From NCBI RefSeq assembly GCF_003967075.1, contig NZ_AP018664.1, positions 1,426,001 to 1,490,000 on the forward strand: a DNA stretch of 64,000 nt. The letters run 5' to 3'. Within the stretch, counting starts at the first letter, position 1, and the number at the start of each line of letters is the position of its first letter. The translations under genes and the position numbers were made by a program. The DNA comes from Sphingobium amiense. GTDB taxonomy: Bacteria > Pseudomonadota > Alphaproteobacteria > Sphingomonadales > Sphingomonadaceae. Positions 1-64,000 of this stretch are shown here, piece by piece. The notes beneath the pieces were generated by a model. It saw only the letters and a list, made by a program, of their open reading frames with translations. It did no database searches and had not been told where the DNA came from.

Positions 1-1
1 A

Positions 2-412
2 GAAAAGCTTGGCACGCTGCTCGATGCCATCGTCGGCCGCCTCGCCGGGCCCTCGCATTGGAGTACTGCCGTGCTGGTTCGGGAACTTGCGGCGCCGTCC
101 GCGCATTTTGCCGTCCTGCGCGACGAGGAAGCGCCGCCCAAGCTTCGCGTCGCGCTGCGGATATTGAGCGACGTGAGCGGGATACCCATCGGCGCGCCGG
201 AACTGCTCTGCTGCCTGATCAGCGTGGCCGCGCCATGCGCCATGCTGCTGATCGCCGGCGATAACCTGCCCGCACCGGGCAGGGACATATTGCGGATCGA
301 TCGCCGGGCGCTGGCGGACCATTTGCATCGTTTCGCGCTCGCGGGCCTGAACGCTGCCGGGCAGGACTATCGCGCGCGCCATGAGGAAGACAATGCCCAA
401 TTGCCAGCCTGA
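2..412 (+). CDS. TetR/AcrR-type regulator, C-terminal part (cut by window edge)
   Basis: The reading frame is open from the first bases of the window, so the start and the DNA-binding domain lie outside it. The visible 136 residues look like the ligand-binding half of a CecR-type (DUF1956) TetR regulator: an early motif LVRELAAPS followed by helical segments rich in Leu and Ala. TetR proteins of this kind usually repress a neighbouring transporter or enzyme gene, but no such target is visible downstream; what follows is a broken phospholipase fragment. Its last codons overlap that fragment, so the 3' end may itself be a rearrangement junction. The family assignment rests on weak C-terminal similarity judged by eye. 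Confidence 0.55.
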   Translation, partial: EKLGTLLDAIVGRLAGPSHWSTAVLVRELAAPSAHFAVLRDEEAPPKLRVALRILSDVSGIPIGAPELLCCLISVAAPCAMLLIAGDNLPAPGRDILRIDRRALADHLHRFALAGLNAAGQDYRARHEEDNAQLPA

Positions 413-564
413 CATTCATCCGCGCCAATCCGGGCGGACAGCCGCATTTGTCTTTGGCTTCGTCTTCCTTCTGAAGGCAGTTCTTCGTCGGCTATGGCGA
501 GAATCTGTTCGACTATGACCGCAATGCGACACGCCTCAGGATCGGCGTGGTATTGGCGCGGTAG
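412..564 (+). pseudogene. Phospholipase A (OmpLA) C-terminal remnant
   Basis: In one frame the translation reads FIRANPGG, then about 13 residues, an in-frame TGA at 472-474, and then QFFVGYGENLFDYDRN up to the TAG at 562-564. Outer-membrane phospholipase A proteins end with a very similar block (GYGESLIDYN followed by a last beta strand). The spacing between the two blocks looks shorter than I expect in intact proteins, so a small internal deletion is likely in addition to the stop. No start or upstream beta strands remain; the upstream frame has a stop at 382-384. The piece is therefore a relic of a gene whose 5' part was replaced by the TetR gene. Confidence 0.6.
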
Positions 565-930
565 CCTTGGCGTCCTAGCCTCGTGTAAGGCTATAAAGCA
601 CCGAGAGCCGACAAGTAGGCACTGGATTGCCCAAAAATGCGATCTTGGCCCCTTTGGGGACTTTCCGTGAAATGCTAACCTGACATTGCGTTGTGGTCTC
701 CCCGCGCTGCCCGACGGGTCAGCGATCCATGCACTATTTCAATCAGAATGCTTCTGGCCGAGTGTGGCGCCCTTTTGCACCCTGTGGTCGCTGCATCGTC
801 CGATCATCTCAGAGTTATCGGAAGAGGAGGGGGAAGGGAGAAAGCGCAAGCCGTGGAGAGATCGCTGCCGGTAGCTCCATTTCCCCAATCGCGCCTCTGG
901 AGTCAGCAGACGGTCAGATTGGATGTTACC
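565..930. other. Non-coding stretch with no recognised feature
   Basis: I see no convincing gene here. Short open frames on both strands lack a recognisable domain and ribosome binding site. An open frame runs in from 691 into the AlpA-like gene, but only the part from 931 resembles a known protein. Base composition is more mixed than in the flanking core genes, in keeping with accessory or decayed DNA between the phospholipase relic and the tRNA-Lys site. Confidence 0.5.
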
Positions 931-1146
931 ATGCCTGACCTGCTCGCGTTCTCCGACCTGAAGGCGAAGGGCATTCCTTTCACCCGGCAGCATGTAGCAC
1001 GCCTGATCAAGCAAGGGCGGTTTCCCGCGCCGATAAAGTTGGGCGTCGGGACAAACCGCTGGATATCGTCCGAAATCGACGACTGGATCGATCTGCGTAA
1101 AGCCGATCGCGACGCATTATTGAAAGCGCGTGAGGCACGCGCCTAG
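931..1146 (+). CDS. AlpA-family excisionase/phage regulatory protein
   Basis: This 71-residue protein has a small winged helix-turn-helix of the AlpA/MerR-excisionase type: FSDLKAKGIPFTRQHVARL, then a Phe-Pro-Ala-Pro turn and the typical closing motif RWISSEIDDWIDLR. AlpA-like proteins bind DNA and act as excision factors or activators of a nearby integrase in prophages and integrative elements. The ATG at 931 is chosen because the domain begins directly after it and GGATG lies a few bases upstream. The gene points toward the 3' end of tRNA-Lys less than 300 bases away, but no integrase gene lies between them, so this is probably a survivor of an otherwise lost element. Confidence 0.75.
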   Translation: MPDLLAFSDLKAKGIPFTRQHVARLIKQGRFPAPIKLGVGTNRWISSEIDDWIDLRKADRDALLKAREARA

Positions 1147-1434
1147 GACCGCAGGGGCAATTCGCCCATCGCCAACGGTGTAGAACAGCCTCTGGCTGAA
1201 CTCCGCGCGTTATCTGAACACGCGAATCGCCCGTACCCGCGGTGCATCCATGCGGGTGCCAGTCATGTCGTGACGGGATGCGGCCCCCGGGCATCAGCTG
1301 TGCCGGCACTTTTTTGAACATCCTGGAGCCGCGCATCACATGGAATCTGTAGCGCAGTTTGTAGCGCAAAACGCAAAAAGAGAAAATCACCTTGCGGCGA
1401 TTTCCTTGCATACTATTGATTTCACTAGAGAATT
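1147..1434. other. Probable integration scar next to tRNA-Lys
   Basis: No gene is visible. Two copies of TGTAGCGCA lie 12 bases apart at 1348-1356 and 1360-1368, followed by an A-rich stretch that runs to the 3' end of the tRNA-Lys gene. Direct repeats close to a tRNA 3' end resemble integrase arm sites of elements that insert at tRNA genes. Together with the AlpA gene on the same side this suggests the end of an integrative element whose integrase has been deleted. This is inference: no second copy of the tRNA 3' end is visible in the window. Confidence 0.35.
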
Positions 1435-1510
<76 letters not shown>

Positions 1511-1615
1511 ATCGGCCGGGGCAGGAACCGCCGGCGAGGTCGGGCTGTTAGCAGGCGGCTTGTGCTTTGCAAACAGAAAATCGCGGGTGCAGGGAATTTT
1601 CCGGGTTTGCCCGCG

Positions 1616-2728
1616 TCACGCCCAGTGGCCGGGATTGGCCCTGCGTCTGCCTGACCGGTCGATCGCCATGATGACGCCGACGCACAGCATCACCGTCAGC
1701 ATCGAGGAGCCGCCATAGGACATGAAGGGCAGGGGAATGCCGACCACCGGCGCCAGCCCCATGACCATCATCAGGTTGATGGCGACGTAGAAGAAAATCG
1801 TGGTGGTGAGGCCTGCCGCCGCCAGCCGCGCGAACTTGTCCTGCGTGCGCACCGCCACCTGTATGCCCCAGCGGAACAGCAGGAGGAAGGCGAGGATCAT
1901 CAGCGTGCCGCCGACCAGCCCCCATTCCTCCGCCATGGTGGCGAAGACGAAATCGGTGTGGCCCTCAGGCAGATAGTCGAGATGGCTCTGCGTCCCCTGC
2001 AGGAAGCCCTTGCCCCAGAAACCGCCCGACCCGATGGCGATCTTCGACTGGCTGATATGATAGCCCGCGCCCAGCGGATCGCTTTCGGGATCGAGGAAGA
2101 TGAGGACGCGGTTCTTCTGATAATCGTGAAGAAAGCTGAACGCGATGGGGATGGCGGCAGCGCCCGCCAGACCTGTGCCGATGAACAGCCGGAGCGGCAA
2201 CCCGGCGAGGAACATGACGGTGACGCCGCCCGCCGCGATCATCGTCGCGGTGCCGAGGTCGGGCTGGATCAGCACCAGCGCCCATGGCACGCCAATCAGC
2301 ACCAGCGCAGGCCAAATCGCGTTCCACCGGCGTATCTCTCCCACCGGCAGCATGGCGTAGAAGCGGGCGATGGCCAGCACGATGATGGGCTTCATGAATT
2401 CGGACGGCTGCAACTGCATGAAGCCAAGGTTGATCCATCGCTGGCTGCCACCCGCGACGCCGCCGATCAGTTCGACGAGAAACAGCGCCGCCAGCACCGC
2501 GCCATAAGCGGGAAAAGCGTAACGGGCGAAGACCTGCACGGGCACGCGGCTCAGCACCAGCGCCATGATCGAGAAAATGACGAAGCGCACGCCCTGATTG
2601 ACGGCCCATGGCCGTATGTGGCCGCCCGCCGCGCTGTAGAGCACGACGGTGCCGAACAAAGCGATCGCGAACAATAGCGCCAGGATACGCCAGGGAAAGT
2701 CGGTGACGGGTCTGGGGACGATGCTCAT
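1616..2728 (-). CDS. rodA: Rod shape-determining SEDS protein RodA
   Basis: RodA is the SEDS-family peptidoglycan glycosyltransferase of the elongasome and works with PBP2 in the inner membrane. The 370-residue product has about ten hydrophobic segments. Family hallmarks include LQPSEFMKPI in the middle, a loop with the conserved QSKIAIGSGGFWGKGF region, and VVGIPLPFMSYGGSSM near the end. The start ATG overlaps the mrdA stop codon (ATGA), so translation is probably coupled. It is the last gene of the mreB-mreC-mreD-mrdA-rodA operon. Length and gene order are normal. Confidence 0.97.
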   Translation of the reverse strand: MSIVPRPVTDFPWRILALLFAIALFGTVVLYSAAGGHIRPWAVNQGVRFVIFSIMALVLSRVPVQVFARYAFPAYGAVLAALFLVELIGGVAGGSQRWINLGFMQLQPSEFMKPIIVLAIARFYAMLPVGEIRRWNAIWPALVLIGVPWALVLIQPDLGTATMIAAGGVTVMFLAGLPLRLFIGTGLAGAAAIPIAFSFLHDYQKNRVLIFLDPESDPLGAGYHISQSKIAIGSGGFWGKGFLQGTQSHLDYLPEGHTDFVFATMAEEWGLVGGTLMILAFLLLFRWGIQVAVRTQDKFARLAAAGLTTTIFFYVAINLMMVMGLAPVVGIPLPFMSYGGSSMLTVMLCVGVIMAIDRSGRRRANPGHWA

Positions 2729-4794
2729 GGCGCGTCCGTCGCGTTGGAGCCGGGCGGGGCGGGCAGGTCGCTGGCTTCAGGATCGGGCGCGGACGCCGGG
2801 GCCGCCGACGCGTCGGCAGCGGCGTTGGCCGCCTCGGGCGCAGCGGGTGGAGGCGCTTCGCCCTTCTCGATAGCCTTGGCGAGGCGGAATGCCGCCATCT
2901 GCTTCGCTTGCCGCTCTGCGGGCGTTCCGCCCCAGTCCTTTTCCAGCGTTTCCAGCTTTTCCATCGCCTTGGCCGGATCGAACAGATAGGACAGCGTATC
3001 GCTCGCGATCATCGGCGCGTCCTCGACCCGGTTGATGTGGCCGCCATGTTCGATGATGCAGGCGATGGCGTAGCGCGGATTGTCGAACGGCGCGAACCCC
3101 TGAAACAGGGCATGGTCGCGCAGCTTGAAGGGCAGCCCCGCATTGCCGCGCACGCCGCCGGCGCGCTCCGTCATGGTGATGCGGCGGACCTGCGCGGTGC
3201 CGGTCTTGCCCGCGATCATGACGCCGGGGATGGAGCTGCGCGCCGCGCCGCCCGTGCCCCCGCCGTTGACCACAGCGTTCATCGCGTCGCGGATGACGAC
3301 CAGATGCTCCTCGCTGACGCCGACCGGCTGCGGCGCGGCATGGGGGGCGCCGAACAGGAAGTTGGGCATCAACTGCTTGCCGGTGGCGAGGCGCGCGGCC
3401 ATCACCGCCATCTGGAGCGGGTTGATGAGCATATAACCCTGCCCGATGGTGGCGTTGACCGTGTCGTAGACCTGCCACTTCTGCTTGTATTTCCGCTCCT
3501 TCCACGCCGGGTCCGGCACGGTGCCGTAGCTCTGGCTGGGGAAAGGCAGGTCGAATTTCTGCCCCATGCCCACGCGCCGCGCCATGCTGGCGATGCGGTC
3601 CATGCCGATGCGCTGGGCCATCTGGTAGAAATAGATGTCGCAGCTCTGCGCGATTGCGCCGCGCATGTTGAGCGGGCCGTGGCCGCGCCGCTTATGGCAG
3701 TGGAACAAGGTGTTGCCGACACGGATCGCGCCGCCACAACTGACCGTCTCGGCCGGCGATATGCCCGCTTCCAGCAGCGCCAGCGCCACCATGGGTTTAA
3801 CGGTCGATCCGGGCGGATAGAGACCCTGCAACGTCTTGTTACGCAGGGGGACGTGATCGTCCTTCGACAGCATCTCATATTCCAGATGGCTGATGCCGTC
3901 GGAAAAGCTGTTGGGGTCGAAGCTGGGCATCGACGCGAGCGCCAGCACGTCGCCGCTATGACAGTCGATCACCACCACCGATCCGCTTTGGGTGGCGAGG
4001 CGGCGGCCGGCAAATTCCTGCAGCCCCGCGTCGATGGTCAGCTTGATTGACCGGCCCGGCGAATCCGGCCGGGTGGTGAGTTCACGCATGATCTTGCCGC
4101 GCGCCGTCACCTCGACGCGCTTGGCTCCGGGTTTGCCCGTCAACGGGCGGTCGAACGTCTTTTCAAGCCCGTCCTTGCCAACCTTGAACCCCGGCGTGAT
4201 GAGCAGGGGGTCGCGGCGCGCCTTGTAGTCTTCCGCCGTCGCCGCGCCGACATAGCCCAGCAGATGCCCGACCGCCGCCCCTGCGGGATAGTTGCGGGAA
4301 AAACCCTGACTGGGCGCAACGCCGGGCAAGTCGGGCAGGCGCACGCTGATCGCGGCATATTGGTCGTAACTCAGCTTGTCCGCCACCTGCACCGGGCGGA
4401 AACCGGCGGATTTCTCCAGCTCCTCGCGGATGCGGTCGACATCGTCCGTTTCCAGCTTCAGCAGTTGCGCGAGCTGCCTGATCGTCGCGTCGGCATCCAC
4501 CAGCCGCTGCGGGATCAGGTCGACGCGAAAGTCGGTGCGGTTGTTGGCGAGCGGGCGTCCGTTGCGGTCGATGATCCAGCCCCGACGCGGCGGAATGAGC
4601 GTCAGGTTGACCCGGTTGCTTTCCGACAGAAGGCTGTATTTCTCATTCTCCGCCACGCTGATCCACGCCATGCGGCCGATCAGGGTCGCGCCGATCAGAC
4701 CCTGAATGCCGCCGACCACCATCGCCCGGCGGCTGAAGGTCAGGGTCTGCGATGCTTCGGTGAGGGTCTTGCTCTTGAGGCCGGGAAACTTCAT
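2725..4794 (-). CDS. mrdA: Penicillin-binding protein 2 (elongasome transpeptidase)
   Basis: This 689-residue protein is the transpeptidase that crosslinks peptidoglycan during side-wall growth, paired with RodA. It has one N-terminal membrane anchor (about residues 24-46), a dimerisation domain, and the three active-site motifs S330-T-V-K, S384-C-D and K530-T-G. The start at 4794 is chosen because its ATG overlaps the mreD stop (ATGA) and gives a normal N terminus; the frame stays open further upstream but only as a shadow of mreD. The last 60 or so residues are a low-complexity Ala/Pro tail that is unlikely to be catalytic. Confidence 0.97.
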   Translation of the reverse strand: MKFPGLKSKTLTEASQTLTFSRRAMVVGGIQGLIGATLIGRMAWISVAENEKYSLLSESNRVNLTLIPPRRGWIIDRNGRPLANNRTDFRVDLIPQRLVDADATIRQLAQLLKLETDDVDRIREELEKSAGFRPVQVADKLSYDQYAAISVRLPDLPGVAPSQGFSRNYPAGAAVGHLLGYVGAATAEDYKARRDPLLITPGFKVGKDGLEKTFDRPLTGKPGAKRVEVTARGKIMRELTTRPDSPGRSIKLTIDAGLQEFAGRRLATQSGSVVVIDCHSGDVLALASMPSFDPNSFSDGISHLEYEMLSKDDHVPLRNKTLQGLYPPGSTVKPMVALALLEAGISPAETVSCGGAIRVGNTLFHCHKRRGHGPLNMRGAIAQSCDIYFYQMAQRIGMDRIASMARRVGMGQKFDLPFPSQSYGTVPDPAWKERKYKQKWQVYDTVNATIGQGYMLINPLQMAVMAARLATGKQLMPNFLFGAPHAAPQPVGVSEEHLVVIRDAMNAVVNGGGTGGAARSSIPGVMIAGKTGTAQVRRITMTERAGGVRGNAGLPFKLRDHALFQGFAPFDNPRYAIACIIEHGGHINRVEDAPMIASDTLSYLFDPAKAMEKLETLEKDWGGTPAERQAKQMAAFRLAKAIEKGEAPPPAAPEAANAAADASAAPASAPDPEASDLPAPPGSNATDAP

Positions 4795-5318
4795 GCCATC
4801 ACGCGCCAGCGGTCGACCCGCGCGCATTGCCGGACGACAAAGGGAAACAGCAATATCGTCCAGATCATCTGGGGGGCGATGAGGGCAAAGCGCACGGAAC
4901 CTCCGCCAGCGATCCTTGCGAAGAACAGGCCGCCGGAAAGACAGAAGATAACCGCGAGCGTCGCGATAAGCCAGTCCTGCCGATAACCGCGCCACACCAT
5001 GCGATGTTCGATGGCGTCGATGCCGATCAGGGTGACAGTCCACAGGAACATCGCCGATCCGATCGGCTGCCCGCTCAGCATATCGTCCATCAGGCCCAGC
5101 GGCACGCCGATCCACGCCCGCCACAGTTCCGGTCGCAGCAGCCGCCACGACAGCAGGATGAGCAGGCCGAAGGGCGGCATGACCGGCGACTGCGCGACGA
5201 GGGGCAGCGCCGTCAGCGCGCTGCCGATCAGGACGGTGAGGATGGGCGTCGCTTCCAGCCGGAAGCGCGACGGGTGCCGTCCGAGCCGTGGCACATGGTG
5301 CAGATGCGGGTCGATCAT
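4791..5318 (-). CDS. mreD: Rod shape-determining protein MreD
   Basis: MreD is a small inner-membrane protein of the elongasome. The product has 175 residues with about five or six hydrophobic helices, for example around the segment starting ILTVLIGSALTALPLV. The sequence is poorly conserved, as usual for MreD, and the call rests mainly on position between mreC and mrdA together with topology and size. Its start overlaps the mreC stop and its stop overlaps the mrdA start by the ATGA arrangement, which indicates tight translational coupling. Confidence 0.9.
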   Translation of the reverse strand: MIDPHLHHVPRLGRHPSRFRLEATPILTVLIGSALTALPLVAQSPVMPPFGLLILLSWRLLRPELWRAWIGVPLGLMDDMLSGQPIGSAMFLWTVTLIGIDAIEHRMVWRGYRQDWLIATLAVIFCLSGGLFFARIAGGGSVRFALIAPQMIWTILLFPFVVRQCARVDRWRVMA

Positions 5319-6235
5319 GGCGCGGGCGCGGCGCCGTTCGCGGCATTGTCCTGCGCGGCGACCGGCGTCGCGGCGGGGCCGGGAGGCGTCACCGCCTCCT
5401 CGAACACCCGTTCGACCACGACCGCGTCGACGCGCGCCGGATTGGCGAGCGGGACGCCATAGGCGATCTCGCCCTGTGCGCGCACGATGACCGCGACCGG
5501 AATATTTGGTTGATAGACGCCCCCGGTTCCCGAAGTCACCAGCAGATCGCCCGGCTTGAACGGGTTGCGCCCGGCCGTCAGCGCCCGGATCTCCAGCGAT
5601 CCGTCGCCAAGGCCGGTCGAGATGGCGGGGATATTGTCGCTGGCGCGGCGGACGGGCACGATGTTGCTGGTGTCGGTCAGCAGCAGCACGTCGGAGCTGT
5701 TGGGCGTAACGCTGTGGACCCGCCCGATCAGTCCTTCCGGCGCGCGCACGGGCATGCCGGTGCGGACACCCTGCCAGCTTCCGGCGTTGAGGCGTGCGAG
5801 GCGGCGCGCGCTGGTGGCCGACGACGAAATGAGCCGGGCGGTCAAAAGCTCGCTATTGTCCTCATCCACCAGCTTCAGCAGCTTCTTGAGGCGGATATTT
5901 TCCTGCGCGATGGCCTTGGCTTCGATGATGCGGTTGCGGTCCGCCTCGACCTGACGGCGCAGCGTCACATTCTGCGATCCCGCGCGCCAATAGGCGGCCA
6001 GAACCTCGTCGATGGAGCTGACACCGCTCACCATGGACTTCATCGCGACGGAGGCGGGGCGCGTGACTTCCGCCGCCGCGATGCGCAGCGCGGAAAAGCC
6101 GGTAGGATCGAAGATCGCGACGACCACCAGCAACAGGCCCGCCGCCGCCCCCGCAACCGCCACCACATAGCTGGCGAACAGGCTATATTGCGCCCTGCGG
6201 TTGATGCCAGGGCGTCGGCTGGGTGGCCGCGCCAT
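5315..6235 (-). CDS. mreC: Rod shape-determining protein MreC
   Basis: MreC is a bitopic inner-membrane protein whose periplasmic part binds PBP2 and helps activate it. The 306-residue product has a cytoplasmic start rich in Arg, one membrane helix at about residues 20-42, a coiled-coil stretch near residues 75-115, and the beta-rich MreC domain containing a block like GLIGRVHSVTPNSSDVLLLTD. The C-terminal tail is Ala/Pro rich. It lies 18 bases downstream of mreB and overlaps mreD. Confidence 0.95.
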   Translation of the reverse strand: MARPPSRRPGINRRAQYSLFASYVVAVAGAAAGLLLVVVAIFDPTGFSALRIAAAEVTRPASVAMKSMVSGVSSIDEVLAAYWRAGSQNVTLRRQVEADRNRIIEAKAIAQENIRLKKLLKLVDEDNSELLTARLISSSATSARRLARLNAGSWQGVRTGMPVRAPEGLIGRVHSVTPNSSDVLLLTDTSNIVPVRRASDNIPAISTGLGDGSLEIRALTAGRNPFKPGDLLVTSGTGGVYQPNIPVAVIVRAQGEIAYGVPLANPARVDAVVVERVFEEAVTPPGPAATPVAAQDNAANGAAPAP

Positions 6236-6253
6236 CGCTCAAAGCCCCTCCCG

Positions 6254-7303
<1,050 letters not shown>

Positions 7304-7458
7304 TTATCCTGTTTCGCCCGCCGTCCCCTCGCGCGCGTGCCGGGGCGAGGCGGTATGCTGTTCGCTCGTCCGCTCTCCCGGTTCCTTGCCCCTTGCAGCG
7401 CAAAAAATATGAGGTTCGCGGCTCGCGGAAAGCGCTCGCTTGGGCTAGTCCCTAATCA

Positions 7459-9243
7459 ATGTCAATACGCCGCCTGCCCGAACATCTGGTCAATCGTATC
7501 GCTGCCGGTGAAGTGGTCGAAAGACCCGCCAGCGCGCTCAAGGAAATCGTTGAAAATGCGCTCGATGCCGGGGCGACCCGTATAGCGGTGCGGCTGTCCG
7601 GCGGAGGGCTGGACCGCATCGAGGTGAGCGACGACGGATGCGGCATGGATTCGGCTGAAATGGCGCTCGCGCTGGAACGGCATGCCACGTCGAAGCTGCC
7701 GGACGACGCCATCGAAAATGTCGCGACGCTGGGCTTCCGGGGCGAGGCGCTGCCTTCCATCGCCAGCGTCGCGCGCCTTTCCATCGACAGCCGCCCGCGC
7801 GGCGGGGAGGGCTGGAACCGCACCGTCGACAACGGTCAGCTTGTGGCGGAAGGACCGGCGGCGCTGCCTCCCGGCACGCGTATCACGGTCGACCAACTGT
7901 TCGGCAAGGTGCCCGCCCGGCGTAAATTCCTGCGGTCGGCGAAGGCCGAATATGCCGCCTGTCTGGACGTGGTGCGGCGACTTGCGATGGCGCATCCTGC
8001 CGTTGCCTTCTCCGTCGAGCATGACGGGCGGCGCGTGCTGGGCGTGCAGGGCGGGGAAGCGCGGGAAGATCGCGTCGCCGCGCTCACCGACCGGCAATTG
8101 GCCGACAATCACGTCATCGTCAGCCTTGAGCGGGAAGGGGTGCGCCTGTCGGGCGTCGCATCGCTGCCGACCTACAACCGGGGCGTGGGCGATCATCAAT
8201 ATCTGTTCGTGAACGGGCGGCCCGTGCGCGACCGGCTGCTGATCGGTGCGGTGCGCGGAGCCTATGCCGACATGCTGGCGCGGGACCGGCATCCGGTGGT
8301 CGCGCTGTTCCTCGACGTGCCGCCCCATGAGGTCGACGTGAACGTCCATCCCGCGAAGACGGAGGTGCGCTTCCGCGATCCGGCGCTGATGCGCGGCATG
8401 ATCGTATCGGGCGTCCGGCGCGCGCTCGACGCGGAAGGATTTCGCGCGGTGCAGATGGCGGACCCGGCAGCGCTGGCGGCATGGCGGCCCGAGCCGGTGT
8501 CGCCCACCCCCATCGGCGCGATGCCGATCTTCGACGCGGCGGCGCGGCCTGTCAGCTACAACCCGCTGTTTCAGGGCGTCGCGGATCATCGCCCGTCCTT
8601 CACTACTCCGCCGCCGCAGGCCCGCGCCGAAACCGCCACCGCGCCCGCGCCCGAAGGCGCCAGCTTCCCGCTGGGCGTCGCGCGCGGGCAGGTAGCGCGC
8701 ACCTATATTGTGGCGGAAGCCGAGGACGGCCTCGTCATCGTGGATCAGCATGCCGCGCATGAGCGGCTGACGCTGGAGCGGATGCGGCGCGCGATGGAAG
8801 GGCAGGGCGTGGCAAGCCAGGCGCTGCTGCTGCCCGAAGTGGTGGAACTGGACGAACCGGCGTGCGACCGGCTGGAGGCGCGCATTGTCGAACTGCGCGA
8901 TTTCGGGCTGGAACTGGAGCGGTTCGGGCCGTCCGCGATGCTGGTGCGCGCGGCGCCCGCGATGCTGGGCCAGTCGGACGTGCAGGGGCTGGTATCGGAC
9001 CTTGCCGACGATCTTGCCGCCTATGATACGGCCCTGTCACTGAAGGAGCGGCTCGATCTCGTCGCCGCGACCATGGCCTGCCATGGATCGGTGCGGGCAG
9101 GACGGGTGCTGAGCGTCGCCGAAATGAACGCGCTGCTGCGCGAAATGGAAGTGACGCCGCGCTCCGGCCAGTGCAATCATGGCCGCCCGACATGGGTGAA
9201 GCTCGGCCATGGCGACATCGAAAAGCTGTTCGGAAGGAAATGA
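7459..9243 (+). CDS. mutL: DNA mismatch repair protein MutL
   Basis: MutL couples mismatch recognition by MutS to strand incision and removal. The N-terminal GHKL ATPase region shows EIVENALDAGAT, DDGCGM and GFRGEAL. The C-terminal dimerisation domain carries a metal-binding endonuclease motif, DQHA-x2-E-x4-E, at residues 429-440, together with later ACHGS and CNHGRP motifs. These identify a MutL that nicks DNA itself, as expected for bacteria without MutH. Length (594 residues) is normal. The stop overlaps the start of the next small gene. Confidence 0.97.
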   Translation: MSIRRLPEHLVNRIAAGEVVERPASALKEIVENALDAGATRIAVRLSGGGLDRIEVSDDGCGMDSAEMALALERHATSKLPDDAIENVATLGFRGEALPSIASVARLSIDSRPRGGEGWNRTVDNGQLVAEGPAALPPGTRITVDQLFGKVPARRKFLRSAKAEYAACLDVVRRLAMAHPAVAFSVEHDGRRVLGVQGGEAREDRVAALTDRQLADNHVIVSLEREGVRLSGVASLPTYNRGVGDHQYLFVNGRPVRDRLLIGAVRGAYADMLARDRHPVVALFLDVPPHEVDVNVHPAKTEVRFRDPALMRGMIVSGVRRALDAEGFRAVQMADPAALAAWRPEPVSPTPIGAMPIFDAAARPVSYNPLFQGVADHRPSFTTPPPQARAETATAPAPEGASFPLGVARGQVARTYIVAEAEDGLVIVDQHAAHERLTLERMRRAMEGQGVASQALLLPEVVELDEPACDRLEARIVELRDFGLELERFGPSAMLVRAAPAMLGQSDVQGLVSDLADDLAAYDTALSLKERLDLVAATMACHGSVRAGRVLSVAEMNALLREMEVTPRSGQCNHGRPTWVKLGHGDIEKLFGRK

Positions 9244-9731
9244 CGATGATGGGTCCGCTTCTGATGCTGGCAGCAGCCGCCGCCGCGCCCGACTGCGCGG
9301 TCGCCCCCTTTCTGCCGGTGCCCTGGACGAGCTGGACGCAAAGCTGGACGGCGACCGCCGGAACCCAGCCGAACGGCGCGCCTTCGCTGCTGCTGGGCAA
9401 GCCCGTCACTGCGACGCTCAGTCCGGCGAATTATCTGCAGTTCGCCGCCGATCCGGGGAAGGACGGCCGGCAGGGCTTCGGCGGCATCTTCACCCTGTCG
9501 GTCAGGCAGGCGGCGCGGATCGGGATCGCGCTTTCGGGACCGGCGTGGGTCGATGTGGTGACTGGAACGGCGGTGCAGGCGTCGGTCGATCATGGTCATG
9601 GGCCGGACTGCTCGGGCATCCGCAAGATCGTCTGGTTCGACCTTCCCCCCGGCCGCCATGTGGTGCAGATCGCGGGATCGAAGACCCGCGAAATCCGCGT
9701 CATGGCCGCCGACGCTCAGGCCAACCAGTAA
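9240..9731 (+). CDS. Hypothetical secreted protein
   Basis: I do not recognise a named family. The ATG overlaps the mutL stop (ATGA), which supports this start and suggests co-translation. The 163-residue product begins with a short hydrophobic Met/Leu/Ala stretch that looks like a signal peptide ending near AAAAP. The mature part is rich in beta-type residues and Trp and contains two Cys far apart, which might form a disulfide in the periplasm. No catalytic motif is obvious. Coupling to mutL probably reflects genome compaction and not a repair function. Confidence 0.75.
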   Translation: MTMMGPLLMLAAAAAAPDCAVAPFLPVPWTSWTQSWTATAGTQPNGAPSLLLGKPVTATLSPANYLQFAADPGKDGRQGFGGIFTLSVRQAARIGIALSGPAWVDVVTGTAVQASVDHGHGPDCSGIRKIVWFDLPPGRHVVQIAGSKTREIRVMAADAQANQ

Positions 9732-9738
9732 CGCCGGA

Positions 9739-10206
9739 TCAGGCGGGCCGGGTGCGCCACATCGCGATGGGGATCATCGTCAGCACCGGCTCGTCCTGCT
9801 GGTTGAAAAGTGTGACCTTGTTGCGGACGATGCCCATTTCCGGGCGGCTCTTCGACGCTTTCTTGTCGATCACCTCGTTGCGTCCGCGCAGCGTGTCGCC
9901 GGGGCGCACCGGGCGCAGCCAGCGCAGCTCATCGACGCCCATCGCGCCGAGGCTTGCCGCCTGACGGCCCGGCTCCTTCTGCATCGCGCGAACGAACATC
10001 TTCATGAACAGGGCGGTGGTATGCCAGCCACTGACGGAGATGGTGCCGAAATGGGTGGAGGCGGCGGCCTCGTCGGACAGGTGGAAGGGCTGCGGATCGA
10101 ACTCTGCGGCGAAGGCGACGGCTTCCTCGCGCGTGACCGTGATCGGGCCGAAATCGAAACTGTCGCCGACCGTCAGGTCTTCGAAATAGATGATGTCGTC
10201 GGCCAC
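9739..10206 (-). CDS. MaoC-like (R)-specific enoyl-CoA hydratase family protein
   Basis: The 155-residue product has a hotdog fold with the hydratase signature: YFEDLTVGD near the start and AEFDPQPFHLSDEAA with the catalytic Asp and His. Such enzymes hydrate trans-2-enoyl-CoA in fatty-acid or related CoA-ester metabolism. The GTG at 10206 is chosen because a strong AGGAAGGA ribosome site sits 8 bases upstream and the homology begins right after it; the open frame further upstream has no support. It is convergent with the preceding small gene, with a gap of only 7 bases. The substrate cannot be told from sequence. Confidence 0.88.
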   Translation of the reverse strand: MADDIIYFEDLTVGDSFDFGPITVTREEAVAFAAEFDPQPFHLSDEAAASTHFGTISVSGWHTTALFMKMFVRAMQKEPGRQAASLGAMGVDELRWLRPVRPGDTLRGRNEVIDKKASKSRPEMGIVRNKVTLFNQQDEPVLTMIPIAMWRTRPA

Positions 10207-10265
10207 GGCTGCATTCCTTCCTGTTGACGACGCACACCTAGGATCGGTTTCCGTTAACGTCAATG

Positions 10266-11816
10266 TCAGGCGACGTCGAGGGTCGCCTGACCGCGCGGCA
10301 CCGTCAGCGTCGCGCGCGTGCTGATTGCGCCGCCGGGCGTGGACACCTGATCCATGACGCGTACTTTCGTGGTCCATGCATCGGGCGTCACTTCGCAGGT
10401 GAGATAGCCGCGCTGGTCGTTCAGGAATTTGAGCTGCGGATTGTTGCGGACCATGATGTCGCTGCCCGCGCGCAGGTCCGATCCGTCGCCGCCCGAGGAG
10501 ATGGAGGTGGACACGAACTCCACCGCCACCGGCTTGCCCTCGCTTTCCAGCAGCCCCGCGAAATTCTGATGCTCGTCGCCGGTCAGCACGACGACATTGT
10601 CGAGGCCGCGCATCTTCGCCAGCAGCCGCCTGCGGGGCGCCTCATAGGCTGCCCAGCTATCGAGATTGTATATCTTCTCCTTCTCGTCGGCGGAGCGGCG
10701 GCGGTCGAGCGACATCATCATCACCTGCTGCGCGACGCAGTTCCATTTCGTCTGCCGCCGGGTCAGGTTTCGCACCAGCCAGCTTTCCTCCTCGGGCGAC
10801 ATCACCTGCGCCTTCGGGTCGTCGATCCCGGCGCAATGCGTCTTGAATCCGTCATCGCAGGGCTGGTCGGAGCGGAAGGATCGGGTGTCGAGGAAATCGA
10901 TGGAGAGCAGGTCGCCGAAGCGCGCTTCCCGAAAAGCGTTGGCGATGATGCCGTTGCGGGGCAGCAGGGCGGCGCGCACCGGCATATATTCATACCAGGC
11001 CTGCATCCCGGCCTGACGCCGCAGCCGGAACATGTCAGGCGGCGCGTCCTTCCAGTCGAAATCGCTGACCCAGTTATTCTCGACCTCATGATCGTCGAAG
11101 GTCGGGAACCATGTATGCCGGGCGCGCGCGGCCTGAAGATCGTAATCGCTCAGATATTGCGCATAACGCAGGCGATAGTCGGTCAGGTCGAAACAGTCCT
11201 GCCCGACATGGTGGCGGACCTGGTCCATCGGCAGGCCGTCCTTGTCATAATCGGGCGTGCGCTGCTGATATTCATAGATGAAGTCGCCATAGTGAAAGAC
11301 GAAGGCAAGGTCATCCTCGCGCGCCAGATGGCGGAAGGCCGTGAAGTAGCCATCCTCATAATTCTGGCATCCCGCCACTCCGAATTTGAGCGTGGAAAGG
11401 CTGGCCGCGGGCAAGGGCAGGGTGCGGGCGCGGCCCCGCGTCGACTGGTCGTTCCCGATGGCGAAGCGATACCAGTAGGGGCGGTCGGGTTGCAGTCCCG
11501 TCACCTCAACATGAACGCTGTGCCCCAGCTCCGGCCGGGCCGTCGCTTCGCCCGACGCGACAATCGTCTTGAACCGGTCGTCGCCCGCGACTTCCCATTT
11601 CACCGGCAGCGGCACCATCGGCATTCCGCCATGTGGCTCCATGGGACGGGGGGCGAGTTTGGTCCAGATCACGAAACCGTCGGGCGCGGGGTCGCCGGAC
11701 GTGACGCCGAGCGCGAAGGGATAGCCCGCAAACCATGTCTGCGCCCTCAGGATCGCGGGTGCGGCCAGCGTGGGCGCGACGGTGGCGGTGGTCAGTATCT
11801 GGCGGCGGGTGAACAT
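10266..11816 (-). CDS. phoD: PhoD-type alkaline phosphatase/phosphodiesterase
   Basis: PhoD enzymes are secreted calcium- and iron-dependent phosphatases that release phosphate from mono- and diesters. The 516-residue product starts with a twin-arginine signal (R4-R5, then a hydrophobic stretch ending AAPAILRAQ), so export is folded through Tat. The N-terminal PhoD domain has GVTSGDPAPDGFVIWTKL, and the metallophosphatase part shows HYGDFIYEY, DDHEVENNW and LTGDEHQNF with the metal ligands. Start at the ATG before TRRQIL. It stands alone, divergent from nothing close; no Pho box was identified by eye. Confidence 0.93.
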   Translation of the reverse strand: MFTRRQILTTATVAPTLAAPAILRAQTWFAGYPFALGVTSGDPAPDGFVIWTKLAPRPMEPHGGMPMVPLPVKWEVAGDDRFKTIVASGEATARPELGHSVHVEVTGLQPDRPYWYRFAIGNDQSTRGRARTLPLPAASLSTLKFGVAGCQNYEDGYFTAFRHLAREDDLAFVFHYGDFIYEYQQRTPDYDKDGLPMDQVRHHVGQDCFDLTDYRLRYAQYLSDYDLQAARARHTWFPTFDDHEVENNWVSDFDWKDAPPDMFRLRRQAGMQAWYEYMPVRAALLPRNGIIANAFREARFGDLLSIDFLDTRSFRSDQPCDDGFKTHCAGIDDPKAQVMSPEEESWLVRNLTRRQTKWNCVAQQVMMMSLDRRRSADEKEKIYNLDSWAAYEAPRRRLLAKMRGLDNVVVLTGDEHQNFAGLLESEGKPVAVEFVSTSISSGGDGSDLRAGSDIMVRNNPQLKFLNDQRGYLTCEVTPDAWTTKVRVMDQVSTPGGAISTRATLTVPRGQATLDVA

Positions 11817-11896
11817 CGGGCGACCTTTTTCGGATTCGATGACATGGACCTTAGCCCGCTGCCCTAGTCGCGCAATATGACAGGACAAGGTGCGCC

Positions 11897-12418
11897 CTAA
11901 GCCGCCCATTGGCGTAGCGCGGCCCATGCTTCCGCCTTCTTTTCGCGGGACAGGCTGGCATAGGCGCCGCTGGAGGAGGGGAGGTCGATGAGCGTCAGGC
12001 CGGGCCGGTCGCCCAATTGCCTGCGCCCGTGCGCCGCCGCTGTCTTTCCGTTGAACGCGACGGCCCGCAACGCCGGAAGCCGCTCGACGAACCGCCCCAG
12101 ATCGCGCAGTTCTTCGCCCCGGATGCTGCTGTCGAGGCTGCCTTCGCGTTCCGCGCTCTCGATCACGTCCCACAGGCCCACGCCCCGTGCGCGGAGCCGC
12201 TTCAGGCGCATGGCGTAGGGCATGGCGCGCAGGTCTTCCTCCAGCACGCCGCCCAGCAGATGCCAGAAGGCATTGCCCCGATGGGCATAATATTCGCCCT
12301 GCCGGATCGACGCTTCCCCCGGCAGGCTGCCGAGGATCAGCAGGCGGGTATCGGCATCGACACTGGGCGGGAAGGCGGCCTTGCGCTGCGCAGGCATCTG
12401 GCCGGGCCGCAGCGCCAT
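11897..12418 (-). CDS. DNA-deoxyinosine glycosylase (UDG superfamily)
   Basis: The 173-residue protein belongs to the uracil-DNA glycosylase superfamily branch that removes hypoxanthine from DNA. It shows LILGSLPGEASI followed by QGEYYAHRGNAFWHLLG, the family signature with an Asn in motif A, and a distal block ending DLPSSSGAYASLS. These enzymes work in base excision repair after adenine deamination. Size is normal. It ends only 80 bases from phoD and starts 4 bases after the ychF stop, so it probably belongs to a ychF transcript. Confidence 0.88.
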   Translation of the reverse strand: MALRPGQMPAQRKAAFPPSVDADTRLLILGSLPGEASIRQGEYYAHRGNAFWHLLGGVLEEDLRAMPYAMRLKRLRARGVGLWDVIESAEREGSLDSSIRGEELRDLGRFVERLPALRAVAFNGKTAAAHGRRQLGDRPGLTLIDLPSSSGAYASLSREKKAEAWAALRQWAA

Positions 12419-12422
12419 GATG

Positions 12423-13523
12423 TCAGACGTTGAACCGGAACAGCATGATGTCGCCGTCCTGCGTCACATAGTCCTTGCCTTCGGACCGCCACTTGCCCGC
12501 TTCCTTGGCTCCTGCTTCGCCGTTGAACTGGACATAATCGCCATAGGCCATGGTTTCGGCGCGGATGAAGCCCTTCTCGAAATCGGAGTGGATGGCGCCG
12601 GCGGCCTGCGGCGCCTTGCTGCCCTTCGCCACGGTCCAGGCGCGTGCTTCCTTCGGTCCCACGGTGAAGAAGGTGATGAGGCCCAGCAGTTCATAGCCCG
12701 CGCGGATGATGCGGGCGAGACCGGCTTCGGAAAGGCCGAGCGCTTCGAGATATTCGGCGCGCTCCTCGACCGGCATGGTGACGAGTTCGGCCTCGATCGC
12801 GGCGGACACGATCACCGCCTTCGCGCCTTCCGCCGCCGCTTTCTCGAACACGCGCGCGCTATGGGCATTGCCCTCCGCCGCCGCTTCCTCCTCGACATTG
12901 CAGACATAGAGGACGGGCTTGGCGGTCAGAAGCTGGGCCTGCGAGAAGATGCGTTCTTCCTCTACGTCCTTCGGCTGCGTGAGGCGGGCGGGCTTGCCGT
13001 CGCGCAGCAGGTCGAGCGCCTGCCCGAGTACGGACGCCGCCGCCTTGGCATCCTTGTCGCCCTGCGCCGCTTTCTTGGCGAAGGCGGGCACGCGCTTTTC
13101 GAGGCTTTCGAGATCGGCGAGCATCAGTTCGGTCTCGACCGTCTCGGCGTCGGCGATGGGATCGACCTTGCCCTCGACATGGGTGATGTCATCGTCCTCG
13201 AAGCAGCGCAGGACGTGCACGATGGCGTCCACCTCGCGAATGTTGGCGAGGAACTGGTTGCCAAGGCCTTCGCCCTTCGACGCGCCGCGCACGAGGCCCG
13301 CAATGTCGACGAAGCTCAACTGCGTCTCTATGATCTTGGCCGATCCGCCGATTTTCGCGATCACCTGAAGCCGCTCGTCAGGCACCGCGACGCGGCCCTC
13401 GTTCGGCTCGATGGTGCAGAAGGGATAGTTCGCCGCCTGCGCCGCCTGCGTTTCGGTGAGCGCATTGAACAGGGTGGACTTGCCCACATTGGGAAGGCCG
13501 ACGATACCGCAACGAAAACCCAT
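12423..13523 (-). CDS. ychF: Ribosome-associated ATPase YchF (Obg family)
   Basis: YchF is an OLA1-type P-loop NTPase that prefers ATP and binds ribosomes. The 366-residue protein has the G1 loop GLPNVGKS at residues 9-16, the switch segment NYPFCTIEPNEG, the G3 motif VDIAGLVRGAS, and a C-terminal TGS-like domain containing FTVGPKEARAW and the closing GDIMLFRFNV. Length is typical. It lies upstream of the deoxyinosine glycosylase gene on the same strand. Confidence 0.97.
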   Translation of the reverse strand: MGFRCGIVGLPNVGKSTLFNALTETQAAQAANYPFCTIEPNEGRVAVPDERLQVIAKIGGSAKIIETQLSFVDIAGLVRGASKGEGLGNQFLANIREVDAIVHVLRCFEDDDITHVEGKVDPIADAETVETELMLADLESLEKRVPAFAKKAAQGDKDAKAAASVLGQALDLLRDGKPARLTQPKDVEEERIFSQAQLLTAKPVLYVCNVEEEAAAEGNAHSARVFEKAAAEGAKAVIVSAAIEAELVTMPVEERAEYLEALGLSEAGLARIIRAGYELLGLITFFTVGPKEARAWTVAKGSKAPQAAGAIHSDFEKGFIRAETMAYGDYVQFNGEAGAKEAGKWRSEGKDYVTQDGDIMLFRFNV

Positions 13524-13689
13524 CTGATTGCCTTATACGAACGAAAATGACCGGATGCCGCGCCGATAGCGCTTCGCCGCGCGAAAGGCCAGCCTTGGTC
13601 ATGCAGGTCAGGGCGCGTGCGGTGTAGGACAAAAGGCGCAATTGCATTTCCGCTCCTCCACACGACATGGGGGCGGCACAGGAGCGAAC

Positions 13690-14133
13690 ATGACCGATCA
13701 GGGCGAAACATGGTGGACCGATGGCGCGGGCAGGCGCTGGAAGAAGCGCCCGCCGCATGAAACCGGCGTTCTCGGGCGCTGCCCGCGCTGCGGAGAGGGG
13801 CATATCTTCCGCGGCTTCCTGGCCGTGCGCGACCATTGCGAGGTGTGCGGCCTCGACTACAGCTTCGCCGATCCGGCGGACGGTCCGGCCGTGTTCGTCC
13901 AGCTTTTCGCCTGCGTGCCGGGCGTCATCTTCATCCTGATGCTGGAGATATTGGCGCGCCCGCCGCTCTGGGTGCATATCGTCGTCGGCGTACCGGTGCT
14001 GCTCCTCACCACCATCCTGCCGCTGCGCCCGATCAAGGGGTGGCTGGTCGCCGCGCAGTTCACCACGCGCGCGCAGGAAGCCGGGACGAGCGCTCTCTGG
14101 AAGCAACTCCATGGGGACGGACGGCCCGACTAG
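13690..14133 (+). CDS. DUF983 family membrane protein
   Basis: The 147-residue product has an N-terminal zinc-ribbon-like pair, GRCPRCGEGHIF and HCEVCGLDY, followed by two membrane helices in the second half (around FACVPGVIFILMLEIL and VGVPVLLLTTILPL). This arrangement is the DUF983 family, common in alphaproteobacteria and of unknown function; in some species it lies near cytochrome oxidase assembly genes, which is not the case here. The ATG at 13690 is chosen because the homology begins right there. It is convergent with aguB. Confidence 0.88.
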   Translation: MTDQGETWWTDGAGRRWKKRPPHETGVLGRCPRCGEGHIFRGFLAVRDHCEVCGLDYSFADPADGPAVFVQLFACVPGVIFILMLEILARPPLWVHIVVGVPVLLLTTILPLRPIKGWLVAAQFTTRAQEAGTSALWKQLHGDGRPD

Positions 14134-14145
14134 CCGCCCTGCCGC

Positions 14146-14994
14146 TCAGATATCCTGCGCGATGCGGGCGTAAAGCTCCGGGCGGCGATCACGGAAAAAG
14201 CCCATGCCCGCGCGATGCGTCTTCGCCTTCGCCAGATCCAGCGTCGCAACCAGCGCGCCATTATCCTTCGCGTCCGCTTCCGCGAGGAAATCGCCCCATT
14301 CGTCGCTGATGAAGCTGTGGCCGTAGAATTTCTGGCCGTCTTCCTCCCCGATGCGGTTGGCGGCGATCACGGGCATGCAGTTGCTGACCGCATGGCCAAT
14401 CATCGCGCGCCGCCACATGCGGCTGGTGTCGAGGTCCGCGTCATAGGGTTCGGAGCCGATGGCGGTCGGGTAAAGGAGCATTTCCGCGCCCATCAGCGCC
14501 ATGACACGCGCGCTTTCAGGATACCACTGGTCCCAGCAGATGCCGACGCCGATGGTGCCGTAGCGGGTGCTCCACACCCTGAACCCCGTATTGCCGGGGC
14601 GGAAATAATATTTCTCCTCATAACCCGGCCCGTCCGGAATATGGCTCTTGCGATAGACGCCCATCACTTCGCCCTCATCGTCGATCATGGCGAGCGAATT
14701 ATAATAATGATGCCCGTCCCGCTCGAAAAAGCTGGTCGGGATGTAAACGCCCAGTTCCTTCGCCAGCTTGCGCATTTCCTGCACTGCAGGATGGCTGTCG
14801 GTCGGCTGGGCGGTGGCGAAGAGCGCCTCGTCCTCCACCCGGCAGAAATACGGCCCTTCGAACAGTTCGGGCGGCAGGATGATCTTCGCACCGCGTATCG
14901 CCGCCTTGCGCACATGCCCCGCCACCATGGCGATATTGTCGCCCATATCGTCCGAAAAGGCGAGCTGGAGGGCGGCGACTGTAACCTTGGTCAT
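14146..14994 (-). CDS. aguB: N-carbamoylputrescine amidase
   Basis: This nitrilase-superfamily enzyme converts N-carbamoylputrescine to putrescine, CO2 and ammonia, the last step of the agmatine route. The catalytic triad is visible: E43 in ILPPELFEGPYF, K116 in YRKSHIPDG and C153 in GICWDQWYPE. The ATG at 14994 is preferred over a TTG five codons upstream because it matches the family N terminus. It lies 17 bases behind the aguA stop, so the two pathway enzymes are made from one transcript. Confidence 0.95.
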   Translation of the reverse strand: MTKVTVAALQLAFSDDMGDNIAMVAGHVRKAAIRGAKIILPPELFEGPYFCRVEDEALFATAQPTDSHPAVQEMRKLAKELGVYIPTSFFERDGHHYYNSLAMIDDEGEVMGVYRKSHIPDGPGYEEKYYFRPGNTGFRVWSTRYGTIGVGICWDQWYPESARVMALMGAEMLLYPTAIGSEPYDADLDTSRMWRRAMIGHAVSNCMPVIAANRIGEEDGQKFYGHSFISDEWGDFLAEADAKDNGALVATLDLAKAKTHRAGMGFFRDRRPELYARIAQDI

Positions 14995-15011
14995 TCTCGA
15001 TTCCGGCAATG

Positions 15012-15998
15012 TCAGAGGGAGGGCATCTGCTGGCTGCAGCAGTGGAAGCTGCCGCCGCCCGACAATATGGCGTCGCTGCGCAGCCCGACAATATCCCGCC
15101 CAGGGAAGAAGGGACGCAAGGCGTCGAGCGCCGCCTGGTCGTTGGGCCGGCCATAGACGGGGACGACGACGGCCGCATTGCCGACGTAGAAATTCATGTA
15201 GCTGGCCGGGATCGGGTCGCCATCCACCATGACGAGGCCGGGGGAGGGCATGTCCACCACCTCGATCCCGTGCGCCTTCGCGCGGGCGCGGGCGTCGGCG
15301 TAGATGGCGGCGTTGGGATCGTCGTCGGCGGTCGCGACGGGCAGCGCCAGTTTCCCCGGCGCGACGAAGCGGGCGAGGTTGTCGACATGGCCGTCCGTAT
15401 GGTCATTGAGCAGTCCGTCGCCCAGCCACAGCATGTCCGACAGGCCAAGCGACCCGGCAAGCAGCGTCTCGATCTTGCCACGATCCAGATCCGGGTTGCG
15501 ATTGGGATTGAGCAGGCATTGTTCGGTCGTCACGAACAGGCCCGTGCCATCGGTATCGACCGCCCCGCCTTCGAACACCCAATGCTGGGTCTGCGTGGGA
15601 AAGCCGGTGCCTGCGGCAAGCCTCGCCCCAATGTCCTCGTCGCCCGGCATCCGGTATTTGCCGCCCCAGCCGTTAAAGCCGAAATCGACCAAGGCCCGCC
15701 CTCCCACGCCGTTCAGCACGGCGATGGGCGCGGTGTCGCGCAGCCAGACGTCGCCCAGATGTGCGACAACGATGTGGACAGCTTCATCGACCATCGCCCG
15801 CGCCGCCGCGGCGTCCGCTTCATTGTCCACGACCAGCCGCACCTCCTCGCCCTTGCCCCCGGCGTGGAGCGCATTGGCGAAGGCGGCGATCTGCTGGCGG
15901 GCGGCGTCGAACGCGCCCGGCCATTCGTCCGCATTGGTGGGAAAGCCGATCCAGGTCCAGTCGTGCGGCGCCCATTCGGCGGGCATGCGGAATGTCAT
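15012..15998 (-). CDS. aguA: Agmatine deiminase
   Basis: Agmatine deiminase hydrolyses agmatine to N-carbamoylputrescine and ammonia. The 328-residue product has the pentein-fold motifs DVWLRDTAP, WVFEGGAVDTDG and NDHTDGHVDN, and the catalytic Cys in GGGSFHCC near the C terminus (C320). The motif has Cys-Ser after the nucleophile where many relatives have Ile-Thr, a mild variation. The ATG at 15998 gives the expected family start; the open frame continues upstream without support. Followed by aguB. Confidence 0.95.
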   Translation of the reverse strand: MTFRMPAEWAPHDWTWIGFPTNADEWPGAFDAARQQIAAFANALHAGGKGEEVRLVVDNEADAAAARAMVDEAVHIVVAHLGDVWLRDTAPIAVLNGVGGRALVDFGFNGWGGKYRMPGDEDIGARLAAGTGFPTQTQHWVFEGGAVDTDGTGLFVTTEQCLLNPNRNPDLDRGKIETLLAGSLGLSDMLWLGDGLLNDHTDGHVDNLARFVAPGKLALPVATADDDPNAAIYADARARAKAHGIEVVDMPSPGLVMVDGDPIPASYMNFYVGNAAVVVPVYGRPNDQAALDALRPFFPGRDIVGLRSDAILSGGGSFHCCSQQMPSL

Positions 15999-16078
15999 CG
16001 GAACGGCCTTTACACGAGGAAGCAGGGTGCCGCTCCCCCTAGCAGCCGTCCGCCGCAAAGGGGAGCGTCTTTCGCCGC

Positions 16079-17752
16079 TTATTTGCCTGCGCGATCCTTG
16101 TCGCGGATCGCGCGAAATTCGTCACCCGGCATCCAGTTGGGCCAGTCTTTCGTGGTCGCGAGATCGCGGCCGACCGCATAATAGAGTTTCAGGTCGGCGA
16201 GCACGCCATTCCAGTCCCAGTTGGGATCATATTCGTCCTTCGGCCCGTGATAGCGTTTTTTGGTATAATCTTCCGCCGCGGCCATGCCCGCCGCCGTGCC
16301 GCCCTTCACCAGATCCTCGCCGCCTTCGAAATAGAGCATCGGCAGGCCGTGCTTGGCGAAGCTGAAATGGTCGGAGCGGTAGTAGAAGCCCTTTTCCGGC
16401 GTCGGCTCGTCGCTCGCCACGCGGCCCTGCGCTTTCAGCGCGCGGTTGAGATAGGCGTCGAGCTGCGACTTGCCCTTGCCGATGACGACGACATTCTTCG
16501 CCAGCCCCGCAACGCTGAGCGCATCCATGTTGACGCCGCCCACCGTCTGACGGAACGGGAAGACCGGATGTTCGCCATAATAAGCGGAACCCAGCAGCCC
16601 CGATTCCTCGCCCGTGACGGCCAGAAACACCTGACTGCGGTCGGTCGGCCCGGCCTTCACATTGGCCTGCGCCAGAGCGACCAGCGCGGCGGTGCCGGTG
16701 GCGTTGTCCACCGCGCCGTTGCAGATGTCGTCACCGTCGGGCGCAGCCTCGCAATGGCCCAGATGGTCCCAGTGCGCACTGTAGAGCACATATTCGTTCG
16801 GGCGCGCCTTGCCGGGCAGCAGGGCCACGACATTCTTGCTCTTATGCTTGCGCAGCGCATTGTCGAACGAGACGTTCGCCTTCACGCCGGTCAGCGGCAC
16901 AGCCCTGAAGCCCTTGCGCTTGGCTGCCGCCATCTGCTCGTCGAGATTGAGACCTGCGCTGGCGAAGAGGGCGGCGGCCTTGTCCTTCTGCACCCATCCG
17001 ATCGCGGCGGACTGACCGGCGTTGCCGTCAGCGCTGTCGGCGACCTGCTGTGCGCCGGTCCAGCTCGATTGCACCACGTTCCAGCCATAGGCGGCGGGAA
17101 CCGTGTCATGGACGATGATCGCGGCCGCGGCGCCTTGTCGCGCGGCTTCCTCATATTTGTAGGTCCAGCGGCCATAATAGGTCATCGCCCGGCCGTTGAA
17201 CGGGCCGGTCAGACCCTTTGTCTCATAGTCGGGATCATTGACGAGGATGATGACCGTCTTCCCCTTCACGTCCAGCCCGGCATAGTCGTTCCAGCCCTTT
17301 TCCGGCGCGTTGATCCCGTAGCCGACGAAGACGACAGGGCTGTCCTTCACCTCGACGCGGGGCTGGGTGGTGCGGTATGTGCCGATCACCATTTCGGGGC
17401 CATAGACGGCGCTCACCGCGCCCTTTCCGCCGGTGAAGGTCAGAGGCGACACGTTCTTCGCCGTGATCTCGACCAGCGGCACGTCCTGAAACCAGCTCCC
17501 CTTGTTGCCCGGCTTGAGGCCGAGCTTGCGGAACTCCGCCGCGAGGAGGGCCAGCGTCTTTTCCTCGCCCGGCGTGCCGGGCGCGCGACCTTCATAGGCG
17601 TCGGACGACAATTCCTTCACCAGCCGCTTCATGGTGTCGATGGACGGCGCGACGGCGTTCCTTGCGGCCGCGCTTCTGGCCGGAGCGGCCTGAGCGGCGA
17701 AAATCGGGGAAAGGGCGAGGATGGCGGCAATCGCCGCGATGGAACTGCGCAT
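16079..17752 (-). CDS. Secreted M28-family metallopeptidase
   Basis: The 557-residue product starts with a signal peptide (MRSSIAAIAAILALSPIFAAQAA). It contains a PA-type insert domain in the middle and the M28 two-zinc site: SAHWDHLGH, NGAVDNATGTAAL and TGEESGLLGSAYY. Relatives are extracytoplasmic aminopeptidases. The ATG at 17752 has AGAGG 8 bases upstream and is preferred over a GTG three codons earlier. A strong terminator lies between it and rpsD, so it is transcribed on its own. Confidence 0.92.
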   Translation of the reverse strand: MRSSIAAIAAILALSPIFAAQAAPARSAAARNAVAPSIDTMKRLVKELSSDAYEGRAPGTPGEEKTLALLAAEFRKLGLKPGNKGSWFQDVPLVEITAKNVSPLTFTGGKGAVSAVYGPEMVIGTYRTTQPRVEVKDSPVVFVGYGINAPEKGWNDYAGLDVKGKTVIILVNDPDYETKGLTGPFNGRAMTYYGRWTYKYEEAARQGAAAAIIVHDTVPAAYGWNVVQSSWTGAQQVADSADGNAGQSAAIGWVQKDKAAALFASAGLNLDEQMAAAKRKGFRAVPLTGVKANVSFDNALRKHKSKNVVALLPGKARPNEYVLYSAHWDHLGHCEAAPDGDDICNGAVDNATGTAALVALAQANVKAGPTDRSQVFLAVTGEESGLLGSAYYGEHPVFPFRQTVGGVNMDALSVAGLAKNVVVIGKGKSQLDAYLNRALKAQGRVASDEPTPEKGFYYRSDHFSFAKHGLPMLYFEGGEDLVKGGTAAGMAAAEDYTKKRYHGPKDEYDPNWDWNGVLADLKLYYAVGRDLATTKDWPNWMPGDEFRAIRDKDRAGK

Positions 17753-17827
17753 GGGTGGCACCTCTGTTTTACGAATGGGCAGGTGATGCCACTGGCCGGA
17801 ACCGCAAGCAAGATTGTTGCGCGCAAC

Positions 17828-17863
17828 AAAAAGGGCGGCTCCCTTCCGGGGCCGCCCTTTTTT
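17828..17863. terminator. Rho-independent terminator after rpsD
   Basis: A perfect stem GGGCGGC (17833-17839) and GCCGCCC (17851-17857) encloses an 11-base loop, with five A before it and six T after it. Because the flanks are symmetric it can work on both strands; on the minus strand it lies 20 bases beyond the rpsD stop codon. Confidence 0.9.
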
Positions 17864-17882
17864 ATCTCGTGGGTCCGAAGAC

Positions 17883-18497
17883 TTAGCGCGAATAGAATTC
17901 GACGACGAGGTTCGGTTCCATCTTCACCGGGTAGGGCACTTCGTCCAGCGTCGGCACGCGGACATAGGTGACCTTCGCGGTGCCGTCCGGCGACACATAG
18001 TCGGGGATGTCGCGCTCGGGCAGGCTCTGCGCTTCGAGAACCAGCGCCATTTCCTGCGCCTTCTTGCCCAGCGTGATTTCGTCGCCCGGCTTCACGAGGC
18101 GCGAGGCAATGTTGCACTTCACGCCGTTCACATAGATGTGGCCGTGGCTGACGATCTGACGGGCCGACCAGATGGTAGGCGCGAACTTGGCGCGGTAGAC
18201 GACCGCGTCCAGACGACGCTCCAGCAGGCCGATGAGGTTCTGGCCGGTGTCGCCCTTCATGCGGGCGGCCTCGACATAGTTCTTCTTGAACTGCTTTTCG
18301 GTGATGTCGCCGTAATAGCCCTTCAGCTTCTGCTTGGCGCGAAGCTGGATGCCATAGTCGGACATCTTGCCCTTGCGGCGCTGGCCGTGCTGGCCGGGGC
18401 CATATTCACGCTTGTTCACCGGGCTTTTCGGACGACCCCAGATGTTTTCGCCCATCCGGCGGTCGAGCTTGTACTTGGCGCTGGAGCGCTTCGACAT
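17883..18497 (-). CDS. rpsD: 30S ribosomal protein S4
   Basis: S4 binds 16S rRNA early in assembly of the small subunit body. The 204-residue product begins [20 protein letters not shown] and contains the S4 RNA-binding domain, with [18 protein letters not shown] and the loop HGHIYVNG. It stands alone as usual in alphaproteobacteria, not within the alpha operon. The start ATG has TGAGGAAA upstream, and a strong terminator follows the stop. Confidence 0.98.
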
Positions 18498-18675
18498 AAA
18501 ATTTTCCTCAATTGCTTCTAACGTTGGTTCCGGTCTCGCCTGTATCCCGTATTTCAGGGGCAGGGCCGCCGCTTCACCGGAGTGCGGAGCCAATTGCGAA
18601 GGCGCGCCTATGAAGAGGGCGGGCGGCGCTGTCAACCCCTCGACAGCGGCGGGCGAGCGGCCTAGCAACGCCCGC

Positions 18676-18972
18676 ATGAACCCCGACAGCTACTCCACCA
18701 TGGCGCAGGTGCGCGCAGGCGTCGACAATCTCGACCGCCAGATCGTCGCCCTGCTGGCCCAGCGCTTCGCCCATATGCGCGCCGCCGCGCGGATCAAGAG
18801 CGATCGCGGTGCGGTGCGCGACGAAGCGCGCAAGGCGGAAGTGATCGCGAACGCCCGCGCCGAAGCGGAAGCCGCGGGCCTGCCGGGCGAGATGATCGCG
18901 GACCTGTGGGATCATCTGGTCGAACTGTCCATCGCCTATGAAATGGACGAGTTCGACCGCACCCGCAGCTAA
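18676..18972 (+). CDS. AroQ-type chorismate mutase
   Basis: Chorismate mutase converts chorismate to prephenate on the way to Phe and Tyr. The 98-residue product is an all-helical AroQ domain with [36 protein letters not shown] and the C-terminal helix. It is a stand-alone single domain, not fused to prephenate dehydratase or dehydrogenase. An in-frame ATG at 18610 would add 22 residues of low complexity; 18676 is chosen by family length. It converges with trmJ, the two stop codons overlapping by 3 bases. Confidence 0.9.
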
Positions 18973-19697
18973 CGCTCGCGCGGGTGGCCGAGCGACGACA
19001 GCACGCCGCGCAGCGTGCGCACTTCCAGATGGTTCCAGCCCGGCTTGGTCAGCAGGTTGCGCAGCGTCCGCCTGGTCGCGGGCGCGCGGTCGGGCGGGAA
19101 GAAATAGCCCGTGCTCTCCAACAGCGCCTCGAACTGGACGATCATGCCTTCCAACTCTTCCTGTGGCGCAGGTTCGCCAAGGTCGGTGACGGTTGGCTGG
19201 ACGAGGCTCGCCTGCTTCGACCATTCATAGGCGCACAGGATCACCGCCTGCGCGAGGTTGAGCGAACCGAAATCGGGATTGATCGGCACCGTCAGGATCT
19301 TGCGGGCGAGCGCGACATCCTCGGTTTCAAGGCCCGACCGCTCCGGCCCGAAGACATAGGCGCTGCGGCCCTGAACAGTGTGAACTTCGCGCGCGGCCTC
19401 CTCCGGCGTCACCACCGGCTTGGTGACGCCCCGCTTGCGCACCGTGGTTGCATAGACATGCGCGCAGTCCGCCACCGCATCGGCCAGCGTATCGAAGACC
19501 TGCGCGCCGTCGAGCACGATGTCCGCGCCCGCAGCCGCCGGGCCTGCATCGGGATTGGGCCAGCCGTCGCGCGGCGACACCAGCCGCATCTCCGTCAGCC
19601 CGAAATTCAGCATCGCCCGCGCCGCCTTGCCGATATTCTCGCCCAGTTGCGGGCGGACGAGCACAATGACGGGGTAGGGCGCCGTCCCCTCACTCAC
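18969..19697 (-). CDS. trmJ: tRNA (cytidine/uridine-2'-O)-methyltransferase TrmJ
   Basis: TrmJ methylates the ribose at position 32 of certain tRNAs using S-adenosylmethionine. The 242-residue product has a SPOUT knot: [20 protein letters not shown] at the start, [11 protein letters not shown] in the middle and [15 protein letters not shown] for cofactor binding. Translation probably starts at a GTG overlapping the last codons of nrdR by 8 bases. It is the last gene of the rpiB-glyA-nrdR-trmJ operon. Confidence 0.93.
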
Positions 19698-20151
19698 GCG
19701 CGACCTCCTGCACGGTCCCCGCGAACTCCTCGAAATCCTTGGCGTCGGTGAAGTCCTTGTAGACGCTGGCGAAGCGGATGTAGGCGACGCTGTCGAGGCG
19801 TTTCAGCCCCTCCATCACCATTTCGCCTATGGAGCGGGCGGGGACTTCGCTTTCGCCGCTGGTTTCGAGCTGGCGCTGGATGCCGGAGATCAGCTTTTCG
19901 AGGCGGCTGGGGTCGATGGGACGCTTGCGGCAGGCGATGCCGATGGAGCGGGCGAGCTTGTCGCGGTCGAACGCTTCCTTCCGTCCCTCGCTCTTCACCA
20001 CCCAGATGTCGCGAAGCTGGATGCGCTCGAACGTGGTGAAGCGCGCGCCGCACGCTTCGCACTGGCGGCGGCGGCGGATGGCGGCGCCATCCTCCGTCGG
20101 CCGGCTGTCCTTGACCTGGCTGTCTTCGTGGGAACAGAAGGGGCAGCGCAT
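19690..20151 (-). CDS. nrdR: Transcriptional repressor NrdR
   Basis: NrdR represses ribonucleotide reductase genes in response to the ATP/dATP ratio. The 153-residue product has an N-terminal zinc ribbon with Cys3, Cys6, Cys31 and Cys34, followed by an ATP-cone domain. Its sites (NrdR boxes) would be upstream of nrd genes that are not in this window. It sits 94 bases after glyA, the gap being filled by a palindromic repeat. glyA-nrdR adjacency is common in alphaproteobacteria. Confidence 0.97.
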
Positions 20152-20163
20152 TTACGTCATTCT

Positions 20164-20232
20164 CCGTTCGTTTCGAGCGACGTCGGGAAACCCTGGCGTG
20201 AGACCCGTTTCTCGACAAGCTCGAAACGAACG
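20164..20232. repeat. Palindromic intergenic repeat (TTTCGAGC type)
   Basis: CCGTTCGTTTCGAGC at the left end is mirrored by GCTCGAAACGAACGG at the right end, giving a 15-base inverted repeat around a 39-base centre that also contains TCTCGACAA. The unit lies between glyA and nrdR and could form a long hairpin in the transcript. It resembles the unit at 48936-49030. Confidence 0.75.
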
Positions 20233-20245
20233 GCTCTCTTCGACC

Positions 20246-21547
20246 TCAGTAGATCGGGAAGCGCGCGGTCAGCGCCAGCACCTTCTCGCGCACATGCGCT
20301 TCGACCTGGCCGTCGCCTTCGTCGCCGTTGCGCTTGAGCCCTTCCACCACTTCGGCGATCAGGCGGCCGATCTCGCGGAACTCCTCCTCGCCGAAACCGC
20401 GCGTCGTGCCCGCAGGCGTGCCGAGGCGAACGCCCGAGGTGACGAAGGGGCTGGCCGTGTCGAACGGCACATTATTCTTGTTGCAGGTGATATAGGCGCG
20501 GTCGAGCGCCTTTTCCGCCGCCTTGCCGGTCGTGCTCTTGGGCCGCAGGTCAACCAGCATCAGGTGATTGTCCGTGCCGCCCGACACGATGGAAAGACCG
20601 GCATCCGCCAGGGTCGCCGCCAGCGCGCGCGCGTTGGCGACGATCTGATGGGCATAGGCCTTGAACTCGGGCGCCAGCGCTTCCTTGAAGGCGACGGCCT
20701 TCGCCGCGATGATGTGCATCAACGGTCCGCCCTGAAGGCCGGGGAAGATCGCGCTGTTGAGCTTCTTGGCGATCGCTTCGTCGTTGGACAGGATGATGCC
20801 CGAGCGGGGGCCGCGCAGCGACTTGTGCGTGGTGGTCGTTGTGACATGCGCGTGCGGCACCGGCGAGGGGTGCGCACCGCCCGCGACGAGGCCGGAGAAA
20901 TGCGACATATCGGCGAGCAGGTAGGCGCCCACCTCGTCCGCGATTTCGCGGAAGCGCTGGAAATCCCATACGCGCGAATAGGCGGTGCCGCCGCAGATGA
21001 TGAGCTTGGGCCTGCTCTCCCGCGCGATGCGGGCGACTTCGTCCATGTCGATCAGGTGGTCGTCCTCACGCACACCATAGGCGACCGGGTTGAACCACTT
21101 GCCGCTCATATTGACCGGCGACCCGTGCGTCAGGTGTCCGCCCGACGAGAGGTCGAGGCCCATGAAGGTGTCGCCGGGCTGGAGCAGCGCCAGGAACACC
21201 GCCTGATTCATCTGGCTGCCGCTATTGGGCTGGACGTTGGCGAAGTTGGCGCCGAACAGGGTCTTGGCGCGCTCGATGGCCAGCGTTTCGACCACATCGG
21301 CATATTCGCAGCCGCCATAATAGCGCTTGCCCGGATAACCTTCGGCATATTTGTTGGTGAATATGGAGCCTGCCGCTTCCAGCACTGCCTTGGAAGCGAT
21401 GTTTTCGGACGCGATCAGTTCGATCTTGTCCTGCTGGCGCTTGAGTTCCTTGCCGATCGCGTCGAAGATTTCCGGGTCCGCGCTGGCGAGATTTTCGCTG
21501 AAGAAGCCGTCCTGACGGATGGCGGGCGAGAGAGTGTCGGTGCTCAT
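20246..21547 (-). CDS. glyA: Serine hydroxymethyltransferase
   Basis: GlyA interconverts serine and glycine while charging tetrahydrofolate with a one-carbon unit. The 433-residue product has the PLP-binding lysine K242 in [13 protein letters not shown], and the early motif [15 protein letters not shown]. Length is normal. It follows rpiB after 12 bases, so both are in one transcript. I see no glycine riboswitch upstream; the space is too short. Confidence 0.98.
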
Positions 21548-21559
21548 CGAAATGTCCTT

Positions 21560-21997
21560 TCAGAGCGCGGGATGAGAGAGCTTGTCGACGCGCGGGCCGT
21601 GGCGGCCGCCGCCGAAATCGGTGGTCAGGAAAGTAGTGACGCAGGCTTTCGCCATGTCGATGCCGGTCAGGCGCGCGCCCATGGCGATCACGTTCGCGTC
21701 ATTATGCTCGCGCGAGAGCGCGGCGGAAAGCGGTTCGCCGACCAGGGCGCAGCGGCAGGCGGGATTGCGATTAACCGCGATGGAAATGCCGATGCCCGAT
21801 CCGCACAGAGCGATGCCCCGCTCCGCCGCGCCCGAAGCGACCGCTGTCGCCAGCTTGTAACCATAATCGGGATAATCGACGCGGTCGGCGGTTTCCGGTC
21901 CCAGATCGTCGACCTCATGCCCCTCGCCGCGCAGCCACGCCGCGAGTTCGGCCTTCAGGTCGACGGCGGCATGGTCGGAAGCAATGGCGATGCGCAT
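21560..21997 (-). CDS. rpiB: Ribose-5-phosphate isomerase B
   Basis: RpiB interconverts ribulose-5-phosphate and ribose-5-phosphate in the pentose phosphate pathway. The 145-residue product shows the family landmarks SDHAAVDLK at residues 7-15 and the catalytic C65 in LCGSGIGIS. It is the first gene of the rpiB-glyA-nrdR-trmJ operon, with the promoter in the stretch before 22165. Confidence 0.95.
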   Translation of the reverse strand: MRIAIASDHAAVDLKAELAAWLRGEGHEVDDLGPETADRVDYPDYGYKLATAVASGAAERGIALCGSGIGISIAVNRNPACRCALVGEPLSAALSREHNDANVIAMGARLTGIDMAKACVTTFLTTDFGGGRHGPRVDKLSHPAL

Positions 21998-22164
21998 GGA
22001 TACCTCGCGACAGGTGATTCGGGGTGCTCGGCGCCTATCTAGTGTCGCGGCGCGCTTTTGGCCACGATGTCTTGCGCGGGATGCGTAAAGCAGCGCTTGC
22101 CGCGCCGAAGACTGCGCCTGGCCCCTTGGCCTTCCCGCTGCAATCGCGCATAGGGGCGGCCATC

Positions 22165-22359
22165 ATGAGCGACATCATCCTGTCCATATTGATGCTGGCG
22201 GGCGTCATCCTGACGGGCGGCGGCGTCTACGCCATCGTCAGGCGCAAGGACCGCAAGCGCGGCGTGCTGATGATCGTGGCGGGCCTTGTCATGTTCGGCA
22301 ATGTCGCGATCAGCGCCGTGCCGGGGCGCGACCTGCCGGTGCTGGAGGAACGCCCTTAA
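22165..22359 (+). CDS. Small two-helix membrane protein
   Basis: The 64-residue product has two hydrophobic helices (about residues 4-22 and 34-53) separated by a basic loop, RRKDRKRG. I do not recognise a named family. The ATG at 22165 is chosen because the hydrophobic protein starts there; the open frame continues upstream to 22024 but reads as non-coding. Its stop overlaps the stop of the equally small membrane protein on the other strand. Confidence 0.65.
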   Translation: MSDIILSILMLAGVILTGGGVYAIVRRKDRKRGVLMIVAGLVMFGNVAISAVPGRDLPVLEERP

Positions 22360-22502
22360 AGCACGTCGCCGAACATGAACCAGATGAGGGCAAGCCAGGC
22401 GACAAGCCCTACGGCGCCGAGGATCACGCCCGACCGGGCGCGGATCGCGGACCAGAGGCCACCCTGTTCGTCTTCGGCTTCGGCATCATGCTGCATCCCC
22501 AT
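22356..22502 (-). CDS. Small single-helix membrane protein
   Basis: A 48-residue frame starts at the ATG at 22502 (a second ATG lies two codons in) and ends at a TAA overlapping the previous gene's stop. It has an acidic start (DAEAEDEQGG), then WSAIRARSG and one hydrophobic helix of about 20 residues ending IWFMFGDVL. The charge pattern and a membrane helix without interrupting charges suggest a real tail-anchored-like protein. It lies 26 bases from otsA's stop, upstream on the same strand order. Function unknown. Confidence 0.55.
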   Translation of the reverse strand: MGMQHDAEAEDEQGGLWSAIRARSGVILGAVGLVAWLALIWFMFGDVL

Positions 22503-22527
22503 CGCCTAGCGGCAGCGGAGGGCAGGT

Positions 22528-23931
22528 TCAACCGGCGGTTGTTTCGACTTCCGCCGCGGCCGCCGGACCGGAAGCGGCGAGGCGGCTCGTAAAGGCTTCG
22601 CGCCACCAGCCGATGTCCTGCTGTTCCACGCTGTCCATCATCGCGCGCCAGCGCCGCCTGCGCTCATCGAGCGGCATGGCCAGCGCGCGCAGGATCGCAT
22701 CGGACATCTCCTCCGGGCTGTAGGGATTGATGAGCAGCGCGTCGCGAAGCTGCATCGCTGCCCCTGCGAAGCGCGACAGGATGAGGACGCCGGGATCATC
22801 GGCATCCTGCGCCGCGACATATTCCTTGGCGACGAGGTTCATTCCGTCGCGCAGCGGCGTGACCAGCCCGATCCGCGCCGCGCGGTAAATGCCCGCCAGC
22901 TCGTCGCGCGGATAGCCCTGATTGACGTAACGGATCGGCGTCCAGTCCACGTCGCTATATTCGCCGTTGATCCGCCCCGCCAGCGAATCGAGCGTCGCAC
23001 GGATCTGCTGATAGCTTTCCACGTCCCCGCGCGAGGGCGGCGCGATCTGCGTCAGCACGATCCTGCGATGATGTTCGGGATGGTCCTTGAGGAAGCGCGC
23101 ATAACCGCCGAAACGCTCCTCCAGCCCCTTGCTGTAATCGAGCCGGTCGACCCCGACGATCAGCGGGCGGTCCTGAAGCGAGGCGCGGACCTTGTCGAAC
23201 ATCGACCGGGCGGTCTCGCTGGCGGCGGCATCCTTGAAGTCCTGCGCATTGATGCCGATGGGGCAGGCGACGGCCTGAATCGTGCGGTCGCCGACCGTCA
23301 CATAATCGCCGTCCACCGTGCCGCCCATTTCCCGCTCGACATAATGGCGGAAGGATTCGAGCCACTCTTCGGTGTGAAATCCCACCACGTCATAGGCAAA
23401 CAGCGTGCTGACAAGCCTGCTGTGATGGGGCAGCGAGACGAGCAGACGCGTGGGAGGCCATGGGATGTGGAGAAAGAAGCCCATCCGGTTCTTCAGACCC
23501 CGGTCGCGGAGCATCTGGCCAAGCGGGATCAGGTGATAATCGTGAATCCAGATGATGTCGTCCGGTTCGATCAACGGGCTGGCGGTTTCGGCGAAGCGTT
23601 TGTTGACGCGGTTATATCCGCCTTCGAAATCGCGGGCATATTCGGCAAGGTCGATGCGGAAGTGGAAAAGCGGCCAGAGCGTCTTGTTCGCATAGCCGTT
23701 ATAATATTCGTCCACATCCTGTTCTTCGAGGTCGATGGTCGCCGTCTTGACGCCCTGATCCTCCGAAAAGGCGATGTGTCCGGTGAAGCTGTCGGTGGTT
23801 TCCCCCGACCAGCCGAACCACATGCCCCGGCTTTCCCGCAACGCCTGCGCCAGCGCGACCGCAAGTCCGCCCTGATTGCCGGTGCTGTTGGGCCTGCTCA
23901 CCCGGTTGGATATCACGATCAGGCGGCTCAT
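22528..23931 (-). CDS. otsA: Trehalose-6-phosphate synthase
   Basis: OtsA transfers glucose from UDP-glucose to glucose-6-phosphate to form trehalose-6-phosphate. The 467-residue GT20 protein starts MSRLIVISNRVSRPN and has WIHDYHLIPLGQMLR, the donor-binding VDRLDYSKGLEERF and LRDGMNLVAKEYVAAQ. The ATG overlaps the stop of the GH15 gene. It is the last gene in the otsB-GH15-otsA cluster, which probably makes trehalose as an osmoprotectant. Confidence 0.96.
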   Translation of the reverse strand: MSRLIVISNRVSRPNSTGNQGGLAVALAQALRESRGMWFGWSGETTDSFTGHIAFSEDQGVKTATIDLEEQDVDEYYNGYANKTLWPLFHFRIDLAEYARDFEGGYNRVNKRFAETASPLIEPDDIIWIHDYHLIPLGQMLRDRGLKNRMGFFLHIPWPPTRLLVSLPHHSRLVSTLFAYDVVGFHTEEWLESFRHYVEREMGGTVDGDYVTVGDRTIQAVACPIGINAQDFKDAAASETARSMFDKVRASLQDRPLIVGVDRLDYSKGLEERFGGYARFLKDHPEHHRRIVLTQIAPPSRGDVESYQQIRATLDSLAGRINGEYSDVDWTPIRYVNQGYPRDELAGIYRAARIGLVTPLRDGMNLVAKEYVAAQDADDPGVLILSRFAGAAMQLRDALLINPYSPEEMSDAILRALAMPLDERRRRWRAMMDSVEQQDIGWWREAFTSRLAASGPAAAAEVETTAG

Positions 23932-25652
23932 CGCATTACGCTCCACGGCTTGCTCAGCAGGACGGCGCAGTTGATGATGCCGACGAGGGAATAGGTTTGC
24001 GGATAATTGCCCCAAAGCTCGCCGCTCTGGGGGTCGATATCTTCGGACAGAAGCCCGGCGGCGGTGCGGCGGGACAGCATCTCTTCGAACAGGGCGCGCG
24101 CTTCCTCCGTGCGCCCGGTGCGGTGGAGCGCCTCGATCAGCCAGAATGTGCAGACGTTGAACGCCGTCACAGGCTCGCCGAAATCGTCGGGCGTGCTGTA
24201 GCGGAGCATGTCGTTGCCGCGCCGCAGGTCCGCCTCCAGCGCAGCGAGCGTCCCGACGAACATCGGATCGTCGGCGGCAAGAAAGCGCAGGTCGAGCAAC
24301 TGGAGCAGCGATGCGTCGCGCGCGTCATCCTCGAAATTGGCGGAAATCGCGCGGCTGTCCTCCCGCCACGCCATGTCGAGGATGCGCGCCTTCATCGTGT
24401 CGGCGCGGTTCTGCCAGTGGGCCGCCCGCAGGTCGAGGCCGAGCGCGGCGGCGGCATGGGCCAGCCGGTCGCACGCCGCCCAGCACATCACCGCGCTGTA
24501 GCTGTGCACATGCGCGCGGGTGCGCAGTTCCCACAGGCCAGCGTCGGGCTGGTCATAGACCTGCCACGCCCGTTCGCCGACCGCCTCCAGCGATTCGAAG
24601 TCGGCATGGCCCGCCATGCGGAGCAGACGGCGGTCGATGAAGCCCTGAACCGACGACAGCACGATCTGGCCATAGGCATCGTGCTGGATCTGGCTGTAGG
24701 CGGCATTCCCGACGCGAACCGGTCCCATGCCGCGATAGCCGGGCAGGCTTTCCGCCTCCCACTCCGTCAGCGTCGCATTGCCGCGCACGTCGTAAAGCGG
24801 CTGGATATGCCCGCCCTTCGCGCCATCGACGATATTGCGCAGATAGACGAGATAGGTTTCCAGCACATCGAGCGCGCCGAGCCGGTTAAGCGCCTCCACC
24901 GTATAATAGGCGTCGCGCACCCAGCAGTAGCGATAGTCCCAGTTACGCCCGCTGTCGGCATGTTCGGGGATGGAGGTGGTGAGCGCCGCGACGATGGCGC
25001 CGGTCTCCTCATGCTGGCAGAGTTTCAGGGTGATGGCGGAACGGATCACCGCCTCCTGCCACTCCGCCGGAATGGCGAGACCGCGCACCCAGAGCTGCCA
25101 TTCGTTCACCGTGTCGTCGAACATCCGCTCGATCGCCGGGCGCAGCGCGTCGGAGAAGCCCTCGTCCGGCCCCATGAAGAAATGCATGTCCTGCTCCAGC
25201 CGGAACCAGCTTTCCTGACTGATGAGGCCGATGGGCGCGTTGGTCGACACGCGCATCGCCATGTAGGACAGCACCATGCGGATATGGTTGGAGCCATAGC
25301 TGATCGGCACATGGTCCGCATTCCAGCTTGTCGAGGGGCGCAGCTTCACGCGAATACGCGGAGAACCGGACACCGGGCGGACGATGCGGATGAACGCGAC
25401 CGGCCGGTACATGCGCCCCTTATGCCGGTGGCGGGGGCAGAAATCGACGATGTCTATTGCATTGCCCTGTGCGTCGGACTGGCGCGTGACGAGGATCGGG
25501 GTGTTGCGGATATAATGCTGCTCGACCGCGACGCAGTTTTCCAGCTCGATGGCCCAGAAGCCACGGGACTGGCCATCGTCCCAGTCCTTGTCGTCGAGCA
25601 GCGCGGAAAAGACCGGATCGCCGTCCACACGGGGGACGCAGGCCCAGACCAT
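23928..25652 (-). CDS. Glycoside hydrolase family 15 protein (start uncertain)
   Basis: GH15 enzymes are glucoamylases or trehalases. The product has the (alpha/alpha)6 core with HADSGRNWDYRYCWVRDAYYTVEAL, including an acid residue in RDA, and a C-terminal GELWGNYPQTYSLVGIIN block. The ATG at 25652 gives 574 residues but cuts off the conserved N-terminal piece: in the same frame upstream the translation reads LDLWPIGNCQASALIDRAGR, which is typical of the family. No in-frame ATG, GTG or TTG exists between 25652 and the TGA at 25836-25838; homology suggests the true start is an ATC near 25769. It lies between otsB and otsA, so a role in trehalose turnover is plausible. Confidence 0.85.
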   Translation of the reverse strand: MVWACVPRVDGDPVFSALLDDKDWDDGQSRGFWAIELENCVAVEQHYIRNTPILVTRQSDAQGNAIDIVDFCPRHRHKGRMYRPVAFIRIVRPVSGSPRIRVKLRPSTSWNADHVPISYGSNHIRMVLSYMAMRVSTNAPIGLISQESWFRLEQDMHFFMGPDEGFSDALRPAIERMFDDTVNEWQLWVRGLAIPAEWQEAVIRSAITLKLCQHEETGAIVAALTTSIPEHADSGRNWDYRYCWVRDAYYTVEALNRLGALDVLETYLVYLRNIVDGAKGGHIQPLYDVRGNATLTEWEAESLPGYRGMGPVRVGNAAYSQIQHDAYGQIVLSSVQGFIDRRLLRMAGHADFESLEAVGERAWQVYDQPDAGLWELRTRAHVHSYSAVMCWAACDRLAHAAAALGLDLRAAHWQNRADTMKARILDMAWREDSRAISANFEDDARDASLLQLLDLRFLAADDPMFVGTLAALEADLRRGNDMLRYSTPDDFGEPVTAFNVCTFWLIEALHRTGRTEEARALFEEMLSRRTAAGLLSEDIDPQSGELWGNYPQTYSLVGIINCAVLLSKPWSVMR

Positions 25653-25810
25653 CCGCCCGGCCCGGTCGATAAGCGCGGAGGCCTGGCAGTTGCCGATCGG
25701 CCAGAGGTCGAGGGTGCGGGCGGCGTCGGCCAGCGGCCCAGCGGGCGAAGTGTCGGAACGATTGCTGATCGGTTTGCCCCCATGGTGCGTTATCCAAGCG
25801 GATAGGCCGC

Positions 25811-26578
25811 CTATCGGACCAGCCGGGCAGCCTCCTCACCTAGATAATGCCTGACGGCATCAACCTGTTCCAAGGAAAAGCGCGCCGCCGTCTCGCGCGC
25901 CGGACCGACCAGCACGCCATGGCCGCCCAGCTCGGCAGCAGCGTCGAAGCCTTCCTCATCGGTCACATCGTCGCCGAAGAAGACCGGAGCGACCCCGGCG
26001 AAGGGCGCGCGCTGCATCAGGCGGCGCACCGCGCTGCCCTTGTCCGCGCCGCCCGGCCGGACTTCGAACAGCATCTTGCCCCGCTGGACCATCAGGCCAT
26101 TTTCGGCGGCAAGCGCCATCGCCAGCGCTTCGGCGTCGTCGGCAAACCGGGGCGCGCCGCGATAATGCAGCCCCACGCTGATCGACTTGCGTTCCACCAA
26201 CATGCCGGGCCGTCTGGCGGCGAAGGCGTTGAAGGCCGCTTCGATGCTGTCGATGGCGGCCAGCCGGTGCGGCGCTTCGACCGCTGCGCCCGGCTCCGCA
26301 AATTCAAGCCCATGCGTTCCGGCGAGGATGAAGTCGCCCAGACCCATGGCGCGCAACGTGGCGACCGACCGTCCGCTGACGATGGCCAGGCGACCGTCCA
26401 GCCCCGCGCGCAGCGCATGCAGCACCCGCAGCAGATCGGCATCCGCCGCGACATCGTCGGGATTATCGACGATGGGCACCAGCGTCCCGTCGAAGTCGAG
26501 GAACAGCGCCGCTCCCGCCAGCAGCGACGGCGGAGGAGGGGGGAGGGCGATTTTGGAAGACGGCAGAGGCGGAGTCAC
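25811..26578 (-). CDS. otsB: Trehalose-6-phosphate phosphatase
   Basis: OtsB dephosphorylates trehalose-6-phosphate to trehalose. The 255-residue HAD protein shows the nucleophile motif LFLDFDGTLVPI, then VSGRS and the acidic motif FFGDDVTDEEGF. The N terminus carries a Pro-rich lead before the domain, so the real start may be a few codons further in. It is the first gene of the cluster, divergent from parC across about 130 bases. Confidence 0.95.
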   Translation of the reverse strand: MTPPLPSSKIALPPPPPSLLAGAALFLDFDGTLVPIVDNPDDVAADADLLRVLHALRAGLDGRLAIVSGRSVATLRAMGLGDFILAGTHGLEFAEPGAAVEAPHRLAAIDSIEAAFNAFAARRPGMLVERKSISVGLHYRGAPRFADDAEALAMALAAENGLMVQRGKMLFEVRPGGADKGSAVRRLMQRAPFAGVAPVFFGDDVTDEEGFDAAAELGGHGVLVGPARETAARFSLEQVDAVRHYLGEEAARLVR

Positions 26579-26708
26579 GCGGGCAAGGTGGCGTTCCTCC
26601 GCGATTTGGCAAGTCCTGTTCTGGCCCGACGCGCAATTTCCACGCGGGTGAGCCGCGCAAAAATCGAAACCGTTTCCGTTTCGTCCCGCCTTTGCTATCC
26701 GATACGCG

Positions 26709-28997
26709 ATGAGTGACTTTCGCGACCCGTTCGACGCTATCAGGGATCATCCTTTCGACGAAGCGCTGTCGCAGCGTTATCTCGTCTATGCGCTCTCGAC
26801 GATCACGGCCCGATCCCTGCCGGACCTGCGCGACGGGCTGAAGCCGGTGCATCGCCGCCTGCTCTGGGCGATGCGTCTGCTGCGGATGGAGCCGGGCGGT
26901 GCGAACCCTGACGTGCTGGTCGCCAATCCCGCGCGCAACACCACCGCCTACAAGAAATGCGCGCGCGTGGTGGGCGACGTGATCGGCAAATATCACCCCC
27001 ATGGCGACGCTTCCGTCTATGACGCCATGGTGCGTCTGGCGCAGGATTTTTCGCTGCGCACGCCGCTGGTCGACGGGCAGGGCAATTTCGGCAATATCGA
27101 CGGCGATAACGCGGCGGCCATGCGCTATACCGAAGCGCGGCTGACGCAGGCGGCGGCCGACCTGATGGCGGGGCTGGACGAAGGAACGGTCGATTTCCGC
27201 CCGACCTATAATGGCGAGGATGAGGAGCCGGAGGTGTTTCCCGGCCTCTTCCCGAATCTGCTCGCCAATGGCGCCACCGGCATCGCGGTCGGCATGGCGA
27301 CCAGCATCCCGCCGCACAATGTTGCCGAACTGATCGACGCCGCCAACCTGCTGATCGAAGACCCCGATACCGATCATGCCGCGCTGATGCAGGTGGTGCG
27401 CGGCCCGGACTTCCCCACCGGCGGCGTGCTGGTGGACAGCGCCGCGATCATCTCGGAAGCCTATACCACCGGCCGCGGCGCATTCCGCACGCGCGCGCGC
27501 TGGCACAAGGAGGATGGCGGGCGCGGCACATGGGTCGCGGTCATCACGGAAATTCCCTATCAGGTCCAGAAATCCAAGCTGATCGAACAGATCGCCGCGC
27601 TCATCAACGACCGGAAACTGCCGATCCTGGCGGACGTGCGCGATGAGAGCGACACCCAAATCCGCATCGTCATAGAGCCGCGCGCGCGCACCGTGGACGA
27701 ACAGGTGCTGATGGACAGCCTGTTCCGCCTGACCGATCTTGAAACCCGGTTCCCCCTCAATCTCAACGTACTCGACGCCACACACACGCCGCGCGTGCTG
27801 GGGCTGAAGCCGCTGCTGATCGAATGGCTCAGGCATCAGATCGACGTTCTGGTGCGGCGCGCGCAGCATCGCCTCGCCAAGATCGCCGATCGGCTCGAAC
27901 TGCTCGACGGCTATATCATCGCCTATCTGAACCTCGACCGCGTGATCGAGATCATCCGCACAGAGGATGAACCGAAACAGGTGATGATGGCCGAATTCTC
28001 CCTGACCGACCGGCAGGCCGAAGCGATCCTCAACATGCGGCTGCGCTCCCTGCGCAAGCTGGAGGAAATGGAGCTGCGGCGCGAACATACTGAACTGCTC
28101 AGGGAAAAGGACGAGCTGGAGAAGCTGGTCGAAAGCCCGGCGCGGCAGCGGACCCGGCTGAAAAAGGATCTCGCCGCTCTCCGCAAGCGCTACGGCCCGG
28201 AAACCGACATGGGCCGCCGCCGCACCCTGGTGGAGGAAGCCGCGCCCGCCCGCGAAATTCCGCTGGAGGCGATGATCGAGCGCGAGCCGATCACTGTCAT
28301 CCTGTCCGAACGCGGCTGGATCAGGGCGATGAGCGGCCATCGCGACCTGTCCGCCGCCGATACGCTGAAGTTCAAGGAAGGCGACGGGCCTCAGTTCGCC
28401 TTCCACGCCTACACGACGGACAAGCTGCTGATGGCGACATCGAGCGGACGGGTCTACACGCTGGCGTCGGACAAGCTGCCGGGCGGGCGCGGCTTCGGCG
28501 ACCCCGTGCGGTCGCTGGTCGACATGGACAATGAAGGCGCCATCGTCGCGCTGCTGCCAGCCCGGACCGGCGGCGAGCTGCTGCTCGCCTCCTCGGACGG
28601 ACGCGGCTTCATCGCGGCGGCAGGCGACCTCATGGCCGAAACCCGCAAGGGCAAGCAGGTTGTCAACGTCCGCACCGGCGCAAAGCTCGCGGTGATCCGG
28701 CCGGTTCCGGCGGAAGCGGACAGCGTCGCTGTCATCGGCGAGAATCGCAAGCTGCTCGTCTTCTCGCTCACCGAAATGCCGCGCATGGCGCGCGGGCAGG
28801 GGGTGCAGATGCAGCGCTACCGGGACGGCGGCCTGTCCGACGCGGTGGCGTTCCGTCTGAGCGACGGGCTGAGCTGGGCCATGGGCGGCGATACGGGGCG
28901 GACCCGCACGGAAAGCGACATGCTGCCGTGGAAAGTCGCACGCGGCGCGGCGGGGCGCATGCCCCCGACAGGCTTCCCCCGCGACAATAAATTCTGA
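26709..28997 (+). CDS. parC: DNA topoisomerase IV subunit A
   Basis: ParC is the DNA cleavage subunit of topoisomerase IV, which separates replicated chromosomes together with ParE. The 762-residue product has the catalytic Y140 in [10 protein letters not shown], the [13 protein letters not shown] segment (quinolone region, A101 and D105) and a shortened beta-propeller C-terminal domain. A101 occupies the place of the usual Ser80 of E. coli ParC. Length is typical of alphaproteobacterial ParC, and no GyrA-box characteristic of GyrA was found. Confidence 0.96.
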
Positions 28998-29056
28998 CGA
29001 AATCAGAAGCGCATAGCGTTTCCCGAAAATTTACTTCTTGGCGGTAGAGCGGGTGC

Positions 29057-30808
29057 ATGGATTCCGTCTCGGTCCGCAATTGGACGGTCGACACGACCGA
29101 CGATACGCCTCTGCTTGGGGAGGGAGAGACGCATCCGGCCCAGCGCATGCCCTTCACGGACTGGCTGGCTGCGCTGCCGCAGGCCGCCGCCATTCTGACC
29201 TGCGACGACAGCGGCATCGCCTCGATCAACGGTAACCTGCCCTTCCGGACCGCATTTGGCGAACCCGCCGACCGGCGTCAGACCAACAAGCCCGCGACCG
29301 AATGGCGCGACCGCGTGATCGCTTTCGTGCAGTCGGGCCGTGCCTCCGACAGTTTCGAGATGCGGCGCGAAGGCAAGCTGGGGCCGGAATATTTCCTCTG
29401 CACCATCGGCCGCCTGCCCGACAGGCAGGGGATGAAGGCGCAATATCTCTTCACCGCCATAGACCGGACGACCGAACGGACGATCGAGAAGAATCTCCGC
29501 CGCGAACTTCTGTCGGACGGCCTGACCGCACTGCCCAACCGCACGGGCTTCGGCGAGGAGATCGACGACCGGATCGCCAATTCGGCCTGGCCCGACAGCG
29601 CGCAGTTCGGCATCATCGCCATCGACCTCAGCCGGTTCAGCCGGGTGAACGAATCGCTCGGCCCGATGGCGGGCGACGAACTGCTCATCACCGTGGCCAA
29701 GCGCCTGAAGTCCAGCCTGCGGCAGGGCGATGTGCTGGCCCGGATCGGGGGCAATGATTTCGCCATCTTCGCGCGGCTCAACAACGGCCTGTCCGACGCG
29801 CTGCACATCGTCCAGCGCATCCGCGAATCGATGAGCATGCCCATTCGCCTCAGCGATCTTCAGATCCGGGTGGACTGCGCCATCGGATGCGCGCTGTCGA
29901 TCAATCAGGATGACGATCCCGACGATGTCGTTCGCAAGGCGCAGGCAGCGGTGAAGATCGCCAAGCGCACGGGCAAGGTCGAAATCTATCGCAACGGTGT
30001 GCTCAAGGAAGCGCAGCGGCGCTTTTCCATCGAGAGCCGGCTGCGCGATGCGCTTGCGCGGGGCGGGCTGACGCTCGCCTATCAGCCGCTCATCCATCTG
30101 CCCACGGGCGAGATCACCGGCTTCGAAGCGCTCGCCCGCTGGGAAGATGAGGAACTGGGCTTCGTCTCGCCCGCCGAATTTATCGCTGTGGCGGAGGAAA
30201 GCGGCCTCATCACGCCGCTCGGCCGCTGGGCCGCCTATGAGGCGGCGCAGGCGCTGTCGCGCTGGGACGCCAAGTTCGGACAGCCGCTTTCGGTCGGCGT
30301 CAACGTCAACCTGTCGCCGATCCAGATGGCGCGCGACGATGTGGCCTCGATGTTCGAGGAAGCGCTGCGCTATTCCGGGGTTGCGGGCCATCGCCTGACC
30401 GCGGAAATCACCGAAAGCGCCATCGTCGCGGACCCCGACAAGGCGCGGAAGCTGCTCGTGGCCCTCAAGGACTTGCAGATGCCGATCGCGATGGACGATT
30501 TCGGCACCGGATATTCAAATCTCGCCAGCCTGCACAGCCTGCCCATCGACATATTGAAGATCGACCGCAGCTTCGTCACCTCCATGCTGGAGGATCATGA
30601 CAAGCAGGTGATCGTCCGCACCATCTTGTCGCTCGCCGAATCGCTGAACCTCAAGGTGACAGCCGAAGGTATCGAGACGCAGCAACTGGCGCACGCCCTG
30701 CAACAGATGGGATGCTGGCAGGGGCAGGGCTATTATTTCGCCAAGGCCATGACCGAGGCGGAAGCCTATGACTATTGGCGCGCCCGCTGGAATTTCGAAA
30801 CGATCTGA
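29057..30808 (+). CDS. GGDEF-EAL cyclic-di-GMP protein with degenerate GGDEF
   Basis: The 583-residue protein has an N-terminal PAS-like region (about residues 25-150), a GGDEF domain and an EAL domain. The cyclase site reads G231-G-N-D-F instead of GGDEF or GGEEF, so synthesis of cyclic-di-GMP is doubtful, while the RxxD inhibitory site R222-Q-G-D sits at the correct distance of five residues. The EAL domain is complete: FEALARW at 356, the DDFGTGYSNL block, TAEGIET and QGYYFAKAM. It is probably a phosphodiesterase whose GGDEF part binds a nucleotide as a sensor. There is no predicted membrane helix. Its 3' end overlaps the cca gene on the other strand. Confidence 0.93.
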   Translation: MDSVSVRNWTVDTTDDTPLLGEGETHPAQRMPFTDWLAALPQAAAILTCDDSGIASINGNLPFRTAFGEPADRRQTNKPATEWRDRVIAFVQSGRASDSFEMRREGKLGPEYFLCTIGRLPDRQGMKAQYLFTAIDRTTERTIEKNLRRELLSDGLTALPNRTGFGEEIDDRIANSAWPDSAQFGIIAIDLSRFSRVNESLGPMAGDELLITVAKRLKSSLRQGDVLARIGGNDFAIFARLNNGLSDALHIVQRIRESMSMPIRLSDLQIRVDCAIGCALSINQDDDPDDVVRKAQAAVKIAKRTGKVEIYRNGVLKEAQRRFSIESRLRDALARGGLTLAYQPLIHLPTGEITGFEALARWEDEELGFVSPAEFIAVAEESGLITPLGRWAAYEAAQALSRWDAKFGQPLSVGVNVNLSPIQMARDDVASMFEEALRYSGVAGHRLTAEITESAIVADPDKARKLLVALKDLQMPIAMDDFGTGYSNLASLHSLPIDILKIDRSFVTSMLEDHDKQVIVRTILSLAESLNLKVTAEGIETQQLAHALQQMGCWQGQGYYFAKAMTEAEAYDYWRARWNFETI

Positions 30809-31980
30809 TCCGCGATGGCGTCCACCCGGTCTGCATCGGGGAAGCCTTCCGCCACCCATGCCCGCTCGACCTCCTGCAACGCTCTGGCCACATCCGGGCC
30901 GGGCGTAAGGCCGCGCGCGATCAGCGCTCCGCCGCCGATGGGCAGTTGCGGCGGCGTCCACCCCCGAAGCTCGCCAACATCCGCCGCAACGCGCGCCGGG
31001 TCGAGCAGGATGCGGTCCGTCGCGCCTTCCACGCCGATCCGGTAGGCCAGCACGCGGGCAGGCTCGGCCGTATCATGCTCGCTGGCCGTGGCGAGCCGCT
31101 TGCGCGCCTTGTTCGACAGTTTGAGCCTGGCGCCGACCTGATCCGCCACGGCGGGGTCGGCGGGCAGCAGCGCCGCGAGCCTGCGAATGGCGGAACCTTC
31201 CGCGCCCGCTTCCTTCTCCCGCGCGATGAGCCGGTCCAGCCGCGTCACGCCGTCTGCCGTAACCTCGGGCAGGACCGGAGTCAGTATGCCGCCCTCGACC
31301 ATCAGTTTCAGCGCATGGACCGGCGCAGCGCCAGACAGCAGCTTCAGCAGTTCGTCGGCAATCCGCTCCCTTGAGAGCGCCATCAGGCTGTTCGCCGCCG
31401 CCCTGCACGCCTCGTAGGCAGCCGCATCCAGTTCGTCCCCGCCATATCGCGCAAGGAAACGGAAATAGCGCAGGATACGCAGATGATCTTCCGCGATGCG
31501 CGCGGCGGCATCGCCGATGAAGCGCAGGCGGCGGGCCTTCAGATCGTCGACCCCGCCGAAAAAGTCGCTGATCGCGCCACTCGACGGATCGGCATAGAGC
31601 GCGTTGATGGTGAAGTCGCGCCGCGCTGCATCCTCCCGCCAGTCGTCGGTATAGGCGATGGTGGCGCGCCGCCCGTCGGTGCTCACATCGCGGCGCAGGG
31701 TCGTGATCTCGACCGGGCCGTCCGGCAGGATCGCCGTCACCGTGCCATGCTCGATCCCGGTCGGGACGGCCTTGATCCCCGCGTCTTTCAGGCGATCCAC
31801 CACCGCGTGCGGGTCCAGCGTCGTGGCGATGTCGAGATCGTTCACCGGCAGGCCGAGCAGGGTATCGCGCACCGCCCCACCGACAAAGCGCGCCCTGCCT
31901 CCCGCTGCATCCAGCGCCGCAAGCAGGCCGTCCAGCCCCGCGCGATGCCGCCACGGCGCGTCAGGCAGCAAGTCGGTCAT
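30772..31980 (-). CDS. cca: CCA tRNA nucleotidyltransferase (poly(A) polymerase family)
   Basis: This enzyme adds or repairs the 3'-CCA of tRNAs. The 402-residue class II nucleotidyltransferase shows the GG motif FVGGAVRDTLLG and the metal-binding NDLDIAT at the start, and RRDFTINALYAD later. The start ATG lies 20 bases inside the end of the upstream NUDIX gene, so translation is coupled. Its last 37 bases overlap the convergent GGDEF-EAL gene. Confidence 0.94.
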   Translation of the reverse strand: MTDLLPDAPWRHRAGLDGLLAALDAAGGRARFVGGAVRDTLLGLPVNDLDIATTLDPHAVVDRLKDAGIKAVPTGIEHGTVTAILPDGPVEITTLRRDVSTDGRRATIAYTDDWREDAARRDFTINALYADPSSGAISDFFGGVDDLKARRLRFIGDAAARIAEDHLRILRYFRFLARYGGDELDAAAYEACRAAANSLMALSRERIADELLKLLSGAAPVHALKLMVEGGILTPVLPEVTADGVTRLDRLIAREKEAGAEGSAIRRLAALLPADPAVADQVGARLKLSNKARKRLATASEHDTAEPARVLAYRIGVEGATDRILLDPARVAADVGELRGWTPPQLPIGGGALIARGLTPGPDVARALQEVERAWVAEGFPDADRVDAIADQIVSKFQRARQ

Positions 31981-32566
31981 GGCCCAGCCTCCGCGACAGA
32001 TTGGCGAGAATGGCGGCTGTGATCCCCCAGATGCGGCGTCCCTCCCAGAAGATTTCATAATAATGCCGCGTCGATCCGCCGAACTCTATCTCGCGCCGGA
32101 TGCGGTTGGCCGGATCGAGCGCGTAGGCGAGCGGCAGTTCGAACAGGTCGGCGACTTCATCCTCCTGCGCGCGCAACGGCAGGTCGGGCGGGATGACGCC
32201 CAGCACGGGCACGATGTCGAACCCGGTAAAGGTCGGGTATCGGTCGGACGTGCCGACAATCTCCACGCTTTCGGAGGGAAGGGCGATTTCCTCCCGCGCT
32301 TCCCGCAGCGCGCCCGCGATTTCGTCCGCGTCCTCCGCATCCACCCGGCCGCCGGGAAAGGCGATCTGTCCGGCATGTTTGCGCAGCGAGGAGGACCGCT
32401 CGGTAAGGATGAGGCCGGGGTCGGGCCGGTCGGTGATCGCGACCAGCACCGCCGCCGGTGCCAGCACGATGTCGCCGGTGATGCGCGGATCGCGCAACTC
32501 CTCGGGCGGCAGGATCAACCGGCTCCCTTCGTCCAGCGCGGCGCGCAGCCGCTCCGCGAGCCTCAT
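31961..32566 (-). CDS. NUDIX coenzyme A pyrophosphatase-type protein
   Basis: The 201-residue product has the pattern seen in CoA diphosphatases: LILTERSSSLRKHAGQIAFPGG followed by the NUDIX box GGRVDAEDADEIAGALREAREEIAL. These enzymes hydrolyse CoA and similar nucleotide diphosphates. The ATG at 32566 overlaps the stop of the preceding DUF1285 gene. The operon DUF1285-NUDIX-cca is frequent in alphaproteobacteria. Confidence 0.9.
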   Translation of the reverse strand: MRLAERLRAALDEGSRLILPPEELRDPRITGDIVLAPAAVLVAITDRPDPGLILTERSSSLRKHAGQIAFPGGRVDAEDADEIAGALREAREEIALPSESVEIVGTSDRYPTFTGFDIVPVLGVIPPDLPLRAQEDEVADLFELPLAYALDPANRIRREIEFGGSTRHYYEIFWEGRRIWGITAAILANLSRRLGHDRLAA

Positions 32567-33129
32567 GCCGCTCCGTCCAGCGGAAAGAAGGCTCCGCCGC
32601 TCCAAAGACCCACGCGCTCGCTCTCTTCATCGAGGGCGAGGTTCATGAGTTCATAATAGACGCTGCGCGCGATCAGCGCCTCCATGCCGCCGCGCACATG
32701 CAGATAGGGATGCGGGCTGTCGGGCGTCTCCCGCAGCACAAGCGCATGGTCGGGACCGGCGGTCACGAAATCGCCGCTGTTGAGGCGGAAGGCCAGCGTG
32801 CGGTCTCGCCCTTCGCCCTCGCTTTTGACCTCGACAGCCACGAAGGGTGCGTCCTCCACTTCGATGTCGAGCTTCTCGACGGGCGTGACGAGCACATGGC
32901 GGCCGTCCGGCTCGCGGCGCAGGATGCTCGAAAAGAGGCGCACCATCGCTTCCCGCCCGATCGGCGATCCCTGATGATACCAGGTGCCGTCGCGCGCGAT
33001 CCGCATCTCGCTGTCGCCGCAATGATCGGGGTTCCACTGCTCGACGGGCGGCAGTTTCTTCTCCTGCGCCAGACGCGCGATGTCGGTCAGCGACAGGGTG
33101 GACAGGTCGGGCAGCGGCTCCATGGGCAT
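32563..33129 (-). CDS. DUF1285 family protein
   Basis: The 188-residue product matches the DUF1285 family, with ADDs such as PPVEQWNPDHCGDSEMRIARDGTW and GREAMVRLFSSILRREPDG. No function is established for the family; no signal peptide or membrane helix is present, so it is cytoplasmic. It starts the DUF1285-NUDIX-cca operon and its stop overlaps the NUDIX start. The start ATG is followed by an acidic stretch (PLPDLSTLSL). Confidence 0.85.
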   Translation of the reverse strand: MPMEPLPDLSTLSLTDIARLAQEKKLPPVEQWNPDHCGDSEMRIARDGTWYHQGSPIGREAMVRLFSSILRREPDGRHVLVTPVEKLDIEVEDAPFVAVEVKSEGEGRDRTLAFRLNSGDFVTAGPDHALVLRETPDSPHPYLHVRGGMEALIARSVYYELMNLALDEESERVGLWSGGAFFPLDGAA

Positions 33130-33172
33130 GGGGCGGAGATAGGGGCGTCCCGCCCCGAACGCAAAGGGGGAA

Positions 33173-33709
33173 TCAGGCGGCGACCGCGATCCGGGGCGTC
33201 AGCATTCCCTGCCCGCCGACGGGGCGGCCATCGACCGACAGCGCCAGCAGCCGGTGCCGCTCGAACGGGCCGGGCGCATCCCAGCCTGCTGTCGCCTCCG
33301 CCGAAAAGCCCCAGAAGCGACCGTAATATTCCGGATCGCCGATCATCATCAGCGGCTCGGTGCCCATATGGCGGGCGGCGGCCACCACGGCATCCATCAT
33401 CGCGCGGCCATGGCCGCCCTTCTGATGCGCGGGCTCGACAGCGACCGGGCCGACCATGATGAGCGGCATCTGCCCGCCCGCCGCATCGGTCAGCGCCACC
33501 GGCCAGCTCTGCAGCGACCCGATCAGCCCGCGCCCGTCCTCCACCACCGCGAAGGAGAGCGCCGGAAGCCACGGCATCCCATCCCGGATGCGATAGGCAG
33601 TGCGGCCATGGCGGTCCGCGCCGAAAGCGCTGTCCAGCAGCGCCTCGATCGCCTCTGCGGGCTGACTGTCCAGGGGCAACAGGTGAGACACGACTTGCCG
33701 TTCCGCCAT
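33173..33709 (-). CDS. GNAT-family N-acetyltransferase
   Basis: The 178-residue product carries an acetyl-CoA-binding pattern typical of GNAT enzymes, VAVEPAHQKGGHGRAMMDAVVAAARHMG (an R/Q-x-x-G-x-G/A-like loop), and a later YYGRFWGF segment. Relatives include uncharacterised YhbS-type acetyltransferases. The ATG at 33709 is chosen because the frame upstream reads as non-coding. It lies 43 bases before DUF1285, so it may be cotranscribed. The substrate cannot be told from sequence. Confidence 0.85.
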   Translation of the reverse strand: MAERQVVSHLLPLDSQPAEAIEALLDSAFGADRHGRTAYRIRDGMPWLPALSFAVVEDGRGLIGSLQSWPVALTDAAGGQMPLIMVGPVAVEPAHQKGGHGRAMMDAVVAAARHMGTEPLMMIGDPEYYGRFWGFSAEATAGWDAPGPFERHRLLALSVDGRPVGGQGMLTPRIAVAA

Positions 33710-33818
33710 TGATGGCGCATGGGCAGCGCCGGAGCGGGGGGCTTTAGCGCCCCTTCCGCAAAATGAAAGACTAAAGAGGCCCGCCTGAAACCGGGACAGG
33801 GGCCGCATATGGCAGGCT

Positions 33819-34202
33819 ATGCAGACTGGATTTGACGATTTTCTGACGCTGGAGGTCAACGATCTTCATGTCGATGTGCTGACCGGCATCTATTCGGAGG
33901 AGACGCATCTTCCCCAGCCGCTGCGCATCTCGATCCGCGCGCGGCTGCGAATCGCCGATCGTTACGACCCGACGACCCCGCTCAGCCGGTCGAAAAACTA
34001 TATGGACCTGAAACATGCGGCCTCCACCGCATTGCCTGAAGGCGTGCACTTCACCCTGATCGAGGCGGTGGCCGACCATATCATCGACACGATCTTCCTT
34101 CAGGACGACAAGGTCAGCCATGTCGAGGTGAAAATCGTGAAACTCGCTCTGTCCGAACGCGGCGAGCAGATCGGCATCACGCTCGGCCGCGGGCGGAAAT
34201 AG
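33819..34202 (+). CDS. folB: Dihydroneopterin aldolase family protein
   Basis: FolB cleaves dihydroneopterin in folate synthesis. The 127-residue product has the family landmarks LEVNDLHVDVLTGIYSEET near the start and YMDLKHAA, and FTLIEAVADHIIDTIF in the middle. In some alphaproteobacteria paralogues of this family act in other pterin steps, so the exact reaction is not proven. It is convergent with the next gene with a gap of 3 bases. Confidence 0.88.
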   Translation: MQTGFDDFLTLEVNDLHVDVLTGIYSEETHLPQPLRISIRARLRIADRYDPTTPLSRSKNYMDLKHAASTALPEGVHFTLIEAVADHIIDTIFLQDDKVSHVEVKIVKLALSERGEQIGITLGRGRK

Positions 34203-34205
34203 CGA

Positions 34206-35159
34206 TCAGTCCTTCCTGATAAGGCCGATTTCGATGAGGCGCTCGGTCAGATAGTCGTGCGCGCTGATCGGCGGATCGCGGCGCGGATTGTCGGCGGTGA
34301 CGCACTGGGGCAGCGCGTCGATCATGAAGTCCGGACGCAGATGCAGGAAGAAGGGCATCGAATAGCGCGAATGGCCGCGCCGCTCGGGCGGCGGATTGAC
34401 GACCCGGTGGCTGGTCGAAGGCAGCACATGGTTGGTCAGCCGCTGGAGCATGTCGCCCACGTTGATCGCCAGCGCGCCGGGCGGCGGCACCACCGGCAGC
34501 CAGTTCCCGTCCCGATCCTTCAGCTCCAGCCCGCCTTCCTCCGCCCCCAGCAGCAGAGTGATGAGGTTGATGTCCTCATGCGCGCCCGCGCGAATGCCCG
34601 GCGCTTCCGGCGATACCGGGGGATAATGGAGCAGGCGCAGGATCGAATTGCCATTTTCGACCGGCCCGTCGAACCAGCGTTCCGGCAGGCCGAGATAGAG
34701 GGCGATGGCGGACAGAAGTTCCGCGCCGACGCGGTCGAACTCGGCATAGAGCCGCGCGAACACCGGCCTGAACTCGGGCATTTCGTCCGGCCAGACATTT
34801 GGCGGCATCGTCAGCGCCAGCCTGTCCCCGACGGGCAGGTCGCGGCCGACATGCCAGAATTCCTTGAGGTCGTTCTCGCTCGCGCCCTTTGCGATCTCCG
34901 TCCCGAAGGCGGTATAGCCGCGCTGGCCGCCGTTCAGCTTCGCGTCGTAGCGCCGCTTCACCTCCTCCGGCAGCGCGAAGAAGCGCCGCGCCAGCGCCCA
35001 CCCTTCACCGATCAGGTCAATGTCCATGCCATGATCCTTCACCATGGCGAAGCCGAACCGCTGGAAGGACTGGCCGAAAGCCTCTGCGAAATCGGGTTTG
35101 GCGAGGTCCGCCATGGACAGGACGGGCACCTGCTCCAGCACCGTTTGCGACACGTTCAT
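34206..35159 (-). CDS. Isopenicillin-N-synthase-like 2-oxoglutarate/Fe(II) oxygenase
   Basis: The 317-residue product is a DIOX-fold enzyme with the iron ligands in AGAHEDINLITLLLG (His and Asp) and a distal His followed by RVVNPPPERRGHSRYSMPFF, where RxS binds 2-oxoglutarate. The family includes plant-like and bacterial oxygenases with very different substrates, so the reaction is unknown. The ATG at 35159 gives the family start. It is divergent from the EVE-domain gene. Confidence 0.88.
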   Translation of the reverse strand: MNVSQTVLEQVPVLSMADLAKPDFAEAFGQSFQRFGFAMVKDHGMDIDLIGEGWALARRFFALPEEVKRRYDAKLNGGQRGYTAFGTEIAKGASENDLKEFWHVGRDLPVGDRLALTMPPNVWPDEMPEFRPVFARLYAEFDRVGAELLSAIALYLGLPERWFDGPVENGNSILRLLHYPPVSPEAPGIRAGAHEDINLITLLLGAEEGGLELKDRDGNWLPVVPPPGALAINVGDMLQRLTNHVLPSTSHRVVNPPPERRGHSRYSMPFFLHLRPDFMIDALPQCVTADNPRRDPPISAHDYLTERLIEIGLIRKD

Positions 35160-35257
35160 TCTCCAGATTTCGTGACCGGGCGTCGCAGCCACAGATGAGG
35201 ACGCCCGCGTATATCCGCATCCTTGATCGCGGCGGACCGGTGATGCAAGGAGGCAAA

Positions 35258-35665
35258 ATGAACCACTGGCTGATGAAATCCGAACCCGACGTCTTTTCCT
35301 ACGACGATCTCGTGAAAAAGGGGAAGGCGGAATGGGACGGCGTGCGCAACCATGCGGCGCAGGGCCATATGCGGGCCATGCGGAAGGGCGATCTCGCGCT
35401 CTTCTATCACAGCAATATCGGTGTCGAGGCGGTCGGGATCATGACCATCGTCGAGGAGGCCGCGCCGGACAGCACCGATGAAACCGGCAAGTGGATCGCC
35501 GTCCATGTCGCGCCGAAGGAAAAGCTCGCGAAGCCGGTGACACTGAAGGCAATGAAGGCCGATTCCGCGCTGGCGGACATGGTGATGCTGCGCCAGTCGC
35601 GCCTTTCGGTGTCTCCGCTGACGAAGGCACAGTTCGATCATATCGTGGAATTGTCAAAGGCTTAG
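35258..35665 (+). CDS. EVE-domain (PUA-like) protein
   Basis: The 135-residue product is a complete EVE domain, a PUA-like fold that recognises modified bases in RNA or DNA: MNHWLMKSEPDVFSYDDL, then WDGVRNHAAQGHMRAMRKGDLALFYHS and the closing LSVSPLTKAQFD. Stand-alone EVE proteins are thought to act as readers or quality-control factors. A strong AAGGAGG site lies 4 bases upstream of the ATG. The neighbours do not suggest a specific partner. Confidence 0.93.
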   Translation: MNHWLMKSEPDVFSYDDLVKKGKAEWDGVRNHAAQGHMRAMRKGDLALFYHSNIGVEAVGIMTIVEEAAPDSTDETGKWIAVHVAPKEKLAKPVTLKAMKADSALADMVMLRQSRLSVSPLTKAQFDHIVELSKA

Positions 35666-35809
35666 GCTTGGTCACAGGGCATGGTTGCGCGCGGTGCAAC
35701 TGGCGCGACGCGTTTTGCGATTGTCCATTTCAGGATGCAACCTAGGTTGGCCCTCAACAGAACAAGAATATTCAGAGGTGTTTGATCGGCATTCACAAGG
35801 AGTAAACCC

Positions 35810-36091
35810 ATGCGAATGCTGTCCAAGTTCATGATCGCGACCGTTGCCGTCGCTGCCGCCACCACCGCCGCCCATGCCGAAGACGCCGCGAAGCAGCGTT
35901 TCACGCACGAAGGCTACACCTATGTCTACAAGGTGAAGGACACTAAGGCGGGCAAGGTAATTTCCGGCCGCCGCTATCCCGACGCCGTGGCGTTCAATCT
36001 CGCCGTCAAGAATGGCAAGGTTTCGGGCGTGTCGGGCAACGAGCAGGTTGCCTTCGATGTCGAGGATGCGCGCGGAGCCGCTTCCAACTGA
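35810..36091 (+). CDS. Hypothetical small secreted protein
   Basis: The 93-residue product starts with a clear signal peptide (MRMLSKFMIATVAVAAATTAAHA) and continues with a small beta-type region, FTHEGYTYVYKVKDTKAGKVI. An AAGGAG site precedes the ATG. I recognise no named family, but similar short periplasmic proteins occur in sphingomonads. A bidirectional terminator follows directly. Confidence 0.8.
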   Translation: MRMLSKFMIATVAVAAATTAAHAEDAAKQRFTHEGYTYVYKVKDTKAGKVISGRRYPDAVAFNLAVKNGKVSGVSGNEQVAFDVEDARGAASN

Positions 36092-36105
36092 TAATTTTCA
36101 ATGCG

Positions 36106-36143
36106 AAAAAGGGGGCGGAGCCACATGGTTCCGCCCCCTTTTT
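36106..36143. terminator. Bidirectional Rho-independent terminator
   Basis: GGGGGCGGA (36111-36119) pairs with TCCGCCCCC (36130-36138) around a 10-base loop; five A precede and five T follow, so both strands end in a U run. It lies between two convergent small-protein genes and serves both. Confidence 0.92.
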
Positions 36144-36157
36144 GATGACTTTTCGGA

Positions 36158-36460
36158 TCAGCGGCAGCGGCGCTTGCTGTCGATGGACTTGCCGAGCAGC
36201 GCGCCACCCGCAGCGCCCAGAATCGTGCCGGTCGCCCGGTCGCCGCGCGTGTCGATCGCTCGGCCGACCAGCGCACCGCCGACGCCGCCGATGATCAAGC
36301 CGGTTGTGCCGTCCGACTTGCGGCAATAGGTGCGACCGTCGCGGCCGCGCCACTCTTTGTAGCGATAATGCTTACGGGCCTGAGCGCCGTCGGTGGGAAC
36401 AGCCATCGAAACGGGAACGGCCAGCGAAACGGCGGCCAGGGCCATCAGGGCTTTACGCAT
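36158..36460 (-). CDS. Glycine-zipper 2TM-type secreted protein
   Basis: The 100-residue product has a signal peptide (MRKALMALAAVSLAVPVSMA), a basic stretch HYRYKEWRGRDGRTYC, and two glycine-zipper segments, GLIIGGVGGALVGRAI and GTILGAAGGALLGKSI, as in the RcnB-adjacent or 17-kDa surface antigen-like 2TM_Zipper family. Two Cys flank the zipper part. Such proteins insert into or line the outer membrane or periplasm; their function is unknown. Confidence 0.82.
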   Translation of the reverse strand: MRKALMALAAVSLAVPVSMAVPTDGAQARKHYRYKEWRGRDGRTYCRKSDGTTGLIIGGVGGALVGRAIDTRGDRATGTILGAAGGALLGKSIDSKRRCR

Positions 36461-36779
36461 AATATCTCCTCCATCTGCGTCGTTGTGCGGTTGAACCCGC
36501 CGACCTTGAAGCAGGTTGCATGAACGTGCGGCAACAGCGCAACATCATGAAAGAAAAGGCAGAAATTTGCGACGCCCGGACCGCATGCCGCGCCGCGGCG
36601 TGCGGCGTCCCGACTTATCCACATATATCCACAGCTTTGTCGCACGGCCTGCCTCAACCGCATCTTTTTCCGCTTTGAACGACTCGCGGGCAGTGACAGC
36701 ATGGCTTTATCGAGACGGGAACGGAGCAATCCGAACCTACGGAAAAGACTGAGAAATCAGGAAATTCCTTGCGCTTGAT
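36461..36779. other. Gene-free stretch with DnaA-box-like pair
   Basis: No gene is visible in these 319 bases. They hold TTATCCACA at 36615-36623, identical to the DnaA box consensus, and ATATCCACA at 36625-36633, one base different, 10 bases apart. The composition is less GC-rich than the flanks. Nothing else suggests an origin here: no dnaA, hemE or repABC-like genes lie near, so a regulatory use or chance is more likely. Confidence 0.35.
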
Positions 36780-37056
36780 TGTCGGATGGGACGGCCGTCT
36801 TTCAGACGGGTGGACCTAAGACGGGTCGATCGGGATCGTTGCCGGGTACGCGCGAAAGTGAACGTCGGGCAGCAGGATCGAAAGACCGGCAAAGGGAAGA
36901 AGGCTTAAGGCCCGAAGCCCCGAGCAAACCCATGTTATCGCCTCGCCCTGAGGCGCTGACGAGGGATACGCCGAGCCGATGATCGCATTCCGTCAGGAAA
37001 GCGGATCGCAAGACTCGACGGAAGTGGGGACCGGCAGCAATGCCGGCCCCCATTTT
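36780..37056 (+). ncRNA. Candidate structured small RNA
   Basis: The segment has several stable hairpins in a row: CCGTCT/AGACGG at 36795-36809, CGCCTC/GAGGCG at 36939-36955 and TTCCGTC/GACGGAA at 36988-37023, and then a Rho-independent terminator. No convincing coding frame explains it. A 40-codon basic frame exists at 36786-36908 but lacks a ribosome binding site. The features resemble a structured RNA of roughly 250-280 nucleotides. I compared it mentally with RNase P RNA, tmRNA, SRP RNA and 6S RNA and saw no diagnostic motif. The call is inference. Confidence 0.35.
37025..37055 (+). terminator. Rho-independent terminator before tRNA-Thr
   Basis: TGGGG-A-CCGGC (37025-37035) pairs with GCCGG-CCCCA (37042-37051) with one bulged A and a six-base loop, followed by TTTT. 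It would end a plus-strand transcript coming from the candidate RNA. Confidence 0.75.
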
Positions 37057-37086
37057 GCGTTAGGAGATCGGCGATGTGCTTCAACA

Positions 37087-37161
<75 letters not shown>

Positions 37162-37388
37162 GCACCGACGGTGTCCGTAGAGAAGCGTGGATTTTTGGTC
37201 AACGCCGAAAAGGCAGGACAGCAACTCGCGTGCCCAGATTTACGATGCTTATGGAAGCTCCATGACAGCACAGGCGTAGTCTTTCGCGCGGCGACACCAT
37301 CTTGGTCAATGTCGGGACAGTTGGTGAGATTTTCGGGTTGAGCCGTTTAATTTAAATCATTACAAACTGCCTTGTTCAGGGGGTGGAC

Positions 37389-37589
37389 ATGGCAACCAAA
37401 ATCGAATCGCTGCGCAGGCCGTCGTTGCTGTCGCGGATCGCAACGACGCTGTCCGTAAAAGCGCGTGTGCGCAAGGCCGTCAGAGTGGAAGCAGAAGCGA
37501 TCCGCCATTCTCCATGCGAAATATGCGGCGCGGAGGTCGATGACTGCAACAACCGTTTTTGCCTGAGTTGCGACCTGGCTATTCTCTGA
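37389..37589 (+). CDS. Small protein with Cys-rich zinc-ribbon-like end
   Basis: The 66-residue product has a basic N-terminal half (RRPSLLSRIATTLSVKARVRKAVR) and a C-terminal cluster with two Cys pairs, CEICGAEVDDCNNRFCLSC, which could bind one zinc. The ATG at 37389 has an AGGGGG site 7 bases upstream. I recognise no family. It stands alone between tRNA-Thr and a convergent gene; its codon use is less GC-biased than its neighbours, and it may have arrived recently. Confidence 0.6.
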   Translation: MATKIESLRRPSLLSRIATTLSVKARVRKAVRVEAEAIRHSPCEICGAEVDDCNNRFCLSCDLAIL

Positions 37590-37600
37590 CGAATTGCGCG

Positions 37601-38473
37601 TCACATCACGCCAAAGGTCCAGCCCTCCGTTCGCGCGATCGGCGGCGTCAGGCCGGGCGGGTTCCACAGGTGCGTATCGTCCGCGACGTGGCGCAGCCAC
37701 GCTGTCGTCAGGATCGCGTCGGTCGCGTGATCGTCATAGCGGGCAAGCGGCCGATGCGGCGCGGTCCCGAACGCTTCAAGCGCCGCGTCCAGCGACGCGC
37801 CGTCGCGCATCTTCGACCGTCCCTTCGGCACCAGCGCGGCGCGCGCGGCGAGCGCGGTGTAGATCTCCACGATCAGCGGCCCTTCATCCGGCACCGGGTC
37901 GAACGGCCAGACCGGCACCGCCCCGCGCAGCCGGTGGAGCGTGCGCATCCCGGTCAGGCTCGACTTGCCCACCTGCGCCGCGCCGACGAGGTTGAAGCAG
38001 CTATAGGGCGACAGCCCCATCGCCGCCTGACCGACCTCGCACAGGCGCAGCCGCCCGCGCCCGGCGGGGAACAGGTCGCCGCAATCGCGCTGGAGCCGGA
38101 AATGCCGCTTCATCTCGGCGTGGCGCAGCAGGCTTCCGACCGAAAGATGCGGATCATCCTGCGCCATCGCGTCCACCATCGCCCAAAGCGCGACCGCATC
38201 GGCAGGCGATCCGTCCCAGCCGGGGAAATAAGCGCCCTGGTCGAGGAAGGGGAAGGCGGGCGACAGGTCCAGTCCCACCAGCAATCGCGTGCCCGCCTGC
38301 GCATGCTCGCGCAGCCAGTCGGTCACGGCCCCCCGGCTCCACCCGCCGTCCGGGCGCAGCAGGACAGGCGGGCGCCGGTCCCGCTCCGCTATCGCCAACG
38401 CCAGCCCCTTCGGTCGCGCGACCGCCTCACCCGACCAGTCGATCACGGCGAACTGCTCGAACAGCCTTTTCAC
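37601..38473 (-). CDS. Conserved hypothetical protein, RNase H-like (DUF429-type)
   Basis: The 290-residue product shows blocks that resemble the DUF429 RNase H-like fold: FAVIDWSG at the start, LLVGLDLSPAFPF and the C-terminal DDHATDAILTTAWLR. I cannot assign a function and treat the fold as tentative. The GTG start overlaps the rarA stop codon (GTGA), and the product is co-translated with rarA. Length is steady and no signal peptide is present. Confidence 0.7.
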   Translation of the reverse strand: MKRLFEQFAVIDWSGEAVARPKGLALAIAERDRRPPVLLRPDGGWSRGAVTDWLREHAQAGTRLLVGLDLSPAFPFLDQGAYFPGWDGSPADAVALWAMVDAMAQDDPHLSVGSLLRHAEMKRHFRLQRDCGDLFPAGRGRLRLCEVGQAAMGLSPYSCFNLVGAAQVGKSSLTGMRTLHRLRGAVPVWPFDPVPDEGPLIVEIYTALAARAALVPKGRSKMRDGASLDAALEAFGTAPHRPLARYDDHATDAILTTAWLRHVADDTHLWNPPGLTPPIARTEGWTFGVM

Positions 38474-39789
38474 TCCGTCCCGCGTTCCGTGCGCAGCCGG
38501 TTCCAGTAGGCGATCCGCTCTGCCACCCGCGCCTCATATCCCCGGTCGGTGGGCGTGTAGAAGGTCTGCGGCGTCATCTCTTCGGGCCAGTAGTTCGCGC
38601 CGGAAAAGCCCCCTTCGGCGTCATGGTCATATTGGTAATTTTTGCCGTAGCCGACCTGCTTCATCAGCTTGGTGGGCGCATTCACGATGTTCATCGGCGG
38701 CATCAGCGATCCGGTCTCTCGCGCCGTGCGGAAGGATGCCTTCATCGCCGCATAGGCGGCGTTCGATTTGGGCGCGGTGGCGCAATAAAGGCACGCCTGC
38801 ACGATCGCCAGTTCCCCCTCGGGCGACCCCAGAAACTCGTAGGCGTCCTTCGCCGCAAGGCACTGCACCACCGCCTGCGGATCGGCGAGACCGATGTCCT
38901 CCGTCGCGAAACGGACGAGGCGGCGCAGGACGTAAAGCGGCTCTTCCCCCGCCGTCAGCATCCGCGCGAGATAATAGAGCGCCGCCTGCGGATCGGACCC
39001 GCGCAGCGATTTGTGGAGCGCGGAAATGAGATTGTAATGCCCCTCCCGATCCTTGTCGTAGACCGCGACGCGGCGGTGGAGCAGCGCCGACAGGCCTGCC
39101 GGATCGAGCGGTTCGGCAATGTCGATGGCATAGAGCGTCTCGACCTGATTGAGCAGGAAACGCCCATCGCCATCCGCGCTCGCCAGCAATGCCTCGCGCG
39201 CCGCAGGATCGAGGGGGAGGGGCCGATGCATCAGTTCCTCGGCGCGGTCAAGCAACAGGCCCAGCGCTGCCGCGTCCAGCCGCCGCAGGATCAGCACCTG
39301 CGCCCGCGACAGCAGCGCCGCGTTCAGCTCGAAGCTCGGATTTTCCGTGGTCGCGCCGACCAGCGTCACCGTGCCATCCTCGACGAAGGGCAGGAAACTG
39401 TCCTGCTGCGCCCGGTTGAAGCGGTGGATTTCGTCCACGAAAAGCAGCGTCTTTTCACCGCGCCGCGCCTGATCCTTCGCGGCGGCGAACACTTTCTTGA
39501 GGTCGGCGACGCCGGAAAAGACGGCGGAGATCGGCTCGAACCGCATTCCCACCGCGTCGGCGAGCAGGCGGGATATGGTCGTCTTGCCCGTGCCCGGCGG
39601 CCCCCAGAAGATGATGGAGGACAGCCGCCCCGCCGCTACCATCCGCCCGATGGCGCCATCGGGTCCGGTCAGATGTTCCTGCCCCACCACCTCGTCCAGC
39701 GCGCGGGGGCGCAGCCGGTCGGCGAGCGGGGCGGTTTCGGTCCCGTCACCGGAGCCGGGAAGTTCGTCGGGCGCGAAAAGATCAGCCAT
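38470..39789 (-). CDS. rarA: Replication-associated recombination protein RarA (MgsA)
   Basis: RarA is an AAA+ ATPase that acts at stalled replication forks. The 439-residue product has the Walker A motif FWGPPGTGKT at residues 61-70, Walker B LFVDEIHRFNRAQQD, sensor residues in LVGATTENPSFELN and a C-terminal oligomerisation domain with GYGKNYQYDHD. The ATG at 39789 is chosen because the open frame continues upstream only into other-strand shadow. A DUF429-type gene overlaps its stop. Confidence 0.95.
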   Translation of the reverse strand: MADLFAPDELPGSGDGTETAPLADRLRPRALDEVVGQEHLTGPDGAIGRMVAAGRLSSIIFWGPPGTGKTTISRLLADAVGMRFEPISAVFSGVADLKKVFAAAKDQARRGEKTLLFVDEIHRFNRAQQDSFLPFVEDGTVTLVGATTENPSFELNAALLSRAQVLILRRLDAAALGLLLDRAEELMHRPLPLDPAAREALLASADGDGRFLLNQVETLYAIDIAEPLDPAGLSALLHRRVAVYDKDREGHYNLISALHKSLRGSDPQAALYYLARMLTAGEEPLYVLRRLVRFATEDIGLADPQAVVQCLAAKDAYEFLGSPEGELAIVQACLYCATAPKSNAAYAAMKASFRTARETGSLMPPMNIVNAPTKLMKQVGYGKNYQYDHDAEGGFSGANYWPEEMTPQTFYTPTDRGYEARVAERIAYWNRLRTERGTE

Positions 39790-39817
39790 CCATGCCGATA
39801 TAGGGTGGCTTTCGTCG

Positions 39818-40996
39818 TCAGGGAACAGGGCTGGACCGGGGCGCCAGCCCCTGCGCGCGCTGACGGATGATACGCAGATAGGTATCGACCAGCGCCTGAT
39901 TGACCTGATCCCACCCGTTACGCTCCGCGCGCGCCTGCGCGGCCAGCCCGGCGGCGGCGCGCGTCTGCGGATCGGTGCAATAGGATTGCAGCGCGTCGGC
40001 AAAGCCGCCGATCGCGCCGGGGCGGATCAGGCGGCCGGTCACGCCCTGCGTCACCAGACTTTCGCTGCCGGTCGCCCGCGCCGCGACGGTCGGCAGGCCG
40101 CACGCCATCGCCTCCAGCGTCACATTGCCGAACGTCTCCGTGACGGACGGGTTGAACAGCATGTCCATGCTGGCGACCGCGCGGCCCAGATCCGCGCCCT
40201 GCTGAAACCCGGTGAAAACCGCCTGCGGCAGCCGGTTCTCGAACCATTCGCGTGCCGGGCCTTCGCCCACCACCAGCACCTTGTGCCGCACGCCACGCGC
40301 GCTGAGCTGGTCGATGGTGTCGGAAAAGACGTCCAGCCCCTTTTCCATCACCAGCCGCCCGATGAAGCCGATCACCGGATCGTCGTCGCCGATGCCCAGC
40401 GACTGCCGCCATGCCATGTCCCGCCGACCGGGGTTGAAGATGTCGCGGTCGATCCCGCGCGTCCAGATGCCGACATCATAGCTCATCCGCTGTTCCCGCA
40501 GCAGTTGCGCCATGGATTCGGACGGCGCTACGATGGCGTCGCAGCGGCGATAGAAGCGGCGCAGCATCGATTCGACCAGCGGCTCCAGAAAGGCGAGCCC
40601 GTAATAGCGCGGATAGGTTTCGAATCGTGTATGGACCGACGCGACGGTGGGCAGGTTGTGCTGCCGCGCCCATGTCACCGCGCGATGGCCCAGCGGGTCA
40701 GGGCTGGACACATGGACGAGGTTGGGCGCAAAGGCGCGCAGGTCGCGGCGCAGCCCCGCCGACAGGCGATAGGGCACGCGATATTCCTTGCGCCCCGGCA
40801 CGGCGAAGGACGGCGCGCTGACGAGGTCGCCGGTCGGCGCGAACGCCGGGTTGGCGACGGTCGGCGAATAGACGCGCACCGCCGCGCCCTGACCCAGCAG
40901 ATAGGCGACGAAGCGGTTGAGCGCCTGATTCGCGCCATCGCGCACATAATTATAGTTGCCGCTGAAAAGCGCGACACGCAGACCCGTGACATCCAT
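39818..40996 (-). CDS. GT4-family glycosyltransferase
   Basis: The 392-residue product has two Rossmann-like halves: a start region LRVALFSGNYNYVRDGANQALNRFV and the nucleotide-sugar half with FIGRLVMEKGLDVF, VVGEGPAREWF and the E-x7-E motif in NPSVTETFGNVTLEAMACGLPTVAA. Relatives are mannosyl- or glucosyltransferases, many making phospho- or glycolipids such as mannosyl-glycerol lipids. The acceptor cannot be told from sequence. The gene lies 28 bases behind rarA. Confidence 0.9.
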   Translation of the reverse strand: MDVTGLRVALFSGNYNYVRDGANQALNRFVAYLLGQGAAVRVYSPTVANPAFAPTGDLVSAPSFAVPGRKEYRVPYRLSAGLRRDLRAFAPNLVHVSSPDPLGHRAVTWARQHNLPTVASVHTRFETYPRYYGLAFLEPLVESMLRRFYRRCDAIVAPSESMAQLLREQRMSYDVGIWTRGIDRDIFNPGRRDMAWRQSLGIGDDDPVIGFIGRLVMEKGLDVFSDTIDQLSARGVRHKVLVVGEGPAREWFENRLPQAVFTGFQQGADLGRAVASMDMLFNPSVTETFGNVTLEAMACGLPTVAARATGSESLVTQGVTGRLIRPGAIGGFADALQSYCTDPQTRAAAGLAAQARAERNGWDQVNQALVDTYLRIIRQRAQGLAPRSSPVP

Positions 40997-41104
40997 CCGC
41001 CGCCCCTTAACGCAGGACGGCGCAAAACCCAAGGAAGCATGAGGCCAGCCATTTCCCGCTGACAGGCTGTCGCCTTGGCCTTGCGGACATGGCATGGGGG
41101 TGGG

Positions 41105-41758
41105 ATGACGCGACCGTTCATGACCGTCGATGCCCTGCTGACGGGCACGCCCCGCCCTTTTCGCGGGGACGATCACAGCGCCATCGCCAAACAGCCGGTG
41201 GCAGGACCGGTGCGCATCACATGGGACGGCTTTGCAGGCGACGCCGTTGCCGACCGCATCCATCATGGCGGCTGGGACAAGGCGATCCACCTCTACCCGC
41301 AGGATCATTATGACTGGTGGCTGGAGAGGCGGCCCGGCCACCCGCTGCTGGCCGCGCCCGGCGCGTTCGGGGAAAATATCGCATCGCGCGGCATGACGGA
41401 GGAGGACATCTGCCTCGGCGACCGCTTTTCGCTGGGCACCGCCATCGTGGAGGTCAGTCACGGTCGCCAGCCCTGCTGGAAGCTCGACCATCGCTTTGGC
41501 GGGCGGGACGTGATGACGACGATCATCAGGACCGCGCGCTGCGGCGTCTATTTCCGTGTCATTCGCGAAGGGGAGGCGGAGGCGGGCGGGCGCATGGACC
41601 TGCTCGACCGCCCCTTGCCCGACTGGAGCGTCGCGCGCCTTTTTCGCCTGCTGATCGGCGGCGGGCACCGGCACGATGCCGCCGCGGTGCGACAGCTTGC
41701 CGACATGACCCTGCTCGCCGAAGTCTGGCGCGACCGGGCCAGCAAGCTCTCCCTCTAG
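41105..41758 (+). CDS. MOSC-domain protein (YiiM-like)
   Basis: The 217-residue product has a MOSC domain: the early HHGGWDKAIHLYPQDHYDWW, then GAFGENIAS and the conserved Cys in GRQPCWKLDHRFG, and a C-terminal helical tail. YiiM-type proteins reduce N-hydroxylated compounds with molybdenum cofactor. The ATG at 41105 fits the family start. Its stop overlaps the convergent cupin gene. Confidence 0.9.
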   Translation: MTRPFMTVDALLTGTPRPFRGDDHSAIAKQPVAGPVRITWDGFAGDAVADRIHHGGWDKAIHLYPQDHYDWWLERRPGHPLLAAPGAFGENIASRGMTEEDICLGDRFSLGTAIVEVSHGRQPCWKLDHRFGGRDVMTTIIRTARCGVYFRVIREGEAEAGGRMDLLDRPLPDWSVARLFRLLIGGGHRHDAAAVRQLADMTLLAEVWRDRASKLSL

Positions 41759-42153
41759 TCCGCGGGCGCTTCCACCCGGTCGCCATGGCTTTTTGGCGAT
41801 GAGGTGACGAGGATCTCCACCGGGGCGGCGCTGCGGTTGGCGGCCCGATGCGGCACGCCCGGCGCGATCTCGATCCCCTGACCGGCGGTGAGCGTCTGCG
41901 TGACGCCGCCCGCCTCCATCGTCAGTTCGCCGCGCAGCACATAGAAGAACTGCCGCGCCTTCGTATGGAAATGCCGCACCTCGCTGCTGCCGGGCTGGAG
42001 CCTTTCCTCGATCACAGACAGATCGTCGCGCTTTACCATATGCCAGCCGTCATTGACGCCGCCCCAGACATAATGCTCCGCCCCCTCGCGCCGGACGATG
42101 GCGGGAGCGGCGGGCGCGGCGGCGGCGAGGAGGAGGGCGATCATAGCCTGCAT
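41755..42153 (-). CDS. Secreted cupin-domain protein
   Basis: The 132-residue product starts with a signal peptide (MQAMIALLLAAAAPAAPA) followed by a single cupin domain: RHFHTKARQFFYVLRGELTMEAG and the second half GIEIAPGVPHRAANRS, with His and Glu placed to bind a metal. The function is unknown. The ATG at 42153 gives a credible signal peptide. It lies divergent from rnr, with 68 bases between the starts. Confidence 0.85.
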   Translation of the reverse strand: MQAMIALLLAAAAPAAPAIVRREGAEHYVWGGVNDGWHMVKRDDLSVIEERLQPGSSEVRHFHTKARQFFYVLRGELTMEAGGVTQTLTAGQGIEIAPGVPHRAANRSAAPVEILVTSSPKSHGDRVEAPAD

Positions 42154-42221
42154 CAACGGTCCGCCTGCCGCAGTCCGCCATATCGCTGGCGCGGGGGGCG
42201 GGGCGTCCCTATAGCCGGAAC

Positions 42222-44531
42222 ATGGCATCGACCCAGAAGCACAAGAAGCCCGTCGCCAAAAGCAAGGTGCGGCCCGCCGGATTCCCCACTCGCGATCAGG
42301 TGATGGCCTTCATCACCGAGGCGGATACGCCCGCCGGCAAGCGCGAAATCGCCAAGGCATTCGGCCTCAAGGGGCAGGAAAAGATCGCGCTCAAGGCGCT
42401 GCTCAGGGACATGGCCGACGAAGGGCTGATCGACATCGGCCCGGCGCGCGCCTTTCACAAGATGGGCGGCGTGCCCAAGGTCACGGTGCTGCGCATCGTC
42501 GACGTGGACGACACGACGCTGATCGCCACGCCCGAACGGTGGGAGGCGGAGGGTCAGCCCGCGCCCCGCCTGCGCGTGGTGGAGCGCGGCAAAAGGGGCG
42601 CGCTCACCATCGGCGACCGCATCCTTGCCCGCACGGAGGAGGCAGGGCGCGGCTGGATCGCACACGTCATGAAGAAGCTCGCCAAGGCGAGCGAGGAACT
42701 GCTGGGCGTCGTCGAGGAAATGGCGGACGGTAAGCTGTGGCTCCGCCCCGTCGACAAGCGCATCCGCAAGGACACGCCGATCAGCGATGCGGGCGACGCA
42801 AAGCCCGGCGACCTCGTCCTCGCCGAACCCCATGGCCGTCCCCCGCGCATTTCGGCGCGCGTTACCGACATTCTCGGCGACCCCTTTGCCCCGCGCAGCT
42901 TCAGCCTGATCGCGATCCACAAACATGGCATTCCGCACGTCTTCCCCGACCGGGTAGAGGAGGAGGCGGTCAAGGCGTCCGCCCTGCCTCTGCATGAAGA
43001 CAGGCGCGAGGATCTGCGCCACCTGCCCATCCTTGCCATCGACCCGGTCGATGCGCGCGACCATGACGATGCCGTCTGGGCCGCGCCCGATGACGATCCG
43101 GCCAATCCGGGCGGCTACCGGGCCATCGTCGCCATCGCCGACGTCAGCTATTATGTCCGCCCCGGCAGCGCGCTCGACAAGGAAGCGAGGAAGCGCGGCA
43201 ACAGCGTCTATTTCCCCGATCAGGTCGTGCCGATGCTGCCGCACGAACTGTCGTCGGACATGTGCTCGCTGCGCGCGGGGCAGGACCGGGCGGCGATGGC
43301 CTGCCACCTGACCGTCAATGCGCAGGGCAGGGTGACGGCATGGCGCTTCACCCGCGCCGTCATCCGCGTCGCGGCGGTGCTCGCCTATGAGGATGCGCAG
43401 GCGGCCATCGACGGCACGAAGGACAACGATCTGCTCGAACCCGCGCTGAAACCGCTCTGGGCCTGCTGGGCGCTGCTGCGCAAGGCGCGGGCGGCGCGCG
43501 ATCCGCTCGCGCTCGACCTCCCCGAACGCCGCGTCGTGCTGGACGAGCGCGGCCAGATCGTCAGCGTTGCGGTGCGGGAACGGCTCGACGCGCATATGCT
43601 GATCGAGGATTATATGATCGCCGCCAACGTCGCGGCGGCCAAGGCGCTGGAAGCGAAGAAGGCGCCTGTCATGTATCGCGTCCACGAACCGCCCAGCCGC
43701 GACAAGCTGGTGTCGCTGAAGGACTATCTCGCCACCTTCGACATATCCTTCGCGCTGGGTCAGGTGGTGAAGCCATCGACCTTCAACCAGTTGATCGCGA
43801 AGATCGGCGAGGCGGAGGAAAAGCCGCAGATCATGGAGATGATCCTGCGCAGCCAGACGCAGGCCTATTACAGCCCGCAGAATATGGGGCATTTCGGCCT
43901 CGCGCTCGGCAGCTACGCCCATTTCACCTCGCCCATCCGCCGCTACGCCGACCTGCTGGTGCACCGGGCGCTGGTCGGAGCCTACGGTCTCGAACTCCCC
44001 GCGCCCAAGGGGAAGGATATTCCCGACCGCACGGCGCTCAGCCAGGACGATTATGAGAATATGGGCCGCGTGGGCGAGATGATCTCGGGCCATGAGCGCC
44101 GTGCCATGGAGGCGGAGCGGGAGACGGTCGACCGCTATGTCGCCGCCTATCTCGCCGCCCATGTCGGCGAAATCATGCCCGCGCGGATCACGGGCGTGCA
44201 GAATTTCGGCTTCTTCGCGACCGTGGAAGGGCTGGGCGGCGACGGGCTGGTGCCGGTGTCCACCATGGGGGCGGAACATTTCTTCTACGATGAGGCGGGC
44301 CGGGCGCTGCAGGGCGTCGAAAGCGGAGATCGCTATACGGTCGGCCAGCGGCTCGACCTGCGGCTGGCGGATGCCGATCCGATCAACGGATCGCTCCGCT
44401 TCGAACTGCCCGACAGTCCCGCGCCACGCGGCGGTCCGATGAAGCGCGACCGCACCCGCCCCGGCATCAAACGCGGCCGCCCCGCCAACATCCGCCACAT
44501 GGGGGCAAAGCGGGGCAGGCACAAACGCTAG
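42222..44531 (+). CDS. rnr: Ribonuclease R
   Basis: RNase R is a 3'-to-5' exoribonuclease that degrades structured RNA and rRNA. The 769-residue protein has an N-terminal cold-shock/helix-turn-helix region (GKREIAKAFGLKGQEKIALKALL), the RNB catalytic domain with IDPVDARDHDDAVWAA, and a C-terminal S1 domain ending in a basic tail rich in Arg and Lys. The rnr gene is divergent from the cupin gene and convergent with the next oxygenase gene. Confidence 0.96.
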   Translation: MASTQKHKKPVAKSKVRPAGFPTRDQVMAFITEADTPAGKREIAKAFGLKGQEKIALKALLRDMADEGLIDIGPARAFHKMGGVPKVTVLRIVDVDDTTLIATPERWEAEGQPAPRLRVVERGKRGALTIGDRILARTEEAGRGWIAHVMKKLAKASEELLGVVEEMADGKLWLRPVDKRIRKDTPISDAGDAKPGDLVLAEPHGRPPRISARVTDILGDPFAPRSFSLIAIHKHGIPHVFPDRVEEEAVKASALPLHEDRREDLRHLPILAIDPVDARDHDDAVWAAPDDDPANPGGYRAIVAIADVSYYVRPGSALDKEARKRGNSVYFPDQVVPMLPHELSSDMCSLRAGQDRAAMACHLTVNAQGRVTAWRFTRAVIRVAAVLAYEDAQAAIDGTKDNDLLEPALKPLWACWALLRKARAARDPLALDLPERRVVLDERGQIVSVAVRERLDAHMLIEDYMIAANVAAAKALEAKKAPVMYRVHEPPSRDKLVSLKDYLATFDISFALGQVVKPSTFNQLIAKIGEAEEKPQIMEMILRSQTQAYYSPQNMGHFGLALGSYAHFTSPIRRYADLLVHRALVGAYGLELPAPKGKDIPDRTALSQDDYENMGRVGEMISGHERRAMEAERETVDRYVAAYLAAHVGEIMPARITGVQNFGFFATVEGLGGDGLVPVSTMGAEHFFYDEAGRALQGVESGDRYTVGQRLDLRLADADPINGSLRFELPDSPAPRGGPMKRDRTRPGIKRGRPANIRHMGAKRGRHKR

Positions 44532-45244
44532 GGCAGATCCTCCGCCAGCGTCACGACCAGGGCGTCGCGCCACGCAGGCATGGCCGGATCGAGCGGATGG
44601 ATCGGCGTAACCCCGTGCAGAATGCGCCGGTCGTCGATCAGCATCGTGTCGGCCGGATCGGTCAGGGTGAACTCGCCCAGCGGCTCGCCCGCCGCGGTGC
44701 CGATGCGGGTGACCCCTTCGCGGACATTATGCCGCTCGATCAGCATCACCAGCACATGATCCACCCCGTCGCGGTGCATCCCTTCGGGAGTCGGCTGGCC
44801 GCTTTCGGCGGCGCTCGCCTCGATGCGGAACTGGTGCATCTCGACATGCCAGCGCCGCGCCGCCGCAGGATCGAAACTCGCCGCGCAGAAGGACAGGATC
44901 GCCTGCATCGCGGGCAGCGCGACGGTCGCGTCGGCCACAGGATCGAACCAGCGCTGCACGTCGCCGTTGAGGGGGTTATAATCGCGGCTCTGATAATGGG
45001 GCTGGTGCGGCTTGCGGACGAAGCGCCCGCCCTCCAGCGCAAAGGCCGCATGTCGCCGCCGCCGGTATCTGCCGCCGTCCGCCATATAGAGATCGGGACC
45101 AAGATCGCTCCACGTTTCCGCCAGAGCCTCCCACGCCTGCGCGCCGATACACAGATCGCCCAGCAACGTGCTGCCCGCGACGCGCGCATAGCCGTCCCGC
45201 GCCAGCGCGTCGTCCATTGGGGCAAGGCAGACCGTGTCGTTCAT
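44528..45244 (-). CDS. 2OG-Fe dioxygenase family protein
   Basis: The 238-residue product matches the 2OG-Fe(II) oxygenase family that includes L-isoleucine and other free-amino-acid hydroxylases. Iron ligands are in GMHRDGVDHVLVML (His-x-Asp) and a later His in RRILHGVTPIHP. The exact substrate is unknown. The gene converges with rnr with an overlap of 4 bases and is separated from the propionate regulator by about 70 bases on the same strand. Confidence 0.85.
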   Translation of the reverse strand: MNDTVCLAPMDDALARDGYARVAGSTLLGDLCIGAQAWEALAETWSDLGPDLYMADGGRYRRRRHAAFALEGGRFVRKPHQPHYQSRDYNPLNGDVQRWFDPVADATVALPAMQAILSFCAASFDPAAARRWHVEMHQFRIEASAAESGQPTPEGMHRDGVDHVLVMLIERHNVREGVTRIGTAAGEPLGEFTLTDPADTMLIDDRRILHGVTPIHPLDPAMPAWRDALVVTLAEDLP

Positions 45245-45316
45245 CCCGTCATCCTATCGACAGCCGAAAACGAACGGCAGGGCCGCTTCCCGCAGGGTGG
45301 ATGGGGGAAAGGGGGG

Positions 45317-46732
45317 TCATCCGATCCAGTAAGGCACGATCTGCCGGTTGTCCGGGTCGACATGGATCGGCCGGTCGGCGGGCGGGAAGGCGCGCTGGTC
45401 GCAGCTCTGGCGGGGGCACAGGCGGCAGGTGATGCCGATGGGCGTCGCTGCGCCCTCCACCTCCAGTTGCAGTCCGTCGGCATAGACGAAGTTCGCCGCA
45501 TGCGCGACCTCGCAGCCCAGCACCACGGCAAAGCGGCGCGGCGTGCGCTTGTAGCTGCCCGATGGCTTCACCAGCCCCTTCGCCATCGACACATAGCGCA
45601 CCCCGTCCGGCGTCTCGCCCAGTTGCACGTTGATCCGGTCGGGCACGGCGACGGCTTCATGGACGTTCCACAGGGGGCACGCGCCGCCGAAGCGCGCGAA
45701 CTGCAGGCGGGTGGCGCTATGCCGCTTGGTGATGTTGCCCGCCATGTCGACGCGGCAGAAGAAGAAGGGAATGCCGCGCAGCCCCGGCCTCTGCAGCGTG
45801 GAGAGGCGATGGCACGCCTGCTCGAAACTGACGCCGAAGGTCCGCGCCAGCCGGTCGATATCGTGCCGCATCGCCCGCGCCGCCTCGCGGAACGGGGCGT
45901 AGGGCATCAGCAGCGCGCCCGCCGCATAATTGCCAAGGCCGATGGCCAGCAGCCGGTCCGCGCCCGGCACCGGGAGCGCCGCCTTGCGCACCACGTCGGC
46001 GATCACCGCCTGCCCCTCCAGCATCATGAGCTGATGCGCGAGCATGAACTTGCGGCTCTCGGTCGGCAGCGCAGCGTTGATGAAGAGCTGCCGGTCGGCG
46101 GCGCGATAGGCGCGCAGCGCGCTGTCGGGCGTCTCTGCAATCAGCGTCGCGATGCCGTGGCGGCGGGCGAGCGCCTCCACCAGCATCCCTTCGTCCAGCA
46201 CCTGCCCCGCGGTAAAGCTCTCCGCCATCTCTTCGGCAAGGCAATCGAGCGCGTGGACATAGTTGCCCGCCTCATGAAACCAGTCGCGCGCCGCTTCCCA
46301 TGGCAGCCGCGCCTGCACCTCATGATCGTTGGCGATCGCTTCCTCGATCATGTTGATGCGCTCGTTCGCGCGCATATGCGCGTTGTAGAGATCGACGTAG
46401 CGCGCCGCGAATTCCGGGAATTGCAGGTGCAGCTTCTCGATCCGCTCCGGCTCCATCGGCGCGCCGGGCAGCTCCGGATGCGCGAGCGCATAGGTGAACG
46501 CGCCCAGCAACTGTTCCTCCTCGCGCGCGTCGAAACTCGCCCAGTCGGTCGGAAAGGCGCTAGCGACCGCCGCCTTGACCTTGGCGGTCAACGGACGGTC
46601 GTCATTCTCCAGTTGCGAAAGATAGGAGACGGATATGCCCAGCGCCTGCGCCATCGTCGCCTGATCCATCCGATGATCGAGGCGAAGCTGGCGCAGGCGC
46701 GGTCCTGCGAAGATTCGGTTGCCGCGTGCCAT
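45317..46732 (-). CDS. ScfR-type short-chain fatty acyl regulator (PccR-like)
   Basis: The 471-residue protein starts with an XRE helix-turn-helix (RLRQLRLDHRMDQATMAQALGISVSYLSQLEND, residues about 11-44), continues with a long helical domain and ends in an ScfR/DUF2083 module with the Cys cluster CRLCPRQSC. Proteins of this family sense short-chain acyl-CoA; PccR of Rhodobacter sphaeroides controls pccB and methylmalonyl genes. Here it is divergent from pccB across 114 bases that hold a TTTGC-type palindrome. The frame stays open upstream past 46732, but the homology begins at MARGNRIFAG. Confidence 0.92.
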   Translation of the reverse strand: MARGNRIFAGPRLRQLRLDHRMDQATMAQALGISVSYLSQLENDDRPLTAKVKAAVASAFPTDWASFDAREEEQLLGAFTYALAHPELPGAPMEPERIEKLHLQFPEFAARYVDLYNAHMRANERINMIEEAIANDHEVQARLPWEAARDWFHEAGNYVHALDCLAEEMAESFTAGQVLDEGMLVEALARRHGIATLIAETPDSALRAYRAADRQLFINAALPTESRKFMLAHQLMMLEGQAVIADVVRKAALPVPGADRLLAIGLGNYAAGALLMPYAPFREAARAMRHDIDRLARTFGVSFEQACHRLSTLQRPGLRGIPFFFCRVDMAGNITKRHSATRLQFARFGGACPLWNVHEAVAVPDRINVQLGETPDGVRYVSMAKGLVKPSGSYKRTPRRFAVVLGCEVAHAANFVYADGLQLEVEGAATPIGITCRLCPRQSCDQRAFPPADRPIHVDPDNRQIVPYWIG

Positions 46733-46746
46733 AAACCGCACTCTAT

Positions 46747-46791
46747 TTTGCGAAGTTGAGATTTGCAAATTGGCAAATTTGCATTTGCGAA
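46747..46791. promoter_or_regulatory. Probable ScfR/PccR operator cluster
   Basis: In the divergent promoter the half-site TTTGC with flanking A and T recurs: TTTGCGAA at 46747, TTTGCAAA at 46762 and TTTGCGAA at 46784. The centre is a perfect palindrome, TGCAAATT-N4-AATTTGCA, at 46764-46783. The known PccR site, as I recall it, is TTTGCAAA with a spaced repeat, so the match is good but the spacing differs. Binding would explain control of both the regulator and the pccB operon. The DNA contact is inference. Confidence 0.7.
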
Positions 46792-46846
46792 AAATGTGAC
46801 GGACTGAAATGAGCGACATCACGTATTTTGGGAGACGCAAGCGACC

Positions 46847-48379
46847 ATGTCGAAACTGGCGATCATCGAACAGCTCGAAGCGAAGCGCGAAGCTGCCCGC
46901 ATGGGCGGCGGCCAGCGCCGCATCGACGCGCAGCACGCGAAGGGCAAGCTGACCGCGCGCGAGCGGCTGGACGTCCTGCTCGACGAAGGCAGCTTTGAAG
47001 AGCTGGATATGTATGTCGAGCATAACTGCGTCGATTTCGGCATGGATGCCGAACATATCCCCGGCGACGGCGTCGTCACCGGATCGGGCACCGTCAACGG
47101 ACGCCTGGTCTTCGTCTTCAGTCAGGACTTCACCGTCTATGGCGGCGCGGTGTCGGAACGGCACGCGATGAAGATCTGCAAGATCATGGACATGGCGATG
47201 AAGGTCGGCGCGCCCGTGATCGGCCTCAACGATTCGGGCGGTGCGCGTATTCAGGAAGGCGTGGCGTCGCTCGGCGGCTATGCCGAAATCTTCCAGCGCA
47301 ACGTGATGGCGTCCGGCGTCGTGCCGCAGATCAGCGTCATCATGGGTCCGTGCGCGGGCGGCGCGGTCTATTCCCCCGCGATGACGGACTTCATCTTCAT
47401 GGTGAAGGATTCGAGCTTCATGTTCGTGACCGGCCCGGACGTGGTGAAGACCGTCACCAACGAGGTCGTGACGCAGGAGGAACTGGGCGGCGCGATCACG
47501 CACACGACCAAGTCGGGCGTCGCCGACGTGGCGTTCGAAAACGACATCGAGGCGCTGCTGGCGGTGCGCGATTTCGTCGATTTCCTGCCCGCCTCGAACC
47601 GCGATGCCGCGCCCGAACGGCCCAGTGCCGATCCGTGGGATCGCGTCGAGGAAAGCCTCGACACGCTGATCCCGGCCAACGCCAACCAGCCCTATGACAT
47701 GCACGAACTCATCCGGAAGGTGGTGGACGAGGGCGATTTCTTCGAGGTTCAGCCGGCCCACGCGGGCAACATCCTGTGCGGTTTCGGCCGCATCGAGGGC
47801 AAGACCGTGGGCATCATCGCCAATCAGCCGATGGTGCTGGCGGGCGTGCTCGACATCAACTCTTCGAAGAAGGCGGGGCGCTTCGTCCGCTTCTGCGACG
47901 CGTTCGAAATTCCGATCGTGACCTTCGTCGACGTGCCAGGCTTCCTGCCGGGGACGCAGCAGGAACTGAACGGCATCATCAAGCATGGCGCGAAACTGCT
48001 CTTCGCCTATGCCGAAGCCACCGTGCCCAAGATCACCGTCATCACGCGCAAGGCCTATGGCGGCGCCTATGACGTGATGAGCTCCAAGCATCTGCGCGGC
48101 GATCTCAACTATGCATGGCCCACCGCCGAAATCGCGGTGATGGGCGCGAAGGGCGCGGTGGAGATCATCTTCCGCGGCAAGACGCCGGAGGAAATCGCGG
48201 CGCGCACGAAGGAATATGAGGACCGCTTCGCCAACCCCTTCGTCGCCGCATCCAAGGGCTTCATCGACGAGGTGATCCAGCCCCACTCGACCCGCAAGCG
48301 CATCGCGCTCGGCCTGCGGAAGCTGAGGAACAAGAACCTCGAAAATCCGTGGAAGAAGCACGACAATATTCCGCTTTAG
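46847..48379 (+). CDS. pccB: Propionyl-CoA carboxylase beta subunit
   Basis: PccB carboxylates propionyl-CoA to methylmalonyl-CoA using carboxybiotin supplied by PccA. The 510-residue product has the two crotonase-fold halves with [19 protein letters not shown], the [17 protein letters not shown] block and the second-half [23 protein letters not shown]. Length is typical of acyl-CoA carboxylase beta chains. A GGGAG site precedes the ATG. It starts the operon in which mutase and PccA follow. Confidence 0.96.
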
Positions 48380-48384
48380 AGAAT

Positions 48385-48472
48385 GTCATCCCCGCGAAAG
48401 CGGGGACTCATCTCCGGGCATTGCGTTCAGGGGACAAGGCGGGAGATGGGTTCCCGCCTGCGCGGGAATGAC
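48385..48472. repeat. Palindromic repeat, GTCATCCCCGCG type
   Basis: GTCATCCCCGCGAAAGCGGG at the left and its imperfect mirror CCCGCCTGCGCGGGAATGAC at the right enclose a region that includes GATGGGTT. The unit lies between pccB and the epimerase gene and is a short interspersed repeat that can fold as a hairpin. The 'GTCATTCCCGC' form is widely scattered in sphingomonads. Confidence 0.8.
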
Positions 48473-48490
48473 GAAGATTAGGAACGCTGG

Positions 48491-48928
48491 ATGAAACTCG
48501 GACGCCTGAACCATATCGGCATCGCGACGCCTTCGCTGGAGGCGAGCCTTGCCTATTATCGTGACGTGATGGGCGCGACGCTTAGCCATGAGCCGTTCGA
48601 CCTGCCTGCGCAGGGGGTGAAGGTCTGCTTCGTCGACACGCCGGGCGAGGGCGGCACGGCGGGCACGCAGATCGAACTGATCGAGCCGCTCGGCGAAAAC
48701 AGCCCGATCCACGGCTTCATCGCGAAGAACCCGGCGGGTGGCCAGCATCATATGTGCTACGAAGTGCCCGACATCCACGAGGCGAAAGCGTGGTTCGAAA
48801 GCCTCGGCAAGAAGGTGCTGGGCGAACCCCGCATCGGCGCGCACGGCACCCCGATCTTCTTCGTCCACCCCAGGGACATGAACGGGGTGCTGACCGAGAT
48901 CATGGAGACGCCGAAAGAGGCGCATTGA
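48491..48928 (+). CDS. mce: Methylmalonyl-CoA epimerase
   Basis: This VOC-fold enzyme interconverts the S and R forms of methylmalonyl-CoA before the mutase. The 145-residue product has LNHIGIATPSLEAS with a metal-binding His, GGQHHMCYEVPDIHEA in the second half and a Glu ligand near the end in VLTEIME. Position between pccB and the mutase fits its role. Confidence 0.95.
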   Translation: MKLGRLNHIGIATPSLEASLAYYRDVMGATLSHEPFDLPAQGVKVCFVDTPGEGGTAGTQIELIEPLGENSPIHGFIAKNPAGGQHHMCYEVPDIHEAKAWFESLGKKVLGEPRIGAHGTPIFFVHPRDMNGVLTEIMETPKEAH

Positions 48929-48935
48929 TGCATTA

Positions 48936-49030
48936 CCCGTTCGCCCTGAGCCTGTCGAAGGGCTCGGCCGAACGGAGTGAGGCCTTCGCTTCGCTCAGGC
49001 GGGGGCTTCGACAAGCTCAGCCCGAACGGG
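48936..49030. repeat. Palindromic repeat, CCCGTTCG/CTGAGC type
   Basis: CCCGTTCGCCCTGAGCCTG at the left is mirrored by CAAGCTCAGCCCGAACGGG at the right, and the centre has the direct motifs GTCGAAGGGCTCG and GCTTCGACAAGC. It lies between epimerase and mutase genes, and is related to the 20164-20232 unit by the TCGACAAGCTC core. Confidence 0.8.
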
Positions 49031-49050
49031 ATGAGAGGTAAGGGAAAACG

Positions 49051-51216
49051 ATGACCGACAAGCCAACGCCAAAGCCCACAATCGACCAGTGGGCCGCCGC
49101 CGCCGCCAAGGAGGTGAAGGGCAAGGATCTGAACTGGGAGACCCCGGAAGGGATCACGGTGAAGCCGCTCTACACGGCCGACGACGTGACGGTCGATCCC
49201 GGCCTGCCCGGCTTTGCGCCTTTCACCCGTGGCGTGCGTGCATCCATGTATGCGGGCCGTCCATGGACCATCCGCCAATATGCGGGCTTTTCGACCGCAG
49301 AGGAATCCAACGCCTTCTACCGCCGCAACCTCGCCGCCGGGCAGAAGGGGCTGTCGGTCGCCTTCGACCTTGCAACCCATCGCGGCTATGACAGCGACCA
49401 TCCGCGCGTCGTGGGCGATGTCGGCAAGGCGGGCGTCGCCATCGACAGCGTCGAGGATATGAAGATCCTGTTCGACGGCATTCCGCTCGACCAGATGTCG
49501 GTTTCCATGACGATGAACGGCGCGGTGATCCCGATCCTCGCCTTCTTCATCGTCGCGGGCGAGGAGCAGGGGGTCGAACGCAAGCTGCTCGACGGGACCA
49601 TCCAGAACGACATCCTCAAGGAGTTCATGGTCCGCAACACCTATATCTACCCGCCCGAACCCTCGATGCGGATCATCAGCGACATTTTCGGCTACACCTC
49701 GCGTGAGATGCCCAAGTTCAACAGCATCTCCATTTCCGGCTATCATATGCAGGAAGCGGGCGCGACGCAGGTGCAGGAACTGGCCTTCACCATCGCGGAC
49801 GGCGCCGAATATGTGCGCTACGGCGTCGCCTCGGGCCTCGACATCGACAAGTTCGCCGGGCGGCTCTCCTTCTTCTTCGCCATCGGCATGAACTTCTTCA
49901 TGGAGATCGCCAAGCTGCGCGCCGCGCGCGTGCTGTGGCACCGGGTCATGACGAAGCTCGGCGCCCGCGACGAGCGCTCCAAGATGCTGCGCACCCACTG
50001 CCAGACCTCAGGCGTCTCGCTGACCGAGCAGGACCCCTATAACAACGTCATGCGCACCACCATCGAAGCGATGGCGGCGATGCTGGGCGGCACCCAGTCG
50101 CTCCACACCAATGCGCTCGACGAAGCCATCGCGCTCCCCACCGACTTTTCCGCCCGCATCGCACGCAACACGCAGATCGTGATCCAAGAAGAAACGGGCA
50201 TGTGCAATGTCGTCGATCCGCTCGGCGGCAGCTATTATGTCGAGGCGCTGACGCAGCAGCTTGTGGACGCCGCGCAGGAGATCATCGACCGCGTGGAATC
50301 CGAAGGCGGCATGGCGAAAGCCGTGGGCGCTGGCTGGCCCAAGGCGATGATCGAAACCGCCGCCGCCGCGCGGCAGGCCCGCGTCGACCGGGGCGAGGAC
50401 GTGATCGTCGGCGTCAACAAATATCGCCTCGCCAGCGAAGACCTGCTCGAAACGCTGGAGGTCGACAACACCAAGGTGCGCGAAGCGCAGATCGCCCGCA
50501 TCAACCGCGTCAAGGCGGAGCGCAACGAGGCCGCCTGTCAGGCCGCGCTCGAAGCGCTGCGCGCAGCGGCGGCGGGGCCGCAGAGCATCGAAAACAACCT
50601 CCTCGCCCATGCGGTCGAAGCGGCCCGCGCCCGCGCGACGCTCGGCGAAATCTCTTCCGCGATGGAAGACAGCTTCCAGCGCTACGGCACCCAGCCCACG
50701 CCCGTGAAGGGCGTCTATGGCGCGCCCTACAAGGATGACAGCCGCTGGAAACAGGTTCTCGACGGCGTGCAGGCCGTCGAACGGCGCCTCGGTCGCAAGC
50801 CCAGACTGCTCGTCGCCAAGATGGGTCAGGACGGGCACGATCGGGGCGCCAACATCATCGCGTCCGCCTTCGGTGACATGGGCTTCGATGTGGTGTCCGG
50901 CCCGCTGTTCCAGACGCCGGAGGAAACGGTGGTGCTGGCGCTCGACAGCGGCGTCGACGTGGTCGGCGCGTCCAGCCTCGCGGCGGGGCACAAGACGCTG
51001 ATCCCCGAACTCATCAACCGCCTGCGCGAACATGGCCGCCACGACATCAAGGTGATCGCGGGCGGGGTGATCCCGCCGCAGGATTACGACTTCCTCCGTG
51101 ACGCGGGCGTTCAGGGCATTTATGGACCGGGTTCCAATGTCGTGGAATGCGCCGCCGACGTGCTGCGCCTCCTCGGCCACAACATGCCCCCCGCCGGGCT
51201 GGAGGAAGCCGCTTGA
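49051..51216 (+). CDS. scpA: Methylmalonyl-CoA mutase
   Basis: The adenosylcobalamin-dependent mutase converts (R)-methylmalonyl-CoA to succinyl-CoA, feeding propionate into the TCA cycle. The 721-residue single-chain protein has the TIM-barrel substrate domain (for example [23 protein letters not shown]) and the C-terminal B12 domain with the base-off ligand motif DGHDRG, where H596 coordinates cobalt. It is a homodimeric-type single polypeptide, not the split alpha/beta form. The TTG start of bioB overlaps its stop. Confidence 0.97.
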
Positions 51217-52217
51217 ATACCCCCACCACTCCCCGCACCGACTGGACGCGCGAGGAAATCGCCGCGCTGTTCGACCTGCCCTTCAACGACCTGATGTTCG
51301 AAGCGCAGTCGGTCCACCGCGCCAATCACCCGCGCAACGAGGTGCAGCTTTCGACCCTGCTGTCGATCAAGACCGGCGGCTGCCCGGAGGATTGCGGATA
51401 TTGCTCGCAGTCGACCGAGGCGGACAGCGGCCTTAAAGCCACCAAGCTGATGGACGTGCAGGCCGTGCTGCAAGCCGCCGCGCAGGCGAAGGATCACGGA
51501 TCGGGCCGCTTCTGCATGGGCGCGGCGTGGCGCAACCCCAAGCAGCGCGACATGCCCAAGCTGGTCGCCATGGTGCAGGGCGTCCGCGCGATGGGCATGG
51601 AAACCTGCATGACGCTGGGCATGCTGGACGAGGGGCAGGCGAAGCAGCTCGCCGACGCGGGCCTCGACTATTACAACCATAATATCGACACCTCGCCCGA
51701 AAACTACGCCAACGTCATCACGACACGCACGTTCGAGGATCGCATCGAAACGCTGGAAAATGTCCGCAATGCGGGCATCAACGTGTGCTGCGGCGGGATC
51801 GTCGGTATGGGCGAGACGCGCAGCGACCGCATCGGGTTCCTCCACGCCCTCGCCACCATGCCGCACCCCGAAAGCGTGCCGATCAACGCGCTGGTCCCGG
51901 TTGCTGGCACGGTGCTGGGCGACATGCTGAAGGACACGCCGCTCGCGAAGATCGACGAGGTGGAGTTCGTGCGGACCGTCGCCGTCGCGCGGATCGTCAT
52001 GCCGCGCTCGATGGTGCGCCTCAGCGCGGGCCGTGAGAGCATGAGCGAGGCCTGTCAGGCGCTCTGCTTCATGGCCGGCGCGAATAGCATCTTCACCGGC
52101 GACAAGCTGCTGACGGCGGCCAACGCCGGCGACGACAAGGACGCGGCGCTGCTGGGGAAGCTGGGGCTAAGCGCGATGGCCGCGCAGCCGCACGGCCATC
52201 TGGAGGCGGCGGAGTGA
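51213..52217 (+). CDS. bioB: Biotin synthase
   Basis: BioB is a radical-SAM enzyme that inserts sulfur into dethiobiotin. The 334-residue product has the cluster motif [13 protein letters not shown] and the second-cluster residues with NHNIDTSPE and the closing [10 protein letters not shown]. The start is TTG at 51213 overlapping the mutase stop (TTGA), supported by GGAGG 7 bases upstream. Its presence inside the propionate operon makes sense because PccA needs biotin. Confidence 0.95.
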
Positions 52218-52234
52218 TCCACTCACCACCCTCT

Positions 52235-52321
52235 GTCGCCCCGGACTTGATCCGGGGTCCCGCTTCTTTCTTGCCGTCGTGTGGAGAGAAAGCGGGATGC
52301 CGGATCAGGTCCGGCATGACG
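52235..52321. repeat. Palindromic repeat, GGACTTGATCCGG type
   Basis: CCCCGGACTTGATCCGGGG near the left and GCCGGATCAGGTCCGGCAT near the right are mirrored units around a centre with CCGCTTCTTTC and GAGAAAGCGG, so the whole forms a complex hairpin. It separates bioB and the next gene. Interspersed repeats of this kind are common in sphingomonads. Confidence 0.8.
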
Positions 52322-52329
52322 GGTGAAAA

Positions 52330-52599
52330 ATGCCGGGTGAGAGGATGAGGATCAAGGTCGGATGGTTCGTCCGCATCTTTACCTTGGTTTCTATGATCTA
52401 CTGGTTCGGGGTTCTGGGCCTCTGGATGATGATAGTGAGCGCTTATCGAGGAAGCGCCGGAACATTCCCGCCAGTTGATGTCGGTAGTGTTGCGATCATC
52501 ATCCCAACGTTGATTTACGCCGTCCTGTGTTGGCTGTTCTGCCGATACCTGGGAAATTCCATTGCCAAGCAAGTCATGAGGCAGGTCAAAGACAGATGA
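52330..52599 (+). CDS. Small membrane protein coupled to pccA
   Basis: The 89-residue product has two hydrophobic helices (about residues 12-37 and 52-72) with a short loop AYRGSAGTFPPVD between them. I recognise no family. The stop overlaps the pccA start (ATGA), so translation is coupled, which supports a real gene. Its base composition is clearly less GC-rich than its neighbours, which is unusual in this operon and may mean recent insertion. A possible second ATG is at 52345. Confidence 0.65.
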   Translation: MPGERMRIKVGWFVRIFTLVSMIYWFGVLGLWMMIVSAYRGSAGTFPPVDVGSVAIIIPTLIYAVLCWLFCRYLGNSIAKQVMRQVKDR

Positions 52600-54593
52600 T
52601 CAAAAAAATCCTGATCGCGAACCGTGGCGAAATCGCGTGCCGTGTCATGCGCACGGCGAAGAAGATGGGTATCGCCACCGTCGCGGTCTATTCCGATGCC
52701 GACGCGCGCGCGCCGCATGTGCTGATGGCGGACGAAGCCGTCCATATCGGCCCATCTCCCGCCGCCCAGTCCTATCTGATCGCCGACAAGATCATCGAAG
52801 CCTGCAAGCAGACCGGCGCCGACGCGGTCCACCCCGGCTATGGCTTCCTGTCCGAGCGGGAATCCTTCCGCAAGGCGCTGGACGCCGAGGGGATCGTCTT
52901 CGTCGGCCCGCCCGCCAACGCCATCGCCGCCATGGGCGACAAGATCGAGTCCAAGAAGCTCGCGATGGAAGCGGGCGTCAATGTCGTCCCCGGCTATGTC
53001 GGCGTGATCGACGACACCGAACATGCCGTCAAAATCTCCAACGAGATCGGCTATCCCGTGATGATGAAGGCGTCGGCGGGCGGCGGCGGCAAGGGGATGC
53101 GCCTCGCCTATAGCGAACAGGATGTCCGCGAAGGCTTCGAGGCGACCAAGCGCGAAGGCCTCGCCAGCTTCGGCGACGACCGCGTGTTCATCGAAAAGTT
53201 CATCGAAAGCCCGCGCCACATCGAAATTCAGGTGCTGGGCGACCAGCATGACAATATCGTCTATCTCAACGAACGCGAATGCTCGATCCAGCGCCGCCAC
53301 CAGAAGGTCGTGGAGGAAGCGCCGTCGCCCTTCGTCAGCCCCGAGATGCGCCGCAAGATGGGCGAACAGTGCGTCGCGCTCGCCCGCGCGGTCGGCTATT
53401 TCAGCGCAGGCACGGTCGAACTGATCGTGTCGGGCGAGGACAAGACCGGCGACGGCTTCTACTTCCTCGAAATGAACACCCGGCTTCAGGTCGAACATCC
53501 CGTCACCGAGGAAATCACTGGCGTCGACCTCGTCGAGCAGATGATCCGCGTCGCCAATGGCGAGAAGCTCGCCTTCACGCAGGCCGATGTGAAGATCAAC
53601 GGCTGGTCGATCGAGAACCGCGTCTATGCCGAAGATCCCTATCGCGGCTTCCTGCCATCGACCGGCCGCCTCATCCGCTACAATCCGCCCGAAACGGGCA
53701 CCGACGAAAGCGGCGCGAAAGTGCGCGTGGACGATGGCGTCACCGAAGGCGGCGAAGTCTCCATGTTCTACGATCCGATGATCGCCAAGCTCATCACCTG
53801 GGCGCCCACGCGCATCGAAGCCATCGACAAGCAGATCGAGGCGCTCGACCGTTTCGAGATCGACGGGCCGGGCCACAATATCGACTTCGTGTCCGCGCTG
53901 ATGCAGCATGAGCGCTTCCGTTCGGGCAACATCACCACCGGCTTCATCGCGGAGGAATATCCCGAAGGCTTCCATGGCGCGCCCGCATCGCCCGAACTGC
54001 TCAAGCGCCTGTCCGCCATCGGCGCCTTCGCCGCCATGGCGCAGGCCGACCGCGCCCGCCGGATCGAGGGGCAGCTCGGCAAGCGCCTCGCCCCGCCGAC
54101 CGGATGGCAGGTGAAGATCGGGGACGCGATCCACGATGTCGTCATCGACGGCGATGATGTGACTGTCGATGGCGAAGCGCTCGACATGGCGCTCGAATAT
54201 ACGCCGGGCGACCGGCTGATCGAGGCGGAGTTCGGAGACGAAGCGCTGGCGGTGCGGATCGCGCCGGTGCGTTCGGGCTTCGTGCTGACCGCCCATGGCG
54301 CGAGCCACAAGCTGCGCATCCTGCCCGCCCATGCCGCGCAGCACGCCGTGCACATGATCGAAAAGGTGCCGCCGGACCTGTCGCGCTTCCTCATCTGCCC
54401 GATGCCCGGCCTGCTGGTCGCGCTCAACGTCAAGGAAGGCGACAAGGTCGAAGTCGGCCAGCCGCTCGCGGTGATCGAAGCGATGAAGATGGAAAATATC
54501 CTGCGCGCGGGCAAGGCAGGCACGGTCAAGAGCGTGTCCGCCGCACAGGGCGAAAGCCTGCCCGTGGACGCGGTCATCCTCGAACTGGAATAG
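52596..54593 (+). CDS. pccA: Propionyl/acyl-CoA carboxylase alpha (biotin) subunit
   Basis: PccA carries biotin carboxylase and biotin carrier domains; it carboxylates biotin with ATP and bicarbonate for PccB. The 665-residue product shows the N-terminal KKILIANRGEIACRVMRTA, ATP-grasp with KASAGGGGKGMR and LEMNTRLQVEHPVTE, a linking BT domain and the biotin motif EAMKMEN (K631). The ATG at 52596 overlaps the preceding small gene. It completes the operon with pccB, epimerase, mutase and bioB. Confidence 0.96.
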   Translation: MIKKILIANRGEIACRVMRTAKKMGIATVAVYSDADARAPHVLMADEAVHIGPSPAAQSYLIADKIIEACKQTGADAVHPGYGFLSERESFRKALDAEGIVFVGPPANAIAAMGDKIESKKLAMEAGVNVVPGYVGVIDDTEHAVKISNEIGYPVMMKASAGGGGKGMRLAYSEQDVREGFEATKREGLASFGDDRVFIEKFIESPRHIEIQVLGDQHDNIVYLNERECSIQRRHQKVVEEAPSPFVSPEMRRKMGEQCVALARAVGYFSAGTVELIVSGEDKTGDGFYFLEMNTRLQVEHPVTEEITGVDLVEQMIRVANGEKLAFTQADVKINGWSIENRVYAEDPYRGFLPSTGRLIRYNPPETGTDESGAKVRVDDGVTEGGEVSMFYDPMIAKLITWAPTRIEAIDKQIEALDRFEIDGPGHNIDFVSALMQHERFRSGNITTGFIAEEYPEGFHGAPASPELLKRLSAIGAFAAMAQADRARRIEGQLGKRLAPPTGWQVKIGDAIHDVVIDGDDVTVDGEALDMALEYTPGDRLIEAEFGDEALAVRIAPVRSGFVLTAHGASHKLRILPAHAAQHAVHMIEKVPPDLSRFLICPMPGLLVALNVKEGDKVEVGQPLAVIEAMKMENILRAGKAGTVKSVSAAQGESLPVDAVILELE

Positions 54594-54602
54594 GCGTCAA
54601 TT

Positions 54603-54652
54603 CCTCCCCGAGCTTGCTCGGGGAGGGGGACCATGCGAAGCATGGTGGAGGG
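54603..54652. repeat. Palindromic repeat, CTCCCCGAGC type
   Basis: CCTCCCCGAGC and GCTCGGGGAGG pair as a short hairpin, and CCATGCGAAGCATGG follows as a second one. The pair of hairpins lies between pccA and the MHS transporter gene and may also act as a transcript end. Similar two-hairpin units are frequent in alphaproteobacteria. Confidence 0.7.
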
Positions 54653-54806
54653 TCAGCGTCTTCTCGCCACCTTCCTGTCCTATTCCGACGAACCCGTGCG
54701 ACCATCCCCCTCGCGAAACGCACCCCCCTTCGCCATAGGAAATATGATTTCCCACTCGCGCATCGAAATGTCAGAAGTTGCGGGAAATATGCGAAGCTAA
54801 GGGGGA

Positions 54807-56399
54807 ATGATGAGCGAGGCGGCGGCACCGGCCTATGTCATGGACGCGCGGCGGGACCGGCTGGTCATCACCGCGTCGGCGCTGGGCACGGTGTTCGAAT
54901 GGTATGATTTCTACATCTACGGCGTCCTCGCGCCGATCATCGGTCGCACCTTCTTCCCCACCGACAATCCCACGGTCGAGTTGCTCTACACGCTGGCCGG
55001 TTTCGCCATCGGCTTCGCGTTCCGGCCGCTGGGCGCGGTGCTGTTCGGCTATCTGGGCGACCGGCTGGGCCGCAAATACACTTTCCTCGCCACTATCGTC
55101 CTCATGGGACTCGCCACGGCAGGCGTCGGGCTGACCCCGGCCGCCGCCAGCATCGGCGTCGCAGCGCCCGTCATCCTCATCGCGCTGCGCATCGCGCAGG
55201 GGCTGGCGCTGGGCGGCGAATATGGCGGCGCGGCCATCTATGTCGCCGAACATGCCCCAGCCGGAAAGCGCGGCTTTTACACCAGCTTCATTCAGGCGGG
55301 CGTGATCGGCGGTTTCATCCTCTCCCTGATCGTCGTCGTCGCGACGCAGGCGGTGGTGGGACAGGCGGCGTGGGACGCGTGGGGCTGGCGCATTCCCTTC
55401 ATCCTCTCGCTCGCGCTGCTGGCCATCTCGCTCTGGATGCGCCTGATGCTGCGCGAAAGCCCCGTCTTCATGGCGATGAAGGCGGCAGGCGCGCAGGCGA
55501 AGAACCCGCTGCGCGAAGCCTTCACCGCCCCCGGCAACGTCAAGCGCATGCTGGTGGCGATGATCGGCATCGCGGCGGGCTTCACCGTCATCGCCTACAC
55601 AGTCATGTTCCAGGCGCTCTATTTCCTGCAGAGCGGCCTGCACGTCGCGCCCGGCGTCGCGCAGATGCTGGTGGGCGGCAGCGCCTTCGTTGGCATGGGC
55701 GCGTTCATCTTCTTCGGCTGGCTGTCCGACAGGGTGGGGCGGCGCAGGCCCGTCATCATCGGCTATGCGCTGATGCTGCTTCTGGCGCTGCCCATCTATC
55801 AGTTCATGGGGTCGACCGCGAACCCTGCGCTGGAGCAGGCGGCGGAGCGCGCGCCCGTGGTGGTGAGCGGCCCCGACTGCCGCTTCGATCCCTTCGCCAA
55901 AGTGCAGCCCACCGCCTGCGGCAGGCTGCTCGATCATTTCTCGAAGCGCGGCATCCCCTATGACAAGCAGGCGGGCGACGCGCCTGCCGTCAGTATCGGC
56001 GGCGCTGCGGTCATCGACCTGACCCCGGCGGGTCTCGACGCGGCGCTGGGCGAAGCGGGCTATCCCACCGGCGCGGTGACGCCGGACTGGCCGCGTGCGG
56101 CTCTGTTATTCCTCGCCATGCTGCTGCTCTGGTGCATCTCGGGTGCGACTTACGGCCCCGTCGCCGCGCTATTGTCGGAATATTTCCCCGCGCGCATCCG
56201 CTATTCCTCGCTGTCGATCCCCTATCATATCGGGACCGGCTATTTCGGCGGGTTCCTGCCGCTGGTCAGCCAGTATATCGTCGCGCGCACCGGCAATCCC
56301 TATGCCGGGCTGTGGTATACGCTGGCGGTGGTGGCGGCCGCGCTGCTGACCTGCCTCATCGCGCTGCCCGAAACGAAAGACCGCCCCCTCGACGCCTGA
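54807..56399 (+). CDS. MHS-family major facilitator transporter
   Basis: The 530-residue protein is a metabolite:H+ symporter of the MFS, with GTVFEWYDFYIYG at the first helix and a signature loop LGDRLGRKYTF between helices 2 and 3, plus the second-half DRVGRRRP. It has about twelve helices. Between helices 8 and 9 there is an inserted extracytoplasmic region of roughly 90 residues (about residues 338-429) with two Cys, DCRF and ACGR, which could form a disulfide. Substrates of this family include dicarboxylates, proline betaine and shikimate; a link to the propionate genes is possible but unproven. ATGs at 54807 and 54810 are both possible. Confidence 0.9.
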   Translation: MMSEAAAPAYVMDARRDRLVITASALGTVFEWYDFYIYGVLAPIIGRTFFPTDNPTVELLYTLAGFAIGFAFRPLGAVLFGYLGDRLGRKYTFLATIVLMGLATAGVGLTPAAASIGVAAPVILIALRIAQGLALGGEYGGAAIYVAEHAPAGKRGFYTSFIQAGVIGGFILSLIVVVATQAVVGQAAWDAWGWRIPFILSLALLAISLWMRLMLRESPVFMAMKAAGAQAKNPLREAFTAPGNVKRMLVAMIGIAAGFTVIAYTVMFQALYFLQSGLHVAPGVAQMLVGGSAFVGMGAFIFFGWLSDRVGRRRPVIIGYALMLLLALPIYQFMGSTANPALEQAAERAPVVVSGPDCRFDPFAKVQPTACGRLLDHFSKRGIPYDKQAGDAPAVSIGGAAVIDLTPAGLDAALGEAGYPTGAVTPDWPRAALLFLAMLLLWCISGATYGPVAALLSEYFPARIRYSSLSIPYHIGTGYFGGFLPLVSQYIVARTGNPYAGLWYTLAVVAAALLTCLIALPETKDRPLDA

Positions 56400-56421
56400 C
56401 GATGGGGGCGCTATCGGCGGG

Positions 56422-57471
56422 ATGATGCAGGATTATGTCGCTCCCCTGCGCCTGCGCCTCGATGGCGCGGCGCTTGTCGCCAACTGGCGCTGGCTCGATG
56501 GCATGAGCGGCGGCGCGGCGTGCGGCGCGGCGATCAAGGCGAACGGCTACGGCCTTGGGGCGGCAGAGGTGATGCGGCGGCTGGCGCAGGCGGGATGCCG
56601 CGACTTCTTCGTGTCCAACTGGGGCGAAGCGGCGGCGCTGGAGCCGCTGCTCGAGGACGGCCTGTCACTGTCCGTCCTGCACGGCGTCCGGGACGAGGAC
56701 ATGCGTCACGCGCTCGCCTCCCGCGCGCGTCCGGTGCTCAGCACGCCCACGCAGATCGCGCGCTGGCGCGAGGCGGGCGGCGGAGCGTGCGACGTCATGA
56801 TCGACACTGGCATGAACCGTCTCGGCCTCGACTGGCGCGGTGACGTTACGGCGATGACCGCAGGACTGCGGATCGAAACGGTGATGAGCCATCTCGCTTC
56901 GGCGGATGAGGACAGGCCGCTCAACCGGGTCCAGCGCGACCGCTTCGCCGGGTTGCAGGGGGCCGTGACGGCCAGGCGCGCCAGCCTCGCCAACAGCGCG
57001 GGCATCTGCCACGGCGGCGACTTCCATTTCGACCTGACCCGCCCCGGCCTCGCGCTGTACGGCGGCATCCCCCGGCCGGAGGCGCAGGATCATATCCGCG
57101 CCGTGGTGACGCCGCAGGCGCAGATACTGCAACGCCGCACGCTGATCGCAGGCGACAGCATCGGCTACAACGCCATCTTCACCGCGACCCGGACGCATGA
57201 AGTCGCGATCCTGAACCTCGGCTATGCCGATGGCTATCTGCGCGGCTTTTCAGGCCGGGGAGCGGCGCTACTCGATGGCGCGCGCCTGCCGCTGCTGGGG
57301 CGGGTGTCGATGGACCTGATTGCGGTGGACGTGACTGCACGACCCGATGTGGCGGAGGGCGACTGGCTCGACATCGCCTACGACCTGCGGGAAGGGTCGG
57401 CGGCATCGGGCCTGTCTCAATATGAACTGCTGACCGGCCTCGGCGCGCGATACGACCGGATCTGGGCCTGA
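56422..57471 (+). CDS. alr: Alanine racemase
   Basis: The PLP enzyme makes D-alanine for peptidoglycan. The 349-residue product has the PLP-lysine motif [13 protein letters not shown] at the start, the second-domain catalytic Tyr in [12 protein letters not shown], and MDLIAVDV for binding. Variation of KANAYGHG to KANGYGLG is within the family. The stop shares a base with the next small gene (TGATG). Confidence 0.93.
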
Positions 57472-57611
57472 TGCCCAATGGCGTGGCCAAGGGCGACCTG
57501 CCGACGAAGACCTGCCCCGCCTGTGGCCGCCCCTTCGCGTGGCGGCGCAAATGGGCGCGCGACTGGGAGCATGTCGTCTACTGCTCCGACCGCTGCCGCC
57601 GGGGAAAATAG
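57471..57611 (+). CDS. DUF2256 zinc-ribbon protein
   Basis: The 46-residue product has [18 protein letters not shown] and YCSDRCRRG with four Cys for a zinc ribbon, which matches the DUF2256 family. The ATG overlaps the alr stop by one base, so the two are co-translated. The function is unknown; in other genomes it neighbours DASH-type photolyase-like or metabolic genes. Confidence 0.85.
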
Positions 57612-57652
57612 CGAGGGCCGCCGATCCTCTGACCGGCGGCATCCTCAACGCC

Positions 57653-58825
57653 TCAGCGCTCGATGCACATGGCGACGCCCATGCCGCCGCCGATGCAGAG
57701 CGTCGCAAGCCCCTTCTTCGCGTCGCGCTTGCCCATTTCGTAGAGCAGGGTGGTCAGCACCCGCGCGCCCGAAGCGCCGATCGGATGACCGATGGCGATC
57801 GCGCCGCCATTGACGTTGAGCTTTTCGGGATCGAATCCCAGTTCCTGCCCGACCGACAGCGCCTGCGCGGCAAAGGCCTCGTTCGCTTCGATGAGGTCGA
57901 GGTCGCCGACCGACCAGCCCGCTTTCTCCAGCGCCTTGCGGCTGGCCGGAACCGGCCCGATCCCCATGATCGAAGGATCGACGCCGCAGGTCGCAAAGCC
58001 CGCGATCCGCCCCAGCACGGCCGATCCGCGCTTCGCCGCCTCGTCCGCGGTCATCAGCACCAGCGCCGCCGCGCCGTCATTGATGCCGCTCGCATTCCCG
58101 GCGGTGACGGTGCCGTCCTTCTTGAACGCGGGCTTCAGGCTCTGCATCGCCTCGACCGTCGCGCCGTCACGGATATATTCGTCGGTGTCGACGATGGTGT
58201 CGCCCTTGCGACCCTTGACGGTGACGGGCGCGATCTCATCCCTGAAGCGGCCCGCCGCGCGCGCCGCCGACGCCTTGTTCTGGCTCGCCACGGCAAAAGC
58301 GTCCTGCGCCTCGCGGCTGATCTGATATTTCTCCGCGAGGTTTTCGGCGGTGATGCCCATATGATAATTGTTGAAGGCGTCGGTCAGCCCGTCGTGGATC
58401 ATCGTGTCGACAAGGCTGACCGGACCCATCTTCGCGCCCGCGCGCAGAAACTGGGCGTGCGGCGCCATCGACATGCTTTCCTGCCCGCCCGCGACCATGA
58501 TGCGCGCGTCCCCGGCCCGGATCGCCTGCGCCGCCAGAGCCACGGCACGCAGCCCCGAGCCGCAGAGCTGGTTGAGGCCGATGGCGGTGCGCTCGACCGG
58601 GATGCCCGCATTGACGGCGGCCTGCCTCGCAGGGTTCTGCCCCTGTCCCGCAGCCAGCACCTGACCCAGAATCACCTCGTCGATTTCGTCCGCCGCGACT
58701 CCGGCCTGAGCAAGTGCAGCGAGGATTGCCTGACGCCCCAGCTCATGCGCCGGAACGGACGCGAAAGCGCCCAGAAAACTGCCGACCGGGGTGCGTTTGG
58801 CGGCGGTGATGACGATGTCTGACAT
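57653..58825 (-). CDS. phaA: Acetyl-CoA C-acetyltransferase (beta-ketothiolase)
   Basis: This thiolase condenses two acetyl-CoA into acetoacetyl-CoA or splits it; next to PHA genes it can supply the first step of polyhydroxybutyrate. The 390-residue product has the nucleophile C88 in [11 protein letters not shown]347 in [10 protein letters not shown] and C377 in [11 protein letters not shown]. The ATG at 58825 fits the family start. The gene lies downstream of the PhaC-like hydrolase gene on the same strand. Confidence 0.92.
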
Positions 58826-58875
58826 GGGCTGATCCTCAATCTGTATGCCTGTTCTCTTCGCAGGCGCACATAGCA

Positions 58876-59964
58876 TCAGCCGCCATGACTGGAAAGCCAA
58901 AGGGAGAGGGGGCGCCAGAGCATTTCCCGCGCGCGTCCGCTCACCACCATCCCCACATGGCCGAGCGACAGGCACCATTGTTCGGCGAGAGCCGGACCGG
59001 CGGCGGCGGGCACGATGCGGTCGGATGCGGACACGATGGAGAGGGAAGGGCAGGACAGCGCCTGCGGCTCCACCCGTTCCCCCGCCACCTGCCACAGGCC
59101 GCGCCCGGACACATTGTCGGCATAAAGCCGCTCGAACAGATCGCGTCCCGCCGCGAAGGTCAGCGGCGCGCCCTGATTGGCCCAGTCCTCCACCGCGAGG
59201 AAGGCGCGCTCCGCTTCGGACCCCGGCTCCATGTCGGTAAAGGCCGCATATTTGCGGATCGTGCGCGCCGGGTCCATCGCCCAGAAGCCCGATTGCAGCA
59301 CCTCCATCGGCACATAGCCCAGCCGCTCGCACACCGCCCGCGCGTCCGTCCACAGCCTGATGACGAGCGAGCGATCCTCTTCCGGAAAGGCATCGAACCG
59401 CCACGGCGTCGCGATGGTGGCGACGGCTTTCGCACCGACCGCCCTTGCAGCGCCCAGCGTCAGGCTTCCGCCAAGGCAATAGCCCACGAGAACAGGGGGG
59501 CGGGGCAGGCCTGCGAGCAGCGGCATCAGCCTTTCGGTCACATGATGGTCCAGCCCCAGATCCGCGTCGTCCGGCTCCGGCGTGCCCCAGTCGACCAGAT
59601 AAGCGTCATGCCCTGCTGCGGCCATGTGGCGCAGCATGGATCGCTTTTCCGACAGGTCGAAAATGGCGGGAGGATTGATGAGCGAGGGAATGAAAACAAC
59701 CGGATGGCGACCATTGTCCGCCCCGAAATGCAGCAGGCGCGCGGCCCCGCAAGCGGCGGCGCAGGGCGGTGGAGGAACGGGATCGGGCCTTGCCGCCTCC
59801 TGATATTTGCGCAGCCCCGCCATCGCCTTTTGCCGCAGCGCGGGATCGCCCTCCGTTTCGCGCCATAAAATATTGAGGAAAAGGGGTAAAGGCCGCGGCC
59901 CATGTTGCGGTGCGGCAACGGCTTGTGCTATTGCGGAAGATGCAGGTGAGGGAGAGGAATGCAT
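58876..59964 (-). CDS. PhaC-like alpha/beta hydrolase
   Basis: The 362-residue product has the polyhydroxyalkanoate-synthase type nucleophile motif GYCLGG at residues 161-166, with the Cys in place of the usual lipase Ser, and preceding blocks [14 protein letters not shown] and [15 protein letters not shown]. Short proteins of this type (about 360 residues) are related to PhaC and may be true synthases or related acyltransferases. The only in-frame ATG is 59964, which overlaps the phaR ATG on the other strand. It is cotranscribed with phaA. Confidence 0.85.
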
Positions 59965-60130
59965 GACCAAATCCAAGACCGCCAATCAATCGGAACCGGT
60001 CGTCATCAAGAAGTACGCCAACCGGCGTCTCTATAACACCGAAACCTCCAGCTACATCACCCTCGACCTTCTGTCACAGATGACCCGCGAAGGGCGCGAG
60101 TTCACCGTCGTCGACGCCAAGACCGGGGAG
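59963..60130 (+). pseudogene. phaR: PhaR (PHA synthesis repressor), 5' fragment split by IS21
   Basis: The first 56 codons encode the DNA-binding N-terminal domain of PhaR: IKKYANRRLYNTETSSYITL and REFTVVDAKTGE. The frame breaks at 60131, where the IS21 element begins; translation would add Cys and stop at the TGA at 60134-60136. PhaR represses phasin and other PHA genes and is released by binding the polymer. Joined to the 3' fragment the frame is exact (191 residues), so the gene was intact before insertion. GAGAGG precedes the ATG. Confidence 0.93.
60124..60130. repeat. Left target-site duplication of the IS21 element
   Basis: CGGGGAG directly before the left end matches CGGGGAG directly after the right end at 62624-62630. 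The 7-base duplication marks the insertion point in phaR. Confidence 0.9.
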
Positions 60131-60160
60131 TGTTGATTTCCACTGAGAGTTGACCCGGGA
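60131..60160 (+). repeat. Left terminal inverted repeat of the IS21 element
   Basis: Thirty bases beginning TGTTGATTTCC match the right end base for base on the other strand. A second copy of GAGAAGTGACCC lies just inside, at about 60179-60190, as IS21 ends often carry multiple transposase sites. Confidence 0.9.
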
Positions 60161-60242
60161 GGGGCATAAGTTTCCACTGAGAAGTGACCCATGTTTTGAC
60201 TTCCCTCTGGCTGATTGGTCGGAGGATTCAGGAGTGATCGAC

Positions 60243-61769
60243 ATGGCGTTATTGAGTGTAATCCGGCGCTGGCATTTCCGGCAGCAGGTTCCGATCCGGG
60301 AGATCGAGCGGCGCACTGGTTTGTCGCGCAACACGATCCGCAAGTACCTGCGGGCGGACACGGTAGAGCCGCAGTTCAAGGTTCCCGAGCGGCCGAGCAA
60401 GCTGGACCCGTATGCGGAGAAGCTGTCAGGCTGGCTGCGGATCGAGGCTGGCAAGTCGCGCAAGCAGCGGCGCACGGCGAAGCAGATGCACGCCGATCTC
60501 GTGGTCCTGGGCTATAACGGCTCATACGGGCGCGTTGCGGCCTTCGTGCGGACCTGGAAGGCCGATCGTCAGCGCGAGCAGCAGACCAGTGGTCGCGGCA
60601 CGTTCGTGCCGCTGGTCTTTGCGCCGGGCGAGGCGTTCCAGTTCGACTGGAGCGAGGACTGGGCCTTGCTGGGCGGCAAGCAGACCAAGCTGCAGGTGGC
60701 GCACACCAAGCTGTCACACAGCCGCGCCTTCACCGTCCGAGCTTATCTGCTCCAGACTCACGAGATGCTGTTCGACGCTCTGACCCAGGCCTTCCGGGTG
60801 CTGGGCGGCGTGCCGCAGCGCGGGATTTTCGACAACATGAAGACCGCGGTTGATCGGATCGGCACGGGCAAGGCTCGGCAGGTCAACGCGCGCTTTGCCG
60901 CGATGGCCAGTCATTACCTGTTCGAGCCCGAGTTCTGTAACCCGGCTTCCGGTTGGGAGAAGGGACAGGTCGAGAAGAACGTGCAGGATGCACGGCGCCG
61001 GCTGTGGCAACCCATGCCCAGCTTCCCCGACATCGATGCGCTCAACGTCTGGCTCGAGGAGCAGTGCATCGCGCAATGGGGTCAGATCCAGCATGGCGTC
61101 CTGCCCGGCACCATCGCCGATGTGCATGCCGAAGAGGTCGCCAGTCTGATGCCGCTGGGCCGGCCCTTCGATGGCTTCGTCGAGCACACCAAGCGGGTAT
61201 CGCCGACCTGCCTGGTCTCCTTCGAGCGCAATCGCTACAGCGTGCCAGCCTCTTTCGCCAACCGGCCGGTGAGCCTGCGGGTCTACCCTGACCGGCTCGT
61301 CATCGCCGCCGAGGGCCAGGTCCTGTGCGAGCATGGCCGGATCATCGAGCGGTCCCATGACCAGCCAGGGCGGACCATCTATGACTGGCGGCATTACCTG
61401 GCGGTGATCCAGCGCAAGCCTGGCGCCCTGCGCAACGGCGCGCCCTTTGCCGAGATGCCCGAGGCCTTCCGGCAGTTGCAGGGCTTCCTGCTCAAGCGCC
61501 CCGGCGGTGACCGGGAGATGGTGGAGATCCTCGCGCTGGTCCTGCAACATGATGAGCAGGCGGTGCTCTGTTCCGTCGAACTGGCGCTGGAAGCTGGCGT
61601 GCCGACCAAGACCCATATCCTCAACATCCTCCACCGGCTGCTCGACGGCAAGCCAACCAGCATCGCCGCCATCGATACCCCACAGGCGTTGAGCCTGCGC
61701 CGGGAGCCGAAGGCCAATGTCGCGCGCTATGATACGCTGCGCGGGAAGGATCTGCGTCATGCGTCATGA
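60243..61769 (+). CDS. istA: IS21 transposase IstA
   Basis: IstA is the DDE transposase of the element. The 508-residue product has an N-terminal helix-turn-helix ([18 protein letters not shown]) and an rve-type catalytic core with D135 in FQFDWSED, D197 in IFDNMK and E244 in GQVEKNVQD. The ATG at 60243 is 8 bases behind AGGAG. The stop overlaps istB by 11 bases. The sequence is intact. Confidence 0.95.
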
Positions 61770-62529
61770 TCCCGCCAGCGCCGCCGTCATGGTCATGCTG
61801 CGCTCCCTCAAGATGTACGGCATGGCCCAGGCCGTCGCTGACCTCATCGAGCAGGGGGCACCCGCCTTCGATGCGGCCATCCCCATCCTCTCCCAGTTGC
61901 TCAAGGCCGAGATGGCCGAGCGCGAGGTTCGGTCCATCGCCTACCAGATCAAGGCGGCCCGGTTCCCGGCCTACAAGGACCTGGCCGGCTTCGACTTCGC
62001 TTCCAGCGAGGTCAACGAAGCCATGGTCCGCCAGTTGCATCGCGGCGAGTTTATCGATGGCGCCCATAACGTCGTCCTGATCGGTGGCCCCGGCACCGGC
62101 AAGACGCACGTCGCCACCGCACTTGGCGTCCAGGCGGTCGAGCATCACCGCAAGAAGGTCCGCTTCTTCGCCACCGTCGACCTGGTCAACGCGCTGGAAC
62201 AGGAAAAGGCCATGAACAAGGCAGGCCAACTGTCCGAACGGCTCCTGCGCCTCGACCTCGTCATCCTCGACGAGCTCGGATACTTGCCGTTCAGCCCGTC
62301 AGGCGGCGCGCTGCTGTTCCACCTGCTGAGCAAGCTTTACGAGCGCACCAGCGTCGTCATCACCACCAACCTCAGCTTCAGCGAATGGGCTGGCGTGTTC
62401 GGTGATGCCAAGATGACAACGGCTCTGCTGGACCGGCTCACCCACCACTGTCACATCCTCGAGACCGGCAATGACAGCTTTCGGTTCAGGGCCAGCGCCG
62501 CGGACCCCAAATCACGAAAGGAAAAATAA
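61759..62529 (+). CDS. istB: IS21 helper ATPase IstB
   Basis: IstB is the AAA+ (DnaC-like) ATPase that selects the target and helps IstA. The 256-residue product has the Walker A motif GGPGTGKT at residues 109-116 and Walker B VILDEL with D171 and E172. Coupled translation with istA is suggested by the overlap. Its last codons lie about 95 bases from the right end. Confidence 0.95.
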
Positions 62530-62593
62530 CCCGCTTGACCCACCACCCGCATAGCGGGACATACCTTCCAACCGGGTCACTTCTCGATGAAAA

Positions 62594-62623
62594 TCCCGGG
62601 TCAACTCTCAGTGGAAATCAACA
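62594..62623 (-). repeat. Right terminal inverted repeat of the IS21 element
   Basis: This is the perfect mirror of the left 30-base end. The adjacent GAGAAGTGACCC copy on the minus strand lies just inside. Confidence 0.9.
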
Positions 62624-62630
62624 CGGGGAG
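62624..62630. repeat. Right target-site duplication of the IS21 element
   Basis: CGGGGAG repeats the left copy at 60124-60130. In the ancestral phaR sequence only one copy existed, between the Gly-Glu and Asp codons. Confidence 0.9.
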
Positions 62631-63038
62631 GACATCACCCATAATGTCCTGACCCAGATCATCATGGAAGAGGAACAGCGCGGCAAGAACATGCTGCCCG
62701 TCAACTTCCTGCGCCAGTTGATCGCCATGTATGGCGATTCCATGCAGTCGATGGTGCCGCAATATCTCGAAGCGTCGATGGACGCTTTCCGCAAGAACCA
62801 GCAGCAGTTTCAGGAAGCGATGAAGGGCGCGTTCGGCGGCGGCCCGCTTGCGGAAATCGCCAAGCGCAACATGCAGATGTTCGAAGCGGCGGCGAGCGCG
62901 TTCGGCACCGGCGTTCCGGGCATGCCCGGCATGACCCCGCCCGCGCCCTCCGCATCGGAAGGCAGCAAGGACGACGAGATCAACGACCTCAAGGCACAGC
63001 TCGCCGCCCTCAATGCAAAGATCGACAGGCTGAGCTGA
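62631..63038 (+). pseudogene. phaR: PhaR, 3' fragment beyond the IS21 insertion
   Basis: The continuation of PhaR reads DITHNVLTQIIMEEEQRG, then a helical oligomerisation region and an Ala/Gly/Pro linker followed by a last coiled-coil helix. The frame is open upstream into the IS right end, from a TTG at 62535, so an abnormal fusion peptide could be made. Without the N-terminal domain it cannot bind the phaR operator. Joined with the 5' part it is a normal 191-residue PhaR. Confidence 0.92.
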
Positions 63039-63045
63039 TCCCGGC

Positions 63046-63387
63046 ATGGCGAAGGCGGATCGTCTGGAGCGGCTCGACATGCGCCGGGCTGAACTGGAGG
63101 CCGACTATCGCGATGCCCTGATCGCCGCATTGCGCGCCACGGCGGCGGGCCGCTGGGGTCTGTTCGGCCATCATGCCGACCGTCATGCGCGCGCGGCGGC
63201 CAAACCCGCGCTCGACCAACTGGAAGAACTGGCGGACGATATAGACCGTCTGCGCGAGCAACTGGGCCTGGAACCCTTCACGCTTCATCGGCAGTTCCTG
63301 GCGGCGCGCGGCCCGGTGGCGGCGGACGCGGTGGGGGAACCGAAACAGGCGAAGGCATGGCTGGCGCAGATGGGCGCGGCGGACTGA
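63046..63387 (+). CDS. Hypothetical protein downstream of phaR
   Basis: The 113-residue product is helical and charged, beginning LERLDMRRAELEADYRDALIAALRAT, with a mid-region WGLFGHH and a coiled-coil-like stretch ALDQLEELADDIDRLREQLG. No family is recognised. It follows the phaR fragment after 7 bases and may have been in the phaR transcript. The sequence looks cytoplasmic. Confidence 0.75.
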   Translation: MAKADRLERLDMRRAELEADYRDALIAALRATAAGRWGLFGHHADRHARAAAKPALDQLEELADDIDRLREQLGLEPFTLHRQFLAARGPVAADAVGEPKQAKAWLAQMGAAD

Positions 63388-63475
63388 CCGCCCTTCGCGC
63401 CTGTCGCTCTGGGGGTCGACACAGGTGGCGCGTCTGTCCTATGGCGCGCCATCTTTTCCGTCCTGCCAGCCTTAA

Positions 63476-64000
<525 letters not shown>

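Follow-up and report, generated by a model that had tools for sequence, protein, structure and literature searches.

As read from its genome, this Sphingobium strain has had its only phaR gene invaded by an IS21-family insertion element, which would end translation inside the DNA-binding domain of the encoded regulator, and we strongly infer that the strain is a natural phaR null. In the bacteria studied so far, PhaR represses the promoters of phasin and depolymerase genes as long as no polymer granules titrate it away. We consider it highly probable that a natural loss of PhaR, bringing derepression of phasin and depolymerase and an uncoupling of polymer storage from its control, accounts for the observations reported below as a whole. 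The window analysed here is a stretch of 64,000 nucleotides, positions 1426001-1490000 of contig C1, in a 4.77-Mb genome assembled in 7 contigs.

The interrupted gene and the inserted element

The left piece of phaR (59963..60130, forward strand) has 56 codons and matches positions 1-43 of the 61 of PF07879 with 75 bits and positions 1-44 of TIGR01848. The right piece (62624..63038, forward strand) carries the remainder of the DNA-binding domain (PF07879 positions 39-61) and the polymer-binding region, with the complete PF05233 lying entirely within it. The PhaR architecture of PF07879 followed by PF05233 is present but split over two pieces; scored singly against TIGR01848 (cut-off 109.45), they reach only 62.4 and 85.6 bits. 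The insert breaks PF07879 after 43 of its 61 profile positions; the left frame enters the element, reads ...DAKTGEC-stop and ends after 57 codons. A second intact phaR elsewhere in the genome had been set beforehand as one observation that would speak against the natural phaR mutant claimed in the earlier note, and relatives with the same insertion as another. The search of the whole genome found no second gene, with PF07879 matching the two phaR pieces only, and the insertion is absent from the relatives compared below; so far as sequence can tell, the claim is supported.

The element itself (60131..62623, forward strand; 2,493 bp) is bounded by inverted repeats that match over 30 bases and is directly flanked on its 5' and 3' sides by the two copies of the target duplication CGGGGAG (60124..60130 and 62624..62630). 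Its termini read TGTTG...CAACA, with inverted repeats that end in CA as the IS21 family requires, and part of the end repeats recurs near 60170-60190 and 62575, a possible trace of the multiple internal repeats (L1/L2, R1/R2) of the family. The 7 bp at the phaR copy agree with the short target duplication of IS21 elements, and a 7-bp flank match would arise by chance with a probability of about 6e-5. The transposase gene istA (60243..61769, forward strand; 508 aa) exceeds the NCBIfam cut-off for IS21 family IstA (NF033546, 324.6 bits, cut-off 160), and its Pfam rve score of 30.9 bits falls just below the cut-off of 32.6. Downstream of it, as in IS21 elements, lies istB (61759..62529, forward strand), encoding the AAA+ helper ATPase (NF038214, 279.6 bits, cut-off 200; PF01695, 252 bits), for which an in-frame ATG upstream at 61717 is a second candidate start. 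Both frames are open. The observation of the earlier note is confirmed: the element has intact istA and istB and sits in phaR where it was said to sit, with the Glu codon of DAKTGE-DIT on its left and the Asp codon on its right. Excision of the element with one CGGGGAG reproduces the predicted frame of 191 residues, with no stop.

Among known elements, annotated copies of the ISRsp3 family are 79% identical to this one over its full length. The best copy in a plasmid collection, from Novosphingobium sp. PP1Y, is 86.7% identical, and none above that value was found there at megablast sensitivity. The element has in common with the IS21 family the order of istA then istB, the TG...CA ends and a short target duplication. 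The duplication is 7 bp here as against the 5 bp reported for IS5376 and many others (PMC11208146), and 6-8 bp in related copies elsewhere.

Copies of the element and age of the insertion

At least nine full-length copies of the element, 100% identical, are present in this genome, together with at least eight full-length copies of a sister element at 77% identity, besides fragments; these counts are lower bounds, as scoring covered 40 of 129 initial candidates. The 7-bp duplication is kept by two of the nine identical copies, the one in phaR and L008, and is absent from the other seven (L001-L005, L007, L009) and from all eight sister copies (L010-L017). The copies devoid of a duplication have perfect or near-perfect ends. 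Pairing the ends of different copies gave nothing beyond 4 bases (TCGC twice) among the nine identical copies and nothing over 4 or more bases among the eight sister copies. Exchange between copies was accordingly rejected as the cause of the missing duplications, since left ends do not equal the right ends of other copies; adjacent deletions or numerous rearrangements are possible causes. In other genomes, the ends could be located in nine of 11 related copies examined, and duplications of 6-8 bp were present in three.

One identical copy, L007 (1501-3993 of that locus; C1 about 1.021-1.024 Mb), interrupts a TonB-receptor-like gene. The large piece beside it corresponds to a TonB receptor barrel and the short piece has no Pfam match; our guess, read from the two frames, is that a small deletion beside this copy may have removed a few dozen residues between the two sides. 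Tracing this copy in 12 relatives yielded short or weak flank matches only.

The best full-length copies in the 93 other genomes of the genus, among three candidates scored per genome, are 87% identical. One of these genomes (G089), by its phaR coordinates probably that of Sphingobium wenxiniae CGMCC 1.7748, holds two pieces (C15:65408-65765 and C23:1-356) that match the right end with 100% identity. The second of them begins at the first base of its contig, and the element is probably shared with that species.

The presence of at least nine identical copies suggests a recent burst of transposition, although exchange between copies could equally keep them alike. The earlier note had deduced a recent insertion from perfect ends and intact genes. 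The nine identical copies and the kept duplication favour this idea; intact ends alone are a poorer basis for it, and none of this gives a date. Our own case for recency is an argument: only one other copy is as little disturbed as the one in phaR, whose flanks can still be joined into a complete frame.

phaR in related genomes

We compared the locus in relatives, as the earlier note had proposed, and the result agrees with its expectation of an uninterrupted gene. In the genus, phaR occurs in one open frame in 90 of 93 other genomes (91 of 94 counting this one), and the three genomes with no match are incomplete (60, 79 and 81% complete). The phaR matches listed for these 90 genomes have no internal stop; four were reported as two alignment pieces, each pair within one frame. 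Likewise, aligned phaR is stop-free in 80 of 80 named loci, and the nearest relatives among named records are mostly Sphingobium. The same insertion was found in none of the 90 genomes of the genus in which phaR was matched besides our own.

Exactly DAKTGEDIT, in unbroken codons, stands at the insertion point in 74 of 110 fetched loci, a set that counts some genomes twice; the other 36 differ from this wording, and their intactness rests on the genus and named-locus searches. The spelling CGGGGAG occurs at this point in one of the 74. We also sampled 397 genomes of the family, each at least 95% complete; PhaR is matched in 389, with eight having no match; this genome has two matches and every other matching genome has one. 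On these counts, the loss described here is unusual only in that nearly all other members of the family retain PhaR (388/396 other genomes).

Gene neighbourhood and rival explanations

The gene divergent from phaR (58876..59964, reverse strand; 362 codons) is PhaC-like, with 103.7 bits against TIGR01836, below the cut-off of 365.3, and an Abhydrolase_6 match in its longer reading. Beyond it lies a thiolase (acetyl-CoA acetyltransferase; 57653..58825, reverse strand; TIGR01930 461.5 bits, cut-off 240.55). The start codons of phaR and the PhaC-like gene overlap at 59962-59965, and the PhaC-like match likewise begins at residue 1 there in 28 of 80 related loci. Given these putative starts, each promoter would lie inside the coding sequence of the other gene. 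On the other side of phaR, a 113-codon ORF with no family match (63046..63387, forward strand) is followed by the start of proS (63488..64000, forward strand), which is named from sequence and conservation and runs past the end of the window. The PhaC-like gene and the thiolase were both found in 30 of 30 loci (L063-L092). In the same 30, proS follows phaR throughout (42 of 80 loci overall), with a phaR-proS gap of 84-466 bases in 28, and the 113-codon ORF is present in 11 of 80 related loci.

This arrangement bears on whether the insertion acts mainly by disturbing the 113-codon ORF and proS, with the loss of PhaR being minor. The ORF begins only 7 bases past the phaR stop and proS is consistently downstream, as such a polar effect would require. 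However, 19 of the 30 loci lack the ORF, and proS must be expressed because the strain lives. A possible hairpin between the ORF and proS (z -2.4; equalled in folding by 4 of 200 shuffled sequences) hints at separate transcription of proS, although a terminator scan of 62500-63600 found none. We regard a dominant polar effect as very unlikely. An assembly artefact, in which the element was misplaced into phaR through its identical copies, seems to us less likely still, to the point of being hardly credible: nine identical copies of 2.5 kb do make a hard repeat for assembly, but a mis-join would not leave 7 duplicated bases whose removal with the element gives back the exact frame, the two flanks belong to one gene and keep the gene order seen in relatives, and the contig reaches 4.22 Mb in an assembly of so few contigs.

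Residual PhaR activity deserves somewhat more attention, even if we think it improbable. The right piece, translated from a start in or after the element, could still bind granules, or both pieces together could repress weakly, making the strain a partial mutant. Having all of PF05233, the right piece might do something; its frame stays open back to a TTG within the element, and a weak candidate hybrid promoter, TCAACA-16-CATAAT (62618..62645, forward strand; 9 of 12 consensus positions), spans the right end of the element, where one such pair was found against 0.1 expected. Against this, the split of the DNA-binding domain leaves a left piece of just 57 codons, and any start or ribosome-binding site for the right piece is putative. 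We retain the loss of PhaR as the preferred reading.

Predicted PhaR operators

A 2025 study gives the PhaR motif of S. meliloti as WNWDDNYGCRNYGCRNHHWNW and reports that two phasin promoters carry two copies each and a depolymerase one, and that PhaR binds at ppdK (PMC12542648). The motif reported for B. diazoefficiens is TGCRNYGCASMA (PMC6201568). The longer motif has 19 full sites in our genome versus 26 for its reversed counterpart; a motif match by itself therefore has no selectivity, and the predicted operators are credible through position and conservation only.

Two of the 19 sites lie 47 bp apart upstream of the only PF09361 phasin gene of the genome, which lies at C1 about 2.6254-2.6262 Mb and follows the class I phaC. 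We compared 30 phasin loci, that of our strain among them (phasin frames chosen by a rough rule): 22 show one or more full sites and seven show two, a number that rises to 19 when up to one mismatch is allowed; the remaining 78,921 bases of these loci hold one full site. A third site lies 54-74 bases upstream of the assumed start of a PHA depolymerase gene at C1 about 2.7414-2.7425 Mb (PF10503; NF050058 328.7 bits, cut-off 150). Of 30 loci fetched for this gene we compared the 14 nearest, our own among them; 13 have a site with no more than one mismatch 69-81 bases before the aligned start, and the remaining 52,362 bases hold no such site; any match to this depolymerase gene was found in only 22 of 41 genomes. 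For the other 16 sites no tie to PHA genes is shown, and one precedes a bestrophin-like gene. This comparison establishes the predicted PhaR-type operators, two at the phasin and one at the depolymerase, as conserved in the genus and still present in this strain. No match at zero mismatches occurs at the class I phaC or within the window. The statement in the earlier note that PhaR represses phasin and PHA genes would here fit the phasin and one depolymerase. The genome has four genes with a PhaC_N domain, one of them on contig C3 and one being the class I synthase beside the phasin.

A narrower pattern was derived from the phasin and depolymerase sites, and those three match it by construction. 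It has six exact matches in the genome and, at one mismatch, 15 matches versus 3 in the reversed control. One exact match (C1:787939, L241) precedes ppdK, with 39 and 63 bases from the middle of the site to the candidate starts; another (C1:531967, L240) precedes a circularly permuted ATP-grasp gene by 56 bases, and the sixth precedes an ORF with no family. A one-mismatch site (C1:1703678, L249) precedes a glycogen phosphorylase gene. The ppdK, ATP-grasp and glycogen phosphorylase genes are possible further targets of PhaR. Before phaR itself, the motif core is matched at 59900-59920, with two mismatches in the arms, and the core recurs about 61-66 bases before the gene in 32 of 32 loci (L063-L094), with at most two mismatches in 30. 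We rejected an autoregulatory operator there, as the core overlaps the PhaC-like frame and the window holds 55 such matches versus 53.9 expected.

Discussion

The sequence of events that we propose would begin with a copy of the element transposing into the only phaR and duplicating 7 bp. Translation would then end after 57 codons, within the DNA-binding domain, and PhaR would be lost. The phasin and depolymerase promoters, left with no repressor, would be on regardless of polymer, and storage would be uncoupled from its control. As matching operators persist while PhaR is lost, phasin and depolymerase are expected to be derepressed in this strain. In B. diazoefficiens, phaR loss is reported to raise two phasin transcripts about 50- and 129-fold, to lower PHB and to raise exopolysaccharide (PMC6201568). 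The same paper cites lower PHB in phaR mutants of R. eutropha and Methylobacterium, and on its account published mutants mostly store less polymer as phasin rises (PMC6201568). By analogy with these mutants, we would expect high phasin, an active depolymerase and reduced storage; with moderate confidence, lowered storage with more exopolysaccharide is the most likely outcome.

It is tempting to go further and to see here a naturally selected PhaR-less lineage, in which an operator set comprising the phasin, PHA depolymerase, ppdK and possibly the ATP-grasp and glycogen phosphorylase genes runs unregulated. If true, carbon would be diverted heritably away from polymer and into other sinks; we think it doubtful. 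The inactivation of a regulator by an insertion element is an ordinary, commonplace kind of event. Sphingobium is known for pollutant breakdown. The strain could serve as a ready-made natural phaR null, the comparison yields a set of candidate PhaR operators in Sphingobium that can be tested, and those who use the strain for polymer or physiology work should be aware that its storage control is probably broken. Among the papers listed by our literature searches, judged on titles and the beginnings of abstracts, we found no natural phaR insertion and no sphingomonad PhaR.

The closest known counterparts are the constructed phaR (aniA) mutants of Bradyrhizobium diazoefficiens (PMC6201568) and Sinorhizobium meliloti (PMC12542648), in which PhaR is lost and operators of the same type are intact. 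Both there and, as predicted, here, PhaR loss stands alongside intact operators at phasin, depolymerase and ppdK, and the arrangement of S. meliloti, with two operators at phasin and one at depolymerase, has its predicted equivalent in our strain. The difference lies in the origin of the loss, which in this Sphingobium strain is natural and caused by an insertion element.
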